A stretch of 64,000 bases of DNA from assembly GCA_905479985.1 (NCBI GenBank), contig CAJQOM010000016.1, forward strand, positions 1 to 64,000. The letters are read 5' to 3'. Positions 1 to 64,000 of this stretch are shown here, piece by piece. The position numbers were made by a program, and so were the translations under genes. Within the stretch, counting starts at the first letter, position 1, and each line of letters begins with the position of its first letter. Under the pieces are notes generated by a model, which was not told the origin of the DNA, did not search any database, and saw only the letters and a list, made by a program, of their open reading frames with translations. This stretch comes from an uncultured Gammaproteobacteria bacterium (lineage in GTDB: Bacteria > Pseudomonadota > Gammaproteobacteria > Nitrosococcales > Methylophagaceae).

Positions 1-180
1 ACTCGAAACTAAAGCGGTAAACATCGTATGTTAGGGTCGGATTATTCGTAGTCTGCGGTGCATGTCCTGCTCTCACTGACAGCTACCTGTCAGTTGTGAA
101 TAGTATCGCTGAAAGTAGGACGGAATAACTATATTGGGTCGAGAGCTGCCCTTTGATTTGAGTCGTTATGTTAACAACAG

Positions 181-207
181 TGCAACGCACTAGGGTATTT
201 TGTTTCA
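181..207. repeat. Imperfect direct repeat, left copy
   Basis: A 27-nt sequence beginning TGCAACGCACTAGGGT recurs at 1551-1577 in the same orientation with only two mismatches. The two copies bracket both small minus-strand genes at 245-973 and 1270-1476. This could mark a mobile cassette or be a dispersed repeat. I see no transposase between the copies and no integron attC folding. The stretch 1-180 shows no gene that I can support. Confidence 0.6.
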
Positions 208-244
208 ACAAGTATCTATAAAGTTTCTTCAATGTGTTCTGTTT

Positions 245-973
245 TCAGAAATCATAAATATTAAACATATAACCACTGACTTTGCTCCCTTTACAGTCCA
301 CCCAATAACCACTTTTTGAATTAAATTCCCACGGGAGACCTGCACAATCACCAGCATTTGAAGTGGGGCGTTTATCTAGTAGAGTTACACCTCTAACCCT
401 ATTTTCACCAATTTCAAACGTTGGTAACCCCATACTGTAACGCTTATGTCTCGCCCACCGATTTGATGCTCTAAACCAAATATCAAAATCGTTATCTTGA
501 CCTATTTTAAAATTAGGTTCGAATCTTGCCAATTCAGCTTCAGAAACATCAACCCATTTATTCCGAGCTGATTGACATATTTGAGCACCGCGAACGCCAT
601 TAGAACCAATTTCAAATGTTGGAATACCTACATCATATTTATTTTTTTGTGCATATCGATGAACAGCTCTAGCCCATGTTACACGAGAATTTTCTTTCCC
701 TATTAAAAATCTATTTTCGACATGATGTAGTGTAGATTCTGGGATGTCATGAAAACCAAAGCCTCCATAAAAAACAAATACTCCATACTCATTATTAGGA
801 GTAATTTCAAAGTCAGGAAAGCCGGCTACATTGTATTTTTTATTAGCCCAGAGATTAGATGCTATTGCCAATGTTTTCAGGCTATTCCTCTTCCCTATTA
901 CGAAATTTGGATAAGCCTTATTTAGCTCGACTTCAGATACAACTTGTCTACCAACATTAAACGGTAAACTCAT
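245..973 (-). CDS. Hypothetical protein with three FEIG-type repeats
   Basis: I do not recognise this 242-residue protein. It contains three imperfect copies of a unit of about 60 residues, at roughly 11-68, 75-133 and 141-199. Each has a V-S-E/E-A-E-L-like start, an N-F-x-I-G-x-x-N block, a W-A-R/N-R-W-A block, then G-x-P-T-F-E-I-G and R-G-V. The first copy is the most diverged (FPDFEIT). The tail has two Cys (GDCAGLPW and YWVDCKGS). There is no signal peptide or membrane segment. I chose the ATG at 971-973 because AAGGGAAG lies seven bases upstream; a longer frame starts at 1018 without such a site. It sits inside the tRNA-Cys island, so it is accessory. A carbohydrate- or surface-binding repeat is possible, but that is only a guess. 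Confidence 0.6.
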   Translation of the reverse strand: MSLPFNVGRQVVSEVELNKAYPNFVIGKRNSLKTLAIASNLWANKKYNVAGFPDFEITPNNEYGVFVFYGGFGFHDIPESTLHHVENRFLIGKENSRVTWARAVHRYAQKNKYDVGIPTFEIGSNGVRGAQICQSARNKWVDVSEAELARFEPNFKIGQDNDFDIWFRASNRWARHKRYSMGLPTFEIGENRVRGVTLLDKRPTSNAGDCAGLPWEFNSKSGYWVDCKGSKVSGYMFNIYDF

Positions 974-1043
974 ATAATTACTTCCCTTAAATTTATTGAA
1001 CAATGAAAGGCAACCCACTTTTTGAGGTAGTAATACAACCGGC

Positions 1044-1074
1044 TAGGCTGCTTTGTTTCAGCAAAAGCAGCCTA
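1044..1074. terminator. Perfect 11-bp stem-loop between the two small genes
   Basis: TAGGCTGCTTT at 1044-1054 pairs perfectly with AAAGCAGCCTA at 1064-1074 across a nine-base loop. It lies upstream of the repeat-protein gene and downstream of the 1270-1476 gene on the minus strand. There is no clear U-run, so it may be a transcript-end structure rather than a classical intrinsic terminator. Confidence 0.4.
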
Positions 1075-1232
1075 AAACTGCGTAAATATAAAATTTATAT
1101 AAATACTTTTGGAGTGTCAATTATTTCACCCATAAACAAGGTATTTAAAATGAAATTTAATTTAAAATTCAAAATCAACAAAAAGCTTATTATGCTGCTA
1201 ATTTTACTTATGCTATAGCTTTAAGATGGTTC

Positions 1233-1255
1233 GCTTGCCCTTGAAACGGGCAAGC
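1233..1255 (-). terminator. Stem-loop after the 1270-1476 gene
   Basis: GCTTGCCC (1233-1240) pairs with GGGCAAGC (1248-1255) around a seven-base loop. It sits 15 bases past the stop of the minus-strand gene ending at 1270. This GC-rich stem is well placed as a transcription terminator for that gene, though the following U-run is weak. Confidence 0.5.
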
Positions 1256-1269
1256 TAAAACCAACTTGG

Positions 1270-1476
1270 TTATTTTGTTACGAGATCGTTAAGAGCTGGC
1301 AACTCTAAGCAGAAAATTTCTATGGCCCAATTTGGGTTAGCATCATATTGTTCAATGGAATAGTTTATACATTCTTGATGGTCGTGAAACTTCGCTAAAT
1401 GCACGGCTTCATTAGTAGCGATCCCTTGGTCATCCATCAAGACAAATAATAGATAAAACAACTTTAAACCGTTCAT
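1270..1476 (-). CDS. Small hypothetical protein
   Basis: A 68-residue protein I do not recognise. The first 13 residues (MNGLKLFYLLFVL) are hydrophobic and could be a short membrane anchor or export signal. The rest is acidic, with two Cys (HQECINY and EIFCLEL) and a HDHQ segment. An AGGA sequence lies eight bases before the ATG. A stem-loop at 1233-1255 follows it. It is accessory, inside the island, and flanked by the 27-nt repeats. Whether it is expressed is uncertain, but the ribosome site and terminator support a real gene. Confidence 0.5.
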   Translation of the reverse strand: MNGLKLFYLLFVLMDDQGIATNEAVHLAKFHDHQECINYSIEQYDANPNWAIEIFCLELPALNDLVTK

Positions 1477-1550
1477 ATTTTAATCCTGTGTGTTTAGTCG
1501 CAGCCAGCATTCAGCCTGCCATAAGCACCATACATATGATCCTATTTTCC

Positions 1551-1577
1551 TGCAACGCACTAGGGTGTTTTGTTGCA
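1551..1577. repeat. Imperfect direct repeat, right copy
   Basis: Second copy of the 27-nt sequence at 181-207, identical at 25 positions, same orientation. From here to 1930 I find no gene. The stretch holds an AT-rich imperfect palindrome at about 1730-1760 (GTTTATTTTGG against CCAAAATAAGTAAAC) and nothing else I can assign. Confidence 0.6.
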
Positions 1578-1930
1578 TTAATAAGCTCTCAATGCGAAGT
1601 CAAGCTTTGAAAAGCTATTTGTGAATAATACGACCAAGGTCTAAGCGTAGCAAGTTTTCGCCCTGTCCAAATTTATTGAGAAGCACAGGAAGCCCGAAAG
1701 GTAAAAAGAAGCTGGCCTTTTGTTTGGTTTGTTTATTTTGGCCTCCCAAAATAAGTAAACGCCCTCGTAGTAGCGAAATATAAATTAAACTTCAAGCCTT
1801 ATATCCGGTGAAGGGGCCTACGCTTTTAGCTCTATCGTCACTTTGTAATTGAAAAACTATATTCCAAACTTTTCGTGAATGTATCAACGTCTTCTTTGGG
1901 CCGGCAGCCGACATCTAGTCAATCCGTCAC

Positions 1931-2041
1931 TTACGTGTGGTGAATTCGACCGGTCAATGCAACACACTCATTAAAATTATTAGCTGGTGTTATGTAACCC
2001 AAGGTTTTTCTTGGCCTGGTATTTAATTCCTTCGCTCTCAA
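1931..2041 (-). pseudogene. C-terminal remnant of an IS30-family transposase
   Basis: Read on the minus strand, this stretch encodes the end of an IS30-type transposase. It includes the hallmark block LNTRPRKTLGY, then ITPANNF and a CVALTGRIHHT ending before the stop codon at 1931-1933. Only about 37 codons are recognisable. Upstream, in the same frame, similarity fades and a stop occurs at 2066-2068, so the catalytic DDE core is gone. It is a scar of an earlier insertion next to the recombinase gene. Confidence 0.75.
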
Positions 2042-2188
2042 AGCCTTAGTTTTTAATTTAACCCTTTAGGATATTTACTTTTCTGTAGTAAATCCAGCCA
2101 AAAACTGTTCAAAAAGTGATATATATCAAAGAACCTGCTTAAAAACTGAGACAAACTAGATCCCAACATTATCAAACAAGGATCTGGA

Positions 2189-3133
2189 ATGAACAGACAA
2201 ACACAAGATGGCTATATGAAACTAGCTATATATTTTTTGAAGCGCAGGCTAAAAGGTAAAAAATTAGAAAACACTTTGTTAAATATTCAACAAGCACTTA
2301 TCGATTGTGCCCATGAATATAGGCCAGGTTATTGGCGACGTCTACGGTGTGCTCTTGCCTACTCTTTCAACCGTACCGGTAACCCAAAAATAGCAGATAG
2401 TATAAAAGCAACCATTAATCCAATTACTGCTGCTAATGCTAAAAGTGGCGTTAAAGCATTAAAGAAACCCAAGCAGAAAAGACAACATCAGGTCTTAAAA
2501 AAATATGACAATGACATAAGACATTACCTTTTAAAAAAGGGTAACTCTAATGCGAGATGTGTATTAGCCGCACTTAATATTGTCAACATCATAGGTTGTC
2601 GACCTATTGAAATTATGACATTGAAGGCCGACTGGAATAACTCCACTATCATTATCACTGGAGCGAAGAAGACCACTAATGGGCTTCGTGGCTTAGATAG
2701 AGCGATACACCTTTCCGACAAAGATTTTGCAGTCGTTGTTATGGCCTACTCTCAATTAGAGTCTTACCGTCAGCGACAAAAACTCACAAAAATACAATTA
2801 CAAAGCCGTATTCAGCATGGTTTAGCTAGAGCTACTGCAGCGTTATGGCCTCACAGAAAGCATCGCATCACTTTGTATAGTTACCGTCACCAATTTGCGA
2901 GTGATTTAAAAGGCTCAGATAAAAGCCGTGAAGAAATCGCAGCCATCATGGGGCATCAATCGGTTGATAGTGCAAATACTTATGGCGATAGGCGCTACGG
3001 TGGTAGAAAAATTGATATAAAGGCAACAACGAGTTCGATAGCCAGTGTCAGAAAAACAGTACCAAAAAACCGCGGCTATATCAAAACACCTCGTTCTCCA
3101 TTTCATGGTCTCATCAACCCTGTAAGACCATAG
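2189..3133 (+). CDS. Tyrosine recombinase (site-specific integrase)
   Basis: A 314-residue tyrosine recombinase. Its catalytic half has the first arginine in IIGCRPIEIM (about residue 134), a KKTTNGLRG block for the lysine, the box II arginine in SYRHQFAS, the MGHQS motif, and the nucleophile tyrosine in SANTYGDRR. The usual histidine of the H-x-x-R pair appears to be replaced (LYSYRHQF), as in some divergent integrases. The N-terminal region is Lys/Arg-rich and probably binds DNA. A nested inverted repeat begins eight bases after its stop, followed by two small genes on the same strand. It differs from the integrase at 3774-4883, so the island carries two recombinases. Its substrate site is unknown. 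Confidence 0.85.
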   Translation: MNRQTQDGYMKLAIYFLKRRLKGKKLENTLLNIQQALIDCAHEYRPGYWRRLRCALAYSFNRTGNPKIADSIKATINPITAANAKSGVKALKKPKQKRQHQVLKKYDNDIRHYLLKKGNSNARCVLAALNIVNIIGCRPIEIMTLKADWNNSTIIITGAKKTTNGLRGLDRAIHLSDKDFAVVVMAYSQLESYRQRQKLTKIQLQSRIQHGLARATAALWPHRKHRITLYSYRHQFASDLKGSDKSREEIAAIMGHQSVDSANTYGDRRYGGRKIDIKATTSSIASVRKTVPKNRGYIKTPRSPFHGLINPVRP

Positions 3134-3140
3134 TTTGACT

Positions 3141-3206
3141 CGCGGAGCTGAAAATAACGATTTGCCCTGCAACTCGATTATTTTCCGAGCGTAATGACGC
3201 TCCGCG
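3141..3206. repeat. Nested inverted repeat after the recombinase gene
   Basis: CGCGGAGC (3141-3148) pairs with GCTCCGCG (3199-3206). Inside it, GAAAATAACGA (3150-3160) pairs with TCGATTATTTTC (3174-3185) with a one-base bulge. The two stems share an axis, giving a long cruciform-capable structure between the recombinase stop and the next gene. It may be a terminator, a leader structure, or a recombination site. Confidence 0.6.
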
Positions 3207-3256
3207 GAAAACCAAAACACAATAACTCACTATTTAATAAAACAAGGATAACCACG

Positions 3257-3451
3257 ATGTATTCATTACTTATTACAGTTGAATCAATCAGGCTTGAGGG
3301 CTCACTGGTTCCTTTAAGCCAGATGAAACAGTATCAAGACGAGGTCGAAGTTAGGTTTGACCATGGCGAAGACTACCGCATCCCCTCATTGATCTGGCCA
3401 CCACCTAGCCTAATCGCAGAAAAAATAGAAATCAGGGAGGAAGAAAAGTGA
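3257..3451 (+). CDS. Small hypothetical protein ahead of the excisionase-like gene
   Basis: A 64-residue acidic protein beginning MYSLLITVESIRLEG. I place the start at 3257 because AAGGAT lies eight bases upstream; an in-frame ATG at 3194 falls inside the inverted repeat and has no such site. The centre is rich in charged residues with IWPPPS near the end. Its stop overlaps the next start (GTGA), so both are translationally coupled. No family is recognised. Its position between a recombinase and an excisionase-like HTH protein suggests a role in control of the mobile element, by context only. Confidence 0.6.
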   Translation: MYSLLITVESIRLEGSLVPLSQMKQYQDEVEVRFDHGEDYRIPSLIWPPPSLIAEKIEIREEEK

Positions 3452-3759
3452 CGCACACTCCTCTCCCTATAGAAACAATTACCGTTGATCAGGTTGCGTA
3501 TATTCTGAAATGCTCTCCAAAGACGGTGATGGAAAAAGCCAGTCGGGGATTAATTCCAGGTGCAAAAGTTGGTAAAGCTTGGTTCTTCAAGACATCAGAT
3601 ATTCAGCAATACGTTAATAACGAAATTACTGAACAAACACAAAAACGAAAGAAACGTTACGAACCCCATGACAATATGCCAAGATCCTATGCATCACCTA
3701 CCATAAAATCTCGGTCTTACCCTGATTTATCCGCTTATCGAAAGTACCTACAACCTTAA
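3448..3759 (+). CDS. Excisionase-like helix-turn-helix DNA-binding protein
   Basis: A 103-residue protein starting with GTG, preceded by a strong GGGAGGA site. Residues about 8-52 match the MerR-like 'excisionase family' winged helix: TVDQVAYILKCSPKTVMEKA, then GLIPGAKVGKAWFF, then DIQQYV. The C-terminal half is basic (QKRKKRYEPH) and could add DNA contacts. Such proteins direct integrase toward excision or repress island genes. It is coupled to the preceding small gene by a GTGA overlap and converges on the integrase at 3774-4883, 14 bp away. Assignment to the HTH fold is firm; which recombinase it serves is inference. Confidence 0.8.
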   Translation: MTHTPLPIETITVDQVAYILKCSPKTVMEKASRGLIPGAKVGKAWFFKTSDIQQYVNNEITEQTQKRKKRYEPHDNMPRSYASPTIKSRSYPDLSAYRKYLQP

Positions 3760-3773
3760 CGAGCAACACTTTT

Positions 3774-4883
3774 TCACCATAATTTATCCGCTAGGTTACT
3801 GCCACGTAAATTGGCGTAGCGTTGAAGCATCCTCAAGTTCTTATGGCCAGTTATTTTTGACACTTCCAGATCTGATAGAGATGTTCTCTCATAAATACGG
3901 CTTGTTGCTTCATGTCTCAAATCATGAAACGTCAAATCGTCACATAGAGCATGCTCAAAAATACGCTTCCACTGCCTAGATAGCAGAGTAGTCGTTTTGT
4001 CGAGTGCTACTCGGCTCGTTTTACCATTAAACCAAGGGAATAAAAATACTCCGCCATTAAGTGTTGAAATATAATCCTCTAACAAAGCAATAGCTGGTTG
4101 GCTTAAGGGTACTTGTCGCTTATAACCATTTTTTGTTTTGTCTAGAAAAATTGTTCTCTCATGGAGATCCACTTGCACGGTTTGTAATGTATACATTTCG
4201 CGCATACGCATCGCTGTTTCTAGCGCCAATGAAAAGAAGGTTTTATAGGCAATTGGGTTATCCAGCATCAATACACGCTGTTTCTTAACAGGCACATAAT
4301 TACCCTGAATTACATTTAAAATCCTTTCCTCCTCTCCCTTTTCCAAACGACGTTCACGTTCATTGTTGATCTTTTTTACACCGGCTTTTCGACTATCCTC
4401 ATCCGTATAGTTCGAATAACCTTTTGGTAAAAAACGCAATGGGTTTGTAGTGATATAAGCGTGCCTCATTCCCCAGTCTAAGCAACGAGCAAGTGCACCT
4501 ACATGTTTTGTTATTGTCCCAGGCGCCAGTCTTTTATTTTGCTTTAAATCACTTACCCAAGATTCAGTCCATTTATAAGTGATTTTTTCGACTTCAACGT
4601 TATCAATTCTTTTTTTATGACTCTCAAGAAGCCGTCGGTCATCATCTGTAATTTGAACGACTTTAATGTAGTCATTAATCAAAGTATGCAGCTTTATCGA
4701 CTTGTTTTCAGCTAGGAATTCGAGGGGAACAACACCCTGATCTAGCAAGGCTTCCAACTCGGCAATATAGGCATCGCCTTCCACTTCATTATCGAAGGTA
4801 ATCGTTATCGGTTTTGGCAATAATTGACTACGTTTAACTATATATTGGTACTTGCCATTACCACGTTCTCTTTTTGTCGCCAT
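3774..4883 (-). CDS. Phage-type tyrosine integrase of the tRNA-Cys island
   Basis: A 369-residue integrase. Order: N-terminal Arm/AP2-like region (about 1-60), SAM-like core-binding domain (about 60-180), catalytic domain (about 205-369). Catalytic residues visible are Arg in ETAMRMREMY, Lys in KTKNGYKRQVPL, His-x-x-Arg in FHDLRHEA, His in TGHKN and Tyr in LQRYANL. All are present, so it looks active. Its 5' end faces tRNA-Cys with only 155 bp between, the usual layout of an integrated island whose integrase recognises the tRNA 3' end. Palindromic sites at 4931-4958 lie in its promoter region and may be operators. Confidence 0.92.
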   Translation of the reverse strand: MATKRERGNGKYQYIVKRSQLLPKPITITFDNEVEGDAYIAELEALLDQGVVPLEFLAENKSIKLHTLINDYIKVVQITDDDRRLLESHKKRIDNVEVEKITYKWTESWVSDLKQNKRLAPGTITKHVGALARCLDWGMRHAYITTNPLRFLPKGYSNYTDEDSRKAGVKKINNERERRLEKGEEERILNVIQGNYVPVKKQRVLMLDNPIAYKTFFSLALETAMRMREMYTLQTVQVDLHERTIFLDKTKNGYKRQVPLSQPAIALLEDYISTLNGGVFLFPWFNGKTSRVALDKTTTLLSRQWKRIFEHALCDDLTFHDLRHEATSRIYERTSLSDLEVSKITGHKNLRMLQRYANLRGSNLADKLW

Positions 4884-4930
4884 CGCTCGCTCCTTTTAAC
4901 TCAGGTACAAGAGAATACTATCCGTATACG

Positions 4931-4958
4931 GGTGACATTGTCACCTATTTCGGGTGAC
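4931..4958. promoter_or_regulatory. Palindromic operator-like sites upstream of the integrase
   Basis: GGTGACATTGTCACC at 4931-4945 is a perfect palindrome with one central base. A third half-site, GGGTGAC, follows at 4952-4958. The cluster lies 48-75 bp upstream of the integrase start. It could be bound by an island repressor, by the excisionase-like protein, or by the integrase arm domain. Confidence 0.5.
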
Positions 4959-5038
4959 TTGAAGAGGATTGAACAGGATTACCAGATTATTTCTCTGTGC
5001 ATGAAAAATAATAAGTTATTGATTTTTAACAAAATAAA

Positions 5039-5112
5039 TGGAGGCTGAGGTCGGAATCGAACCGGCGTTAACGGAGTTGCAGTCCGCTGCATGACCACTC
5101 TGCCACTCAGCC
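5039..5112 (-). tRNA. tRNA-Cys (GCA)
   Basis: A 74-nt cloverleaf including an encoded CCA. The acceptor stem pairs GGCTGAG with CTCAGCC, the discriminator base is U, the anticodon loop is CTGCAAC (anticodon GCA), and the T arm contains GGTTCGATTCC. The integrase gene begins 155 bp past its 3' end, which makes this the likely chromosomal attachment site of the island to the left. Confidence 0.96.
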
Positions 5113-5136
5113 TAAATATAAACAGTGTCCAAAAAC

Positions 5137-5168
5137 CAAAAAGCCGTAGATAAAACCACGGCTTTTTG
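5137..5168. terminator. Stem-loop between tRNA-Gly and tRNA-Cys
   Basis: CAAAAAGCCGT (5137-5147) pairs perfectly with ACGGCTTTTTG (5158-5168) around ten bases, with T-runs on both sides. It resembles a bidirectional intrinsic terminator. Because it sits between two co-oriented tRNA genes, it may instead be a processing structure in a shared transcript. Confidence 0.6.
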
Positions 5169-5174
5169 TTGTTT

Positions 5175-5250
5175 TGGAGCGGAAAACGAGATTCGAACTC
5201 GCGACCTCAACCTTGGCAAGGTTGCGCTCTACCAGCTGAGCTATTCCCGC
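5175..5250 (-). tRNA. tRNA-Gly (GCC)
   Basis: A 76-nt cloverleaf with encoded CCA. Acceptor GCGGGAA pairs with TTTCCGC allowing one wobble, the anticodon loop is TTGCCAA (GCC), and the T arm contains GTTCGAATC. It lies 51 bp downstream of pgsA. The pgsA-tRNA-Gly-tRNA-Cys order is a common gammaproteobacterial arrangement. Confidence 0.96.
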
Positions 5251-5301
5251 TTTGAAGGAGGTCATTATAGGGCTTTAAGAATATATGTCAAGCCCCTAAA
5301 A

Positions 5302-5853
5302 CTAAGAAGTTAGCATTGGCCAAGCGGCTTTTAAATAACTCAACATCGAGCTTATCGTCAACGCCGCAGCAACATACAATAAAGTCACACCAATCTCAAA
5401 AGTCGGTAACGCCAGCACTGGAGAAAAATAAATCAGACAAGCAATTGAAAGCATTTGGAAAGCCGTTTTCAATTTACCCACATAAGAGACTTTGATTGCA
5501 TTTCGTTGTCCTAACTCTGCCATCCACTCTCGTAAGGCTGATACCGTGATTTCCCGGCCAATAATCACCACAACAGGCAATAAAATATACCAAGTCGGCG
5601 TTTTATATAAGATCAACAATAAAGCCACAGCGACGAGCAACTTATCCGCCACAGGATCAATAAACGCACCAAAAGGGGACATTTGGTCCCATTTCCGCGC
5701 TAAATAGCCATCGAGCCAATCCGTCAAAGCAGCAACGATGAAGATGCCCGTTGCCCATACTGGCGCTGACTTATAGGGTAATAAAAAAACAATAATCAAT
5801 ACTGGAATAAGGGCAATTCTCAGCAAACTCAATATATTAGGAATATTCGGCAT
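5302..5853 (-). CDS. pgsA: CDP-diacylglycerol--glycerol-3-phosphate 3-phosphatidyltransferase
   Basis: Inner-membrane enzyme of phosphatidylglycerol synthesis; it transfers the phosphatidyl group from CDP-diacylglycerol to glycerol-3-phosphate. The 183 residues contain the CDP-alcohol phosphatidyltransferase signature D-G-x2-A-R-x8-G-x3-D-x3-D (DWLDGYLARKW, then GAFIDPVADKL, about residues 42-66), plus four to five hydrophobic helices. Length is normal for the family. It lies 50 bp downstream of uvrC on the same strand and upstream of tRNA-Gly, the typical uvrC-pgsA-tRNA cluster. Confidence 0.96.
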   Translation of the reverse strand: MPNIPNILSLLRIALIPVLIIVFLLPYKSAPVWATGIFIVAALTDWLDGYLARKWDQMSPFGAFIDPVADKLLVAVALLLILYKTPTWYILLPVVVIIGREITVSALREWMAELGQRNAIKVSYVGKLKTAFQMLSIACLIYFSPVLALPTFEIGVTLLYVAAALTISSMLSYLKAAWPMLTS

Positions 5854-5903
5854 AACACGTCTTTAACAAGATTGATAACGCTAATGGTAGCACCATAAGG
5901 CAG

Positions 5904-7739
5904 TTATTTCTCGTCATGGAATACGTCATAGATCTTTTGAGCCAGAGTTGGGCTAATACCATCCACTGCTGACAAGTCTTCCACGCCCGCACGTTGAATT
6001 GCCTGCAAGCCGCCAAATTGTTGCAATATTTTCTGTCGACGTTTCGGCCCCATCCCATCAATTGACTCCAATGGCGACGTTTTTCTAGATTTTGCTCGTC
6101 GTTGACGATGGCCTGTTATCGCAAAGCGATGTGCCTCATCACGTACCTGTTGCAATAAATGCAATGCTGGAGAATCAGCACTCAAATCAACCTCACCAGA
6201 ACGACCAACCAAAAATAAGGTTTCTTCACCCGGCTTGCGTCCCGGCCCTTTGGCAATACCCAATATATCAAGATCCAGTTGCAATTCAGCCATCACCGCT
6301 TTTGCTTCCGTCAATTGACCTTTACCACCATCAATCAATAATAAGTCAGGCCGCTTACCTTCGCCTTTTTGTAACCGTGTATAACGTCGCGTCAGCGCTT
6401 GATGCATCGCAGCATAATCATCACCTGGTGTAATGCCTTCAATATTGAATTTACGATAATCTGTTTTAATCGGCCCTTCCAAGCCAAACACCACACAAGA
6501 TGCAACGGTCTTCTCACCACCGGTATGGCTAATATCAAAACACTCAATACGCTTCGGCATCTCAGCCATTTCAAGCGCTTCTTGTAATTGCTCGAACCGT
6601 TGTAATAAATTAGACCGACTACTCAAGCGCTGAACTAAGCTGATTTCAGCATTGGTCTTCGCCATTTTCATCCAACGCACGCTCGGCCCACGCTGAGGAC
6701 AACGTATTGACACGCTATGTCCAGATTCAGACTTCAAAACAGTTTCTACTAAAGCCATATCTTCAAAATCATGGCTCACCAACACTTCTATTGGTACATT
6801 TTTCCCCAAATAATACTGAGGGATAAATGCCGCCAACAATTCTTCGGCTGAATGTGCTGCTGTCCCCTTCGGGTAATAACTTTTGCTACCCAAACTCCGT
6901 CCACCGCGAATAAAGCTGACCTCAACGACAGATAAGCCATCACGTACAATTGCCGCCAACACATCTAAGTCGCCTTGCTCTGCACTCACATATTGCCGTT
7001 CCTGCACACGCCTTAAACTAATAATCTTATCTCTAATTAAAGCTGCACTTTCGAAATCTAGCTCGGCAGAAGCGACAGTCATTTGCTCAGAAAAGTCATC
7101 CAGCACTTGTTGATTTTTCCCTTCCAAAAATAAAATGGTGTGTTGCAAATCTTTTTGATAATCAGCTTCAGAAATCAAGCCAACACATGGCGCGGTACAC
7201 CGTTTAATTTGATACTGTAAACATGGTCGAGACCGGTTCTGATAATAACTATCATCACACTGTCTAATTGGAAATAATTTTTGTAATAAATGCAGACTTT
7301 CTCTGACAGCACCAGCGCTGGGGTACGGGCCAAAATACTGGCCTTTTTTACGTTTAGTGCCGCGATGCAAACCGATTCGGGGAAAAGAATCCGCAGAAAT
7401 AAACAAATAGGGATAGGTCTTATCATCTCGCAATAAGATGTTATAGCGTGGCATTAACTCCTTAATGAGATTGTTCTCAAGAATCAATGCTTCATTTTCG
7501 GTATGCGTCACCGTTGTTTCGATATGGGCGATTTGCGCCACCATCACACGGTTTTTTGATGTCAGGCCCGTCGCACGAAAATAACTCGACACCCGCTTTT
7601 TGAGGTTTTTAGCCTTACCGACATAAATCACGGTCTCTGTACTATCAACCATGCGATAAACACCAGGCCTACCCGTCAAGGTTTTAAGAAACCCCACCGA
7701 ATCAAATACTGCTTGTTCTTGCTCCAACTTCTCCGTCAT
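5904..7739 (-). CDS. uvrC: Excinuclease ABC subunit C
   Basis: Nucleotide excision repair nuclease that makes both incisions around a UvrB-marked lesion. The 611-residue protein has an N-terminal GIY-YIG domain (GVYRMVDS through VIYVGKAKNL, about 27-50), a UVR motif around residues 205-235 (FSEQMTVASAELDFESAALI), an RNase H-like endonuclease domain (CFDISHTGGE and LLIDGGKGQL), and C-terminal helix-hairpin-helix motifs (SIDGMGPKRR, GISPTLAQKI). Length and domain order are complete. mfd, which feeds lesions to UvrA, lies divergently about 380 bp away, so two excision-repair genes are neighbours. Confidence 0.97.
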   Translation of the reverse strand: MTEKLEQEQAVFDSVGFLKTLTGRPGVYRMVDSTETVIYVGKAKNLKKRVSSYFRATGLTSKNRVMVAQIAHIETTVTHTENEALILENNLIKELMPRYNILLRDDKTYPYLFISADSFPRIGLHRGTKRKKGQYFGPYPSAGAVRESLHLLQKLFPIRQCDDSYYQNRSRPCLQYQIKRCTAPCVGLISEADYQKDLQHTILFLEGKNQQVLDDFSEQMTVASAELDFESAALIRDKIISLRRVQERQYVSAEQGDLDVLAAIVRDGLSVVEVSFIRGGRSLGSKSYYPKGTAAHSAEELLAAFIPQYYLGKNVPIEVLVSHDFEDMALVETVLKSESGHSVSIRCPQRGPSVRWMKMAKTNAEISLVQRLSSRSNLLQRFEQLQEALEMAEMPKRIECFDISHTGGEKTVASCVVFGLEGPIKTDYRKFNIEGITPGDDYAAMHQALTRRYTRLQKGEGKRPDLLLIDGGKGQLTEAKAVMAELQLDLDILGIAKGPGRKPGEETLFLVGRSGEVDLSADSPALHLLQQVRDEAHRFAITGHRQRRAKSRKTSPLESIDGMGPKRRQKILQQFGGLQAIQRAGVEDLSAVDGISPTLAQKIYDVFHDEK

Positions 7740-7784
7740 AAGACCTCAACACAATGGAGCTTGATAAGCAGCATCATTAATCAC

Positions 7785-7958
7785 TTATTCTTCTACATGA
7801 TAAGAGCGAAACAAACTGTAAGCCGCCAGCCCCCATAAAATGATGGCCGCAAAGATCGTGATGCGTGAATGACCAAACGAGAAAAACACAATCCCACCTG
7901 ACACAAATTCGCTCAACGCAATCACTCTCAATATTTTACTATTCTCATTCCTTGTCAT
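7785..7958 (-). CDS. Small hypothetical membrane protein
   Basis: A 57-residue protein if started at the ATG at 7956-7958 (MTRNENSKILRV); longer in-frame starts exist at 7994 and 8033. It has two hydrophobic stretches (ALSEFVSGGIVFFSF and ITIFAAIILWGLAAYSLF), predicting two membrane helices with a short basic loop. No family is recognised. It lies 45 bp upstream of uvrC on the same strand and could be its first operon gene, divergent from mfd. The ribosome site (GGGACGAAG region) is only moderate. Confidence 0.5.
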   Translation of the reverse strand: MTRNENSKILRVIALSEFVSGGIVFFSFGHSRITIFAAIILWGLAAYSLFRSYHVEE

Positions 7959-8122
7959 AATTCGCTTCGTCCCTGTCGCTAATTTGCTAGGCATTATCAC
8001 ACATTCAATGCGATCGATAAACGTCAGCCACAATCAAAATAAAACGATAACCCTAATTAATTGGTTTTACCTTAACGATTTATGTGAAAATAACCCGCTT
8101 TCAATATTCTATACACTACGCC

Positions 8123-11100
8123 ATGTCATCATTGCCCCCGCTAAGCCCCATCGCACCCAAACTGCCTGCCAAAGCCAACACACTATTTCAGGCTGGTCAG
8201 CTCTATGGTAGCGCCCAAGGTTTATTATTAGCCAAAGCAGCACAACAACATGATGGCCCATTACTGGTTCTGACCGATGACGCCGCCAGCGCCCATAAGT
8301 TGGAAATAGAAGCTCAATTTTATCTTGGTGATACTGAGTTACCCATTCTGCATTTCCCCGATTGGGAAACCCTACCCTACGATACCTTTTCACCACATCA
8401 AGACATTATTTCAGAACGCCTAGAAACGCTCCACCAATTACCGAATTTCAAACGCGGCATTCTGCTTGTGCCCATTGCTACTCTAATGCATCGCATTGCC
8501 CCACGTGCTTTCTTAGAAGGCAATACACTTTTTCTCAAAACCGGCGACACTTTTAATATAGAGCAATGGCGCAGTCGACTAGAAAAAGCAGGCTACCGTT
8601 ATGTCTCACAAGTCATGGAACATGGCGAGTTCGCTGTTCGCGGTGCCATCGTCGATCTTTATCCCATGGGCAGTAGCTTGCCATATCGGATTGATCTCTT
8701 TGATGATGAAATTGATACCTTAAGGACTTTCGACCCTGAAACACAGCGATCTATTGACGCATTAGACTCACTCGAACTATTACCCGCGCGTGAATTTCCA
8801 GTCAGTGACGACAGCATCACCTATTTCCGCCAGCAATTTAGACAACAATTTGAAGGCGACCCTCAAAAAAGTCTAATTTACCGTGAGGTCAGTGAAGGCA
8901 ATATGCCCGGTGGTATCGAATACTATCTGCCACTCTTTCTAGAACAAACCAATAGCCTAATAGACTATTTACCCACCAATACCTTAATCTTTAACATCAA
9001 TGACCCACACCAGGCTGCAACCGATTTTTGGCAAGAAATCAACCAACGCTATGAACAGCATGCCGTTGATCCAGAAAGACCTTTGCTCCCGCCCAACCAG
9101 ATCTTTTTCCCAGTCGAAGAATTGTTTAGCACCTTTAAACAATATCCCCGCCTCCACAGCCAAAGTTTTGAATTAGACCTCGCTGAGGGTAAACACAACT
9201 ACCACACCACATTACCCCCACAGCTCACCCTAACGGCACAACAAGATAACACCTGTGAAGCCCTAGCCCGCTTTATCGACAATTTCGATGGCCGCATTTT
9301 ATTGGCAGCAGAAACCGCTGGCCGCCGCGAGACACTATTGGAAATCCTTCGCGATAATGGCATTGTGCCCAAAGTCGTGGCAAACTGGGATCAATTCCTT
9401 CTCGATGACAGCCCTTTAAGCATCACCGTTGCACCGCTAGAACAAGGTTTAATTCTGATCAATGACAACCTTGCTGTCATTGCAGAGCCCCAGCTCTTCG
9501 GCCAACAAGTCATGCAACGCCGTCGCCGCAGCCGTAAAAAACGCGACTCCGACGCCATTATTCGTAATCTAGCAGAGCTGAATGTCGGTGATGCCGTTGT
9601 CCATGAAGATCACGGCGTAGGTCGTTACTTAGGACTACAAACGCTTGATGTCGGCGATATCACCACCGAATATGTCACATTAGAATACGCCAAAGAAGAT
9701 AAGCTCTATGTCCCGGTTGCTGCCCTCGATTTAATCAGTCGCTATTCAGGTGCCGCGCCAGAATTAGCACCATTGCATAAATTGGGCTCAAGCCAATGGG
9801 AAAAAGCCAAACGTCGTGCTGCTGAAAAAGTCCGTGATGTTGCCGCCGAATTACTTGATATCTACGCCCAACGTGCCGCCTACAAAAAAGCGCCTCTCGA
9901 CTCACCAGATGAACAATATGCTGCCTTTGCCGCTGCCTTCCCATTCGAAGCCACGCCAGACCAACATGATGCCATCGAAGCCGTTGTCAAAGACATGACG
10001 TCTGACTCACCCATGGATAGGCTTATCTGTGGTGATGTCGGTTTTGGTAAAACAGAAGTTGCCATGCGAGCCGCCTTCCTCGCAACACAGTCAAACAAAC
10101 AAGTGCTTATTCTTGTACCAACGACGCTCTTGGCACAACAACACTACGAAAACTTTAAAGATCGCTTTGCCGACTGGCCCGTCAATATTGAGGTCATGTC
10201 ACGCTTTCGTTCTAAAAAACAGCTCGATGTCGTCAAACAAGCAATGACAGATGGCACTGCCGACATCGTTATCGGCACCCATAAGCTATTGCAACAAGAC
10301 ATCAATCCCAAACGGCTAGGCTTGTTCATCCTTGATGAAGAACATCGTTTTGGCGTCACCCAAAAAGAACAAATCAAAAAGTATCGGGCTGAGATTGATG
10401 TCTTAACCCTCACCGCCACACCCATTCCTCGCACACTTAACATGTCTATCTCAGGCATTCGCGATTTATCGATCATTGCCACACCGCCAGCCAGACGTTT
10501 AGCCATAAAAACCTTCGTCCAAGAATGGAAACAAGACACCATTCGTGAAGGCATGTTGCGTGAAATAAAACGCGGTGGACAAGTTTATTTCCTACACAAT
10601 AAAGTTGAAGATATTGATCGCATTGCCCGCGATATAGAACAGATCATGCCCGAAGCCAAAGTCGCCGTCGCTCATGGTCAAATGCGAGAACGTGAACTCG
10701 AACAAGTCATGCTCGACTTCTATCATCAACGGTTCAACGTCTTAATCTGTACCACCATTATTGAAACCGGTATCGACATTCCCTCCGCCAATACCATCTT
10801 TATCGACCGTGCTGATAAATTAGGGCTGGCTCAGCTCTATCAAATCAGAGGCCGTGTTGGCCGGTCACATCATCGTGCTTATGCCTACTTAATCGTACCG
10901 CCAAAGAAAGCCATGACCAAAGATGCGATCAAACGGCTAGAAGCCATCGAGTCAATTGAAGATTTAGGCGCCGGCTTTACCCTTGCTACCCATGATATGG
11001 AAATTCGCGGTGCGGGTGAATTATTGGGTGACGACCAAAGTGGCCAAATGCAAGAAATCGGCTTTGGTTTATATAACGAATTACTCGAACGTGCCGTTAA

Positions 11101-11590
11101 CGCCCTCAAGTCTGGACAAGAGCCGAGCTTGACCATGACAAATCGGCACTTCATTGAAATCGACCTCCATGTACCTGCCCTGATTCCGAACGACTACTTA
11201 CCTGACGTGCATACCCGTCTTGTACTATACAAACGCATTGCAGCAGCACCGGACAACGACACACTAAGAGAGCTACAAGTCGAAATGATCGACCGTTTTG
11301 GCCTACTACCAGAACAAGTTCAAACCTTATTCGCTATCCATGAACTGCGTTTCAAAGCCAAAGCCATTGGTATACGAAAAATTGATGTTTACGACCAAGG
11401 TGGTCGTATTATTTTTGATCAAGAACCCAATATTGAGCCCATGACCATCATCCAACTGATCCAATCACAAGCCAATAAGTATAAACTCGATGGTCAAGAT
11501 AAATTGCGCTTTACTGAAGTGATGCCTGAAGCCGACGATCGTTTATTAGTACTCAATAAATTGTTAGATGACCTACAAAAAACCAGCTGA
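8123..11590 (+). CDS. mfd: Transcription-repair coupling factor
   Basis: ATP-driven translocase that removes stalled RNA polymerase and recruits UvrA. The protein has 1155 residues if started at 8123 (MSSLPPLSP); an upstream ATG at 8084 adds 13 residues, and neither has a good ribosome site. Domains: UvrB-like N-terminal region (about 1-350); CarD-like RNA polymerase-interaction domain (LNVGDAVVHEDHGVGRYLGL, about 485-550); helicase core with Walker A in CGDVGFGKTE (about 633) and Walker B DEEHRFGV; the second RecA-like domain with a TTIIETGIDIP block; and the C-terminal UvrA-binding regulatory domain. All are intact. Its 3' end overlaps the next gene by 23 bp. Confidence 0.95.
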   Translation: MSSLPPLSPIAPKLPAKANTLFQAGQLYGSAQGLLLAKAAQQHDGPLLVLTDDAASAHKLEIEAQFYLGDTELPILHFPDWETLPYDTFSPHQDIISERLETLHQLPNFKRGILLVPIATLMHRIAPRAFLEGNTLFLKTGDTFNIEQWRSRLEKAGYRYVSQVMEHGEFAVRGAIVDLYPMGSSLPYRIDLFDDEIDTLRTFDPETQRSIDALDSLELLPAREFPVSDDSITYFRQQFRQQFEGDPQKSLIYREVSEGNMPGGIEYYLPLFLEQTNSLIDYLPTNTLIFNINDPHQAATDFWQEINQRYEQHAVDPERPLLPPNQIFFPVEELFSTFKQYPRLHSQSFELDLAEGKHNYHTTLPPQLTLTAQQDNTCEALARFIDNFDGRILLAAETAGRRETLLEILRDNGIVPKVVANWDQFLLDDSPLSITVAPLEQGLILINDNLAVIAEPQLFGQQVMQRRRRSRKKRDSDAIIRNLAELNVGDAVVHEDHGVGRYLGLQTLDVGDITTEYVTLEYAKEDKLYVPVAALDLISRYSGAAPELAPLHKLGSSQWEKAKRRAAEKVRDVAAELLDIYAQRAAYKKAPLDSPDEQYAAFAAAFPFEATPDQHDAIEAVVKDMTSDSPMDRLICGDVGFGKTEVAMRAAFLATQSNKQVLILVPTTLLAQQHYENFKDRFADWPVNIEVMSRFRSKKQLDVVKQAMTDGTADIVIGTHKLLQQDINPKRLGLFILDEEHRFGVTQKEQIKKYRAEIDVLTLTATPIPRTLNMSISGIRDLSIIATPPARRLAIKTFVQEWKQDTIREGMLREIKRGGQVYFLHNKVEDIDRIARDIEQIMPEAKVAVAHGQMRERELEQVMLDFYHQRFNVLICTTIIETGIDIPSANTIFIDRADKLGLAQLYQIRGRVGRSHHRAYAYLIVPPKKAMTKDAIKRLEAIESIEDLGAGFTLATHDMEIRGAGELLGDDQSGQMQEIGFGLYNELLERAVNALKSGQEPSLTMTNRHFIEIDLHVPALIPNDYLPDVHTRLVLYKRIAAAPDNDTLRELQVEMIDRFGLLPEQVQTLFAIHELRFKAKAIGIRKIDVYDQGGRIIFDQEPNIEPMTIIQLIQSQANKYKLDGQDKLRFTEVMPEADDRLLVLNKLLDDLQKTS

Positions 11591-12647
11591 TAAACAGATC
11601 ATCAAGGGCCGCGGCGCTATCAGTCAACGTGATAGCCGCTATAACCAACAACAACGCGAACAGTTCGATGACGGCTGGCATCAAGACAGTGAACAAATAG
11701 AATGTAGCCAAGCGACACAAGTCAGCTTTGAAACACCCAAGACGATTATTTCCCGCAACCAGTCACCCGACGTGCCGTTTGAACAATCGATCAATCCTTA
11801 TCGTGGCTGCGAACATGGTTGCATTTATTGTTTTGCCCGACCGAGCCATGCTTATTTAGATCTCTCGCCCGGCCTCGACTTCGAAACCAAACTCACCGCA
11901 AAACGGCACGCCGCTGACATCTTAAGAAAGCAATTACTCGCGCCAAACTACCAATGCAAACCGATTGCCTTAGGCGCCAACACTGACCCTTATCAGCCCA
12001 TAGAACGCCGTTATCACATCACCCGCGACATTCTATTGGTGCTACAAGAGTTCAATCACCCTTGTATCATCACCACAAAATCAGCATTAGTCGAACGCGA
12101 TCTCGACCTCATCAGTGCTATGGCTGACAAAAACTTAATCCATGTCAATCTGTCATTCACTACGCTCGATCCGACATTAAGCCGTTACTTAGAACCCAGA
12201 GCTAGCTCGCCCAAGAGGCGTCTACAAACTATCGCCACACTCAAACAAGCCAATATCCCCGTCAATATCTTACTCGCACCTGTCATCCCAGTACTCACTG
12301 ATCCCGAGATGGAAACTATTTTACAAGCCGTCTCCGAATCCGGCGCAGATTCTGCCAACTACATTCTCTTAAGGTTGCCGTTAGAACTCGTTGACCTCTT
12401 CGCAGAATGGTTACATCACCACTACCCCGATAAAGCTGGCCATGTCTTGCAGCAAATACAACAAACACGACAGGGAAAATATAACGATAGTAGCTTCGAA
12501 CACCGAGCTTCAGGTAAAGGCGTAATGGCTGAAATAATCCACCAGCGTTTCAATCTCGCCAGTAAAAAAGCAAACCTATCGCAACCGCTTCCCGCCCTCA
12601 ATAGTGAACTATTCCAGCCCCACCCCGTTCAAATAGATCTATTTTGA
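11568..12647 (+). CDS. PA0069-family radical SAM protein
   Basis: A 359-residue radical SAM protein of the SplB-like/PA0069 group. The 4Fe-4S-binding motif C-x3-C-x2-C is seen in GCEHGCIYCFARP (about residue 82), preceded by INPYRGC, as in spore-photoproduct-lyase-like proteins. A TTKSALVERDLDL segment and a TIM-barrel-like alternating pattern follow. The cellular substrate of the family is not known to me. The ATG lies inside the 3' end of mfd, so the two are probably co-transcribed. Its association with mfd hints at a nucleic-acid role, but that is inference. Confidence 0.88.
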   Translation: MTYKKPADKQIIKGRGAISQRDSRYNQQQREQFDDGWHQDSEQIECSQATQVSFETPKTIISRNQSPDVPFEQSINPYRGCEHGCIYCFARPSHAYLDLSPGLDFETKLTAKRHAADILRKQLLAPNYQCKPIALGANTDPYQPIERRYHITRDILLVLQEFNHPCIITTKSALVERDLDLISAMADKNLIHVNLSFTTLDPTLSRYLEPRASSPKRRLQTIATLKQANIPVNILLAPVIPVLTDPEMETILQAVSESGADSANYILLRLPLELVDLFAEWLHHHYPDKAGHVLQQIQQTRQGKYNDSSFEHRASGKGVMAEIIHQRFNLASKKANLSQPLPALNSELFQPHPVQIDLF

Positions 12648-12709
12648 CGCCAGACAGCTAAGTAAAAAAGCATTTTTGCGACAAAAGTCCCGTTTAACCA
12701 TGGGCTAAA

Positions 12710-12743
12710 GCCTTTAGAATTGTGGAAAAACAATTTTAAAGGC
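12710..12743. terminator. Stem-loop after the radical SAM gene
   Basis: GCCTTTAGAATTGT (about 12710-12723) pairs with ACAATTTTAAAGGC (12730-12743) with one mismatch around a six-base loop. T-rich sequence begins about a dozen bases later. It sits 60 bp past the radical SAM stop and 65 bp before the next small gene, so it may end the mfd transcript or act as a leader structure. Confidence 0.5.
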
Positions 12744-12807
12744 ATGAAATTAAAGCTTTTTGTTTTTTTGGCGATAACTTAACTGTAAAACAAAATGGTC
12801 CATAACT

Positions 12808-13035
12808 ATGATCAACATGCCAAGAGATTTTTTAACAGCAACAATTCCAACTGCGAGTAGCTCGACGAATAAAGCTGTCCGGTTTCAAGTCATTGGTGAA
12901 GAAGAACAACCACCCATTCTTGCAATGGAACGCCGCCGTACACCTTCACGCCGCAAACCAACACAAGACAAACAGCAAATAGAACGTCGTGTTTCCCACG
13001 ACCGTAGACGAACCACTTTCAGCAGTAAAGCTTAA
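12808..13035 (+). CDS. Small basic hypothetical protein
   Basis: A 75-residue protein of unknown family. The first half is neutral and Ser/Thr-rich. The second half has three Arg clusters in a regular spacing: MERRRTPSRRK, then IERRVSHDRRR. This could bind nucleic acid or anionic lipid. There is no signal peptide. The ribosome site is weak, and an alternative ATG occurs three codons later. Its stop codon overlaps the convergent oxidoreductase gene by four bases. Confidence 0.5.
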   Translation: MINMPRDFLTATIPTASSSTNKAVRFQVIGEEEQPPILAMERRRTPSRRKPTQDKQQIERRVSHDRRRTTFSSKA

Positions 13036-14045
13036 ATAATCGTTTCTTTCTGACCACTTTTTACCGAGCGTAAAGCGGCTGTAATAACCTGACAATTTTC
13101 TCTCGCATCCGCTATCGACAAAGCCGGCTGCTTACCTTGCAAAATGCAATCACTAAAATGTCGAATTTCTTCTACGAAGTGATTTGCCACCGTTAACTGA
13201 ACTTGATGCTGCTCGCCGGCATCGGTCCACCAATTAATCACCGGTGCATCATCTGGGTTTTGCCAAACTGTATCGCACTTAATCCCACCTAAAGTACCAA
13301 TGATTTCATATTCACTACGCCGTGCTCGTTCAAAACTCATATCAAACTGCGCGTAACGGCCATCGTCATAATCCAAAACGCCGCTCAAACTAATATCAGC
13401 ACCACTGTCTAATAGTTTTGCCATCGCCATTACCGACTTTGGCGCACTATCAAACCATTTACGTGCGGTATGAATTGCGTAAGGCCCTATATCCCACATC
13501 GCGCCACCGCCATTATCAATATCACGTTCTAAGCGATACATTCGTGCTGGCTTCATCGGAAATGAAAAACAGGTTCGGACAGTTCTCACCTCGCCAATCG
13601 CACCCGATGCAATCAAATCGGCAACATAATCATGCTGAGGGTGGAAGCAATACATAAACCCTTCCATTACCGTGACATCATATTGTTCAGCGGCAGCGGC
13701 AATCGCATCAATATCAGCCACCGATAACGCCATCGGCTTTTCAATCAAAACATGTTTACCTTGCTTAATCGCTTTAATCGCCCACTCGGTATGCTCTTCA
13801 TTCGCCATCGGTAAATAAACAGCATCAATGTCTTCATGATTTAAAACAGAATCAAGATCATCAAATGCTTGTACACCCTTTTCATCAGGCGCATATTTAG
13901 CAAGCACTTCTGCTGCTGCGCCAGCCCGACGACTGGCAATCGCGACTAATTGTGCATTCTCAGCTTCTACAATCGCCGGTAACAAACGTTCATTTACACG
14001 TGCCGCGCCCAAAATACCCCAACGTAAAACAGTTTGATCAGTCAT
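13032..14045 (-). CDS. Gfo/Idh/MocA-family oxidoreductase
   Basis: NAD(P)-dependent dehydrogenase-like protein of 337 residues. The N-terminal Rossmann fold carries the glycine-rich loop WGILGAARVNERL (about residues 9-21), and EKPMALS near residue 101 is the conserved Lys-Pro motif of the family. The second half is the usual mixed alpha/beta substrate domain (GPYAIHTARKWF). The substrate cannot be named; sugars, inositol and aldoses are common in the family. It stands alone on the minus strand, convergent with the small basic gene and divergent from the peroxiredoxin gene. Confidence 0.88.
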   Translation of the reverse strand: MTDQTVLRWGILGAARVNERLLPAIVEAENAQLVAIASRRAGAAAEVLAKYAPDEKGVQAFDDLDSVLNHEDIDAVYLPMANEEHTEWAIKAIKQGKHVLIEKPMALSVADIDAIAAAAEQYDVTVMEGFMYCFHPQHDYVADLIASGAIGEVRTVRTCFSFPMKPARMYRLERDIDNGGGAMWDIGPYAIHTARKWFDSAPKSVMAMAKLLDSGADISLSGVLDYDDGRYAQFDMSFERARRSEYEIIGTLGGIKCDTVWQNPDDAPVINWWTDAGEQHQVQLTVANHFVEEIRHFSDCILQGKQPALSIADARENCQVITAALRSVKSGQKETII

Positions 14046-14202
14046 TTGCCATCCTTAAAATAGGTTTCAACTATCATACCGATTAACAGCCATAAACTTC
14101 AATTCAATAAAACCGCAATATTAATAGTGTTTATCTCTACCTGTTTTTCACCTATGCTAGTGATCAGCTTTTTTTTCAAAAGACAACAATTAGGAATCTA
14201 TT

Positions 14203-14709
14203 ATGACAATTGAAGTAAACCAAACACTCCCCGCAGGCGAGCTGACAGAATGTAATGAATTTGACCCTGCTAATGGTTGCCCAACCAACCCACAAGCACA
14301 TGATGTTTTAGCGATGAGTAAAGGCAAAAAAATTGTCCTATTTGGTGTACCCGGTGCGTTCACCCCGCTGTGCTCAGTACAACATCTTCCCGGTTTCGTC
14401 ACCCATGCCGACAGTATCAAAGCCAAAGGCGTTGATGAAATTTGGTGCCTTTCTGTCAACGATGCTTTCGTGATGGCAGCTTGGGGTCGTGATAACCAAG
14501 CCGGTGGCAAAGTTAGAATGATGGCAGATGGCAGTGCTGTTTATACCAAAGCACTAGGCCTTGATCGTGATTTAACCGGCGGCGGAATGGGTATCCGTTG
14601 CTTCCGCTTTGCCATGATTGTCGAAGATGGCGTTGTTAGCTATATTGGTGTTGAAGGTTCTGGTGAATTTGGTGCCTCTAAAGCAGAAACCATTTTAGAG
14701 CTGCTCTAA
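14203..14709 (+). CDS. Peroxiredoxin (Prx5-type redoxin)
   Basis: Cytosolic thiol peroxidase reducing H2O2 or organic hydroperoxides. The 168-residue sequence has the Prx5 active-site block PGAFTPLCS with the peroxidatic cysteine at residue 57, followed by LPGFVTHAD and WCLSVNDAFVMAAW. Additional cysteines at residues 17, 26, 87 and near 129 (GIRCFRF) could serve as resolving thiols or accept glutathione. The AT-rich upstream region suggests its own promoter. A perfect stem-loop at 14727-14756 follows. Confidence 0.9.
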   Translation: MTIEVNQTLPAGELTECNEFDPANGCPTNPQAHDVLAMSKGKKIVLFGVPGAFTPLCSVQHLPGFVTHADSIKAKGVDEIWCLSVNDAFVMAAWGRDNQAGGKVRMMADGSAVYTKALGLDRDLTGGGMGIRCFRFAMIVEDGVVSYIGVEGSGEFGASKAETILELL

Positions 14710-14726
14710 TAAGGGTAACGACAAGC

Positions 14727-14756
14727 CCGTTAAACTGACTATAATCAGTTTAACGG
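14727..14756. terminator. Perfect stem-loop shared by convergent peroxiredoxin and rpiA genes
   Basis: CCGTTAAACTGA (14727-14738) pairs perfectly with TCAGTTTAACGG (14745-14756) around six bases. It overlaps the rpiA stop codon on the minus strand. Convergent position suggests bidirectional termination, though U-runs are short. Confidence 0.6.
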
Positions 14757-15439
14757 CGCTGTTCTATCACATCAACCGATTCATCAGCGATAAAAATAGC
14801 GGTTGCTAAACCGGTAAAAATACCATGCTCCACAACACCCGGCGTCGCATTTAACGCTGAGTCTAAAGCCAAGATATCACGTTCCTCAAAAGCCATATCC
14901 AACACCAAACTGCCATGTGATGTCATCGCAAAGCCATCGCCAGACGCATTTGGCCTTAATTTCCCCTGACCACCTAAGGCTTCTAAACTACGCAAGACCA
15001 ACTGCCAAGCAAACGGCATCACTTCGATTGGAATAGGATAATTCTGGCCGATCCGGTCAACCAACTTACTCTGATCGATTAAGACATGAAATTCACTACT
15101 CGCGCGTGCCAATAACTTCTCTCGGACCAAGTCTGAACCACGTCCTTTCAATAATACTTTGTCTTCTGTTACCTCATCTGCACCATCGACATACACATCA
15201 ATGTGACTGAGATGTTCCATACTGACCTGTGACAACCCCAGACTTTTGGCTTTCAGCGTACTCACGATCGAGCTTGCAACCGTCGTGCAACGTAGTCCGC
15301 CTTGTTGACGTTTTGCTAACGCCTCAATAAAGTAATTCGCTGTTGAGCCTGTACCAAGACCTACAACCATATCGTTTTCTATTAAATCTGCCGCATGTTG
15401 TGCTACACGTTGCTTTGCATTCAATTCCACCAACATCAC
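14750..15439 (-). CDS. rpiA: Ribose-5-phosphate isomerase A
   Basis: Cytosolic pentose phosphate enzyme interconverting ribose-5-phosphate and ribulose-5-phosphate. The 229-residue protein has the family motifs VVGLGTGSTANYF (about 25-37), YVDGADEV (catalytic Asp region, about 88-95), LLKGRGSDLVREK with the catalytic Glu/Lys area, and MPFAW. Length is slightly above the E. coli form. It is transcribed alone, convergent with the peroxiredoxin gene and divergent from the fructosamine-kinase-like gene. Confidence 0.95.
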   Translation of the reverse strand: MMLVELNAKQRVAQHAADLIENDMVVGLGTGSTANYFIEALAKRQQGGLRCTTVASSIVSTLKAKSLGLSQVSMEHLSHIDVYVDGADEVTEDKVLLKGRGSDLVREKLLARASSEFHVLIDQSKLVDRIGQNYPIPIEVMPFAWQLVLRSLEALGGQGKLRPNASGDGFAMTSHGSLVLDMAFEERDILALDSALNATPGVVEHGIFTGLATAIFIADESVDVIEQRR

Positions 15440-15531
15440 TCGCTCCTTACAGACTTAAACATCAAAATTCAGTATTATCCAATCCCATTGTGAACACCTA
15501 CTAGATTGAATTCAATATCAAGGATAACAGC

Positions 15532-16413
15532 ATGGCCAATTTCGATGCTATCGTAAATCATATTCAACAAGTAACAGGCCAACACCTAGGCAAGTGTAAC
15601 CACACAACAGTCAGTGGTGGTGGCATCAATGACGCTTATCATCTCAGCAGTAACAGCCAATCCTATTTCGTTAAACTCAACACCACCGAGCGAGAATTCA
15701 TGTTCGAAGCTGAGGCCCAAGGTCTCTCAGAATTAGCCGCCACCGGATGCATCCGTATTCCCAATGTTATTTGCTTCGGCCAAACCAGCCAAAATAGCTA
15801 CGTCGTCCTCGAATATATTCCCTGCCAACCGTTTAACACAAGCTCAAGTCGTTTATTAGGTGAACAATTAGCTCAAATGCACCAGCTTGAACAACCCTTT
15901 TTTGGTTGGCATTGTGATAACACCATCGGCAGCACACCCCAATACAATCCACGAGAACACGATTGGCTGACATTCTGGCAACAACACCGACTGCAACAGC
16001 AACTCACTTTTGCCAAACAAAATGGTTATGGTCAACAACTGCAAGACAAAGGCGACAAACTATCTGAACGCTTAGCTAATCTCTTCGATGGCTATCAGCC
16101 TAAACCGGCATTACTACACGGTGACTTATGGGGTGGCAATGCAGCTGTTTCACCTGACGGTAACCCGATTATTTACGACCCTGCTTGTTATTATGGTGAC
16201 CGAGAAACTGATATTGCCATGACAGAATTATTTGGGGGGTTTAGCCAAGAATTTTATGCTGCTTATCAAGCTACTTTTCCCTTGGATACCGGATATCAGA
16301 TCCGAAAGAATCTTTATAATCTCTACCATATCCTCAATCACGTTAACTTGTTCGGTGGCAGTTATCTCAGCCAAGCGAGTAATATGCTTGACCAATTACT
16401 CTCTGAAACTTAG
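15532..16413 (+). CDS. Fructosamine kinase family protein
   Basis: A 293-residue protein kinase-fold enzyme of the ketosamine-3-kinase group, which phosphorylates Amadori products or related ketosamines and so allows deglycation. It shows the nucleotide-binding start VSGGGINDAYHL, YFVKLN with the conserved lysine, the catalytic HGDLWGGN (about residue 199), and the metal-binding YDPACYYGDRETD. The combination is diagnostic of the family. It has a single-gene layout between rpiA and the cus-like operon. Whether its true substrate is a protein-bound ketosamine is not visible. Confidence 0.9.
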   Translation: MANFDAIVNHIQQVTGQHLGKCNHTTVSGGGINDAYHLSSNSQSYFVKLNTTEREFMFEAEAQGLSELAATGCIRIPNVICFGQTSQNSYVVLEYIPCQPFNTSSSRLLGEQLAQMHQLEQPFFGWHCDNTIGSTPQYNPREHDWLTFWQQHRLQQQLTFAKQNGYGQQLQDKGDKLSERLANLFDGYQPKPALLHGDLWGGNAAVSPDGNPIIYDPACYYGDRETDIAMTELFGGFSQEFYAAYQATFPLDTGYQIRKNLYNLYHILNHVNLFGGSYLSQASNMLDQLLSET

Positions 16414-16523
16414 TGGAATCAGGTTCAATCAATATGACCTGTTTTACAAACCGTCATCATCACCGAGGTAAACATGCCCATGGCCGCTGAGCCATAGGTT
16501 GCCCTTAAACACATACTCGCGAA

Positions 16524-19500
16524 TTAATCATCTGGCGCAGTTTGGGTGTCAATGCCAGGTAATTTCCACAACACAAATAATGCCGGAAATACCAATAACA
16601 CCACCACCATGGTCGAGGCTGTACCCCCTACCATAGGCGCTGCAATACGTTTCATCACATCTGCGCCAGTGCCATCGCTCATTAAAATGGGAATCAACGA
16701 TATGGATAGCACAAGCCCTGTCATCAGCATCGGCCTAATCCGCTGGGCTGCTCCCGTAGCAACTTCTTCAAAAAACACAGCTGGGCTCATGTGCACTACG
16801 CGTTTCTGCGCTTCATTCAGTGCATTATCCAGGTAATGCAGCATTAACAGACCAAGTTCTGCTGCTAAACCCGCCATCGCTATCATCCCGACCCAAACAG
16901 CGACACTCAGCTTATATTCCAATGCATAAAGTAGCCAAACCGAGCCCATCAACGCAAATGGCATGGCTGTCAGCACAAAAAACGTGTCGCTAAATCGGCC
17001 TCGATGCAGATAAAGCAACAAAAAAATAGCCAGTAAAGTCGCAGGCACCATCCATAGAAGCTTGGCGTTTGCACGTTCAAAATGTTGAAACTGGCCAGCC
17101 CAAGCTAATCGATAACCTTCTGGGAGTACAATTTTTTCCGCAACCACTTGCTTAGCCAGTGTCACATAATCAGCAACACCTAAGTCACCTTGAGGGCCAC
17201 TCTTGATATCGACAAAGACAAAGCCCACTAATTGACCATCCTCATTACGGATCATTGGTGCACCAGTACGAAAGTGCATTTTAGCCACTTCGCTGATCGG
17301 CACTTGAGTGCCCGTTTTAGTCGGCACGAGTACCTTTTCCAACGCCTGAATAGAATCCCGATAATCGCGTGCGTAACGCACATTGACTTGATAACGTTCT
17401 CGACCTTCGACTGTTTGTGTTGCTGGCACACCACCAACCGCAGCCATCAACACATCTTGAACATCCTGTACGTTAAGGCCATAACGCGCAGCGGCATCTC
17501 TATCGATATCAAAATCCAGGAAATATCCCCCGGTTAAACGCTCGGCAAAGGCACTCCGGGTATACGGTGATGTACGCGGATCATCTTGCAAAGCCCGCTC
17601 AATAGACACCGCTGTTTTCTCGATTTGTCCAAGATCATCACCAAAGACCTTAATCCCGAGTGTGCTACGAAACCCAGTGGCCATCATTTCAGTACGGGTC
17701 TGAACCGGCATCCACCAGATATTGGGCATCCCGGGATAACTGAGTTTTTCATCCATTTCGGCAATCAGATCATCCCAACTCAGACCTTTACGCCACTGGT
17801 CCCGCGGCTTAAGCGTAATCACTGTTTCCACCATCGATAATGGCGCTGGGTCGGTCGCACTCGTCGACCGGCCAATCTTACCAAAGACCCGTTCCACTTC
17901 AGGGAAGGCTTTAAGCTGTTTATCCATACTTTGTAGCACTTTCCCTGCTTCAGTAATCGACATACCAGGAAGCGCCGTGGGCATGTAGAGAATACTGCCT
18001 TCATTCAGTGGTGGCATAAACTCATTACCCAATTGTTTGGCGATTGGCCAAGTTAACAGCAACGACAACAAAGCCACACTCACCAGCGCCCAACGGAATC
18101 GAATGCAGAAGCGAATCATCGGCAGAAATAATGCTATCAACATCCTGTTTATGGGGTTGCGCTCCGAACGGATTTTGCCCCGCACCAACAGCACTGCCAA
18201 CGCAGGAATCAAGGTAACTGACAAAATAGCAGCAAACGCCATGCTGTAAGTTTTAGTAAAGGCCAATGGTTGAAACAAACGACCTTCGGTAGCTTCCAAT
18301 GAAAATACCGGGGCGAAGGAGATGGTGATGATCACCAAGGAAAAGAAAATGCTCGGCCCCACATCCTGCATGGCACGAATAATCAGGGCCCTTCTATCCT
18401 TTTCAGGATGCGCATGGCTGAGTTTTTTGTGCACGTTATCCATCATCACCACAGCGGCATCAACCATGGCACCAATCGCGACAGCAATCCCCCCTAAAGA
18501 CATGATATTGGCAGTGAGGCCTTGCTGAGCCATGGGAATAAATGCCAGTAGAGTAGCGATAGGTAGCGTAATCGCCGCCACCAAGGCAGAACGGACATGT
18601 AGCAAAAATGCGAAGATAATCAGCGACACAACAATCATCTCTTCAATCAAGGTCTGTTTTAATGTGTCAATGGCACGCAATATCAAATCCGACCGATCAT
18701 AAGTAATCACCACTTCCACACCATCAGGCAACCCTGCTTGTACATCTTGCAAGCGTTGCTTAATCCGCTCAATCACATTAAGCGCATTCTCACCATAGCG
18801 CATCACCACGATACCACCCACAGTCTGCCCTTCACCATCGAGTTCCGCCAGCCCACGTTGCATAGCAGGGCCTAACTTGATCTCAGCCACTTGAGATAAT
18901 TTAATCGGCACATGGTTTTTATCCACGCCGATCACCACCTTGGTTAGATCCTCTTTGGATTTGATGTAACCCCGACCACGTACAAAATGTTCGTGTCCTG
19001 AAATTTCCAGTACACGGCCACCCACATCATTATTTGAACGCCGGATAGCCTCAATCACCTTGGGTAAGCCAATGCCAAAACTAGCCAACCGATGAGGATC
19101 GATTTGCACTTGATACTCTTTGACAAAACCACCCACAGAAGCAACTTCTGCAACACCCTTGACTGACGACAGCCAATAACGGAGTTTGAAATCTTGCAAT
19201 GCACGTAGGTCAGCTAGATCATGTTTCCCGCTTTTATCTACTAAAGCATATTGAAACACCCAGCCAACACCCGTCGCATCTGGGCCTAGGGAGGGTTGAA
19301 CATCATCTGGTAGTTGCTTAGTCGCGGTATTCAGGTATTCCAACACCCGTGATCGTGCCCAATAGATATCGGTGTTATCCTCAAAAATGACATACACAAA
19401 ACTAGCGCCGAGAAAGCTTTGACCCCGTACAAAACGTACATTGGGAACCGACAGTAATGCCGTAGTGAGTGGATAGGTAATTTGATCCTCCACCAGATCA

Positions 19501-19718
19501 GGACTACGTCCAGGCCACTCGGTATAAACGATCACCTGGGTGTCCGTTAAATCAGGAATAGCATCCAACGGCGCCTGAAAAAAACTGCGATAACCCCATA
19601 GGGCCATTATCAAAACAATTAGAATAGTGATCCCAGGGTTGTTGGCACAATAGGCGATAATTTTGCCAACCCAACCGGCTTGCTCAGAAGAAGCATTATT
19701 TAAAGTAGGGTCTACCAT
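16524..19718 (-). CDS. cusA: CusA/CzcA-type heavy-metal RND efflux permease
   Basis: Inner-membrane proton-driven pump of 1064 residues. It has the RND layout of twelve predicted helices with two large periplasmic loops; GGIAVAIGAMVDAAVVMMDN contains the helix 4 acidic residue typical of heavy-metal pumps. The methionine-rich stretches LPGMSITEAGKVL and TRTEMMATGFRS resemble those of Cu(I)/Ag(I) pumps rather than Zn/Co/Cd pumps, so monovalent copper or silver is the likely substrate. It overlaps the adaptor gene by seven bases and is last in a four-gene unit. The 110 bp after the stop holds nothing I can assign. Confidence 0.93.
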   Translation of the reverse strand: MVDPTLNNASSEQAGWVGKIIAYCANNPGITILIVLIMALWGYRSFFQAPLDAIPDLTDTQVIVYTEWPGRSPDLVEDQITYPLTTALLSVPNVRFVRGQSFLGASFVYVIFEDNTDIYWARSRVLEYLNTATKQLPDDVQPSLGPDATGVGWVFQYALVDKSGKHDLADLRALQDFKLRYWLSSVKGVAEVASVGGFVKEYQVQIDPHRLASFGIGLPKVIEAIRRSNNDVGGRVLEISGHEHFVRGRGYIKSKEDLTKVVIGVDKNHVPIKLSQVAEIKLGPAMQRGLAELDGEGQTVGGIVVMRYGENALNVIERIKQRLQDVQAGLPDGVEVVITYDRSDLILRAIDTLKQTLIEEMIVVSLIIFAFLLHVRSALVAAITLPIATLLAFIPMAQQGLTANIMSLGGIAVAIGAMVDAAVVMMDNVHKKLSHAHPEKDRRALIIRAMQDVGPSIFFSLVIITISFAPVFSLEATEGRLFQPLAFTKTYSMAFAAILSVTLIPALAVLLVRGKIRSERNPINRMLIALFLPMIRFCIRFRWALVSVALLSLLLTWPIAKQLGNEFMPPLNEGSILYMPTALPGMSITEAGKVLQSMDKQLKAFPEVERVFGKIGRSTSATDPAPLSMVETVITLKPRDQWRKGLSWDDLIAEMDEKLSYPGMPNIWWMPVQTRTEMMATGFRSTLGIKVFGDDLGQIEKTAVSIERALQDDPRTSPYTRSAFAERLTGGYFLDFDIDRDAAARYGLNVQDVQDVLMAAVGGVPATQTVEGRERYQVNVRYARDYRDSIQALEKVLVPTKTGTQVPISEVAKMHFRTGAPMIRNEDGQLVGFVFVDIKSGPQGDLGVADYVTLAKQVVAEKIVLPEGYRLAWAGQFQHFERANAKLLWMVPATLLAIFLLLYLHRGRFSDTFFVLTAMPFALMGSVWLLYALEYKLSVAVWVGMIAMAGLAAELGLLMLHYLDNALNEAQKRVVHMSPAVFFEEVATGAAQRIRPMLMTGLVLSISLIPILMSDGTGADVMKRIAAPMVGGTASTMVVVLLVFPALFVLWKLPGIDTQTAPDD

Positions 19719-21295
19719 TGGTCAATGCCTGATTTGAGTTTACTTTCAGCAGCAATCAGAAAATTCCCAGAAATGACAATGGCATCGCCATCGGCCAAGC
19801 CCTCTCGTACAATAACGTACTCACCATCACTATAGCCGGTGAGAATAGTTTGAGGCTGCAAACGACCATCACCCAAATCTCGAAACACAATACGTTTGTC
19901 ACCCGAGACCAGTACCGCTTCTTCAGGAATCACAAGCATGTCCCCCAAATCTGCTTTCAAGGTAACGCGAGTAAACTGGCCAGGTTTAAGCAGGCCATTC
20001 GCATTCTTAACGTCTAAACGCACACGGGTAGTACGGGTGTTTTTAGTAAGAAAAGGATCAATCTGCATAACTTTGGCTTCAAAACCTTGTTCCGGTAAAT
20101 TGGACAAAGTCAGACTGGCACTCATACCAGTTTCAATCAACGGCAAGTCCTGCTCATAAGCATAGGTTTCGATCCACAAACTGGACAAATCAGCCAGCCG
20201 AAGTAAGCCTTCTCCCCGTTTAAACGCTGAGCCTCTGACAATATTTTTTTCTATCACTACCCCATCAGCAGGAGCAAAAATAGGAAGGTAGTTTTGCGCT
20301 TTACCCTGACGTCCCAACCAGCTAACTTGCTGAGAAGTAAGCCCCCATAACATCAGCCTTTTTCGGCTGGCAGTCGTAAAGTCATTACGCTTCGAACCAG
20401 CACCAGACCGTTTTTGCGTTCCCAGATACTCCTCTTGTAAGGAAAGTAATTCAGGACTAAATACCGAGAATAGAATGTCGCCTTTACGGATAGGCTTACC
20501 GATAAAATCAGCATTCAAATTGCCAATCCAACCATCAAAACGCAAACTGATATCGATCAGGCGTGTTTCATCAAAAGTCACTTCACCTTGCAAGATAATC
20601 GGCACCTCAAAATGTTTTTTCACGACATTTCCGGTCTTTACACCTATCGCCTGACGACGGCCTTTATCTACCAAGATGCTGCCACTTTGCAATTCATCCC
20701 GAGTGACTGACACCAAGTCCATGCCACAGATTGGACAGGTACCTGGTGTCGCAGATTTAACCGAAGGGTGCATCGAACAAGTGTGATAAGCAACATCGTC
20801 AATAGGAGTTGCAGTGATTAGCTTAATCCCTTCCCTACCCGTGACCATCTCAAATGAAAGATCAACATGGTGAGCCTCATCAGTAGCAACATCCACAGCC
20901 AATGACCATTCGCCCACCATGGGAACATCAAACTCCCCTTGATACATTCCCGGTGTGATTTCAACAATATCTGCCTGGACATACATCGCAGGCATAGAGC
21001 CGATCGCAGACATTTCACCAACAGCACGAACATCCGCACCCTGAATGGGTTGCTCCTGATTATCTCGTACCTGGATCACAATATGGTTTTTGCCAACGAC
21101 AGGCGTTTCAGGCAGAGTTGATACCGCTAACTGAAAAGGTCCAGCATTAATAAAATTGACCTGCGTCACTGTGCTGCTATTTGCCTTAAAAAAGGTCATC
21201 ATCGACCCGTCTTTTTGGATAATCCACAAACCAAGCAACAGAATCACCACTATCACCGAACAACCTACCCAATATTCTTTAGCTAGCTTACTCAT
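19712..21295 (-). CDS. cusB: CusB-type RND periplasmic adaptor with FixH-like and metal-binding domains
   Basis: Membrane-fusion protein linking pump and outer-membrane channel. One N-terminal helix anchors it, followed by a FixH/YtkA-like beta domain (about 40-150), a heavy-metal-binding domain with YHTCSMHPSVK and GTCPICGMDL (about 170-200), then barrel-sandwich hybrid and beta-barrel domains. The Cys/Met/His of the small domain would bind Cu or Ag. I place the start at 21293-21295 because GAGGAG lies just upstream; longer frames reach 21337. It overlaps cusC by eight bases, so translation is probably coupled. Confidence 0.92.
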   Translation of the reverse strand: MSKLAKEYWVGCSVIVVILLLGLWIIQKDGSMMTFFKANSSTVTQVNFINAGPFQLAVSTLPETPVVGKNHIVIQVRDNQEQPIQGADVRAVGEMSAIGSMPAMYVQADIVEITPGMYQGEFDVPMVGEWSLAVDVATDEAHHVDLSFEMVTGREGIKLITATPIDDVAYHTCSMHPSVKSATPGTCPICGMDLVSVTRDELQSGSILVDKGRRQAIGVKTGNVVKKHFEVPIILQGEVTFDETRLIDISLRFDGWIGNLNADFIGKPIRKGDILFSVFSPELLSLQEEYLGTQKRSGAGSKRNDFTTASRKRLMLWGLTSQQVSWLGRQGKAQNYLPIFAPADGVVIEKNIVRGSAFKRGEGLLRLADLSSLWIETYAYEQDLPLIETGMSASLTLSNLPEQGFEAKVMQIDPFLTKNTRTTRVRLDVKNANGLLKPGQFTRVTLKADLGDMLVIPEEAVLVSGDKRIVFRDLGDGRLQPQTILTGYSDGEYVIVREGLADGDAIVISGNFLIAAESKLKSGIDQW

Positions 21296-22643
21296 CTCTA
21301 GTCTCCTCTTCATGATAGCGGTGAGTAGATGAGGCAATGTTATTATCAGTATCGCTCGTTGAAGTCGAGGCGATCATCTGGACAAGACCGGCCGCAGCCA
21401 TTAACTCAGAAAATTGGGCATATTGCTCACTGAGCGCTTGCTTAGCCTTACGCTCAGTCGTCAACAATTGGCGCTCGGCAATGAACAAAGACAAGAAATC
21501 ACCCACTCCAGATTGGTATTCATCAAGAGCCGTGGTCAAGCTCTCTTCCGCCAGTGGCAATAAGTCCTGCTGATAGAGTTGATACACGTCGATCGCCTGC
21601 TGCCAAAAACTGTACCGTTGCATCAGTTGCTCTCGTAACGCCACCCTTAAATCCTGCTGCTCCCAGCGTAGAGCACTTTGTTCGGCACGCAAACTATCTT
21701 CCCGACTGGTCCGTTTGCCAAAATCAAAAGGTAAATTAAGGCTCACACCAACCACCAAGCGTTGTTCCTCATTGACCCATAAACTATTGTAACGCGCCAT
21801 CGCTGAAAGACTCGGGTAGCGGTCCTTTTCTCTCAGTGCCAATTCGGTGTTTTTTTGTCGCCGTTGTGCATCTAATCTCTGCATCACAGGTTGATGACTT
21901 AATTCCGCCAACAGTGCAGTAAATTTGTCCGCAGGTAAAACAGTGAGGGGCAAACCAATATTGATATCAAACGTCGTCGTTGTAGGAAGGTTCGTCAGCC
22001 TCCTCAATTTGCTGGTATCTCGCTCAATAGCGGCTTGCAGTTCTATCGCTTCCTGTAACAACAGGTGATGTTCATGAGTGGCTTGCAAGACTGCTGACTT
22101 ACTCGCCGTACCCGAAACATATTTGGCCTTCACGATAGCCATTAAGTCTTGCCAGAGCACTTGATGTCGTTGGTTAATAGACAATATCATCCGATGATAT
22201 TGCCACTGTCCGTAGTTGGCCCGAACACCGCCCGCTAACCGTACTTGATCCTGATACTGTCTCGCTTGCCAAACATCGCTTTGAGCGCCGGCCGCTTTTT
22301 CCCGAAGTGACAATACCTCCGGCCAAGGCAAAGACTGGCTCAGCTCCACAATATAGCCATCATCAAAACGTTTGTCACCGAAAGTCCGTGGCGCCACTCC
22401 CAGCATCAACTTTGGATCATCTAACTGCCCAACGCTGTCGACTTGGTGTCGTTGCGCTTGCAAACGATCTTTAATCGCACGTTGAGCAGCATTACAATCA
22501 ATCGCCAAACGCACCAGTATTTCACTGTCAGTGACAAGGGGAATCTGACATTCTGTTTCTGCCATAACAAACAGTGGGGTAAGCATCAACCCGATTAAAA
22601 GTGGCACAAAAGCGGAACGAACCAACCATTGAAAATAAATCAT
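21288..22643 (-). CDS. cusC: CusC-type outer-membrane efflux channel (TolC family)
   Basis: A 451-residue outer-membrane efflux protein. It has an N-terminal signal peptide (hydrophobic segment AFVPLLIGLMLTPLFVMA, cleavage probably before ETECQ) and two TolC-type repeats with long amphipathic helices; LPWPEVLSLREKAAG and FDFGKRTSRED are typical beta-strand to helix transitions. It forms the exit duct for the CusBA pump. The Cys in ETECQI is not in a lipobox, so lipidation is not predicted. It is second in the operon, after the Cys-rich gene. Confidence 0.9.
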   Translation of the reverse strand: MIYFQWLVRSAFVPLLIGLMLTPLFVMAETECQIPLVTDSEILVRLAIDCNAAQRAIKDRLQAQRHQVDSVGQLDDPKLMLGVAPRTFGDKRFDDGYIVELSQSLPWPEVLSLREKAAGAQSDVWQARQYQDQVRLAGGVRANYGQWQYHRMILSINQRHQVLWQDLMAIVKAKYVSGTASKSAVLQATHEHHLLLQEAIELQAAIERDTSKLRRLTNLPTTTTFDINIGLPLTVLPADKFTALLAELSHQPVMQRLDAQRRQKNTELALREKDRYPSLSAMARYNSLWVNEEQRLVVGVSLNLPFDFGKRTSREDSLRAEQSALRWEQQDLRVALREQLMQRYSFWQQAIDVYQLYQQDLLPLAEESLTTALDEYQSGVGDFLSLFIAERQLLTTERKAKQALSEQYAQFSELMAAAGLVQMIASTSTSDTDNNIASSTHRYHEEETRDE

Positions 22644-22757
22644 TGCTTAACTCCTCTGAACTCTATAGCCAGAGACGTGACAAACACGCTAAATGGCTAT
22701 GAATTGCTATTCAATACGAGTATTGAATAGCAATTATCTTGAACGTTCAGAAAGGGT

Positions 22758-23186
22758 TTAAATGCGTAATCTTAAGGTAGATAGGTAGGTTGCTGTTCCG
22801 GGATGACCAGGGTCAGTATGAAATTCAACTATCCCCATTGAAGAGGGGTTATTCGTAAGTTCTGGCCAAAGGCTTATCAACAGAAAAACCAGTTTTACTT
22901 GCGGTATTTCAAACGTTGGAGCCGGTTGAGTAACAGGATCGTCTGCTTCGATATCGCTGGCTTTCAGGGTGAGTTCACTACTAATATCACAACAAAAGGA
23001 ATGATTGGTTTGATCTTTCTCAACCTCTCGTTGCGTGTCCATGTCATCGCAACAACAGTGCTTTATAGGGCCACCATGATCCATCATCTGACAGGCAAAA
23101 ACAGTCTGCACCTGTAATAGCAGGCTCAGTAGCATAATGGCTACCGTTACCTTTTTTTGCCAGTACAATGTTTTGAATGGATTCAT
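22758..23186 (-). CDS. Cys-rich exported protein heading the metal-efflux operon
   Basis: A 142-residue protein of unknown family. It has a signal-type N-terminus (MNPFKTLYWQKKVTVAIMLL, ending near VFA before CQMMDHGG), so it is probably exported. The mature part starts with a dense metal-ligand patch: CQMMDHGG, then KHCCCDDM, then SFCCDIS, giving six Cys plus His and Met within about 40 residues. A second hydrophobic segment (VKLVFLLISLWP) lies near residue 104. It is first in the operon, 115 bp ahead of cusC and right after a MerR-type promoter. A periplasmic copper or silver chelator or sensor is a reasonable inference. Confidence 0.7.
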   Translation of the reverse strand: MNPFKTLYWQKKVTVAIMLLSLLLQVQTVFACQMMDHGGPIKHCCCDDMDTQREVEKDQTNHSFCCDISSELTLKASDIEADDPVTQPAPTFEIPQVKLVFLLISLWPELTNNPSSMGIVEFHTDPGHPGTATYLSTLRLRI

Positions 23187-23227
23187 TTACTAATTAAGCC
23201 TGTCATTAGCTATAATAGCTACAAGCT

Positions 23228-23258
23228 ATAGTAAACCCCTACTCAAATACAGAGTCAA
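23228..23258 (-). promoter_or_regulatory. MerR-family-type promoter of the metal-efflux operon
   Basis: On the minus strand, -35 TTGACT (23258-23253) and -10 TACTAT (23233-23228) are separated by 19 bp, the over-long spacer typical of MerR-family-activated promoters. The spacer carries a partial dyad (ACTCTGTA against TAGGGGT) resembling CadR/PbrR/CueR-type operators. No merR-family gene is in the window. A second palindrome, TAGCTATAATAGCTA, lies at 23207-23221 near the predicted transcript start. Confidence 0.75.
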
Positions 23259-23356
23259 GCGAAAATGTGCTTGAGAAACTACATTGAGAAGATGTGAAAC
23301 AAAATTAGGATCAGTAAAAACATCATGCCATTGCTATTAAAATACTTAGAGACGTT

Positions 23357-23824
23357 ATGAGCCAAATAAAAGTACTATTCGTTTGCATGGGCAATATCTG
23401 CCGCTCACCGACTGCAGAAGGCGTATTCAACAAGTTACTTCAAGATAAACAGCTAACTGATCGGTTTTTAATCGATTCAGCTGGCACACATGACTACCAT
23501 ATTGGCAAAAGCCCCGACGGTAGAGCACAACAAACCGCCAAACAACGCGGTATTGATTTATCTGCTCTCCAAGGTCGCCAAGTGAATAACGACGACTTTG
23601 ACTATTTTGATCACATTCTCGCGATGGATACTGATAACGCTGAAATTTTAAGGAATGCTTGCCCTAACGAGCTCCAACATAAAATTAAACTATTTTTAGA
23701 TTTTGCACCGGAACAAGACGAACGCAATGTACCCGATCCTTACTTCGGCGGGCAGAACGGTTTTGAGCATGTTTTTGACTTAGTCGAAACAGCATCAAAT
23801 GGTTTTTTAGACTCAGTTCTCTAA
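23357..23824 (+). CDS. Low-molecular-weight protein tyrosine phosphatase
   Basis: A 155-residue cytosolic phosphatase. The P-loop C-x5-R-S is seen in VCMGNICRSPTAEG (about residues 9-22), and the general acid Asp in VPDPYFGG near residue 127. The fold and length match the low-Mr family, which includes the arsenate-reductase-like and Wzb-like enzymes. Its substrate is unknown; no capsule or kinase gene is adjacent. It is transcribed away from the metal-efflux operon. Confidence 0.92.
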   Translation: MSQIKVLFVCMGNICRSPTAEGVFNKLLQDKQLTDRFLIDSAGTHDYHIGKSPDGRAQQTAKQRGIDLSALQGRQVNNDDFDYFDHILAMDTDNAEILRNACPNELQHKIKLFLDFAPEQDERNVPDPYFGGQNGFEHVFDLVETASNGFLDSVL

Positions 23825-23859
23825 TTCAACCTGAAATAGAGAAAATCACAGGCTTAATT

Positions 23860-23884
23860 CTTTGAACTATTCGACAGTTCAAAG
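23860..23884. terminator. Stem-loop between the phosphatase gene and nhaD
   Basis: CTTTGAACT (23860-23868) pairs perfectly with AGTTCAAAG (23876-23884) around seven bases. It lies 36 bp after the phosphatase stop. It has no strong U-run, so it may be a terminator or part of the nhaD leader. Confidence 0.4.
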
Positions 23885-23960
23885 GTAATATCACTTTTCA
23901 TAATATATTCATCAAAGTATGATTGTCATTAATAATCTACTTCAAGTAATGGAATCTTAT

Positions 23961-25445
23961 ATGTTGAAACATCTGCAGATTAACCCAATAGCAACAGCAA
24001 GCCTTTTTAGCCTACTACTCCTGTTATTTCCCCAAATGTCATTCGCATCCGCCGACATACCCTTTTTAGATTTAACCACCCATTGGGTCGGTTACGCCTC
24101 ATTGGCTATCTTCGTCTTTGCCTACATCTTAGTGATCGCAGAAGAAGAAATTCATATGCGAAAATCCAAACCTGTGATGATTGCAGCCGGTGTCATTTGG
24201 GCAATGATTGCCATTATCTATGCGCAACAAGCAGATACGGCCTTCCATCACACAGCAGAAGTGATGATTAGACACAGCCTCCTAGAATTTGCAGAATTAT
24301 TCCTATTTTTACTTGCTGCAATGACCTTCATCAACACCATGGGTGAACGTGGAGTATTTGATGCTTTACGCAGCTGGTTGGTCAATCAAGGTTTCTCATT
24401 ACGCACTATTTTCTGGCTCACAGGCATACTCGCTTTCGTTATTTCACCAATTGCTGACAACCTAACCACCGCATTATTAATGGCAACTGTTGCCATGGCT
24501 GTCGGTGGTGATAACATCAAATTTGTATCGATTGCCTGTATCAACATCGTTGTAGCAGCGAATGCCGGTGGCGCCTTCAGTCCATTTGGTGACATTACGA
24601 CATTGATGGTTTGGCAAAAAGGACTGGTCGACTTTAGTCAATTCTTTTCCTTATTTCTGCCATCCGTCGTTAACTGGATTATTCCTGCCGTTATCATGTC
24701 AATGGCCGTCGGTGCAGGTAAACCCGATGTAGCAAAAGAAACGGTCACACTCAAACCGGGTGCTTTCACTGTTGTCTTTCTATTCTTACTGACCATCACT
24801 ATGGCTGTCAGTGCCCATAGCTTCTTACACATTCCACCTGTTATCGGCATGATGACCGGTCTTGGCTTCCTCAAAGTCTATGGCTACTACCTCAAAATGA
24901 GACATAAGTTTCACGAAGAAATAATGGGAGATGATGGACAAAGCACCATGTCTATAGAAGGGATTAACCAAAATCAAGACAAAGACTTCAATATTTTTAG
25001 ACAACTTGAACGTGCTGAGTGGGATACCCTCATGTTCTTCTACGGCATTATTCTAACCGTAGGTGGTTTAGGCACAATCGGTTATCTCACCGTTGGCTCC
25101 CAGCTCATGTATGGTGATCTCGGCGCAACCAATGCCAATATTCTCGTCGGTATACTCTCAGCACTTATCGATAATATTCCGGTTATGTTTGCCGTCTTAT
25201 CAATGATGCCAAGCATGGATATGGGCCAATGGCTTCTCGTCACCTTAACTGCCGGTGTTGGTGGGTCAATGTTATCGATCGGCTCTGCAGCCGGTGTTGC
25301 CGTCATGGGTCAGGCAAGAGGTATTTATACCTTCTTCGCGCATCTAAAATGGATTTGGGCAATTGCCTTAGGCTATGGTGCCAGTATCGCAATGCATTTA
25401 TGGCTCAATGCAGATTTATTCGATAATATTCCAATTGTGCCTTAA
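23961..25445 (+). CDS. nhaD: NhaD-type Na+/H+ antiporter
   Basis: Inner-membrane antiporter of the ion-transporter (IT) superfamily that exports Na+ or Li+. I place the start at 23961 (MLKHLQINPIAT, 494 residues) because GGA precedes it; the frame is open from 23919. The N-terminus looks like a signal sequence ending in QMSFA. About a dozen hydrophobic helices follow, with conserved polar stretches SPIADNLTTALLM, NAGGAFSPFGDITTLM and DNIPVMFAVLSM. These match the two half-repeats of NhaD. Such a gene suits a saline habitat and, with Rnf downstream, points to sodium-linked energetics. Confidence 0.9.
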   Translation: MLKHLQINPIATASLFSLLLLLFPQMSFASADIPFLDLTTHWVGYASLAIFVFAYILVIAEEEIHMRKSKPVMIAAGVIWAMIAIIYAQQADTAFHHTAEVMIRHSLLEFAELFLFLLAAMTFINTMGERGVFDALRSWLVNQGFSLRTIFWLTGILAFVISPIADNLTTALLMATVAMAVGGDNIKFVSIACINIVVAANAGGAFSPFGDITTLMVWQKGLVDFSQFFSLFLPSVVNWIIPAVIMSMAVGAGKPDVAKETVTLKPGAFTVVFLFLLTITMAVSAHSFLHIPPVIGMMTGLGFLKVYGYYLKMRHKFHEEIMGDDGQSTMSIEGINQNQDKDFNIFRQLERAEWDTLMFFYGIILTVGGLGTIGYLTVGSQLMYGDLGATNANILVGILSALIDNIPVMFAVLSMMPSMDMGQWLLVTLTAGVGGSMLSIGSAAGVAVMGQARGIYTFFAHLKWIWAIALGYGASIAMHLWLNADLFDNIPIVP

Positions 25446-25525
25446 ATTTAAACTATAAACCGATAGAACAAAATGAGTCGAGCGGGTAGAATAAGCCCCT
25501 AATCTATCCTTGAGTACTGGGTTCC

Positions 25526-26590
25526 ATGCTATATAGCACCGATAACTTGCGTATTGTCGGCACGCAAGAAGTCTTGCCGCCGGCAAAATTACACCTAGAA
25601 TTACCGATCACCGATGGCGCTTCTGAAACGGTGTTTAATTCCCGTGCGCAAACACAAGGTATTCTGCAAGGCGACGATGACCGTATCGTTGTCATCGTAG
25701 GCCCTTGCTCTATTCATGATCCTGAGGCCGCACGCGAATACGCAGCAAAACTCATTCCTTTAATCACCGAACTAAAAGATGACTTGCATATCATTATGCG
25801 GGTCTACTTCGAAAAACCGCGTTCTGTCGTCGGTTGGAAAGGCTTAATTAACGATCCCTACTTAGACGGTAGTTTTAAAATTAATGATGGCCTGCACTTT
25901 GCCCGCAAACTATTACTAGACCTCGCAGAAAAAGGCGTCCCTGCTGCAACGGAATATCTAGATCTTATCAGCCCACAATACATTTCAGACCTTGTGTCAT
26001 GGGGTGCTATAGGCGCGCGAACAACTGAAAGCCAAGCCCATCGTGAACTCGCATCAGGCCTTTCCTGCCCAGTGGGCTTTAAAAATGCCACCGATGGTGG
26101 TTTACAGATTGCCATTGACGCCTGTCTTTCAGCATCAAAGCCGCATCACTTTATGTCGCTCACCCGCGAAGGCCAGTCAGCTATTTTCTCAACAACAGGT
26201 AACCCTGATTGCCATGTCATTTTACGCGGCGGGAAAAAGCCAAACTATAATGCCAGCAATGTACAAGCGGCGGCAGAGCAAATTGGCTTATCTGGTCAAA
26301 CAGCACGTTTTATGATCGATTGCAGTCATGCTAATAGTGGTAAAAACCATGTACAACAAGAAGCAGTCTGCCTTGATGTCGCGCAACAAATTGCCAACGG
26401 CGAAAATCGCATTATGGGACTCATGTTAGAGAGTAACCTTGTTGCTGGTCGCCAAAACCAAGAACCCGATAAAGCACTTGTCTATGGGCAAAGCATTACC
26501 GATGCTTGTATGGCTTGGGATAATACCGAACCCCTTTTACAAGCATTAGCAACTGCTATTCGCACACGTCGGAAGCACGCTACAAAATAA
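25526..26590 (+). CDS. aroG: 3-deoxy-7-phosphoheptulonate synthase (class I DAHP synthase)
   Basis: First enzyme of the shikimate pathway, condensing phosphoenolpyruvate and erythrose-4-phosphate. The 354-residue protein has VGPCSIHDP (about 64-72), KPRSVVGWKGLINDP, GARTTESQ, and the metal/PEP-binding DCSHANSGK (about 270-278). It is the class I AroFGH type. Which aromatic amino acid inhibits it cannot be told from sequence with certainty; AroG is given as the closest symbol. Single gene between nhaD and the Rnf operon. Confidence 0.92.
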   Translation: MLYSTDNLRIVGTQEVLPPAKLHLELPITDGASETVFNSRAQTQGILQGDDDRIVVIVGPCSIHDPEAAREYAAKLIPLITELKDDLHIIMRVYFEKPRSVVGWKGLINDPYLDGSFKINDGLHFARKLLLDLAEKGVPAATEYLDLISPQYISDLVSWGAIGARTTESQAHRELASGLSCPVGFKNATDGGLQIAIDACLSASKPHHFMSLTREGQSAIFSTTGNPDCHVILRGGKKPNYNASNVQAAAEQIGLSGQTARFMIDCSHANSGKNHVQQEAVCLDVAQQIANGENRIMGLMLESNLVAGRQNQEPDKALVYGQSITDACMAWDNTEPLLQALATAIRTRRKHATK

Positions 26591-26644
26591 TCAGCCCGGC
26601 ATGACAATTGTCACTTAGCACTTCGAAAAAAGCCCGAAATCAGC

Positions 26645-26650
26645 TATAAT
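26645..26650 (+). promoter_or_regulatory. Likely -10 element of the Rnf operon
   Basis: A perfect TATAAT stands 76 bp before rsxA, with no competing gene between it and the end of aroG. The matching -35 position (TTCGAA, 17-bp spacer) is poor, so the promoter may need an activator. Confidence 0.5.
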
Positions 26651-26725
26651 CAGTGGGATTAAGTAAGCGAAAAATAGTCCAAAACGCTTGCGTCCCCCTT
26701 ACCGATTAATTTTGTAGGTTATTGC

Positions 26726-27307
26726 ATGGCAGATTATGCCCTCATCTTAGTGAGCACCATTCTAGTCAATAACATCGTCCTGGTTAAATTCTTAGGCCTA
26801 TGCCCCTTTATGGGTGTCTCGCGTAAACTTGAAACAGCTATCGGCATGGGCCTTGCGACCACCTTTGTCTTAACGCTGTCATCTATTACCAGCTATCTCG
26901 TCAACGAATATCTATTAGCCCCACTCGATATCGAATTTCTGCGTACCATCAGCTTTATCTTCGTCATCGCTGTTGTCGTACAATTTACGGAGTTGGTCGT
27001 TCATAAAACCAGCCCAATGCTATACCAAGTACTCGGTATTTTTCTGCCCTTAATCACCACTAATTGTGCTGTTTTAGGCGTCGCATTACTCAATGTCCAA
27101 CAAGAAAATGGCTTTATCGAATCTGCCCTCTATGGTTTCGGCGCTGCGATTGGCTTCTCCGCCGTCCTCATCATCTTTGCCGCTATGCGTGAGCGTATCG
27201 CTGTTTCAGATGTACCCGTTCCCTTTCAGGGTGCGGCCATTAGCCTTATCACCGCTGGCCTAATGTCGATGGCATTTATGGGCTTCACTGGCCTCGTTAA
27301 AATTTAA
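26726..27307 (+). CDS. rsxA: Rnf/Rsx electron transport complex subunit A
   Basis: Integral membrane subunit of the ferredoxin:NAD+ oxidoreductase (Rnf) complex, or of the SoxR-reducing Rsx form. The 193 residues make about six helices. [17 protein letters not shown] and [14 protein letters not shown] contain the two cysteines that bind the intramembrane iron-sulfur centre shared with RsxE. Family length is normal. It is the first of six subunit genes in the order A-B-C-D-G-E, with a two-base gap to rsxB. Confidence 0.96.
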
Positions 27308-27309
27308 TC

Positions 27310-27894
27310 ATGTTCACCGCTATTATTGCCATCACCCTCTTGGCACTCGTCTTTGGCTTATTACTAGGTTTTGCCTCTATACGCTTTAAAGTCGAAGGCG
27401 ATCCCATAGTTGAACAAATTGACAAACTACTGCCACAAACACAATGTGGTCAATGTAGCTTTGCCGGCTGCCGGCCATATGCCCAAGCCATTGCCGAAGG
27501 TGAAGTCGATATCAACCGTTGCCCACCGGGTGGCGAAGCCACTATTCAGGCCCTCGCCAATTTACTCGAAGTCGAAGTCAAACCACTCGATGACGAGTGT
27601 GGTATTGAACAACCCAAAACATTGGCAGTCATTGATGAAGAACGCTGCATTGGCTGTACACTCTGCATTCAAGCCTGTCCTGTCGATGCCATCCTCGGAG
27701 CAGCAAAACAAATGCACACCGTCATTGCAGACGAATGTACCGGCTGTGATCTCTGCTTACCACCCTGTCCTGTCGACTGCATTGATATGGTCGAGATACC
27801 AGCTAGCACAGCCAATTGGCGCTGGCCTGATCCAGACCAACCTAATCTAGGTAATCTAGGCCAACTAGAAGCTGAACAGGTTAAGCAACCATGA
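27310..27894 (+). CDS. rsxB: Rnf/Rsx electron transport complex subunit B
   Basis: Iron-sulfur subunit receiving electrons from ferredoxin. It has one N-terminal membrane helix, then a 4Fe-4S domain with CGQCSFAGC (about 43-51) and a later Cys at about 70, then two ferredoxin motifs: [16 protein letters not shown] (about 114) and [16 protein letters not shown] (about 144). All cluster ligands are present. 194 residues, close to the usual size. It overlaps rsxC by four bases. Confidence 0.96.
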
Positions 27895-29375
27895 GACAAT
27901 TAGGTTCATTTCCAGGTGGCTTAGTCCTAGACGGTCAAAAAAGCCGTTCGACTCAACAGCCGATCCGATCCGCACCACTCAGTAAAGTCTTAACCTTACC
28001 CTTGCAACAACACATTGGCGCCGCTGCTGTACCTATTGTAAAAGTGGGCGATAAAGTCCTAAAAGGCCAACAAATCGCCAAGGCAGAGGGTCATGTCTCC
28101 GTCTGCTTACATGCACCCAGCTCTGGTCACATCACTGCTATTGATGAAAGACCTATCCCCCACCCGTCAGGTTTATCTGCACTGTGCATCACGATTCAAA
28201 CAGATGGCAAAGAACAATGGACTGAACTCACGCCCATTGAAGATTATAAAAACAGCTCAGATCATGAGCTACGCCAATTAATCCGAGATGCAGGCATTGT
28301 TGGCTTAGGTGGCGCCGGCTTCCCAAGTTTTATCAAATTGAACCCCAGCGTCCATCATCATGTCGACACCTTAATTCTCAATGGCGTCGAATGCGAACCC
28401 TACATTAGCTGCGATGACATGCTGATGCGTGAACGGGCACAGGGCATTCTCGATGGTATTGCCATTATGCGGCAAGCCACCAAAGCAAACCAATGCATTA
28501 TTGCCATTGAAGACAATAAACCTATTGCCATTAACGCCATGCAAACCGCGTTAAGCACACACCCAGAAAATGGCAAGATCGACATCATTGTCGTCCCAAC
28601 ACGCTACCCCGCCGGTAGTGAAAAGCAACTGATCGAAGTTATCACCAACAAACAAGTGCCCAACGGCGGCCTACCCATTGATATTGGCACCGTGATGCAC
28701 AATGTAGGCACCGCTTACGCCATCGCCCGCGCCATTAATTATGGTGAACCACTCATTTCTCGCATCGTCACTATTACCGGTAATGAGGTCAAAAATGCCG
28801 GTAACTTAGAAGTCCTCTTCGGCACGCCCATTAAAGATTGTCTGATCTTTTGCGAAACACAATGGCAAATAACCGACCCGATCATTCAAGGTGGCCCAAT
28901 GATGGGATACCCACTACCCAATGCTGATTTACCCATTACCAAAACGGCCAACTGCATCTTAGTCGGCGTTGAACAAGCTGCCCCGGCTGAACAAGCCATG
29001 CCCTGCATTCGTTGCGGCGATTGTGCAACCGCTTGCCCGGTCAGTTTATTACCCCAACAACTTTATTGGCATGCCAAAGCCAAAAACTTGGACAAAGCGG
29101 TCGACTATAATCTCTTCGACTGCATTGAATGCGGTTGCTGCAACTATGTTTGCCCAAGTGAAATTCCTTTAGTGCAATACTTTAAATTCGCTAAAACAGA
29201 AACGATGAATCAGCAGCAAGAAAGGCAAAAGTCAGATGCCGCACGCGTAAGACATGACAACCGCCAAACCCGCCAAGAAATGGAAAAACAAGAAAAGGCA
29301 CTCCGCCAACAACAACGAAAAGCCGCATTAGCTGCTAGCCAAGCAGCAAAACAAGCCGAAGAGGACAAAACTTAA
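27891..29375 (+). CDS. rsxC: Rnf/Rsx electron transport complex subunit C
   Basis: Peripheral NADH/FMN and iron-sulfur subunit. It shows the N-terminal RnfC barrel-sandwich domain, a Rossmann-like FMN/NADH domain with [12 protein letters not shown] (about 139) and [12 protein letters not shown], an SLBB domain, and two 4Fe-4S motifs, [12 protein letters not shown] and [12 protein letters not shown] (about 370-420). At 494 residues it ends with a short Gln/Lys/Ala-rich coiled tail, and it lacks the long alanine-rich repeat region of the E. coli form (about 740 residues). Length variation here is normal in the family. It overlaps rsxD by one base. Confidence 0.96.
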
Positions 29376-30406
29376 TGGCCTTGTTTAAACTCACACCACC
29401 TTATCTCTCAGGTACTAACCGTGTCACCGATCATATGGTGCAACTGTTATTGGCACTCCTGCCTGCCATTATTGCCCTCACCATCTTCTTTGGTCCTGGC
29501 GTCTTAATCAATATTGTCTTAGCGGTTGTTCTTGCCTTGGTCACTGAGGCGGTGATGCTGAAATGCCGTCACCGGCCACTTAAGCCATTTTTAACCGACG
29601 GCAGTGCCATCGTCACCGCCGTTTTATTAGCCATTGCCTTACCACCATTGTCACCATGGTGGCTTACTGCTGTGGGCATTATTTTTGCCATTGTTTTTGC
29701 AAAACATCTCTATGGTGGACTCGGCTATAACCCATTTAACCCAGCCATGGTCGCTTACGTGCTCCTGCTTATTTCTTTCCCTGTAGAAATGACCCGCTGG
29801 TTACCCGTCGCTGAACTCAACAATATCGACATTACCTTCACCACCGCTGTTCAAATCATCTTTACTGAACAAAGTCCTTACCAATTAGCCGTTGATGCAA
29901 TTTCCGGTGCTACGCCCTTAGATGTCATGAAAACCCAAACCGGCCTGCAACAAACACCTGACATCATTCAGCAAAACAGTGCTTTTGGTCTACTCGCAGG
30001 TCAGGGGTGGCAATGGGTTAATATTTGGGTTGCCATCGGCGGCCTATTTTTGCTCTATCGCAAAGTGATCAATTGGCATATTCCTACCGCGATGCTGGCT
30101 GGCTTAGCCACAATCAGCTTAGTCACTTGGTTAATCTCACCAGCAACAACCGCATCGCCGTTATTTCATTTATTCAGTGGTGGCACCATGCTAGGTGCTT
30201 TCTTTATTGCGACTGACCCAGTAACAGCCGCTACCACCCTCAAAGGCAGACTCATCTATGGTGCAGGCATCGGCCTACTGACTTATATTATTCGTGTCTG
30301 GGGCGGCTACCCTGATGGCATCGCTTTCGCCGTATTACTTATGAATATGCTGGTACCGTTAATTGACGACGTCACCCAACCGCGCGTCTATGGTGCTAAA
30401 CGCTAA
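29375..30406 (+). CDS. rsxD: Rnf/Rsx electron transport complex subunit D
   Basis: Membrane flavoprotein subunit related to NqrB. The 343 residues have about nine helices. The covalent FMN site is the SGATPLD motif at about residue 180, where the threonine carries the flavin through a phosphoester bond. GYNPFNPAMVAY and FFIATDPVTA are further family signatures. Start and stop overlap the neighbours by one base each, implying coupled translation. Confidence 0.96.
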   Translation: MALFKLTPPYLSGTNRVTDHMVQLLLALLPAIIALTIFFGPGVLINIVLAVVLALVTEAVMLKCRHRPLKPFLTDGSAIVTAVLLAIALPPLSPWWLTAVGIIFAIVFAKHLYGGLGYNPFNPAMVAYVLLLISFPVEMTRWLPVAELNNIDITFTTAVQIIFTEQSPYQLAVDAISGATPLDVMKTQTGLQQTPDIIQQNSAFGLLAGQGWQWVNIWVAIGGLFLLYRKVINWHIPTAMLAGLATISLVTWLISPATTASPLFHLFSGGTMLGAFFIATDPVTAATTLKGRLIYGAGIGLLTYIIRVWGGYPDGIAFAVLLMNMLVPLIDDVTQPRVYGAKR

Positions 30407-31044
30407 TGAATGCAATTCAAAAGCACATTTTAGGTATTGGCCTAATGTTGGCTGTCTTTGCCATTGGCTCAAGCAGCCTTGTTGTCGTTACTGAGAACGC
30501 CACCCGTGATAAAATTGCCGAGAATGAGCGCCAAGCATTATTAAACGCCATCAATATTCTCATCCCAGCCAATGAATACAGCAACGATATTTTAGCCGAC
30601 ACCATTGAAATTGCACCCAACAAGCAGCTGGCAACAACCAAACCCACAACCGTTTATCGCGCAAGACAAAATCAACAACCAGTAGCGGCCATTTTCACCA
30701 CCATTGCACCCAATGGTTATAGCGGCAAAATCACCTTATTAGTCGCTGTGTATCAAACTGGAAAATTAGCAGGTGTCCGAGTCATTAATCATAAAGAAAC
30801 GCCCGGCTTAGGTGATAAAATAGATGTGCGTAAAACAGACTGGATTACCCAGTTTTCTGACTTAACCTTAAATAGCCCTGCACCCTCACAATGGGCTGTC
30901 AAAAAAGATGGTGGCCAATTTGATCAGTTCACCGGTGCCACAATCACACCAAGAGCGGTTATTCAAGCCATCAAAAATGCATTACACTACTTCGAACAAC
31001 ATCAACATGACCTGTTCCGAGCACATGGCAAAACACCCTCATGA
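30406..31044 (+). CDS. rsxG: Rnf/Rsx electron transport complex subunit G
   Basis: Periplasm-facing flavoprotein anchored by one N-terminal helix ([20 protein letters not shown]). The FMN-attachment motif is [11 protein letters not shown] at about residue 178, with the second threonine as the flavin ligand. The FMN-binding domain includes [13 protein letters not shown] and [10 protein letters not shown]. 212 residues, typical. It overlaps rsxE by four bases (ATGA). Confidence 0.96.
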
Positions 31045-31730
31045 CTGAACACTACCAAACCATTATTCGAGACGGCTTGTGGAAGAATAATCCAGCCCTC
31101 GTGCAGTTATTAGGTTTATGCCCCTTATTGGCCGTCAGTAATACAGTGGTCAATGGCCTAGGCCTAGGTCTAGCAACGATACTCACGCTCGTCGCTTCTA
31201 ATGGACTGGTCTCGCTATTTCGCCACCATATTCCTGATGAAGCCCGCTTGCCCGTCTTTGTCATGATCATTGCTTCCATCGTAACAGTCATCGAACTATC
31301 GATGAACGCTTGGTTTCATGAGCTCTATTTGATTCTCGGCATCTTCATTCCTTTAATCGTCACCAACTGTGCCATTACAGGTCGTGCCGAAGCGTTTGCT
31401 GCCCGTAACCCAGTGGGGCCTGCACTAGTTGATGGTTTGATGATGGGGATTGGCTTTACCGCAATCTTAGTCCTACTCGGTGCCATGCGAGAAATCATTG
31501 GACAAGGTACTTTATTCAGTGAAGCCCATCTGATGTTTGGCGAAAGCGCCCGTTATTTCAAAGTCATTGTCATCGATGATTATCGCGGTTTTCTAATGGC
31601 GCTACTCCCTCCCGGCGCCTTTATTGGTCTTGGCTTAATTGTCGCACTCAAAAATGTTATCGATGCCAAACAAGTCACTAAAACTGTCCAAACGACAGTG
31701 GCATCACCCGCCATAGTCGAAAACCAATAA
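31041..31730 (+). CDS. rsxE: Rnf/Rsx electron transport complex subunit E
   Basis: Integral membrane subunit homologous to Rsx[19 protein letters not shown] and [17 protein letters not shown] hold the cysteines for the shared intramembrane cluster. 229 residues with six predicted helices. It completes the six-subunit set; nth follows after 24 bp, as in E. coli. Confidence 0.96.
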
Positions 31731-31754
31731 CTGCATAATGAGCCTGAGCCTAAA

Positions 31755-32405
31755 ATGAACCAAGCCCAACGCCATGACTTTTTTGCTGCTTTACAAGCGC
31801 ATAACCCAGCGCCCACCACTGAACTCAATTTCACCACCCCTTTTGAGTTATTGATTGCCGTTATTCTGTCAGCACAAGCCACCGATGTCGGCGTCAATAA
31901 AGCCACGGATAAACTTTATCCTATCGCCAACACACCAGAAACCATCTATGCCCTCGGTGTTGATGGTTTAAAACAATACATTAAAACCATTGGCTTATTT
32001 AATAGCAAAGCGGCCAATGTGATTAAGACCTGTAAACTATTAGTTGACGAGCACCATAGCGAAGTCCCTGAAGACCGAGAAGCATTAGAAGCCTTACCTG
32101 GCGTCGGTCGTAAGACAGCCAATGTCGTACTCAATACCGTCTTTAACCATCCTGTTATTGCCGTTGATACGCACTTGTTTCGCCTCTCCAATCGCACTGG
32201 CCTTGCCAAAGGCAAGACCGTTCGGGCTGTTGAAGATAAACTAATGAAGGTGGTGCCGAAAGAGTTTATGCAGGACGCCCATCACTGGTTAATTTTACAT
32301 GGGCGCTATACCTGCATAGCCAGAAAACCGCTCTGTAACCAATGTGTTGTCACCCACCTGTGTGATGAATTTCGTCGCCAACAAAAGAAAGTGCAGAAAA
32401 CCTAA
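31755..32405 (+). CDS. nth: Endonuclease III
   Basis: Base-excision repair glycosylase/AP lyase that removes oxidised pyrimidines. The helix-hairpin-helix LPGVGRKTANVVL holds the catalytic Lys (about 121), the catalytic Asp is in AVDTHLFRLSNRTG, and the 4Fe-4S ligands are in CIARKPLCNQCVVTHLC near the C-terminus. All functional residues are present in 216 residues. The rsxE-nth linkage is conserved. The next gene overlaps its stop by one base. Confidence 0.97.
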   Translation: MNQAQRHDFFAALQAHNPAPTTELNFTTPFELLIAVILSAQATDVGVNKATDKLYPIANTPETIYALGVDGLKQYIKTIGLFNSKAANVIKTCKLLVDEHHSEVPEDREALEALPGVGRKTANVVLNTVFNHPVIAVDTHLFRLSNRTGLAKGKTVRAVEDKLMKVVPKEFMQDAHHWLILHGRYTCIARKPLCNQCVVTHLCDEFRRQQKKVQKT

Positions 32406-32833
32406 TGTTTGGACAAAATCGCCAGCAATTACGCCAGTATTATCATGATGTTTGGCTAAAATCTCAAAATAATCAAACATTATCAGCATTAGAGTCTGGC
32501 ATCGCGCAAGTCATAGAACAACATCCCGAATATCACGCTATGTTTAATTCGGATAGCAGCCTCGAGCAAGAGTATTTCGTCGAAAATGGTCAGACCAACC
32601 CCTATCTGCATATGGGGCTGCACATATCACTCCATGAGCAAATATCAACCAATAGACCCGCCGGCATACGAGCTATCTATCCACAGCTACAAGCAAAATA
32701 TGGCAGCGCCCATGACGCAGAACACCAAATGATGGAATGTTTAACCGAATCACTGTGGTTAGCACAAAGAAATAATCAGCCCCCTTCAGAACAAGATTAT
32801 TTAACGGCATTGCAAGCCTTACTAAAGAATTAA
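32405..32833 (+). CDS. DUF1841 family protein
   Basis: A 142-residue protein of the uncharacterised DUF1841 family. Visible features: N-terminal YYHDVWLKS, a MGLHISLHEQISTNRPAGIR block (about residue 79), and HDAEHQMMECLTESLW near the end. These His/Glu-rich helices could bind metal. It commonly follows nth in gammaproteobacteria. Function is unknown. It converges with the bufferin operon: its stop and the bufC stop abut. Confidence 0.85.
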   Translation: MFGQNRQQLRQYYHDVWLKSQNNQTLSALESGIAQVIEQHPEYHAMFNSDSSLEQEYFVENGQTNPYLHMGLHISLHEQISTNRPAGIRAIYPQLQAKYGSAHDAEHQMMECLTESLWLAQRNNQPPSEQDYLTALQALLKN

Positions 32834-33625
32834 CTAGTAGCTTAAACCTGACAACATCTCTTCATTGATCCAGGATTGTAAATAAGATACCGCTTTCATC
32901 GGCGTTTCTTCTTCACTATAAAAATCTAATAAAGCTTCAAAGATCACAGCAAAACTTTCGCCCTGTAATGCCAAGCTTAACGCTGCATTTTCTGCTCCAT
33001 CAAGTGGACGGTAATGACTAATCAAATCAGCACGACGCCATAACACCCAATTCAGACTTTCAGAGGACGCTTCTAACGTCGGTGGCGTTTGTGCCTTAGA
33101 CAAAGCCCGCCAAACCTCAAAACTATTAAAAGCCAATGGCAGGATCTGCACAGAAGATTGGAAAGCTAACCGCAACGTTGCCCAAGCCTCAGGGGCCATT
33201 GCGGCTAATTCGTCTAGCGCCACAACAGTTCGGTCGTGTGAATCAAAACTATTAGCAAAACTGGATTCAATCGTCGCAAGTTCAGCTAAAACAGGATGTT
33301 GATTAAAGGGCGACCGTGTTTTGAGTAGCGCAGTCATATTAATGCTGTAATAGCGCAAATTGGTAATACGTGAAGGGTAATGTGCTATATAGTCCTCCAT
33401 CACATTATCAAACTGTTCATCACCTAAATAAAGATGTAACACTTCATAATCAGTACTAATGGCCTCTTTCAAACGTAATTTATAAGCCGTCGCATAAATA
33501 TCAAGACGGTCTTTTGCAGACAAAACAGGCGTAGACTCAATTTGAGTCACAATCTCAGACTGTTCACCTAACACATAGTGCATAAAGTCTTGTTGTAATT
33601 GGCGTAGCTGATCTAAGCCGCCCAT
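32834..33625 (-). CDS. bufC: DUF2063 (BufC-type) partner protein of the bufferin enzyme
   Basis: A 263-residue protein with an N-terminal DUF2063 domain: LRQLQQDFMHYV, RLDIYATAYKLRLKEAISTD, LRYYSINMTALLKT. The C-terminal half is divergent. In bufferin clusters this protein works with the MNIO enzyme, probably recognising the precursor. The gene shares one base with the end of bufB (TAATG), so translation is coupled. It is the last gene of a four-gene operon. Family membership is clear; the exact biochemical role is inferred from known clusters. Confidence 0.88.
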   Translation of the reverse strand: MGGLDQLRQLQQDFMHYVLGEQSEIVTQIESTPVLSAKDRLDIYATAYKLRLKEAISTDYEVLHLYLGDEQFDNVMEDYIAHYPSRITNLRYYSINMTALLKTRSPFNQHPVLAELATIESSFANSFDSHDRTVVALDELAAMAPEAWATLRLAFQSSVQILPLAFNSFEVWRALSKAQTPPTLEASSESLNWVLWRRADLISHYRPLDGAENAALSLALQGESFAVIFEALLDFYSEEETPMKAVSYLQSWINEEMLSGLSY

Positions 33626-34494
33626 TACGCCGCACCTCGTAATAAAGCACGACCACTGATCTCTAATTGCTGTTCCGTCAATGTCTTTGCTGCAATCGCT
33701 TCTGCAATCGCTAATTCTGCTCTTAATTCTGTAAACGGAGGAATATTATCATCCCGTTCAATCATCGTACTGACTGCACCAAAACGCCTTAATGCGTATT
33801 CATATAAAGCCCATACAGGATCACACACATCATGATCATGAGTATCAATAATCATGTCGCCATTATAACTATGCCCTGCTAAATGAAATTGCATCACACG
33901 CTCACTCGGTATCGCGTCAATATAGGTTTCAGGTTTAAAGTGATGATTATGGGCACTGACAAAAATATTATTAATATCGAGTAATAGGTAACAGCCAGAA
34001 CGTTTTACTATTTCACTCACAAACGCCCATTCGGGCATCTCAGATTGCGTATAGCTCACATAGCTGGATAAGTTCTCAATTAAAATTGGTCGACCTAAAA
34101 AGTCTTGTACTTGGCTAATACGATCTGCAAGATGATTAATGGTCGCTTCATCATAAGGTAGGGGCAATAAGTCATGACTATTCACCTGATCGACATGCGT
34201 CCAGCATAAATGATCTGATACCCATAAAGGCTCCACCCGTTCAATCAATCCTTTCAGCTTCTCTAAATACCCTTGATTTAAAGGATCAGTACTACCAATC
34301 GACATCGACACGCCATGCATCACCATCGGGTAATCGGCACGAATTTTATCCAAATTAGCTAATGGCTTGCCACCAGGTACCATATAGTTTTCAGAAATAA
34401 TTTCGAACCAGTCAACCTGTGGTCGATGTTCAATGACATGCTGATAATGATCAGTTCTAAGACCTAAGCCAAAACCGAGGAAAGGGCGAGACAT
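33625..34494 (-). CDS. bufB: MNIO-family (DUF692) peptide-modifying oxidase, BufB type
   Basis: A 289-residue TIM-barrel multinuclear non-heme iron enzyme. Enzymes of this family oxidise cysteine side chains of a precursor peptide; BufB makes thiooxazole-type heterocycles in bufferins. Candidate iron ligands are visible in EIISENY (E35), MVMHGVSMSIG (H60), SDHLCW, LLLDINNI, FHLAGHSY, DTHDHDVCDPVW and TMIERDDNIPPF, as in the family. I chose the ATG at 34494 (AGGAA six bases upstream) over the TTG two codons earlier. A 12-bp hairpin separates it from the precursor gene upstream. Confidence 0.93.
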   Translation of the reverse strand: MSRPFLGFGLGLRTDHYQHVIEHRPQVDWFEIISENYMVPGGKPLANLDKIRADYPMVMHGVSMSIGSTDPLNQGYLEKLKGLIERVEPLWVSDHLCWTHVDQVNSHDLLPLPYDEATINHLADRISQVQDFLGRPILIENLSSYVSYTQSEMPEWAFVSEIVKRSGCYLLLDINNIFVSAHNHHFKPETYIDAIPSERVMQFHLAGHSYNGDMIIDTHDHDVCDPVWALYEYALRRFGAVSTMIERDDNIPPFTELRAELAIAEAIAAKTLTEQQLEISGRALLRGAA

Positions 34495-34548
34495 AAACAA
34501 TTCCTATCTTATAAAAATGCGACAATTAACGGACTATCAAGTGATCGA

Positions 34549-34577
34549 CATCATGCCTTCGTTATGAAGGCATGATG
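34549..34577. terminator. Perfect 12-bp stem-loop between bufferin precursor and enzyme genes
   Basis: CATCATGCCTTC (34549-34560) pairs perfectly with GAAGGCATGATG (34566-34577) around GTTAT. On the transcribed minus strand it follows the precursor gene and precedes bufB. It lacks a U-run, so partial termination or 3'-end protection of the precursor mRNA is more likely than full termination. Confidence 0.65.
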
Positions 34578-34614
34578 CACCATAGGACTAAGAAGTTTAA
34601 TCCTGAACAAACAC

Positions 34615-34953
34615 TTATTTTCCAGCTACACCACCAATGTGATCACAAGCTTCAGCTGACATGGCAACAAAGCCTTGTCCTTTACAAGCTGAATGTCCTG
34701 CACAAGCATTGCCTGCTGTTTTACAACTTGCTTGACCTTTACAGGCATTATCTGCTGTTTTACAGTCATTATGCCCTTTGCACCCATTACCTGACACTTT
34801 GCAATCATTATGACCTTTACACACATTCACATCATAACAATGCACATTAGCAGACTCACTTGGCGCAGCATTAACTGTCGCCGCTCCCATCATTCCGGCT
34901 GCTGAAATCGCTAATGCTAAACCCAAGCTACTCGCTTTCTTTGATACATTCAT
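34615..34953 (-). CDS. bufA2: Bufferin-type Cys-rich precursor with expanded repeats (BufA2-like)
   Basis: A 112-residue precursor with a Sec signal peptide (hydrophobic LGLALAISAAGMMGAATV, cleavage likely after residue 29, VNA). The mature part has ten cysteines in a repeating pattern: HCYDVNVCKGHNDCK, then GCKGHNDCK, then ACKGQASCK, then ACAGHSACKGQGF, ending EACDHIGG. The first two cysteine-pair blocks repeat CKGHNDCK exactly. This pattern is that of BufA2-type metallophore precursors, which bind copper after modification by BufB/BufC. TAGGAG lies nine bases before the ATG. It lies 31 bp downstream of a second precursor gene. Confidence 0.88.
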   Translation of the reverse strand: MNVSKKASSLGLALAISAAGMMGAATVNAAPSESANVHCYDVNVCKGHNDCKVSGNGCKGHNDCKTADNACKGQASCKTAGNACAGHSACKGQGFVAMSAEACDHIGGVAGK

Positions 34954-34984
34954 ATTACGTTTCTCCTAAATTAAATTATATTTT

Positions 34985-35242
34985 TTATTCGCCAACTGTA
35001 CCGCCAACGTCACCGCAAGCTTTTTCAGTTAATGCAACAAAACCTTGTCCCTTACAAGATGCTTGACCACTACAAGAATTTTGAGCGGATTTGCAGTCAT
35101 TATGACCACCACACTTATTAACACCGTAGCAATGAACCAAAGGCTGCGCACTACTGGTCTTCACTTCACTTTGAGCACAGCCAATCAAGCTTGCTGCTGC
35201 AAGCGCCATCGCTAAACCTGCCGTTTTTTGTACTGCATTCAT
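34985..35242 (-). CDS. bufA2: Second bufferin-type precursor, with a lipobox (BufA2-like)
   Basis: An 85-residue precursor, first gene of the operon. The start at 35242 (MNAVQKTAGLAM) has a strong AAGGAGTG site; the open frame extends to 35344 without one. Its signal sequence ends ASLIGCAQ, a good lipobox with Cys22 as the lipidated residue, so the mature peptide may be membrane-anchored. It then carries HCYGVNKCGGHNDCK, SCSGQASCKGQGF and KACGDVGG, six further cysteines with the same motifs as its neighbour, fewer repeats. Probably a paralogue from duplication. Processing by bufB/bufC is inferred from the operon. Confidence 0.85.
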   Translation of the reverse strand: MNAVQKTAGLAMALAAASLIGCAQSEVKTSSAQPLVHCYGVNKCGGHNDCKSAQNSCSGQASCKGQGFVALTEKACGDVGGTVGE

Positions 35243-35549
35243 AAAAGCACTCCTTAAAAATATTAAAATGACACAATTACTTAAGAAACAATGTAAAACA
35301 ACCCAACACCAGCTCCTCGTATAAGCTGACCGACCACACACCAAATTGTTACAAATTATTTTGACCTGTACAAAGCGTGTATATAACCTTACTATTGACG
35401 ATGCTATTCATAAAAAAAGTATAAGCAAACTCTCCTAAGATGATTTGTCTTATCGGAAAAATCAACAACTGTTGATTCTAGCAAGCAATATTTGGCATCC
35501 TCCCTGCGTATAAACAACATCGACAAATACAACTGAGCAAACAAGATCT

Positions 35550-36560
35550 ATGTCAGAGCAAATGAAAGCGATTGGGTATCAGATGAATGATGCTGCCCCA
35601 ACCAGCTTCGAACAAGATATCCCCACCGCCAAAGGCCATGATCTCCTCGTCAAAATCAGTGCAATTGCAGTCAACCCTGTCGATACCAAAGTCAAAGCGA
35701 GCATCACTTCCCGGCTAGAAACACCCAGAATTTTAGGCTGGGATGCCGTTGGCACTGTCATCGAAGCTGGTGAAAAAACCACCTTACTCAATACCGGCGA
35801 TAAAATATTTTATGCTGGTGATATTTCACGTCCAGGCTGCTACGCAAGCCATCAATTAGTTGACGAACGCCTTGCCGCTAAAGCCCCACTCATTCTCAAA
35901 CCGGAACAATCTGCCGCCATGCCGTTGGCCAGCATTACGGCATGGGAAGCCCTCTTTTCTCGTTTAAAGATTTTTCCTCAATACGATGACGGCAAAACCA
36001 TTTTAATCATCGGAGGCGCAGGCGGCGTCGGTTCAATCGCGATACAACTCGCCAAAGTGGTTGCCAAACTGAATGTTGTCACCACCGCCTCAAGACCCGA
36101 AACAGAACAATGGTGCCGCCGACTTGGTGCCGATCAGGTGCTTAACCATAGTGCTGATCTCATTGGTCAATATCGTACACTCAATATTGATAAACCCGAT
36201 TACATTTTATGTTGTGCTGACACCGACCAATATTTTGATGCTATGTCTGCTTTAATCGCCCCGGAAGGTATGATTTGCGGTCTCGTCAATAGTAAAACAA
36301 CCTATGACATGAATGCACTTAAGACTAAAAGTGCTGGCTTCATTTGGGAATTCATGTTTACCCGACCTATGTTCAAAACCAATAATATGACCGCACATCA
36401 CAACATTCTAAACAACATTGCTGAACTGCTAGACGAAGGTAAAATCATCAGCACCTTAAAAGAAACTCTTGGGCCCATCACGCCCGAAAATATTACCCAA
36501 GCCCACCGGCAACTGCTATCAGGCAAGACAATTGGTAAAATTGCTTTAATATCAATGTGA
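35550..36560 (+). CDS. Zinc-binding alcohol dehydrogenase family / quinone oxidoreductase
   Basis: A 336-residue MDR-superfamily reductase. GroES-like N-terminal domain with NPVDTKVKAS, GWDAVGTVIEAG; Rossmann domain with IIGGAGGVGSIAIQLAK (about 150-166). The structural and catalytic zinc cysteines of true alcohol dehydrogenases are absent, so it is more likely an NAD(P)H-dependent quinone or enone reductase. It is divergent from the bufferin operon with about 305 bp between starts. Substrate unknown. Confidence 0.88.
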   Translation: MSEQMKAIGYQMNDAAPTSFEQDIPTAKGHDLLVKISAIAVNPVDTKVKASITSRLETPRILGWDAVGTVIEAGEKTTLLNTGDKIFYAGDISRPGCYASHQLVDERLAAKAPLILKPEQSAAMPLASITAWEALFSRLKIFPQYDDGKTILIIGGAGGVGSIAIQLAKVVAKLNVVTTASRPETEQWCRRLGADQVLNHSADLIGQYRTLNIDKPDYILCCADTDQYFDAMSALIAPEGMICGLVNSKTTYDMNALKTKSAGFIWEFMFTRPMFKTNNMTAHHNILNNIAELLDEGKIISTLKETLGPITPENITQAHRQLLSGKTIGKIALISM

Positions 36561-36650
36561 ACAGCGTCATAATTCCCATATAAAAAACACCCGTAATCGC
36601 GACATTCCCGTATACTCGGCTGCTCCATTTAATAGAAAACCGGGTCAGAC

Positions 36651-37115
36651 ATGACTGCAAACACATCAAGCACTTTTTTTGTCAGAAGCTTCAGCGCATG
36701 CTTGTGCTTATTTCTATTAGCTCAAATCACGCCCTCTAGCGCACTATCACAAGACGAATCCAGAAAAAATACGCCTAAAACCTCTGTCAGTGACCGCATC
36801 AAACCCATCGGCGAAGTTTATATTAGTGATGCGCCGACTATCGTCCAACAACCTATCGATACCAATGTTGATATCAGTCCTGGCGAAAAAATCGCAACAG
36901 CAGCCTGCCTTCGTTGTCATAGCGCAGGCCTGATGAAGTCACCCAAAATAGGTAATCATAAGGACTGGGCTCCTAGGCTTAAAAAAGGCCGAGAAACACT
37001 TTATGACCATGCTATTAATGGGCATAACAAAATGCCCGCACGTGGCGGTAAAAGAAACCTCAGCGATAACGATATCAAAGCTGCTGTTGATCACATGCTC
37101 GTAGGCGTTAAATAG
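36651..37115 (+). CDS. Cytochrome c5-like periplasmic cytochrome c
   Basis: A 154-residue exported monoheme cytochrome c. A signal peptide is visible in the first 33 residues (SACLCLFLLAQITPSSALS). The heme motif is C-x-x-C-H in ACLRCHSAG (about residue 86), and the axial methionine is in HNKMPARGG (about 125). The C-terminal part resembles cytochrome c5 (LSDNDIKAAVDHML), though the usual extra Cys pair of c5 is missing. It probably shuttles electrons in the periplasm. Followed by a thioredoxin-fold gene after 67 bp. Confidence 0.9.
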   Translation: MTANTSSTFFVRSFSACLCLFLLAQITPSSALSQDESRKNTPKTSVSDRIKPIGEVYISDAPTIVQQPIDTNVDISPGEKIATAACLRCHSAGLMKSPKIGNHKDWAPRLKKGRETLYDHAINGHNKMPARGGKRNLSDNDIKAAVDHMLVGVK

Positions 37116-37182
37116 ATTAGTCAGCACCTCATTGACCTGAATCAGGTAAACTAGCTGTACTTAATCAAAATCAGTACACAAT

Positions 37183-37662
37183 ATGAAAAAAGTCATACTC
37201 ATATTAGGGCTTATTGCCAGTATCATTGCCATCTCGATGACAACTAAAGCCAGTCAAGGTCCCTACGACCCCAGTCGGGATGCATTTAAAGACTTCCAAC
37301 AAGCCAAATTACAAGCTCAAAACGAAGACAAACTCATCCTCATTCAAATCGGGGGGAACTGGTGTCCTTGGTGCCATAAATTGGAACGCTTTTTCACTAA
37401 AAATGACAACGTTAACAACCTACTCCACAGCACCTTTGTTTCGATCAAAGTGAATGTCAGTCCAGAAAACGATAACGAAACCTTCCTAAATGAAATGCCC
37501 GAATTTGAAGGCTACCCATTCATTGTCATTACCGATGCCCATGGTGAAATACTCAACTCAAGAACTTCCGGTGCATTAGAAGAAGGTAACGGTTATTCTG
37601 AAACAAAGTTTATCGCCTATTTCAACTACTGGAACAAGCGTGAATACCAACAACAAGAATAG
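37183..37662 (+). CDS. Thioredoxin-fold exported protein (SoxW/DUF255-like)
   Basis: A 159-residue protein with a cleavable signal (KVILILGLIASIIAISM, then TTKAS) and a thioredoxin-like domain. The active site is C-P-W-C in GNWCPWCHKLERFF (about residue 60), with the cis-proline in EGYPFIVIT. This resembles SoxW-like periplasmic thioredoxins that reduce disulfides or handle sulfur carriers. It follows the cytochrome c and precedes metY, which is 39 bp away. Confidence 0.85.
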   Translation: MKKVILILGLIASIIAISMTTKASQGPYDPSRDAFKDFQQAKLQAQNEDKLILIQIGGNWCPWCHKLERFFTKNDNVNNLLHSTFVSIKVNVSPENDNETFLNEMPEFEGYPFIVITDAHGEILNSRTSGALEEGNGYSETKFIAYFNYWNKREYQQQE

Positions 37663-37701
37663 ACCACCCCATTACATAGATACATTTATTAAGGTTAAAT
37701 T

Positions 37702-38976
37702 ATGAAGCTCGAAACATTAGCCCTACATCATGGTTATAAATCAGAAGACACCACCAAAGCCGCTGCTGTCCCGATTTACCAAACCACCTCTTACACCTTT
37801 GATGACACCCAACACGGTGCCGATCTATTTGATCTCAAAGTACCCGGCAATATCTATACCCGCATCATGAACCCGACCACCGACGTCCTAGAAAAACGCG
37901 TCGCAGCAATGGAAGGCGGTATTGCAGGACTGGCTGTCGCCTCAGGCATGGCTGCCATCACTTATGCTATTCAATGTATCTGTGCTGTCGGTGACAATAT
38001 CATCAGTACCAGCCAACTCTATGGCGGCACCTACAATTTATTCGCTCATGCCTTACCAAGACAAGGCATTGAAGTGCGTCTGCTACCACATGATGACTTC
38101 GACGGCTTTGAAGCCGCCATTGATGACAATACAAAAGCTATTTTTTGTGAATCAATTGGTAACCCAGCCGGTAATATTGTCGACATCGAGAAATTGGCAA
38201 AAATCGCCAAAAAGCATGGCATTCCACTGATGGTCGATAACACTGTCGCCACACCATTCTTATGTAAACCCATCGACTTCGGTGCAGACATTGTCATTCA
38301 TGCACTCACCAAATACATTGGTGGCCACGGCACATCAATTGGCGGCATGATTGTCGACTCAGGTAAATTCGATTGGGCAGCTAACAAAGAACGCTTCCCC
38401 GCTTTAAATGAACCTGATCCGTCATACCATGGCGTTGTCTATACAGAAGCCCTAGGCCCCGCTGCTTATATCGGTCGTTGCCGCGTCGCACCATTGAGAA
38501 ACACGGGTGCTGCTATTTCACCGATGAACTCATTCCAAATCCTACAAGGTTTAGAAACCTTAGGCTTAAGAATGGAAAGACACTGTGAAAACACCGAAAA
38601 ACTGGCGGACTACCTCAGTAATCATCCCAAAGTCGCTTGGGTAAACTACGCCACCTTAAAAGACAGTCCATACCATGCCACTTGCAAAAAAATCACCCAA
38701 GGCAAAGCCTCCGGTATTTTAAGTTTTGGCGTCAAAGGACCCAAAGAAGCTGGTGGGCAATTTATTGATGCACTCGACATGATCTTGCGCCTCGTTAATA
38801 TCGGTGATGCAAAATCATTGGCTTGTCACCCTGCTTCAACAACGCATCGTCAGCTTAACGAAGAAGAACTCGCTGCCGCCGGTGTCAGTGCAGACATGAT
38901 TCGTATTTCCGTCGGCATAGAAAGTATCGACGATATCATTGCCGATGTTAGCCAAGCTTTAGACAAAGTAAAATAA
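37702..38976 (+). CDS. metY: O-acetylhomoserine aminocarboxypropyltransferase (sulfhydrylase)
   Basis: Cytosolic pyridoxal-phosphate enzyme forming homocysteine from O-acetylhomoserine and sulfide. The 424 residues have the Cys/Met-metabolism fold: YTRIMNPTTDVLEKRVAAMEG (PLP phosphate and substrate region), SQLYGGTYNLF, VDNTVATPF, and the PLP lysine in HALTKYIGGHG (about residue 207). CHPASTTHRQL and RISVGIE are C-terminal signatures. Length fits MetY rather than MetB/MetC. A strong terminator follows. Confidence 0.94.
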   Translation: MKLETLALHHGYKSEDTTKAAAVPIYQTTSYTFDDTQHGADLFDLKVPGNIYTRIMNPTTDVLEKRVAAMEGGIAGLAVASGMAAITYAIQCICAVGDNIISTSQLYGGTYNLFAHALPRQGIEVRLLPHDDFDGFEAAIDDNTKAIFCESIGNPAGNIVDIEKLAKIAKKHGIPLMVDNTVATPFLCKPIDFGADIVIHALTKYIGGHGTSIGGMIVDSGKFDWAANKERFPALNEPDPSYHGVVYTEALGPAAYIGRCRVAPLRNTGAAISPMNSFQILQGLETLGLRMERHCENTEKLADYLSNHPKVAWVNYATLKDSPYHATCKKITQGKASGILSFGVKGPKEAGGQFIDALDMILRLVNIGDAKSLACHPASTTHRQLNEEELAAAGVSADMIRISVGIESIDDIIADVSQALDKVK

Positions 38977-39005
38977 ACTAAACTAAAGCTAATAATCTAA
39001 TCGAT

Positions 39006-39032
39006 AAAAAAGGGGCTAGCGCCCCTTTTTTT
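39006..39032. terminator. Bidirectional intrinsic terminator
   Basis: AAAAAAGGGGC and GCCCCTTTTTTT form a stem with loop TAGC. T-runs follow on both strands. On the plus strand it ends metY; on the minus strand it follows the short ORF at 39035-39199 by three bases. Confidence 0.9.
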
Positions 39033-39034
39033 GT

Positions 39035-39199
39035 TCACAAACTACGCCGTGCCAGTGAGTCCGCTTTATTATAATGCCTGTCATTTTCTGACCGGGACCG
39101 GCTACGTACTTGTGTTCTCACTACGTGAGGCTCAGAACTGACTTTAGAAAAGTGTTCGCATAATAATTGTTTAATTTGTCTATCACTAAGATATGTCAT
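39035..39199 (-). CDS. Small basic ORF (54 aa)
   Basis: A 54-residue reading frame too short for a usual gene caller. It begins MTYLSDRQIKQLLCEHFS and has a basic middle (VRTQVRSRSRSEND) and end (SLARRSL). Its stop lies three bases from the intrinsic terminator at 39006-39032, and it is 62 bp downstream of another short ORF on the same strand. The ribosome site is weak. No family recognised. Position between a promoter and a terminator, with no other gene in the 450 bp, supports a real unit. Confidence 0.5.
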   Translation of the reverse strand: MTYLSDRQIKQLLCEHFSKVSSEPHVVRTQVRSRSRSENDRHYNKADSLARRSL

Positions 39200-39261
39200 A
39201 TAACGCCATTTATAAATTAAAGGCTTAAAATACTTTACTTTTAATATCAGTATGCCTTCTC

Positions 39262-39396
39262 TTAGCGCCTGAAATTAAGTATCGGAAATTTTTCGTTGGG
39301 TTCAGCTAAGCTAAACTCATACGCTAAAGAATCGAGTTCGGCTGGTAATTGAAGAAGTTGTACTATCGCAATGAGGGGCTTAATTCCAGTATCCAT
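39262..39396 (-). CDS. Small ORF (44 aa) under a CRP-like site
   Basis: A 44-residue reading frame with a good ribosome site (GAAAGG, seven bases before ATG). It starts MDTGIKPLIAIVQLLQLP and is acidic and Leu-rich in the middle, ending FPILNFRR. It could form one amphipathic helix. A CRP-type palindrome lies 35 bp upstream and a -10 TATAAT 65 bp upstream. It shares its strand with the HD-GYP gene, which ends 90 bp upstream. No homologue recognised. Confidence 0.55.
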   Translation of the reverse strand: MDTGIKPLIAIVQLLQLPAELDSLAYEFSLAEPNEKFPILNFRR

Positions 39397-39430
39397 ACTT
39401 ACCTTTCAATCTGTCCGCCCCTTGATATTT

Positions 39431-39446
39431 TGTGACGTAGTTCACA
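39431..39446. promoter_or_regulatory. CRP-type binding site (perfect palindrome)
   Basis: TGTGACGTAGTTCACA matches TGTGA-N6-TCACA exactly. Relative to the predicted minus-strand start site near 39454 it lies downstream, at about +8 to +23, a position that would block transcription rather than activate it. A second identical-type site is at 52560-52575. Confidence 0.75.
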
Positions 39447-39460
39447 TTTTGTGTGATGAG

Positions 39461-39490
39461 ATTATAAGCATAACCTAACTTAATATTCAA
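39461..39490 (-). promoter_or_regulatory. Promoter of the two small ORFs
   Basis: On the minus strand TTGAAT and a perfect TATAAT (39466-39461) are 18 bp apart. The -35 element overlaps the last codons of the HD-GYP gene. The spacing and hexamers fit a sigma-70 promoter. Confidence 0.55.
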
Positions 39491-40638
39491 TCCTCATTGA
39501 ACCGCCATACAGAGCGTCTGTCAAAAGTCACAAGCGGATCATCACTTAACAAGATTTTACGTACTTTATTGCCACCTAATGACGTATTACGTTGAATTGG
39601 TAACCTCAAGTCACCTTTCCCAGGTTTGTAACAAATATGGACGATGGGGGTATCCGCATTCTCACCACATTTTGTCACAACACCTATCTCACCACTAATC
39701 AACTGAACGATTAACCCTGGCGGATAAAACCCCAATTCCTTAATAAACAGGGTTGCAATAACAGGCAAAACCGTTTGACCATCATCCAACAAAATATCTC
39801 TTAAGATCCCTTTATGTAACAAAGGTTGACGATAAGCCCTCGGTGACATCCGGGCACAGTACTGATCTGCCAATGCAATCAACTGTGCTTCTACAGGATA
39901 CTGTGATCCAGCAAATTTGTTTGGGTAACCTGTTCCATTGACCTTTTCATGATGAGCAAGAACACATTTTAACCACAGTCGATCTGTCACATTCGCCTGT
40001 TGCAGCATCGCAACGCTTTGTCTTGGATGATTAAAAATCTGTTTCTTCTGTTCTTCTGTTAAGGGTGTTTCTTGTTGAAATAATATTTCTTGTAGGCCAA
40101 TCATCGCAAGATTCATCGTCAAAGCAGCCGCAATGACTGATGCATGGTTTTCCGCTTCGAGACCTCTTTTCCCTGCCATTAACCCAGATAACACAGCCAC
40201 ATCAACCGAATGTTTTATCGGGTAGCTACCCTTTTCTAATATGAATAAAGAAGCTAAAGCCGCACTGGCATCTCGAAAACAAGCACGTTGAATGTCCTCG
40301 ACCAACGACATAATTTCATCCGTGAAATTAACATCAGGGTTATCGTTATTCGCCAATGTAATCGCCAATCGACTTGTCACATCTTCTAAAACTTTAAACG
40401 GAGAGAAGTCTTTCGGTTTAGATACTACTTCCACAACAGTCGGCTTTTCAACAGGTAGCCCCATTTCAGCCACTAAACCATAAGCACCATGGGCCAGCAG
40501 ACGTTCAACTTGCGATTCTGACTGAATCACGAAATCTTTTTTAATCAGGAATGTACCGTTTCGATCATAAATTGGCCAAGGCAATGGCACACCTATCGTA
40601 ATGTCTTCAACTTTTAATCTTATCAAACCATCTGTCAT
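39487..40638 (-). CDS. DUF3391/HD-GYP-type protein with degenerate catalytic site
   Basis: A 383-residue protein of the cyclic-di-GMP phosphodiesterase family. An N-terminal DUF3391-like segment (about 1-70, IRLKVEDITIGVPL) is followed by the HD-GYP domain. The His of IKHSVDVAVL, FNHPRQS, AHHEKVNGTGYP and ALADQY are kept. However, the hallmark H-D-I-G-K position reads ALTMNLAMIGL, so the metal-binding His-Asp pair is lost. It is probably a c-di-GMP binding or signalling protein without full hydrolase activity. A good ribosome site (AAGGCGACGG) precedes the start. The nearby riboswitch and the GGDEF gene make a c-di-GMP context. Confidence 0.85.
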   Translation of the reverse strand: MTDGLIRLKVEDITIGVPLPWPIYDRNGTFLIKKDFVIQSESQVERLLAHGAYGLVAEMGLPVEKPTVVEVVSKPKDFSPFKVLEDVTSRLAITLANNDNPDVNFTDEIMSLVEDIQRACFRDASAALASLFILEKGSYPIKHSVDVAVLSGLMAGKRGLEAENHASVIAAALTMNLAMIGLQEILFQQETPLTEEQKKQIFNHPRQSVAMLQQANVTDRLWLKCVLAHHEKVNGTGYPNKFAGSQYPVEAQLIALADQYCARMSPRAYRQPLLHKGILRDILLDDGQTVLPVIATLFIKELGFYPPGLIVQLISGEIGVVTKCGENADTPIVHICYKPGKGDLRLPIQRNTSLGGNKVRKILLSDDPLVTFDRRSVWRFNED

Positions 40639-40932
40639 ACCGTCGCCTTATTTGTCCAAACGCTAATACAAAGCACCTGTACGAAACTTGCCATCCATGG
40701 GTTTAATATTTCATTATTAATATGGCTATTGTCCAATTACCACAATAGCTCTCAAACACTCATATACAATAGGTTACCGAATAAACCTTACAAAAGTAAA
40801 GGATAAAAAAACAATAAAATATTTAAGGTGATTTCATACCACCGATCCGTCAATAAGCCCTACCTATTTAGCCCAAATACTCTAAAATAACAGCGACCTT
40901 TTTAAACTTAAAAAAATAATTAAAGGAAAAAC

Positions 40933-41820
40933 ATGGCCACTGGCATTTTTGCAGTACTCGATGATATTGCTGTTTTATTAGATGACACCGCAGTTTTAAC
41001 CAAAATCGCGGCCAAAAAAACCGCGGGATTACTCGGTGATGATTTGGCCGTCAACGCTGAAAAAGCCACTGGATTTAGTGCCTCCCGTGAGTTACATGTT
41101 TTATGGGCTATCACCAAAGGCTCAGTCGTTAATAAACTGATCATTTTGCCCTTAGCCTTTTTAATCAGTGCTTTTATACCGCAACTCATCGTTCCTATTC
41201 TGCTGTTAGGTGGTGCCTATTTAAGCTATGAAGGCGCAGAAAAAATAATCGAATGGCTATTCCCCCATGCACATCTGCACAATGAAAAACAACAACAAGT
41301 TTCACTAACACCAGAACAAAAAGAAACGTTAGAAAACACAAAAATAAAAGATGCCATTCGGACCGATTTTATCCTCTCTATCGAGATCATTGTGATCACA
41401 TTATCAACCGTCATTGACCAAACATTAACGATGCAAATCATCGTCGTCAGTCTTATTGCGTTATTAGCAACGGTGGGCGTCTACGGCTTAGTCGCTTTAT
41501 TAGTTCGCATGGATGATATGGGACTATCGCTCATCAACAAATCAAAAACGCAACAAGGCAAATTAGCGCGCATCACCAGTTCGACAGGCCACCATTTAAT
41601 TGCCGCATTACCCTATATTATCCGCATTTTAGGTGTCATAGGCACCATTGCTATGCTACTCGTCGGTGGTGGCATGTTTGTTCATAACATCGAATGGGTA
41701 CATCAGCTCTTTCATAGCTTACTTAGCATTGCTGCTGAGTTGTTAACCGGGATAATCGTAGGCACACTCAGTGTTTTCGTCATGCAGTTTCTTCATTCAA
41801 AAAAGGCATTACCGATATAA
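40933..41820 (+). CDS. DUF808 family inner-membrane protein (YedI-like)
   Basis: A 295-residue membrane protein. The start MATGIFAVLDDIAVLLDDTA and GLLGDDLAVNAEKATGF are the DUF808 signature. Several hydrophobic segments follow (IILPLAFLISAFIPQLI, EIIVITLSTVI, VSLIALLATVGVYGLVALLV, and two more). Function of the family is unknown. AAAGGAAAA precedes the ATG. Its 3' side holds a C/G hairpin, a c-di-GMP-type aptamer and a terminator, all transcribed in the same direction. The 294 bp upstream holds an AT-rich region and a 9-bp inverted repeat (40724-40750), nothing else I can assign. Confidence 0.88.
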   Translation: MATGIFAVLDDIAVLLDDTAVLTKIAAKKTAGLLGDDLAVNAEKATGFSASRELHVLWAITKGSVVNKLIILPLAFLISAFIPQLIVPILLLGGAYLSYEGAEKIIEWLFPHAHLHNEKQQQVSLTPEQKETLENTKIKDAIRTDFILSIEIIVITLSTVIDQTLTMQIIVVSLIALLATVGVYGLVALLVRMDDMGLSLINKSKTQQGKLARITSSTGHHLIAALPYIIRILGVIGTIAMLLVGGGMFVHNIEWVHQLFHSLLSIAAELLTGIIVGTLSVFVMQFLHSKKALPI

Positions 41821-41893
41821 CCCGAAGATAATGAGAATCAAACTGAAACGTCGATGTACAAAAATCTGTAACCATTTGTTAAAAAAGAATTGA

Positions 41894-41913
41894 CCCCCCC
41901 CTCTTTGGGGGGG
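41894..41913. repeat. Pure C/G stem-loop ahead of the riboswitch
   Basis: A run of eight C (41894-41901) faces seven G (41907-41913) across a five- or six-base loop (CTCTTT). It sits just before the aptamer, 73 bp after the DUF808 gene. It has no U-run; a strong roadblock or processing hairpin is possible. Confidence 0.55.
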
Positions 41914-41917
41914 TAGA

Positions 41918-42010
41918 TTGGCACCAACTCTTTAGCCAAACTTGGTGTGAACCAAGGACGGAAAGCCTCTGGTCTTTATGTCTCACGATTTAAAGATGGC
42001 TGGGCTGCTT
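41918..42010 (+). ncRNA. Candidate c-di-GMP-I (GEMM-I) riboswitch aptamer, orphan
   Basis: The core reads AGCCAAAC, then a hairpin CTTGG/CCAAG (41941-41956), then GGACGGAAAGCCTCTGG (41956-41972), then a second hairpin TCTTTA/TAAAGA (41973-41996), then TGGCTGGGCTGC. Order, spacing and conserved bases match the GEMM-I class: AAAC before P2, GACGxAAAGCC between the hairpins, and the G-rich closing strand. The outer strands pair (AGCC with GGCT, GGCA with TGCT). Six bases after the aptamer begins a perfect terminator stem, and no coding sequence follows on this strand. One variant base is seen (GACGG for GACGC). Confidence 0.82.
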
Positions 42011-42014
42011 TTTT

Positions 42015-42053
42015 AAACAAATAAACCTGCCAATGGCAGGTTTATTTGTTTTT
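42015..42053. terminator. Long bidirectional terminator after the riboswitch and rep
   Basis: AACAAATAAACCTGCC (from 42016) pairs perfectly with GGCAGGTTTATTTGTT (to 42050), loop three bases, with T-runs on both sides. It ends the riboswitch transcript on the plus strand and rep on the minus strand. In the riboswitch context it could be the expression platform. Confidence 0.9.
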
Positions 42054-42074
42054 AACGACTCGAAAAATCATTCT

Positions 42075-44087
42075 CTATTTCAGCATACCCCGTATATTCG
42101 ATAAATGGGCTTTGCCTCTTTCCTTACGCTCTTCTGGATCAACTTGGCTCTTTTCTGTCGTCCAGATCAAGTCATCTGCTGGTAATTCACGTAAAAAACG
42201 GCTCTCCTCACAATCGACTTTTTCACCATAACGTTTTCGCGTGTTTGCCATCGTAAAAATTAAGCTACGCTGCGCCCGTGTAATCCCAACATAAGCCAAA
42301 CGCCGCTCTTCTTCAATACCACCTTCCTCAATACTCACACGGTGTGGCAAGATCTCTTCTTCCATACCGATAATCGTGACATGCGGAAACTCCAACCCCT
42401 TAGCCGCATGCAAAGTCATCAAATGGACAGCATCTTCCTGATTCTCATCTGCTTGCCTATCTAGGATATCCATCAACGTTAAACGCGCCGCAATATCACC
42501 AAGACTCATCTCTTCAGTATCTTTTTCAATAATACGGCTGATCCAAATTAATAGCTCTTCAACATTTTCCATCCGGCGCATGGCTTGATCAGGGTCGCCT
42601 GTCACTTCTTCCAACCAAGCGCGGTAATCGATTTCTTCGATCATATCGCGAATCGCTTCCATCAAATCACCCCGCTTCGCACGATCAGCAATATCGACTA
42701 ACCAACGCGTAAAGTGCTCAAGATGCCCCATCGCCTTGGCTGATAATTTCTCAGATAAGCCCATTTCAAAACAAGCGCCAAATAAACTGGTTTTCCGATC
42801 CGCGGCATAATGTCCTAACGCTTGTAAAGTCGTCGACCCAATCCCACGACGGGGCGTATTAATCACCCGTAAAAATGCATTATCATCATCTTGATTTGCC
42901 AATAGCCTCAGATAAGACATGATATCTTTAACTTCAACACGCGAGAAAAATGACGTACCGCCTGTTAAAAAATAAGGCACATTGTGCTCACGTAAAATAC
43001 GTTCTATCGGTCGAGACTGATGATTACTCCGATATAAAATCGCATAATCCTTAAAGTCAGCCTGATGTTTCAGCTTATGATAAAGCAGTTCTGACACCAC
43101 CTTCTCAGACTCATGATCTTCATCACGACAGCCAATCACCCGAATCGCATCGCCTTCGCCCATCGCACTCCATAAGTTTTTTTCAAACAAATGTGGATTA
43201 TGACTAATCAAGCCATTAGCAACCCGTAAAATACGGCCCATCGAACGATAGTTTTGCTCAAGCTTAATCATCTTAAGTCGAGGAAAATCTTCTTTTAACT
43301 GTGCCAAATTTTCAGGCCGTGCCCCCCGCCAAGAATACACCGACTGATCATCATCTCCGACGACGGTTAGTGCCTCACGAATGCCCACCAACTGTTTGAC
43401 CAATTCATACTGACAGCCATTGGTATCTTGATATTCATCCACCAGAAGATAATGAATTTTTGCTTGCCAACGCTTTAACGCATCATCTTTATCTCGGAAC
43501 AATAAAACGGGCATTAATATTAAGTCATCGAAATCAACCCCGTTGTAGGCTTTCAATGCGTCGACATAGCGCTGATAGACTTTAGCAGCGGCCACTTGCT
43601 CTGGCTCTTCCGCTATTTTCATTGCTTGCTCAGGCAAGATGAGCTGGTTTTTCCATTCCGAAATTTGCCACTGGCATTTCTCAGCATGCTCACTATCAGC
43701 AGCAAAGTCGCGCCCCATCAAGTCACGTAATACCGCCAAACTGTCTTGTGCATCAAAAATAGAAAAGCCACTGCGATAGCCAATATGAGCAAACTCTTTT
43801 CGTAAAATGGTTAACCCGAGATTATGAAACGTCGACACCATCAAACCACGGCTTGATACATCACGAGATGCCATCAATTCCGATACCCGGCTCTTCATTT
43901 CGCGTGCGGCTTTATTAGTGAACGTCACCGCTGCAATATTGCGAGCTTTAATCCCACATTGCTCAATCAAATAAGCAATTTTCCGCGTGATCACTCGTGT
44001 CTTACCACTACCCGCGCCGGCTAATACCAACAATGGCCCGTCGACATGACGCGCAGCTTCACGCTGTTCAGGGTTAAGATCTTGCAC
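42075..44087 (-). CDS. rep: ATP-dependent DNA helicase Rep
   Basis: UvrD/Rep-type 3'-5' helicase that helps forks pass obstacles. The 670 residues include motif I AGAGSGKTRVITRK (about 22-35), motif II DEYQDTN, GDDDQSVYSWRGA (motif III), QNYRSMGRIL (IV), TLHAAKGLEFPHV (V) and YVGITRAQRSL (VI). All motifs are intact and length is typical for Rep rather than UvrD. It converges with the riboswitch region and shares its terminator. Upstream 130 bp contains TTTGCAATTGCAAA, a short palindrome of unknown use. Confidence 0.95.
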   Translation of the reverse strand: MQDLNPEQREAARHVDGPLLVLAGAGSGKTRVITRKIAYLIEQCGIKARNIAAVTFTNKAAREMKSRVSELMASRDVSSRGLMVSTFHNLGLTILRKEFAHIGYRSGFSIFDAQDSLAVLRDLMGRDFAADSEHAEKCQWQISEWKNQLILPEQAMKIAEEPEQVAAAKVYQRYVDALKAYNGVDFDDLILMPVLLFRDKDDALKRWQAKIHYLLVDEYQDTNGCQYELVKQLVGIREALTVVGDDDQSVYSWRGARPENLAQLKEDFPRLKMIKLEQNYRSMGRILRVANGLISHNPHLFEKNLWSAMGEGDAIRVIGCRDEDHESEKVVSELLYHKLKHQADFKDYAILYRSNHQSRPIERILREHNVPYFLTGGTSFFSRVEVKDIMSYLRLLANQDDDNAFLRVINTPRRGIGSTTLQALGHYAADRKTSLFGACFEMGLSEKLSAKAMGHLEHFTRWLVDIADRAKRGDLMEAIRDMIEEIDYRAWLEEVTGDPDQAMRRMENVEELLIWISRIIEKDTEEMSLGDIAARLTLMDILDRQADENQEDAVHLMTLHAAKGLEFPHVTIIGMEEEILPHRVSIEEGGIEEERRLAYVGITRAQRSLIFTMANTRKRYGEKVDCEESRFLRELPADDLIWTTEKSQVDPEERKERGKAHLSNIRGMLK

Positions 44088-44220
44088 GACAATAGAACCT
44101 CAGATGGAACCGCTTCAAAATGCAAAAAAGACTGCATCACTCTTTATTAAACAGCCCGCCATCATATAACGATGAGCTAGATTTGCAATTGCAAAATCAA
44201 TCTAATAAAACAGGCACCAG

Positions 44221-45723
44221 CTAAGTCTGTGTATCCAAACGGCGATAGCCAATCGCCTCAGTCAAATGAAGCGTCTCTATTGAAGTCGAACCCGCCAAAT
44301 CAGCGATAGTCCGCGCGACCTTTAAAATACGATAATAAGCACGCGCCGATAAACCAAACCGACTAATCGCTTGTTCTAATAATTGATAATCACTATCTGT
44401 TAATACACAAAATTTTGCCAACTCATCGTGCGACAACAAATAGTTTGCCTTGCCTGATCGCGAGACTTGTCTTGATCTCGCTTCAGCAACGCGATATCTG
44501 ACAGTAGCACTATCTTCTCCTTTTTCAACCGTCACATCATGTCTTAGCAAACCTTTCGCCACCGGTGGTACCTGCAGCATCATATCAACCCGATCCATCA
44601 ATGGCCCTGATACCTTGCCACGATAACGCCGGACTTGATCTTCAGTGCAATGGCAACGAGACTCACCTAAATAACCACAAGGGCACGGGTTCATCGCGGC
44701 AATTAACTGAAAACGAGCAGGAAATTCAGACTGCAAAGCCGCACGAGAAATTGTAATTTTTCCCGATTCAATCGGTTCACGTAATACTTCCAATACCCGC
44801 CGATCGAACTCCGGTAACTCATCCAAAAACAACACGCCATGATGGGCTAAAGAAATTTCACCCGGCCTAGGTTGACCGCCGCCGCCGACCATCGCCACCG
44901 CTGACGCCGTATGATGCGGTGTCCGAAAAGGCCGCTGCCGCCATTGCTTAACATCAAACCCATTGGCAGCAATAGACTGTACTGTCGCACTTTCAACCGC
45001 TTCGTACTCCGTCATCTCTGGCAAAATACCCGGTAAACGACTGGCTAACATTGTTTTCCCCGTTCCCGGTGGTCCCGATAACAGCAAACTATGTGATCCT
45101 GCAGCCGCTATTTCTAACGCTCGCCTGGCATGGGCTTGCCCACGGACATCAGACAAGTCTGGATAGTCGATAAGTTGATTGGTACTCACCAAATCAGCAA
45201 AAGGCAGCACTGTCTGCCCATGTAAATGGGCACAAACAGCCAACAGGTGTTCGGCTCCTACCGCCTTACCTTCACTCACAAAAGTCGCTTCGCCGACATT
45301 AATGGCAGGTAAGACCAATTCACGCTGAGACTGCCTTGCCGCTAACGCCGTTGGCAACACCCCTCGAACGGAACGTAACTCACCCGTTAACCCTAATTCA
45401 CCAATAAACTCTCTGTCTTTCAACGCCTCAATCGGCACTTGGTCTGATGCAGCTAAAATACCCAAAGCGATCGGCAAATCAAAACGTCCACCTTCTTTGG
45501 GTAAATCAGCTGGTGCTAAATTAATCGTAATACGTTGTGGTGGGAAATTAAACTGACTATTGAGTAAAGCACTACGGACACGGTCCTTGCTTTCTTTAAC
45601 GGCTGTTTCGGCCATACCGACAATCGATAAACTCGGCAGGCCATTCGATAAATGCACTTCGACAGTGACGGCTTGTGCATCCATGCCAACAATTGCACGA
45701 CTAAAAACTGTCGCTACACTCAT
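44221..45723 (-). CDS. yifB: YifB-family Mg-chelatase-like AAA ATPase (ComM-like)
   Basis: A 500-residue protein of the YifB/ComM group. N-terminal Lon-like ChlI domain (GLPSLSIVGMAETAVKE), then AAA core with Walker A LSGPPGTGKTMLA (about 217), Walker B GVLFLDELPEF, and a zinc/Cys insertion NPCPCGYLGESRCHC. The C-terminal Mg-chelatase region has LSARAYYRILKVARTIADL. In naturally transformable species ComM is a hexameric branch-migration helicase that extends recombination of incoming DNA. Single gene here. Confidence 0.93.
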   Translation of the reverse strand: MSVATVFSRAIVGMDAQAVTVEVHLSNGLPSLSIVGMAETAVKESKDRVRSALLNSQFNFPPQRITINLAPADLPKEGGRFDLPIALGILAASDQVPIEALKDREFIGELGLTGELRSVRGVLPTALAARQSQRELVLPAINVGEATFVSEGKAVGAEHLLAVCAHLHGQTVLPFADLVSTNQLIDYPDLSDVRGQAHARRALEIAAAGSHSLLLSGPPGTGKTMLASRLPGILPEMTEYEAVESATVQSIAANGFDVKQWRQRPFRTPHHTASAVAMVGGGGQPRPGEISLAHHGVLFLDELPEFDRRVLEVLREPIESGKITISRAALQSEFPARFQLIAAMNPCPCGYLGESRCHCTEDQVRRYRGKVSGPLMDRVDMMLQVPPVAKGLLRHDVTVEKGEDSATVRYRVAEARSRQVSRSGKANYLLSHDELAKFCVLTDSDYQLLEQAISRFGLSARAYYRILKVARTIADLAGSTSIETLHLTEAIGYRRLDTQT

Positions 45724-45780
45724 AAAGATATCCTTATCCTAATTAATGATTCTAATCTATCAGTCTCAAACGAATAAAAC

Positions 45781-45808
45781 AAAAAAGCCGCTCAAAGGCG
45801 GCCTTTAT
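45781..45808 (-). terminator. Intrinsic terminator of the ppnP transcript
   Basis: Read on the minus strand, GCCGC and GCGGC form a stem flanked by AAAGG and a T6 run (CGGCTTTTTTG). It lies 21 bp past ppnP and is in the right orientation to end that gene. Confidence 0.8.
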
Positions 45809-45828
45809 TAATGTGAGAAAACATCACT

Positions 45829-46143
45829 TTAATCTATATATGAACAACAATAATCTGATAGTTCAGATACTTGAATATCAAATGATGACTCACTAGGGAC
45901 ATTAAACGACTCGCCACCTTTTATAGCCAGCCAGTCTTCGCTACCCGCTAAGCGATAACGTAATGACCCCGCTAAAATTTCCATAACCTCTGCTTTGGCA
46001 GTACCAAAGGTATAGTCACCCGGCATCATAATACCTAAGGTCTTAACGGTGCCATCAGCAAAAGTAATGGCACGACTTGTCACATTACCATCAAAATACA
46101 CATTCGCCTCACGGGTCACCGTGACATTATTAAACTCTGACAT
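45829..46143 (-). CDS. ppnP: Pyrimidine/purine nucleoside phosphorylase (PpnP family)
   Basis: A 104-residue cupin-like enzyme that phosphorolyses a broad range of nucleosides to base and ribose-1-phosphate. Family motifs include [18 protein letters not shown] (about 15-32), [14 protein letters not shown], and [15 protein letters not shown]. Length is near the E. coli YaiE size. It lies nine bases downstream of ubiK and ends at a terminator. Confidence 0.9.
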
Positions 46144-46152
46144 ACTGGACTC

Positions 46153-46404
46153 TTATTGTTTATCTTGAGATTCGGTTAACGCAGCCACTTGCTGCTCGAG
46201 TGCTTCCAGTTTTTCACGTGTCCGTTGCAAGACTTGCGTCTGAACATCAAACTCTTCACGCGTGACCAAGTCCAATTTAGCAAACATGCCACTCAATGCG
46301 GTTTTAATGTTCTTCTCTACATCAGCTTGCATTGCTGTTAAACCCGGCGGCAAAGCACTTGCCAAACCCTGTACCACTTCTTCGATCTTCTTAGGATCTA
46401 ACAT
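46153..46404 (-). CDS. ubiK: UbiK / BMFP accessory factor for ubiquinone synthesis
   Basis: An 83-residue helical protein. The N-terminus (MLDPKKIEEVVQGLASALPP) and the C-terminal coiled coil (LQRTREKLEALEQQVAALTES) match the BMFP (YqiC/UbiK) family. It trimerises and associates with UbiJ in the aerobic ubiquinone complex. It is transcribed with ppnP. Confidence 0.9.
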   Translation of the reverse strand: MLDPKKIEEVVQGLASALPPGLTAMQADVEKNIKTALSGMFAKLDLVTREEFDVQTQVLQRTREKLEALEQQVAALTESQDKQ

Positions 46405-46479
46405 GTCAGTGTTCCTATTAAAATTTAAGTGACTTATTCTACGTCAATCTAGCCTCAACTCAAACCAACACCTATTATT

Positions 46480-46953
46480 CTATTTTAATGATGCCAACCA
46501 AGCTGAAATATCCACTTCTTTAAGCAAACCACTTTTGTGAATAAGTGTCTCACCATTTGATAAATACGTTAACGGCAATTCACCACGCCAACGTTTATTG
46601 ACGTCAAAATATAATGTTTCAGGATATTCATCGGCAAAAACCCAGTTCTCAGCTTGTTCTAAATCAAACTCCGCCATTTTTTCACGAATAAACGTTTCAT
46701 CTAAAAAGGGATCCGTTGCGACTGTGACCAAAGTCACTTCTGGGTTTGACTTCAGTAATAGTGCAAGAGAGGCAAGTTCTTTCATGCAATAAGCACAATC
46801 TTGTCCCCAAAATAAAACAAGATAAGGTTGACCTTTATATTGCTGCTGTATATCAGCAAATGACCCTTTCACAAAAGGTGTCACTACCTGAGCTTGCACA
46901 AGGCTCGATAAAGCCAACAAACTAACAGCCAACCAAATTCGTAAATTCATCAT
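46480..46953 (-). CDS. TlpA-like exported thioredoxin
   Basis: A 157-residue protein with a signal peptide (MMNLRIWLAVSLLALSSLVQ, cleavage near QAQ) and a thioredoxin/AhpC-TSA fold. The redox site is C-A-Y-C in FWGQDCAYCMKEL (about residue 56). It lies one base after the BNR-repeat gene and so forms an operon with it and the TonB receptor. It may reduce disulfides in the CACC-bearing BNR protein or handle a metal cofactor, which is inference. The next gene on the strand, ubiK, is 75 bp away. Confidence 0.85.
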   Translation of the reverse strand: MMNLRIWLAVSLLALSSLVQAQVVTPFVKGSFADIQQQYKGQPYLVLFWGQDCAYCMKELASLALLLKSNPEVTLVTVATDPFLDETFIREKMAEFDLEQAENWVFADEYPETLYFDVNKRWRGELPLTYLSNGETLIHKSGLLKEVDISAWLASLK

Positions 46954-46954
46954 A

Positions 46955-48151
46955 CTAATTAGCCTTCACAACACGTAAAATACTCGTTTTTTTCGCTTCA
47001 CCCTCTGTCCATAACACTAAAAAACCAGACTTCAATGCCACTGTTCTAGGATGACTAGCACGAATGCCTTGAGATGATAGCGTCATAGGGGCAGACCAAC
47101 TTTGGCCCTGATTGTCCGATTGAGCAGTCACAATCTGAAAACCACTTTCAGTAATCATATCCCATACTGCAATCACATCCCCATTGGCTGACACCGCTAG
47201 ATCACTATGGACGGCTGTCTCTTCACCCAAACGGGTCGCTGACGACCATGTTTTACCCATATCATTTGAGCTTAAATAATAAGTACCGGTTTTCTCTGGA
47301 TGACCCGTACCCACCGTACTGTGAATCAATTCATTAGTACTATCAAAAGCAATACTGCCGCCGATATGGGGGCAACCTTGGAAATCCCAATTAAACGCGC
47401 CTACCGTGCTTGATATTTGCCATTGCTGCTGCGAATCGACTCTGCCCAATGTCATATCAGACGGATCTTTATCTCGATACAAAACATAAAAATCATCACC
47501 ATGGTATTGCGCCGTATTCCAACAGCATGCACAAGTCCGTTCATCTAACGTTTGATTTTCCGACCAAGTTTGGCCGCCATCAAGACTCTTCGCATAACGT
47601 AAACCTTGTGTTGCACCGTCACCTATTTTGGTCCGACTATCGAGCCAAACCAAGCTCATTTCATCCGCATTAGCATCCATCGCAAAGAAACCGTGAGCCC
47701 CTTTCCAATCTGCTGGAGAAGCAATATTTTGCCATGTTTTACCATTATCATTAGACGCCATTGCCACCATCGGACCGGCATTATGACGGCCATCTTCTTT
47801 CCGGCTCATCCAAACAGCAACAATATGCTCACCTTGCACTGCTAATCGAGCATCATTACCTCGTGACATTCGCGCCTCAATGTCTCGACCTTTAGTAATG
47901 TTGACGGCATCTGACCACGTGTGGCCTTGATCGGCAGAAAATTGATACCAAAGGCTATCTGCACCCGCTACTTTTTTACCCAACAATAAATGAATGGTGT
48001 CATCAACATATTTAATATCAACACTTAATACATTCTCCGAAGAATAAACTGGCGTAACGGGTATCTCTGACTTCGCTTGCTCAGATAATACCGCAGAGGT
48101 ATTAAGGCTGAAGCCCAAACATAACAATGCCAATAATCGTAATTTATTCAC
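46955..48151 (-). CDS. Exported BNR/Asp-box (sialidase-fold) protein with Cys motifs
   Basis: A 398-residue protein with a signal peptide (LRLLALLCLGFSLNTSAV) and a six-bladed propeller. Five Asp-boxes are seen: SADQGHTWSDA, SNDNGKTWQNI, SLDGGQTWSEN, SSNDMGKTWSS and SDNQGQSWSA. A cysteine cluster RTCACCWNTA (about residue 207) and a later GCPHIGG (about 258) lie between blades. Typical sialidase catalytic residues (the FRIP arginine motif) are not seen, so it is probably not a sialidase. Co-operonic TonB receptor and TlpA-like thioredoxin suggest a role in metal or nutrient capture. Confidence 0.8.
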   Translation of the reverse strand: MNKLRLLALLCLGFSLNTSAVLSEQAKSEIPVTPVYSSENVLSVDIKYVDDTIHLLLGKKVAGADSLWYQFSADQGHTWSDAVNITKGRDIEARMSRGNDARLAVQGEHIVAVWMSRKEDGRHNAGPMVAMASNDNGKTWQNIASPADWKGAHGFFAMDANADEMSLVWLDSRTKIGDGATQGLRYAKSLDGGQTWSENQTLDERTCACCWNTAQYHGDDFYVLYRDKDPSDMTLGRVDSQQQWQISSTVGAFNWDFQGCPHIGGSIAFDSTNELIHSTVGTGHPEKTGTYYLSSNDMGKTWSSATRLGEETAVHSDLAVSANGDVIAVWDMITESGFQIVTAQSDNQGQSWSAPMTLSSQGIRASHPRTVALKSGFLVLWTEGEAKKTSILRVVKAN

Positions 48152-48214
48152 AGCTTACTCCATCAGAGCTAAATTCAGTGGTCACTAAGTAACTTAATGA
48201 CCACTGAACGACAC

Positions 48215-50266
48215 TTAAAGTTTATATTCGAAGCCGACAAAAGCTTGTCTTGGTGCACCAGGCGTGTAATTTTCACCAAATCTTAGTTGGGCACTTTCAG
48301 CATACAAACGATCAGTAATATTATTCACACGGCCAAAGAGTGTTAAATGAGAGTTGATCTCATAATTCATTTTAATATTAGCAATGTCGTGGCCAGCATA
48401 ACGTAAAGTGTTTTCATCATCCATCCATGAAGAACCAATATGCTCCCACTCAAGCACTGTAAATAGACCAGGCAAAGCTTTAGGTGTATAAATCAAACGG
48501 ACATTAGCTAGGTTTTCTGGTGCTCTTGCTTGTTCATTATCGCCAAACTCATCACTATCATCATACTCATGTTTTGAAAAACTATAAGCCACTTTTGTCG
48601 CCCACTCATCTGTCCATTGTGATGCTAAAGAAACCTCAACACCTGTATGTAATGTTTTTCCTGCATTTCTGTTAACACTAAAGCCATTCACATCTGTTGA
48701 AACAATTGTATCGTCAATAATCAAATGATAGATGGCCGTTTCAAATGCATGTTGATGATGACGTAGTTTATAACCAATTTCGAATGTATCCGTTACCTCT
48801 TCATCAAAACTCGCTGCTCTTTCATCGTCTTTTAATGAATAAAGCGTACTAACTTGAGGCACACGGAAACCATTAGCATAACGTGCGTAGACTGATTGGT
48901 TATCGGCCAAACGATAGGTCAAATCAGCCTTCGGGCTAAAATGGTTGAAGGTACGATCTTCACCTGAATCAGGTCTGAAATAAGTGTTTTCATAAACACC
49001 ATTATCAGTATTGTTCGTGTAATTAAATTGATTTATATCGTAACGTCCACCTAAACCAAGTGTTAACTTCTCTGTCAGATCAATTTCAACACGGGTATAG
49101 GGTGCTATCGCTTTATAGTCAACATCGTAATCAAAGATTGTGCCCGCAGCGACGGCATTACCGAACCCTGTCGGAACAAAATCAAATTCTTGAATAGTCT
49201 CGCGTTCACCTTTGGTGTATTCGGCATCAAGCCCAGAAATAACTCTAAAACGACCAAAATCCATATTCGCCTTAAATAACAGGCCGACTGTTTTCTCTTC
49301 ATTCTCATTTTTAGAAACATTCTGTTCCCACGTAGCAGAATAACGATTTCGGTTGCTTCTTAAATATACAATCGTACTCAAATCAGTCATATCATTCAGT
49401 TGATGCTGCCACTCAGCACTTAATCTTGCATAATCAAATTTACGGATAGGGTCAATGCCTTGGCCGAGCACTCTTTCTACATTACGTCCAGCTGATGTAG
49501 GGTTATCTCGATACTCTCTAAAACCCCTAATATCACTCGTCATTTCTGACTCAAATTTATTCGCATTTAACGAGATTTTTACTGTGTTATCGTCATTCAG
49601 ATCATTGACGTAGTTAACCGATAATTCTTGGCGATCAAACTCTGAGTGATCACGAAAACCATCACTTTCAGCATGTGAAATATGCATCGATATGGCTGAG
49701 TGTTCATTAAGCTCTGTTCCACCTGTCAAATTAAGGCGCCTAAAATCATCACTGCCACCTTCGATTGAACCCTTAACCCCTAAATTTTTCATCGGGTCAT
49801 TCGAAATAACATTGATTGTGCCACCCACAGCATCAGAACCATATAAAGCTGTACCAGCCCCTTTTAATACTTCGACTGAACCAGCTGAGCTAAAGTTTGT
49901 AAAAGCCAAACCATTATGGTTGAAGAAGCCCGATGATTGAATCGGCACGCCATCTTGCAAAAACAGATAATAAGCTTTTGTTCCAGTCGGTAAACGAATA
50001 CTCGTCATATGTCCGATCGTTGAGCCCGTCTGTGTAATTCGTACACCCGCAATTGAGTTTAACAATTCACGCTGCGTGACAGCTTTATCTGCTTTAACTT
50101 CATTGCCAGATTTGCTCGCAATACTGGCAGGCACTTCCAACGCAGAACGTTCACTTCGCGTCGCAGTCACTGTCATATCATCAAAAGTAATATCTTCGGC
50201 ATGGCCATAAGCCGATACCGTCAACAAACAAACACCTGATAAAACAGAACGAAAAACTGACTTCAT
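48215..50266 (-). CDS. TonB-dependent outer-membrane receptor
   Basis: A 683-residue outer-membrane receptor. It has a signal peptide (SVFRSVLSGVCLLTVSAYGHA), a TonB-box-like DITFDDMTVTATR, a plug domain (LLNSIAGVRITQTG; VEVLKGAGTALYGSDAVGGTINV), and a 22-strand barrel ending in the aromatic residue of AFVGFEYKL. It probably imports a metal complex or cofactor by proton motive force; the ligand cannot be named. It heads a three-gene operon with the BNR protein (63 bp later) and a TlpA-like thioredoxin. The 375 bp upstream holds a long inverted repeat (50519-50579). Confidence 0.9.
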   Translation of the reverse strand: MKSVFRSVLSGVCLLTVSAYGHAEDITFDDMTVTATRSERSALEVPASIASKSGNEVKADKAVTQRELLNSIAGVRITQTGSTIGHMTSIRLPTGTKAYYLFLQDGVPIQSSGFFNHNGLAFTNFSSAGSVEVLKGAGTALYGSDAVGGTINVISNDPMKNLGVKGSIEGGSDDFRRLNLTGGTELNEHSAISMHISHAESDGFRDHSEFDRQELSVNYVNDLNDDNTVKISLNANKFESEMTSDIRGFREYRDNPTSAGRNVERVLGQGIDPIRKFDYARLSAEWQHQLNDMTDLSTIVYLRSNRNRYSATWEQNVSKNENEEKTVGLLFKANMDFGRFRVISGLDAEYTKGERETIQEFDFVPTGFGNAVAAGTIFDYDVDYKAIAPYTRVEIDLTEKLTLGLGGRYDINQFNYTNNTDNGVYENTYFRPDSGEDRTFNHFSPKADLTYRLADNQSVYARYANGFRVPQVSTLYSLKDDERAASFDEEVTDTFEIGYKLRHHQHAFETAIYHLIIDDTIVSTDVNGFSVNRNAGKTLHTGVEVSLASQWTDEWATKVAYSFSKHEYDDSDEFGDNEQARAPENLANVRLIYTPKALPGLFTVLEWEHIGSSWMDDENTLRYAGHDIANIKMNYEINSHLTLFGRVNNITDRLYAESAQLRFGENYTPGAPRQAFVGFEYKL

Positions 50267-50518
50267 TTAATCTTCTCCATAATTCGAATCATTACACGTG
50301 ACCTATTGCACTAGACAATAGCGTCTAAAAAAATCTAAATATACAGATTAACAGGTATAAAAACAGTGCTATATTTCTTAGTCAGTCCTTTGACCCAAAA
50401 GCATAAAAAGATCGTGTCATATCACATATTTTCATCTGTTTTAGCTTTGTAATACTAATCCAAAGGCACCACATAAATATTCCCTTGCGCAACATTTCTG
50501 CCTTAGTTGTAATGACAA

Positions 50519-50579
50519 AATAAAACACCATCAACACATTTTAAACTGGCATATAACCCCAACAAAATGGTATTTTATT
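50519..50579. repeat. Long-gap inverted repeat between receptor and GGDEF genes
   Basis: AATAAAACACCAT (50519-50531) and ATGGTATTTTATT (50567-50579) are inverted copies with one mismatch, separated by 35 bases. It lies in the shared divergent promoter region; the rest of this 375-bp gap is AT-rich with no gene. It could be an operator pair or a leader hairpin. Confidence 0.45.
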
Positions 50580-50641
50580 AAAAAGCAACAATGCGGCATA
50601 CCGCCATTTTCATAACTCTCGATTAAAGTATAAAAATAATA

Positions 50642-51607
50642 ATGGTCAAACCTCAGCCTCCTTTCCAAATCGAACACTTCTTTACCGGAGAGATCGAATA
50701 TGACTTCAAATGCCTATCAACTATCTTAGATGCCTTAGATGCCCTCGTTTATGTTTCTGATATGGAAACCTACGAGCTTCTTTTTCTTAATAGATATGGG
50801 CGAGCTGAATGGGAAAACAAAAGCCAAGATCAATGTTTTCATATCCGGCAACAAGGCCAACCGACACCTTGTGAGTTTTGTACTAACCCACAACTAACAG
50901 ATGAAAATAATCAACCCAATGGGGTTCATATTTGGGAATTTCAGAATCCCGTCAACCAAAAATGGTATCAGTGCCGTGATCAAGCAATAAAATGGGTGGA
51001 CGGTCGCATTGTAAGACTAGAAATTGCTTTTGATATCACCGAACAAAAACAACTCGAGCAACAGCTCAGAGCAGCCCATGCCGAGGCTAAATCAACAGCC
51101 AACACTGATCCATTATTAAACTGCCTAAATCGCCGTGCCTTTTTTGAGCGGTTCGAGTCAATGCTTGCCCATTGCCAGCGGCATCAACATCCCTTTACGC
51201 TAGTCATGATGGATATCGATAATTTTAAGATCTTCAATGATAAGTTCGGACATCGGTTTGGCGACCAAATTTTATTAACCACCGCAAGCGTCTTCGAAAA
51301 AGCGATTAGAGAATCTGATATCTTCGCGCGCTATGGTGGTGATGAATTTATCTTAGCCTTACCGAATACCAATCAAGAAAATGCCCTTGGATTACTGTCT
51401 CGCATTCAAAAAGACATGGCTAAACTTGCAGCAAGCCCCGACTCAGACTTCTCTGTTACCATCAGTTTTGGCCTGACCAGCTTAACTGAAAAAAGTAATG
51501 TCGATAACTTATTAAATCAAGCCGACATTGCTTTATACCAAGCAAAAAGTGCAGGCCGAAATCGCATCGAAGTTTATCAAACACCCAGTGATAACACATC
51601 ACCATAA
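50642..51607 (+). CDS. Diguanylate cyclase with Cys-containing PAS domain
   Basis: A 321-residue cytosolic protein. The N-terminal PAS domain (about 25-145) has a cysteine pattern, QCFHIRQQGQPTPCEFC, that may bind heme, metal or sense redox. A short coiled linker (EQKQLEQQLRAAHAEAKS) follows. The GGDEF domain is intact: MMDIDNFKIFNDKFGH and ARYGGDEFIL (about 235). An RESD I-site stands five residues before GGDEF, so product inhibition is expected. No ribosome site is evident before the ATG. It makes cyclic di-GMP and sits 1.1 kb from the adhesin gene. Confidence 0.93.
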   Translation: MVKPQPPFQIEHFFTGEIEYDFKCLSTILDALDALVYVSDMETYELLFLNRYGRAEWENKSQDQCFHIRQQGQPTPCEFCTNPQLTDENNQPNGVHIWEFQNPVNQKWYQCRDQAIKWVDGRIVRLEIAFDITEQKQLEQQLRAAHAEAKSTANTDPLLNCLNRRAFFERFESMLAHCQRHQHPFTLVMMDIDNFKIFNDKFGHRFGDQILLTTASVFEKAIRESDIFARYGGDEFILALPNTNQENALGLLSRIQKDMAKLAASPDSDFSVTISFGLTSLTEKSNVDNLLNQADIALYQAKSAGRNRIEVYQTPSDNTSP

Positions 51608-51622
51608 AATACCGGCCAAATT

Positions 51623-52447
51623 CTAATCGACTGAACGCGCTAAACGGAAACCAAGCCCACCAGTCCGTATCTCACTGGGATATCGAAAACGATACGCAGA
51701 ACGCATATAACTCACCGAACCATGCCATGTCCCACCCCGCATGACGTGACGCTCACATTCGCTATTCGCACCCGTCCAAACACGCCCATCAGTCGGTGCG
51801 CCATCATAACTCGGGTGCCAACAGTCTTGGACCCACTCCCAAACATTACCATGCATATCATGTAACCCAAACGCATTGGCTTCAAAACTCGCAACCGGTA
51901 ACGCCCGTTTTCGATTATGTCCTTCATGGTCACACCCACCGAGTTCAAAGACATTACCCTCAGAATTAGCCTGTTCAGGTGAAATACAAATGCCAGTATG
52001 GAATGGAGAGGTTGTACCCGCTCTCGCAGCATATTCCCACTCTGCCTCAGTAGGAAGGCGATAATCAAATCCCGTTTCTGAATTCAACCAACTCAAAAAA
52101 ACTTGAGCATCATGCCATGAAACATAGCGAACCGGCATACCCGGCTCAACCCAACCATTGTTCTCAGGAATATAATCACACCCTTTCGCCATCACACAAG
52201 CTGCCCACAGCTCAGCTGTCACTTCCGTGCTCGCTAACTGAAAAGCAGGTATCGTAACAGTGTGGACGGGTTCTTCTCGCGGCCTACAATCAATTTTACT
52301 GACACAGCCCATCTCAAATTGGCCAGCCGGAATATCCACCATCTCAGGTAATAATTTTTCCAGCCCTGTTTCAGCTTTCAAACTAAAAGAGATTAACAGT
52401 AAGCCTACTAAGCTAATACCACTTCTAACGAATAGGATTTCACGCAT
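51623..52447 (-). CDS. Exported SUMF1/formylglycine-generating-enzyme-fold protein
   Basis: A 274-residue protein with an N-terminal signal sequence (SGISLVGLLLISFSLKAE). The FGE-sulfatase (SUMF1) fold shows DIPAGQFEMGC, VRYVSWHDAQVFL, YRLPTEAEWEYAAR, GLHDMHGNVWEW, RHVMRGGTWHG and GGLGFRLAR. The copper-binding cysteines of true formylglycine-generating enzymes, usually near the RGGSW block, are replaced here (HGSVSYMRSAYRF). Six other cysteines may form disulfides. So a structural or carbohydrate-binding role is more likely than sulfatase activation. It is divergent from the adhesin gene. Confidence 0.85.
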   Translation of the reverse strand: MREILFVRSGISLVGLLLISFSLKAETGLEKLLPEMVDIPAGQFEMGCVSKIDCRPREEPVHTVTIPAFQLASTEVTAELWAACVMAKGCDYIPENNGWVEPGMPVRYVSWHDAQVFLSWLNSETGFDYRLPTEAEWEYAARAGTTSPFHTGICISPEQANSEGNVFELGGCDHEGHNRKRALPVASFEANAFGLHDMHGNVWEWVQDCWHPSYDGAPTDGRVWTGANSECERHVMRGGTWHGSVSYMRSAYRFRYPSEIRTGGLGFRLARSVD

Positions 52448-52559
52448 TTCAATTCCAGATTAATAATTATTTTTAAACGGAAACAATCCTATAACGCTCA
52501 ACAAGCTTGGTCAATCAGCATGACAAAGCGTAAAATAAAAACTAATGTAAACAAGTAGA

Positions 52560-52575
52560 TGTGATTTAGTTCACA
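52560..52575. promoter_or_regulatory. CRP-type binding site upstream of the adhesin gene
   Basis: TGTGATTTAGTTCACA is a perfect TGTGA-N6-TCACA palindrome. Its centre is about 41 bp before a start site expected after TACAGT (52599-52604), which fits class II CRP activation of the adhesin gene at 52678. It is 113 bp upstream of the divergent SUMF1 gene. Confidence 0.75.
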
Positions 52576-52677
52576 GAAAAGGTGAATTAGTACCCATGTA
52601 CAGTATCAACAGAACCTTTTAAGGCATAATATTGCCTACAACTAGCAACAACAGCACAAAATTAATTGGAGTATGAA

Positions 52678-55293
52678 ATGGCTACAGAAATTGGCATTAT
52701 AAAAACAGTAATCGGAATAGCCACTGCCAAAGCAGTCGACGGCTCACAGCGGCCTCTACAAACCAACGATATCGTTTTTCAAAATGAAACTATTTTGACT
52801 GGTGAATTTGGTGCTGTAGAAATTCAACTACCAGACGGTTCACTTGTTGACTTAGGTAGGAATTCTGAAACAGTCCTCGACCCAGCCGTACTCCAAGTAA
52901 AAGTATCTGAACAACTCGCAGCTGAAGATGATGTTGATACACTGCAAGAAGCTATTTTAGAGGGTACTGACCCAACCCAAAATAGCGAGCCAACAGCAGC
53001 TGGCAGTAATGAACAAGGTGGAAACGAAGGGTCAACGATTATTCAGGTCCAACACAATGCACCAGAAACAACCCCCACTTCTGGCTTCGACACAACGGGT
53101 ATTAATTTTGCTTTTCCCGAAGAAATCGAAATAATTGGTGATGATTTACCAGGTACTGATAATAGTACCAATATCAGCTTAGTAGCAGATAACCCAACAG
53201 TGACTGCCAACGAAGCCGGTCTACCAACAGGGAGTGATGCCGCCAGTGACTCTGAAACAGTTGCAGGACAACTCACCGTCACAGGCGATAATGTCACTTA
53301 CGCCTTTAGTTCGGGCAATAACGGCACCGGTAATAACGGCACACTGACTTTAAATATTGATGGTAGCTTCAGCTACACATTAACAAGCTCTGTTGATTCA
53401 GGGACTAACCCCGGCACCAACACCGTCAATGGTGTTGAAACATTCAACTACACTGCGACTGATGCCAATGGTAATACAACAACAGGTACTATCACGATTG
53501 ATGTCATCGATGATGTGCCTGCCATCGCAGCTAACCCGCTGATCCGCCTAGATGATGATGCCCTTGCAGATGGCAACCCGGGTGGTCGTGGTGATAATCC
53601 TGACAATCAAAATGCTTCCGGCACGCTTGATCACAGCTATGGTGCTGATGGTGAAGGTACGGTCTTACTACTAGGCACTGGCGCACCAGCTGGCTTCGTC
53701 TACACGCTCAACGGTGATGGCACGGTCATGACGGTCAGCCAAGATGGCACTGATGTCCTACAATTCACCCTCACAGACACAACATCGGGTGACTATACCG
53801 TCACACAATTAGCACCAATCGACCACAGAGCAGGCGGTAGAGAAAACAACCAAAACTTCAATATTAATTATCAAGTCACGGATGGCGATGGCGATACCGC
53901 TAATGGCCGCGTTCGTGTCAGTGCCGATGATGACACACCTGTCGTCGCATCAAGAGATAACCCACTGATCCGCCTAGATGATGATGCCCTTGCAGATGGC
54001 AACCCCGGTGGTCGTGGTGATAATCCTGACAGTCAAAATGCTTCCGGCACACTTGATCACAGCTATGGTGCTGATGGTGAAGGTACGGTCTTACTACTAG
54101 GCACTGGCGCACCAGCTGGATTCGTCTACACGCTCAATGGTGATGGCACGGTCATGACGGTCAACCAAGATGGCACTGATATCCTACAATTCACCCTCAC
54201 AGACACAACATCGGGTGACTATACCGTTACACAATTAGCACCGATCGACCACAGAGCAGGCGGTAGAGAAAACAACCAAAGTTTCAATATTAATTATCAA
54301 GTCACTGATGGTGATGGCGACACCGCCAATGGCCGAGTCCGCATCAGCGCCGATGATGATACCCCGGTCGTAACCATAAGCGAAGATAGTCTCAGCGATA
54401 CCACATATAGCTTTACCGTAACAAATCACGATGACGTCAGTTCGGCTAGTTATCACAGTAGCTATGGTTACTATATTAAAGATGCCGATGGCAACCCAAC
54501 AACAGGAACTGTTATTTGGGATGATGTTCATGATAACGATACTGTACCAGTTTCTATACAAGGGTACAGCCCAGAACAAATTGGCTTTTTCATCATTCCA
54601 AATGGCGAAAATAACAATGCTTCTTTGACAGATAACACCGATGTCACCTTCCAGTTTATTGATGGCCAATGGCAAGCCTTTGATGGTGCCAATCCATTGA
54701 GCGGGAATGGTTCGCACGTGCTATTTGACGTCGCAGCATTGAATGCAGACGGCCAAGATCATGTCACCGACAATGCCTTAACCGGCAATCAAAACTGGGA
54801 AGACCTACAAATACCAAACGGTGATGGCGATTACAATGACGTTAATATTAATGTTGATTGGACAGCCGTAACGGCCACGGGAGATAGTATAGATACAGCA
54901 TCCTTCGGTGCCGATGGTCCGAAACTTGGTGCTGATGGTCCTGGCGGCATTGATTTCACGCTTGAAGAGGTCACAATTCTAGGCGATTTGACCTCAAATG
55001 GAAAAGCGGTAACATTCGAAGCCCGAGATACTGACAGTGATGGCCAAAATGATGCTGTGTTTGGCTCAACAGAAGATGGTGATGTACTCTCCATCGAAGG
55101 TATTCTAGAGCCAGGTGAATTTGACATTGAACTTTTCGCGCCAATTGATAGTGCAAATGATGGCTCAGATGATGTGCAACTAACGGCTAACTTGAGTGTA
55201 ACGGATAATGATGGTGATAGTGTATTCGCCACATTAAACTTCAACCTTGATATTAATCAGATAACTGAAGCAATACAACCTGTTCCTGATTAG
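52678..55293 (+). CDS. LapA-like surface protein with retention module, LapG-type site, repeats and DUF4114
   Basis: An 871-residue protein. Residues 1-100 form the LapA/BapA-type retention module (MATEIGIIKTVIGIATAKAV, LPDGSLVDLGRNSETVLD). TAAG at 106-109 matches the LapG protease site of LapA. Then come an Ig/VCBS-like region (about 170-285), two nearly identical 142-residue repeats (285-565) with DGDGDTANGRVR-type calcium motifs, a DUF4114-like block (YYIKDADG through NGDGDYNDVNIN), and a final acidic VCBS-like part. No GGxGxDxxx RTX repeats or VWA domain are seen, so the protein is far shorter than LapA. GGAG lies six bases before the ATG; a TTG at 52666 overlaps that site. A CRP site lies upstream and a terminator downstream. 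Confidence 0.85.
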   Translation: MATEIGIIKTVIGIATAKAVDGSQRPLQTNDIVFQNETILTGEFGAVEIQLPDGSLVDLGRNSETVLDPAVLQVKVSEQLAAEDDVDTLQEAILEGTDPTQNSEPTAAGSNEQGGNEGSTIIQVQHNAPETTPTSGFDTTGINFAFPEEIEIIGDDLPGTDNSTNISLVADNPTVTANEAGLPTGSDAASDSETVAGQLTVTGDNVTYAFSSGNNGTGNNGTLTLNIDGSFSYTLTSSVDSGTNPGTNTVNGVETFNYTATDANGNTTTGTITIDVIDDVPAIAANPLIRLDDDALADGNPGGRGDNPDNQNASGTLDHSYGADGEGTVLLLGTGAPAGFVYTLNGDGTVMTVSQDGTDVLQFTLTDTTSGDYTVTQLAPIDHRAGGRENNQNFNINYQVTDGDGDTANGRVRVSADDDTPVVASRDNPLIRLDDDALADGNPGGRGDNPDSQNASGTLDHSYGADGEGTVLLLGTGAPAGFVYTLNGDGTVMTVNQDGTDILQFTLTDTTSGDYTVTQLAPIDHRAGGRENNQSFNINYQVTDGDGDTANGRVRISADDDTPVVTISEDSLSDTTYSFTVTNHDDVSSASYHSSYGYYIKDADGNPTTGTVIWDDVHDNDTVPVSIQGYSPEQIGFFIIPNGENNNASLTDNTDVTFQFIDGQWQAFDGANPLSGNGSHVLFDVAALNADGQDHVTDNALTGNQNWEDLQIPNGDGDYNDVNINVDWTAVTATGDSIDTASFGADGPKLGADGPGGIDFTLEEVTILGDLTSNGKAVTFEARDTDSDGQNDAVFGSTEDGDVLSIEGILEPGEFDIELFAPIDSANDGSDDVQLTANLSVTDNDGDSVFATLNFNLDINQITEAIQPVPD
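53532..54370 (+). repeat. Two tandem 426-bp repeats inside the adhesin gene
   Basis: The unit starting NPLIRLDDDALADG is repeated once at 426-bp spacing (53532 and 53958) with only a few base differences, including S/N and V/I changes. The near identity at DNA level shows recent duplication or gene conversion; copy number may vary between strains. Confidence 0.9.
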
Positions 55294-55318
55294 CCTCAAC
55301 TCATCGCCATTTTATCTA

Positions 55319-55352
55319 AAACGCCCAGTCTTTTTGACCGGGCGTTTTTTTT
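55319..55352 (+). terminator. Intrinsic terminator of the adhesin gene
   Basis: AACGCCC and GGGCGTT form a stem, extended by GTC/GAC, followed by eight T. It is 26 bp after the adhesin stop. Confidence 0.92.
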
Positions 55353-55397
55353 AGTTTAACTTTAGCCCTGCCCCTTTACTCAATAGTGAATAAATTC

Positions 55398-56534
55398 ATG
55401 GATAACACAAAACAAAACCTCATTCTCGGCGCGCTCGTTGCTGATGCCGCCACATGTGGTTTACATTGGATTTATGACCAACAACGTATCCTCGTGGTGG
55501 CAGATAAAACGCCAGAGTTTCATCCACCAACACAATCTGATTATGATGGCGTTCCTAGCTTTTTTTCCCATGGCAAAAGATCAGTCGGTGATTGTTCACA
55601 TTATGGTGAACAAGCCTTCGTACTACTGAATGCATTAGCCAGCAACAACGGCAAATATGATAGAGCACAATATCAAGATGCCTTTAAAGCTCATTTCTCA
55701 TATGGTGGTGATTATGTCGGCTATATTGATCGGCCCACAAAAGACACATTAGATAACATCATATTGATTGAGCACGGTGTTTTACAGCAGTCTAATGCCC
55801 TGCCATTTCAAAACACCAATGATGCAAAACAAAATGTCATTAATCTCGTCATGACAAAGCTCAAACAAAATAACAACATCACCTCGAATGAACTGAAAGA
55901 TATTATCGCGTCAGAGTTAAGCTTGGATATTGAACTCCAATACCTGAATAGTTTGCTCAGCTGTCTTAGCCCACTTTTAGACTACCAAGGTGCAGATGAT
56001 GTCCAATTACCCGCAATTTCTAAACTACCTGCGTTAGCGGCTATTTATGCCAATCATTCTGAACTCAGCCAACACACCGAATCAGCCGTTCGTGTGACCA
56101 ATAATAATGACATTGCTGTCAGTTACGGACATATCGCCAGCAAGATGATGGAAGCTGCTATCACAACACAACACATCGATAAAATAATCGAAGCTGGCCG
56201 CCAAGCCGCCACACCAGAAAGTTTACTGCTAATTGACAATGCCCTAAATACATCAAATAAAACGACGCCTGAGTTCACCAAACACATTGGCATGAGCTGT
56301 AATCTTGAATTAGGTATTCCCAGCGTTTTTCACACCTTAAATCAACGTTTAAACTACCAAGAGTCCATTAGGCAAAATATCCTTGCCGGTGGCGACTCAT
56401 CCGGCCGCAGCATCTTATTAGGCGCTATTTTAGGCGCTGTCCATGGCATCGGAACAGAAAAAGGAATTCCTTCTACATGGCATGAAAAACTCAATAAAAA
56501 ACAGTCTGTCGCCCGGTTAATGGCAGTACTTTAA
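55398..56534 (+). CDS. ADP-ribosylglycohydrolase family protein
   Basis: A 378-residue cytosolic DraG-type hydrolase, which removes ADP-ribose from proteins, nucleic acids or small molecules. The N-terminal NLILGALVADAATCGLHW and the metal-binding C-terminal NILAGGDSSGRSILLGAILGA (about residue 335) match the fold. The usual GGDxDT reads GGDSSGR, so one metal ligand differs, as in several bacterial branches. I use ATG 55398; a GTG four codons upstream is possible. No ADP-ribosyltransferase is nearby. Confidence 0.85.
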   Translation: MDNTKQNLILGALVADAATCGLHWIYDQQRILVVADKTPEFHPPTQSDYDGVPSFFSHGKRSVGDCSHYGEQAFVLLNALASNNGKYDRAQYQDAFKAHFSYGGDYVGYIDRPTKDTLDNIILIEHGVLQQSNALPFQNTNDAKQNVINLVMTKLKQNNNITSNELKDIIASELSLDIELQYLNSLLSCLSPLLDYQGADDVQLPAISKLPALAAIYANHSELSQHTESAVRVTNNNDIAVSYGHIASKMMEAAITTQHIDKIIEAGRQAATPESLLLIDNALNTSNKTTPEFTKHIGMSCNLELGIPSVFHTLNQRLNYQESIRQNILAGGDSSGRSILLGAILGAVHGIGTEKGIPSTWHEKLNKKQSVARLMAVL

Positions 56535-56548
56535 ACAGTCCAGATAAA

Positions 56549-57070
56549 TTACTCAATCACACCACAGGCAACACGTGCAGCACCGCCGCCTAATTTTTTA
56601 GGTGTATCGGAATGATTATCGCCATTGGCATGAATCATAATAGAGCGGCCTTTTAAATCAGCCAGCGTTAACTTAGGTGCATGCACTGCTTGCATCGCAT
56701 ACCCGTTTGCATCGACATATAACGCAGGCAAATCACCTAAGTGGCCTGTTCCCCATGGTGTCCCGTGCGCTTTAACATGATGCGGATCATAATGCCCACC
56801 TGCTGCCAAACCAGCGACCAAATGACCATTCTTAATTTTAGCCAAACAGCTCGGGTTCTGATGAATATGAAAGCCATGCAAACCGGGACTTAAATGGTGA
56901 ATATTGGGGGTAAATACCAAGCCGCCTTGTTTTGCCACAGTCACTTTGACATTACCGATAACATCGCCAACCCCATCTTGATTCACCAACTGAATTTGAA
57001 TCGTGCCTGCTGCAACAGAAAGCGGTAAAAAAGCCAATACAGCTAATAAACTAAAACCGGTATTTTTCAT
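56549..57070 (-). CDS. sodC: Periplasmic Cu,Zn superoxide dismutase
   Basis: Secreted enzyme that dismutates superoxide in the periplasm. The 173-residue protein has a signal peptide ([19 protein letters not shown]). Copper and zinc ligands are in [11 protein letters not shown] (about 64-74), [24 protein letters not shown] and [12 protein letters not shown]; a disulfide joins SCL and the Cys of VACGVIE. All key residues are present. Single gene between the glycohydrolase and recD; it would need copper, fitting the local metal-handling theme. Confidence 0.95.
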
Positions 57071-57151
57071 TATTATTGTCCCATCTCAAAAGTAACACAT
57101 GACGCTTCAGTAGAGTCGCACTCATCCTAACGTTAAAATTGTCATTGCATT

Positions 57152-58879
57152 TTAATCATCAAATCCAGCAATAACACACTGCCGTATAATCGGCTCACTC
57201 GCCACCAAACTTACCCTTAGTTTAGCTCTCGTTAACCCGGTATACAATAAAGCCCGGTTTAAAACAGGACTAGACTGCTCTGGCAACACAATACAAACAG
57301 CATCAAACTCAGAACCCTGACTTTTATGTACCGTCATCGCATAAGCTGTTTCATGTGCAGGTAAGCGGTTTAATGGCAGCCAACGCACACCATCTTGATT
57401 TAAAAAGCAGGCCGATAATTGACCTTTTTCATCGTAAAGCACCAAACCCGTATCCCCATTAAACAAACCATGACGATAATCGTTTTGTGTCACCATAATC
57501 GGCCGGCCATGATAAAAGCGGTGTTGTGTCCGCCAACCTTGCTTGATCAGGCTTCTCTCGACCCACGTATTCACTGAATCAACCGATTCTGGCCCTTGTT
57601 TCAAAGCACATAACACGCGACTTTGTTCGAATAAAGCCAAACAAGCCTCGGCAGATTCACGTCGTTTGACCGCATCAAAAAATGGCGAATATAACGCCGC
57701 CACATGACGCTGTATTGTCACTGAATCAAATTGCTGATGCCAGACAACATCAGCCCCATTCAATAAACAACCAATCACACCGTCATCATCGCCCGTTTTA
57801 ACCGCCAATGCTAAACGTGCAATATCGCTGTCTTGATCAAAGCGATAGCTATGCTGCAACATCACCACGCTATCAATCATCTCCGTTCCAGTCTGATGCT
57901 GTAATGCAATACCCGTCACCGCCAACAGCTGTTCACAAACCGCAGCTGAAAAAGCCACACCGTCACGACATAAATTTGCTAATATCGCTCCAGACTCAAT
58001 CGATGATAATTGATCACTGTCCCCCAACAATACCAGTCGGGCATGACGCGGCAATGCCTTCATGATCGTCGCCATCAAACTGATATCAATCATCGAGGCT
58101 TCATCCACAATCAACACATCAACAGGCAGCGGCTTATCAGCGTGATAACGCCCTTTATCATTATCAGCCGTCATGCCCAATAAACGATGTATTGTTTTGG
58201 CTTCGACCGGTAAAGCACCCTGTTCTGAAATCGCCTGCTGCAACCTCGCAGCCGCTTTACCCGTTGGTGCCGCTAAGGCAATGCGTACAGACTTATCTTG
58301 CTGCAACAATAACTGCAATAAGCGTAATACAATCGTCGTCTTACCCGTGCCCGGACCACCCGAAATCACGCTCAACTGACGGCTTAGTGCCATCATAACT
58401 GCCACTTTCTGCCAGTCCACTCCCGGTTGCGTGCTTTGCCAGTCATCAAAATAGGGCTTCAAAGCCACCTCATCAATCACCGGCATCGCTTGCAAACGCT
58501 GTCGGATCAACTTAGCCACTAATTGTTCATCATGCCAATAACGGTATAAGTACACTTGCCCTGATGCCGTGAGCACCATTGGGCTTATCTCACCCGGCTT
58601 TCCTACCAGATGACTTTGTTCAAGCCGTTGCATCCAATCAGCCACCGTCTCAGGTAAAATAGAATCTAGCTCCGATCCTTGTTCGCCGACTTGATTCAAA
58701 CTCAAACAAACATGACCTTGTGACACGGCGTCACTTAATAATCCAGCCGTTAGCACAATCAGGCTATCGCCGGTTTTATCTTGTCGCGCCACAAACTGTG
58801 CAAATTGACATGCCAACTCACTCAAACCCGTTTGCCTCAACAAAGGCATGATTGATGATTTTTTCTGCAACTCAACCAT
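57152..58879 (-). CDS. recD: RecBCD subunit D (exonuclease V alpha, 5'-3' helicase)
   Basis: Motor subunit moving 5'-3' in the RecBCD recombination nuclease. The 575-residue protein contains Walker A SGGPGTGKTTIVLR (about 172), VDEASMIDI, LGDSDQLSSIE, LQHSYRF and the C-terminal YAMTVHKSQGSEFD. Length is normal. Its start overlaps the end of recB by eight bases, so the subunits are translationally coupled. Confidence 0.95.
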   Translation of the reverse strand: MVELQKKSSIMPLLRQTGLSELACQFAQFVARQDKTGDSLIVLTAGLLSDAVSQGHVCLSLNQVGEQGSELDSILPETVADWMQRLEQSHLVGKPGEISPMVLTASGQVYLYRYWHDEQLVAKLIRQRLQAMPVIDEVALKPYFDDWQSTQPGVDWQKVAVMMALSRQLSVISGGPGTGKTTIVLRLLQLLLQQDKSVRIALAAPTGKAAARLQQAISEQGALPVEAKTIHRLLGMTADNDKGRYHADKPLPVDVLIVDEASMIDISLMATIMKALPRHARLVLLGDSDQLSSIESGAILANLCRDGVAFSAAVCEQLLAVTGIALQHQTGTEMIDSVVMLQHSYRFDQDSDIARLALAVKTGDDDGVIGCLLNGADVVWHQQFDSVTIQRHVAALYSPFFDAVKRRESAEACLALFEQSRVLCALKQGPESVDSVNTWVERSLIKQGWRTQHRFYHGRPIMVTQNDYRHGLFNGDTGLVLYDEKGQLSACFLNQDGVRWLPLNRLPAHETAYAMTVHKSQGSEFDAVCIVLPEQSSPVLNRALLYTGLTRAKLRVSLVASEPIIRQCVIAGFDD

Positions 58880-61800
58880 CAGATAATCCTTGCAAACAGT
58901 TATCTAAAGCATCAAGCACTGCCACACTGGGTTTGTCATAAAACACGCCCGCCTGCCCCCACTCGGGCTGTATGCCACGGATAAACAAGTAATAGGCACC
59001 ACCCAAATGCTGTTCAGGATCATAATCCGGCAACCGCAACCGCAAATAACGATGCAACGCCAAACTATAGATTAAATACTGCAAAGGATAATCATGACTG
59101 ATCATCGCCTGATTCAATTCATCAGTTTGATAACCCGTTTGCTGATGGCCTAAATGGTTCGACTTATAATCGACAATATAAAATCGGCCTTGATCCTCAA
59201 AGACCAAATCAATAAAGCCTTTCATAAAGCCCGTTAAGTCAAAAAATTGAAGCTGTGAAATCACCTTTGCTAAAGGCGACTCAGGGGCTAACAACGGTAA
59301 CAACGACTGCTGTATGCCAGAGACCGACAAACCGGCCACCGGGAAATAAAAGGCCAATTCATCCAAACGTTGCGAATGGGATAACCGGTTTAATTTCAAG
59401 CCAGAATGAGCACTCAATTCCGTATTACAAACGGATTTCACCCAATCACAGACCACCGCCGTCCAATGCGTCTCAAAGCCATACTGCAATAACGTTTTAT
59501 TCACCAAAGCGTGTATCGCAATATCATCATCACTGGCAAAATCTAAAAACTCAAAAATCGCATGCAAACACGTCCCCGCCTGCGCACCACGGGGAAAACT
59601 AAACCGATCCAAAACATGGCGTTCTTGCACTTGTACTACTGGCACATCAGCATTCGCTTGTGCATCATAATCAGGTAATTCAGCATCGTGGCCTTGCGTC
59701 AGCGCACTGAAACTGCCGACTCGCCAAGGGGCCTGAAGTTCACCTTCAAACTCTTTTGCCGCAAACGTGTTCTGTCCATTTTGTTTCGCCTGATAGTCCA
59801 CAGCTTGATCAACCGCCATCACCTCAAGAGAGATTGTCCCAGCACTCGCCCCTGCCAATGCTGCCACATCCGCCAGCATCAGTTTACTATCAGCATCCGT
59901 CGCCGTCGGATGTAACAAGCTAAACAAGCCCGATTCAGCCACACCTTTCGCATTACCCCAACAGATCACACAACGTTCCCGTGCCCGCGTTAAAGCCACA
60001 TAAAGTAAACGTAATACCTCCGCTTCTTGCTCTTTTTTATTGGCTTCAGATGCCCGCGTTAAGTCAGGTTCAGCAAAAGCGACATAAGGTTGATAATTGG
60101 CATCCGCATCATGAAAGGAAATCACCTCATCTTTGGTTGTTCTAATCTGGCTATCCCATAAGAAAGGACAAAACACAATCGGATATTCCAAGCCCTTACT
60201 TTTATGAACCGTAATAATATGAACCAACTGCTCATCACTTTCTAACCGCAACTGGCCTGTTTCATCATTCGGGTCAATCGACTGAATTCGGCTAGCAAAC
60301 CACTGCAATATTGAACTCATCCCGCCGTCTTGCTGAGTACTTTGTGCCTGAACCAACTCTGCCAAATGCAATAAATTAGTCAGTTTACGTTCTCCACCCG
60401 GCAAACTTAATAGCCGTTGTTGACCAGAAATATGATTCAGCAATTGTCGAAATGCCCGCATAAAACCACTTCGCAACCAGACTTGATGCAAATCATAAAA
60501 CAACTCAAACTGATCTGACCACGCCGCCTCATCTTGCTGCAATGCATACAAACTGCTGGCATCATAAGCCCATAAATCCGTTGCCAAGGCCGCCGTCATC
60601 GCCATGGTATTATCAGGCTCGGCAATCGCCTTAATCACACGCTCAAGCATCAACGACTCAGCCGAAGCAAACACATTCTCTCTGCCCTGCTGCACACTAT
60701 TGATGCCACGTTGTTGCAAACACTGTTGCATTGTATAAGCTTGCTTATGGTTGCGAACCAACACAGCAATATCACCACCCGTTAATATCACTGCTTCCTG
60801 TGTTTTTTCATCCAACAAAGTCGCTTGGTCAACAGCCGCTTCATTTAACAGTTTAGCAATTTCATCGGCCGTCACACTCGCTGACAAAGCCGTCATCTCC
60901 TTCTTAGATAGCGGCTTATCTTCATCAGCCCAAAGCAACTGCAATGGTGCAGACTGCCCATTAACCGATAACACAGCAAACTCATCACGTGCAGCCGCCA
61001 CGGGATAGAACGGAATCTCATCATAAATAAACGGCTGTGTTTGACGGCTAAATAAGCTATTCACTGCTGACACCAAATTGGGATGCGACCGCCAATTGGT
61101 GCCTAAGGTATGCTCAGCATTAGTCGATGATTTCGCCGTCAAATAAGTGAAAATATCAGCGCCACGGAAACTATAAATTGCCTGCTTCGGATCACCGACC
61201 AAAAACACAGGCAAATCGCTCCCGGCATAAATACGATTAAAACTGGCATATTGCACTGGATCAGTATCTTGAAACTCATCAATCAACGCCGCAGGATATT
61301 GTGCCCGTAACTTAGCAGCCAACCAATCACCCTGTTCACCGGCCAATGCCTGCTCAAGGTTCAATAACAAATCATCATACGACTGCACTTGTTGCTGTTG
61401 TTTACGTGCTGGCATCTCAGCTTGCACCGTTTGCAAAGCGAACAATCTAAGTTTCTGATACTGCAACGCCTGTGCCGCTTGCATCTGCACGACTTGTTCC
61501 TGCAAACCTTCACAGGCCCGCCAGAAAAATAGCTCAGGTAAAGCTTTACCTTTCTTTAAGGCATCTTCTAGTTTTGCAGGCGTAAAACGTTCAAACCCGT
61601 CGAATAAACGACTTGGCACCTTTGTTTGAGATAACAAATCAGCCAATAACACCAACCACCTTTCAACACTGGCCGAACGGTATTTATTACCATTCAATAG
61701 CGTCTTATCCTGTAAGACGGCCATCACCTTCTCTTGCTCATCCAACCAAAGCTGCTTCACCCGTTCAAACTGACTTTGTGCTTGTTGATAAATTTGCTCA

Positions 61801-62372
61801 ATATCAACATCCGGCACGGGCAAAGTCTGCAAATACAGTTTACCCAATAACGGTCGAATCGACTGCAATAACGTTTCTGGGGTTTCACGGCGAGCAATAA
61901 GGTGTTGGGCTAATCGTGCATCCGCTGTCGTAATCTGCTTTCGCCAAAAGTCATCCACCATGCCTTGTAATAATTGCTGATCATCACCCACCAACTCAAG
62001 ATCAAAAGACAAACCACTTTCAAAAGCAAAATCACCCAAAACACGCTGACAAAAACCATGAATCGTGAAAATAGCCGACTCATCAAAACTCTGAATCGCT
62101 AACGACAAACGTTGCCTTAACGCAACATCATGCACTGGTTCGGATAACAAGCCATCCCTAGCCTCAACCAATTTTTCACGTAATCGATCTCGTAATTCTT
62201 CAGTAGCTGCACGGGTATACGTCACCACTAAAATCTGATCGACGGTTAAACCCTGCTCCAAAATCAACCGCAAATACAGTTCAGCTAAGGTATAAGTCTT
62301 ACCTGTGCCCGCACTGGCCTCAATCACATTTAAGCCGGATAAGACCACCGTTTTCGGATCTAGATGACTCAT
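58872..62372 (-). CDS. recB: RecBCD subunit B (exonuclease V beta, helicase and nuclease)
   Basis: 3'-5' helicase and nuclease subunit. The 1166-residue protein has UvrD-type motifs: EASAGTGKTYTLAE (about 18-31), VTYTRAATEELRDR, LIDEFQDTDPVQY, GDPKQAIYSFRGAD, TVHKSKGLEYPIV and ALTRARERCVI. The C-terminal nuclease site is in FYIVDYKSNHLG (about 1090) with an upstream Asp in KGFIDLVFED. It also processes Chi. recB starts inside the last codon of recC (ATGA). Confidence 0.96.
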   Translation of the reverse strand: MSHLDPKTVVLSGLNVIEASAGTGKTYTLAELYLRLILEQGLTVDQILVVTYTRAATEELRDRLREKLVEARDGLLSEPVHDVALRQRLSLAIQSFDESAIFTIHGFCQRVLGDFAFESGLSFDLELVGDDQQLLQGMVDDFWRKQITTADARLAQHLIARRETPETLLQSIRPLLGKLYLQTLPVPDVDIEQIYQQAQSQFERVKQLWLDEQEKVMAVLQDKTLLNGNKYRSASVERWLVLLADLLSQTKVPSRLFDGFERFTPAKLEDALKKGKALPELFFWRACEGLQEQVVQMQAAQALQYQKLRLFALQTVQAEMPARKQQQQVQSYDDLLLNLEQALAGEQGDWLAAKLRAQYPAALIDEFQDTDPVQYASFNRIYAGSDLPVFLVGDPKQAIYSFRGADIFTYLTAKSSTNAEHTLGTNWRSHPNLVSAVNSLFSRQTQPFIYDEIPFYPVAAARDEFAVLSVNGQSAPLQLLWADEDKPLSKKEMTALSASVTADEIAKLLNEAAVDQATLLDEKTQEAVILTGGDIAVLVRNHKQAYTMQQCLQQRGINSVQQGRENVFASAESLMLERVIKAIAEPDNTMAMTAALATDLWAYDASSLYALQQDEAAWSDQFELFYDLHQVWLRSGFMRAFRQLLNHISGQQRLLSLPGGERKLTNLLHLAELVQAQSTQQDGGMSSILQWFASRIQSIDPNDETGQLRLESDEQLVHIITVHKSKGLEYPIVFCPFLWDSQIRTTKDEVISFHDADANYQPYVAFAEPDLTRASEANKKEQEAEVLRLLYVALTRARERCVICWGNAKGVAESGLFSLLHPTATDADSKLMLADVAALAGASAGTISLEVMAVDQAVDYQAKQNGQNTFAAKEFEGELQAPWRVGSFSALTQGHDAELPDYDAQANADVPVVQVQERHVLDRFSFPRGAQAGTCLHAIFEFLDFASDDDIAIHALVNKTLLQYGFETHWTAVVCDWVKSVCNTELSAHSGLKLNRLSHSQRLDELAFYFPVAGLSVSGIQQSLLPLLAPESPLAKVISQLQFFDLTGFMKGFIDLVFEDQGRFYIVDYKSNHLGHQQTGYQTDELNQAMISHDYPLQYLIYSLALHRYLRLRLPDYDPEQHLGGAYYLFIRGIQPEWGQAGVFYDKPSVAVLDALDNCLQGLSDG

Positions 62373-64000
62373 AAACGACCACCTTCTAAGTGATCATAAA
62401 TCGGCTGATAAATCGCCAAAGCCAAAGTCTTAAAATCCTCATCTAACGGCGCAGTGTTATACAACTGTTGATAATAAATATCATCTGACTCGGCAACAGC
62501 AAATTGCCCACCCAACCACGTTGCCCACATCGCATTATCTGGATCGGCCCGCCCGCCATTTAATGCTGCTTTGGCATACGCAAAGCTAGTATTAGCAAAT
62601 AACGGCAATGGCTGCTGGCTGCCAGTCCAATAATGGTTCAACAAATCTAATAAGTGACTTTCTGGTTCATCAACGGGCAATAGCTTGATATCAGCATCTT
62701 CTGTTATCCAACGGCTTTCACATATGACACCTTTCGGACGCAGACAATTGAGAATCAAATGTCGACACCAGACAGCCAATAACTCACCACCCTTAACCTT
62801 GCCCAAGCGGTATTGGAATAAACCCGTCGAACTCACCGCCTCCAACTGCCCAAGTAGTGAAAACTCACCCAACGTTAAATCAAACCCTATCGGGGCTAAG
62901 AACACCTCCGGATAAACAGGCAAGACCCGCTCAACGAATTCCTCAACCTGAGCCGTCTGACCATCCAAAGCATACTCACCGACAACCCCTTGCGGCAACA
63001 CCCCTGTCGCTTCAATTAACGGCGTAATCTCCGCCAGCGTGTCGCCGTTTAACCGCTGTGCCAACACTTGTTGACGCAGTTGCCATGCTTCAAGACCACC
63101 CAACGAAAATGGCTCACGGCTATCTAACACATCCTCGTCCAGTTCCAATCGTAAACCTAGACGTTGTTGCATTAAATAACGGGCTGGATGACGATAAAAC
63201 TGAATCAATTGATTCAAACTCACTTGCCGCCATTCTGCTTCAGGCTCTGGTAAAGCGGTCTCAAACCACGTTGAACTTGATTCACCTTGTTGTCCATTAG
63301 GCGGACAATGTGCTGATTGATAACTGACTAACTGTTCAGATGATCCATCAAAATAGCGTCGGCTAAACGACTGCAACGGATGCTGCGTTAACACCTGTTG
63401 CCAAATATCATCGCCACTGGCTTGCTCAAACCCTTGTCGTAATACATCACGCACATCACTGACTAACACCGATGGGGGAATCGGTGCATTATCAACAATG
63501 CTCGCCCCAACATAACTAAGATACAAATGTTGCCGTGCCGACAAAATCGCTTCCAAAAACAAATAGCGATCATCATCCCGTCGTGATCGATCGCCTTTCC
63601 TAAAATCATAAGACAATAAATCAAAACCTTGTTTAGGCTGACGGCGAGGAAAGCTATCGTCATTCATCCCAATCAAACACACGACCGAAAATGGAATACT
63701 CCGCATCGGTACCATGCCACAGAACGTCACGCCATGCCCCATAAACCGGTGTGCTGCTGGGCTCACATCCTGATGACTTTGCAACCATTCCCGAATCAAA
63801 CTGATCGGCATCGTCTGTTCAAACGTGGCCAATGACGCACTCTCAACCAAACCATCCAAAGCTTGCATAATCGACATCACATCGGCCTGATCACGGGCAT
63901 TATCATGTTGCGGTTTAAAAAACTGGCTTAATAAATTGAGTAAAACTTGTTGCCATTGCACAGCCGTATTCGATTGTTTCAACCGCTGACGAGCCCTATC
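62369..64000 (-). CDS. recC: RecBCD subunit C (exonuclease V gamma), 3' part
   Basis: The C-terminal part of the Chi-recognition subunit. The frame stays open to the window edge, so the N-terminal half lies outside. Visible are the inactive helicase-like block PMRSIPFSVVCLIGMNDDSFPRR, FDLLSYDFRKGDRSRRDDDRYLFLEAILSARQHLYLSYVG and the region SLNQLIQFYRHPARYLMQQRLG. These are RecC hallmarks. It couples to recB through a four-base overlap, giving the order recC-recB-recD. Confidence 0.95.
   Translation of the reverse strand, partial: DRARQRLKQSNTAVQWQQVLLNLLSQFFKPQHDNARDQADVMSIMQALDGLVESASLATFEQTMPISLIREWLQSHQDVSPAAHRFMGHGVTFCGMVPMRSIPFSVVCLIGMNDDSFPRRQPKQGFDLLSYDFRKGDRSRRDDDRYLFLEAILSARQHLYLSYVGASIVDNAPIPPSVLVSDVRDVLRQGFEQASGDDIWQQVLTQHPLQSFSRRYFDGSSEQLVSYQSAHCPPNGQQGESSSTWFETALPEPEAEWRQVSLNQLIQFYRHPARYLMQQRLGLRLELDEDVLDSREPFSLGGLEAWQLRQQVLAQRLNGDTLAEITPLIEATGVLPQGVVGEYALDGQTAQVEEFVERVLPVYPEVFLAPIGFDLTLGEFSLLGQLEAVSSTGLFQYRLGKVKGGELLAVWCRHLILNCLRPKGVICESRWITEDADIKLLPVDEPESHLLDLLNHYWTGSQQPLPLFANTSFAYAKAALNGGRADPDNAMWATWLGGQFAVAESDDIYYQQLYNTAPLDEDFKTLALAIYQPIYDHLEGGRL

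Follow-up and report, generated by a model that had tools for sequence, protein, structure and literature searches.

Results

The analysed window is a stretch of 64,000 nucleotides belonging to a 2.2-Mb genome in 46 contigs (G000). At the locus under study, a gene for a DUF808 protein (40,933–41,820, + strand; PF05661, 1.7e-94), syntenic in the relatives G003 and G016, lies upstream, and the rep DNA helicase gene (42,075–44,087, − strand; TIGR01074, above cut-off) converges on it from the other side; both neighbours lie outside the RNA unit described here. Our literature search, with the terms used, found nothing on DUF808 function. A covariance-model search with RF01051, for which the gathering threshold of 35 bits was required over the whole model, gave a match of 53.2 bits at positions 41,925–42,012 (+ strand) that covers all model positions 1–87 and starts about 105 nt past the DUF808 stop codon on the same strand. 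This c-di-GMP-I aptamer contains the core GACGGAAAGCC, two hairpins, and the closing strand GGCTGGGCTGC, as an earlier note on this DNA had read from the letters; the RF01051 search that the note had proposed as a check is significant, and the aptamer is an ordinary member of RF01051. A phage origin was rejected because there is no similar phage record. Beside DUF808, an HD-GYP-like protein is encoded at 39,487–40,638 (− strand; HD_5, 61 bits). It keeps an HHExxxGxGYP-like motif and, by eye, has TMN at the expected position of the HD motif, and is possibly an inactive c-di-GMP phosphodiesterase.

In the alignment, the equivalents of the ligand-contacting residues are kept (G41935 for G20, A41962 for A47, and C42008 for C92), and C41936–G41961 corresponds to the 21–46 pair; these equivalents follow the numbering of the Vc2 aptamer. 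Because position 20 is G and not A, c-di-GMP rather than cGAMP is indicated as the ligand, and cGAMP was rejected. G20A is the change that confers cGAMP binding (PMC6274999). Judged by these residues, c-di-GMP is very probably the ligand of the stand-alone RNA.

Immediately 3′ of the aptamer, at 42,015–42,051 (+ strand), AAACAAATAAACCTGCC-AAT-GGCAGGTTTATTTGTTT forms an intrinsic terminator with a 17-bp stem, an AAT loop, and a U-rich tail (−23.1 kcal/mol, z −7.0; equally stable shuffles, 0 of 200). For comparison, the 50 nt 3′ of 84 other family aptamers have a mean of −3.8 (sd 2.25) versus −23.1 in the window, and the three most stable of these segments in the family set belong to the three intact stand-alone copies described below. 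The terminator is probably bidirectional and common to the convergent rep gene. Rfam matches to STnc370 and OrzO-P over the terminator were discarded, as they are far under cut-off and caused by the hairpin. Inspection by eye revealed no alternative partner for the terminator stem in the aptamer and no anti-terminator, and regulated termination was rejected on this ground. On the + strand, no gene lies 3′ of the aptamer-terminator, where the longest ORF has 61 aa and a TTG start. The earlier note had thus correctly described a terminator directly behind the aptamer and, with rep on the opposite strand, no gene behind it. A cis-acting riboswitch is a 5′ leader that controls a gene; here the terminator follows at once and the next gene is convergent, and as a gene the window copy falls outside that definition. 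An ordinary riboswitch leading an unrecognised short peptide gene could be imagined, because an ATG inside the aptamer (approximately 41,979) opens a frame with a stop 12 codons on. This is extremely unlikely: no ribosome site belonging to this frame was seen by eye, its later codons coincide with the aptamer consensus, G003 and G016 have not kept it, and no well-started + strand ORF follows.

A putative sigma-70 promoter, which extends the account of the earlier note, is found at 41,890–41,919 (+ strand), with the −35 box TTGACC (41,890–41,895), an 18-nt spacer, and the −10 box TAGATT (41,914–41,919). It would place the transcription start at approximately 41,925, which is the first base of the aptamer. 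Because one such match is expected by chance in 500 nt (1 found versus 1.0 expected), the evidential weight lies in the recurring position of the promoter and not in the match. The distance from the start of TTGACC to the aptamer is 35 nt in G000 and 34 nt in both G003 and G012, with −10 boxes TAGATT, TATATT, and TAAGTT at spacings of 18, 17, and 17 nt, respectively. In G016, TTGACC is 51 nt from the aptamer and TATAAT is found at a poorer spacing of 19 nt. Sequence inspection also showed that the promoter spacer of the window copy is filled by a GC-rich dyad, ACCCCCCCC-TCTTT-GGGGGGGT (C8-TCTTT-G7; 41,893–41,914). A pattern search for CCCCC-N4-8-GGGGG found only three places in the 2.2-Mb genome; in G003 and G012, the same place of the spacer holds a shorter dyad, GACC..GGTC. 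Homopolymer tracts such as C8/G7 can slip, altering promoter strength, and the dyad may be an operator or a slippage-prone tract. Comparable C-rich/G-rich dyads occur upstream of the leader riboswitches of several relatives (e.g., L133, L143, L157, and L167). In addition, many c-di-GMP-controlled CTERM-like genes of the genus are preceded by a dyad resembling GTACYAAAGTAC, located upstream of the leader aptamer (e.g., L130, L138, L144, L146, and L161) and possibly a shared operator of these genes.

The genome holds two other c-di-GMP-I copies (L001 and L003), each directly before a gene for an exported protein with a PEP/VPLPA-CTERM-like tail, a label that is descriptive only because the matches to tail profiles fall under the curated cut-offs. 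In L001, CATTTTTC, immediately 3′ of the aptamer, is able to base-pair with GGAAAATG at the ribosome site, an arrangement suggesting that c-di-GMP controls the translation of CTERM-like genes. Across the family, an ORF of 100 aa or more starts at most 60 nt from 79 of the 88 readable aptamers, and a P-x-PA-type tail ends 42 of the 46 complete ORFs behind them. The nine exceptions comprise four stand-alone units, two aptamers with a gene start at a distance of approximately 90 nt, and three whose ORFs are broken or unclear. Since nearly all 88 family copies and both other copies in this genome are leaders, the window copy is an outlier. The family member G065 has c-di-GMP aptamers at 82,780, 1,405,158, 1,406,079, and 1,407,020, near the c-di-GMP riboswitch positions 82867, 1405201, 1406231, and 1407172 published for Methylophaga nitratireducenticrescens GP59 (PMC12530212), and on this basis the family is probably Methylophagaceae. 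A class-wide look for gene-less copies, in which approximately 90 aptamers were screened by a rough ORF criterion, yielded two candidates, L234 and L272. L234 (G200:C41:56414-56497, + strand) is a strong c-di-GMP-I aptamer (83.9 bits) with a convergent 456-aa ORF and no clear co-directional gene, and is a further candidate stand-alone copy. In L272 (G241:C45:9610-9697, − strand), the aptamer precedes a stretch complementary to the aptamer's own 3′ half, and a T-run comes next; the longest ORF nearby is on the opposite strand, so that it resembles a terminator-type switch without an obvious gene.

The same aptamer-terminator unit is present at the same locus in three relatives, G003, G016, and G012, the last of them partly decayed. 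In G003 (L033) and G016 (L035) it lies between DUF808 and the convergent genes ahpF-ahpC-rep, while in G012 (L172/L352) it adjoins ahpF and DUF808 is gone. In G010, DUF808 is present and the unit is absent, with ahpF and ahpC between its empty place and rep. In the window, ahpF and ahpC are absent between the RNA and rep (42,052–42,075), unlike in G003, G016, and G010. The unit is independent of either neighbour, as it is kept without DUF808 in G012, where it is decaying, and without adjacent ahpFC in G000. A covariance model built from the four units (R1) scored them at 152.6, 148.4, 122.8, and 114.4 bits, which is to be expected since it was trained on them, and all other loci of the family at 72 bits or less. 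In a tree of rep, the four carriers group with the non-carriers G010 and G018 with moderate support (87/84); strongly supported nodes enclose this group, a clade of G000, G003, and G012 is supported, and the four carriers fall within one part of the genus tree.

Domain counts in 24 genomes showed many GGDEF domains in all but one (14–56 in the relatives tested). The exception is G018, a genus member of 1.5 Mb and 99% completeness, in which no GGDEF domain was detected; a ligand for the RNA is therefore not expected in this genome, and the unit is also absent. G012, with the decayed copy, has 14 GGDEF domains, the fewest apart from G018. As a test of c-di-GMP dosage, these counts are only suggestive. 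The unit is dispensable, because G010, with its 24 GGDEF domains, does without it. In G012, aptamer pairs are broken, the terminator now folds poorly, and the HD-GYP-like homologue close by matches as three separate pieces. The other riboswitch of this genome stands before a gene that is interrupted by an early stop. In this single case, it looks like the joint decay of one c-di-GMP-linked set.

To assess selection, we compared the unit with silent sites of its neighbours. The aptamers of G000 and G003 are identical at 76 of 84 positions (90.5%), versus 48.2% of the four-fold degenerate sites of rep (249 sites) and 56.3% of those of DUF808 (103 sites). Against G016, the aptamer is 82–83% identical and four-fold sites 30–34%. 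The aptamer is conserved beyond the silent sites of the neighbouring genes. In the terminator, three pairs have changes on both sides across the four genomes (for instance, CCTGCC/GGCAGG to CCCGCC/GGCGGG). The structure statistics of these four sequences are modest, the observed pairing being reached by 19 of 500 shuffles, and those on covariation are weak because only three examples are intact; therefore the selection argument leans mainly on the silent-site contrast.

These comparisons bear on two other options of the earlier note, a 3′-UTR switch of DUF808 and a relic. As a 3′-UTR element, the aptamer would let c-di-GMP modulate the 3′ end or stability of the DUF808 mRNA; this would agree with its co-directional place behind the DUF808 stop codon, with the shared gene order of G003 and G016, and with the lack of a recognised strong terminator belonging to DUF808 ahead of it. 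However, a putative promoter sits at the aptamer edge in three genomes, and unit and DUF808 each occur without the other (in G012 and G010, respectively), which makes this option very unlikely. As a relic, the unit would be the aptamer and terminator left when the coding part behind a leader riboswitch of an exported-protein gene was deleted. All other copies of G000 are leaders, several pairs and a proper terminator are gone from the copy in G012, and G010 has no copy, but aptamer and terminator are intact in G000, G003, and G016 although silent sites are largely randomised, and the promoter spacing is kept in G000 and G003. The relic option fits the apparently decaying G012 copy, but for the window it is distinctly unlikely. 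Thus, the silent-site contrast and the persistence of the unit without DUF808 or ahpFC argue against both a 3′-UTR switch and a dead relic here. The stand-alone unit may well have arisen, nevertheless, by gene loss from a leader riboswitch.

Discussion

With moderate confidence, we propose that the locus is an autonomous small-RNA gene and that its RNA acts most likely as a c-di-GMP buffer or sponge. An aptamer, a terminator, no gene behind them, and conservation in three intact loci are what the locus offers, and its layout makes transcription as a separate unit likely. RNA polymerase would start at the promoter at 41,890–41,919, transcribe from approximately 41,925, and stop at the hairpin ending at 42,051, giving an RNA of approximately 127 nt that consists of the c-di-GMP-I aptamer and the terminator. 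Having neither an expression platform nor a cis gene, this RNA would act by binding c-di-GMP itself, and would lower or delay the free c-di-GMP that reaches the riboswitches of PEP/VPLPA-CTERM-like genes and other receptors. It would thus compete for the same ligand with leader riboswitches such as L001. Of the options in the earlier note, a ligand-sensing small RNA is the one that our data favour, as the promoter-aptamer-terminator unit is conserved and outlives either neighbour.

The linker and the P3 loop vary among the four copies, which therefore share neither an antisense seed nor any other conserved unpaired sequence outside the aptamer. Given this, the lack of a gene, and the lack of alternative pairing of the terminator, it is the ability to bind the ligand that selection would keep, which leads us to propose a ligand buffer, a role likewise proposed for merRNA of Bdellovibrio bacteriovorus. 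A sponge requires many copies per cell, which is a point against this proposal. The RNA could instead act in trans, with c-di-GMP altering an mRNA-pairing stretch, a protein-binding site, or the stability of the RNA. The unit is a predicted autonomous RNA with a U-rich terminator, and a Listeria SAM riboswitch is a precedent (cited in PMC3627812), but the four copies share only the aptamer consensus and the terminator, with no alternative partner of its stem seen by eye in the aptamer, and we consider a trans-acting role unlikely. If the RNA is transcribed separately and binds c-di-GMP, we lean towards buffering over an interaction with a partner RNA or protein. A bolder scenario, possible but doubtful, is that a dedicated buffer RNA evolved independently of merRNA, in a lineage of marine gammaproteobacteria, by detachment of a leader riboswitch from its gene and sets the threshold for the remaining c-di-GMP riboswitches, and that slippage of the C8/G7 promoter tract could toggle the buffer.

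The use of free-standing aptamers as cellular ligand buffers has been proposed for merRNA. If our reading is true, a second, short, and conserved example in a distant lineage would make the buffer idea directly testable, with the ordinary c-di-GMP riboswitches of the host bacteria as internal reporters. It would also suggest that such RNAs escape notice because each aptamer is annotated as a cis element.

With c-di-GMP-I riboswitches (GEMM-I, RF01051; sub-model RF03167, c-di-GMP-I-GGC), the window copy shares sequence, structure, the GNRA (GUGA) loop, and G20/A47/C92; it differs in having no downstream gene or expression platform and an unconditional terminator. SreA and Rli55 of Listeria are trans-acting riboswitch RNAs. 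Like the predicted window RNA, they carry a riboswitch aptamer in a short separate RNA, but they respond to other ligands and are linked to an mRNA or protein target, whereas none is known for the window RNA. In Methylophaga, c-di-GMP riboswitches precede PEP/VPLPA-CTERM genes (PMC12530212). These are of the same aptamer class, probably from the same bacterial family, and of the same type as the two other copies of this genome, but they are gene leaders, while the window copy has no gene. The earlier note placed known GEMM-I elements in 5′ leaders; to this there is one published exception, merRNA, a stand-alone c-di-GMP-I RNA without downstream ORF that was proposed in 2013 as a c-di-GMP reservoir (PMC3627812). 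It has 445 nt, is massively expressed in the attack phase, and was reported from no genus other than Bdellovibrio; the authors of the proposal described the reservoir model as yet to be validated (PMC3627812). The predicted window RNA would match this architecture, although it would be shorter (approximately 127 versus 445 nt) and is encoded in a distant lineage at a different locus. Common descent is not indicated, and merRNA would be its closest functional analogue.
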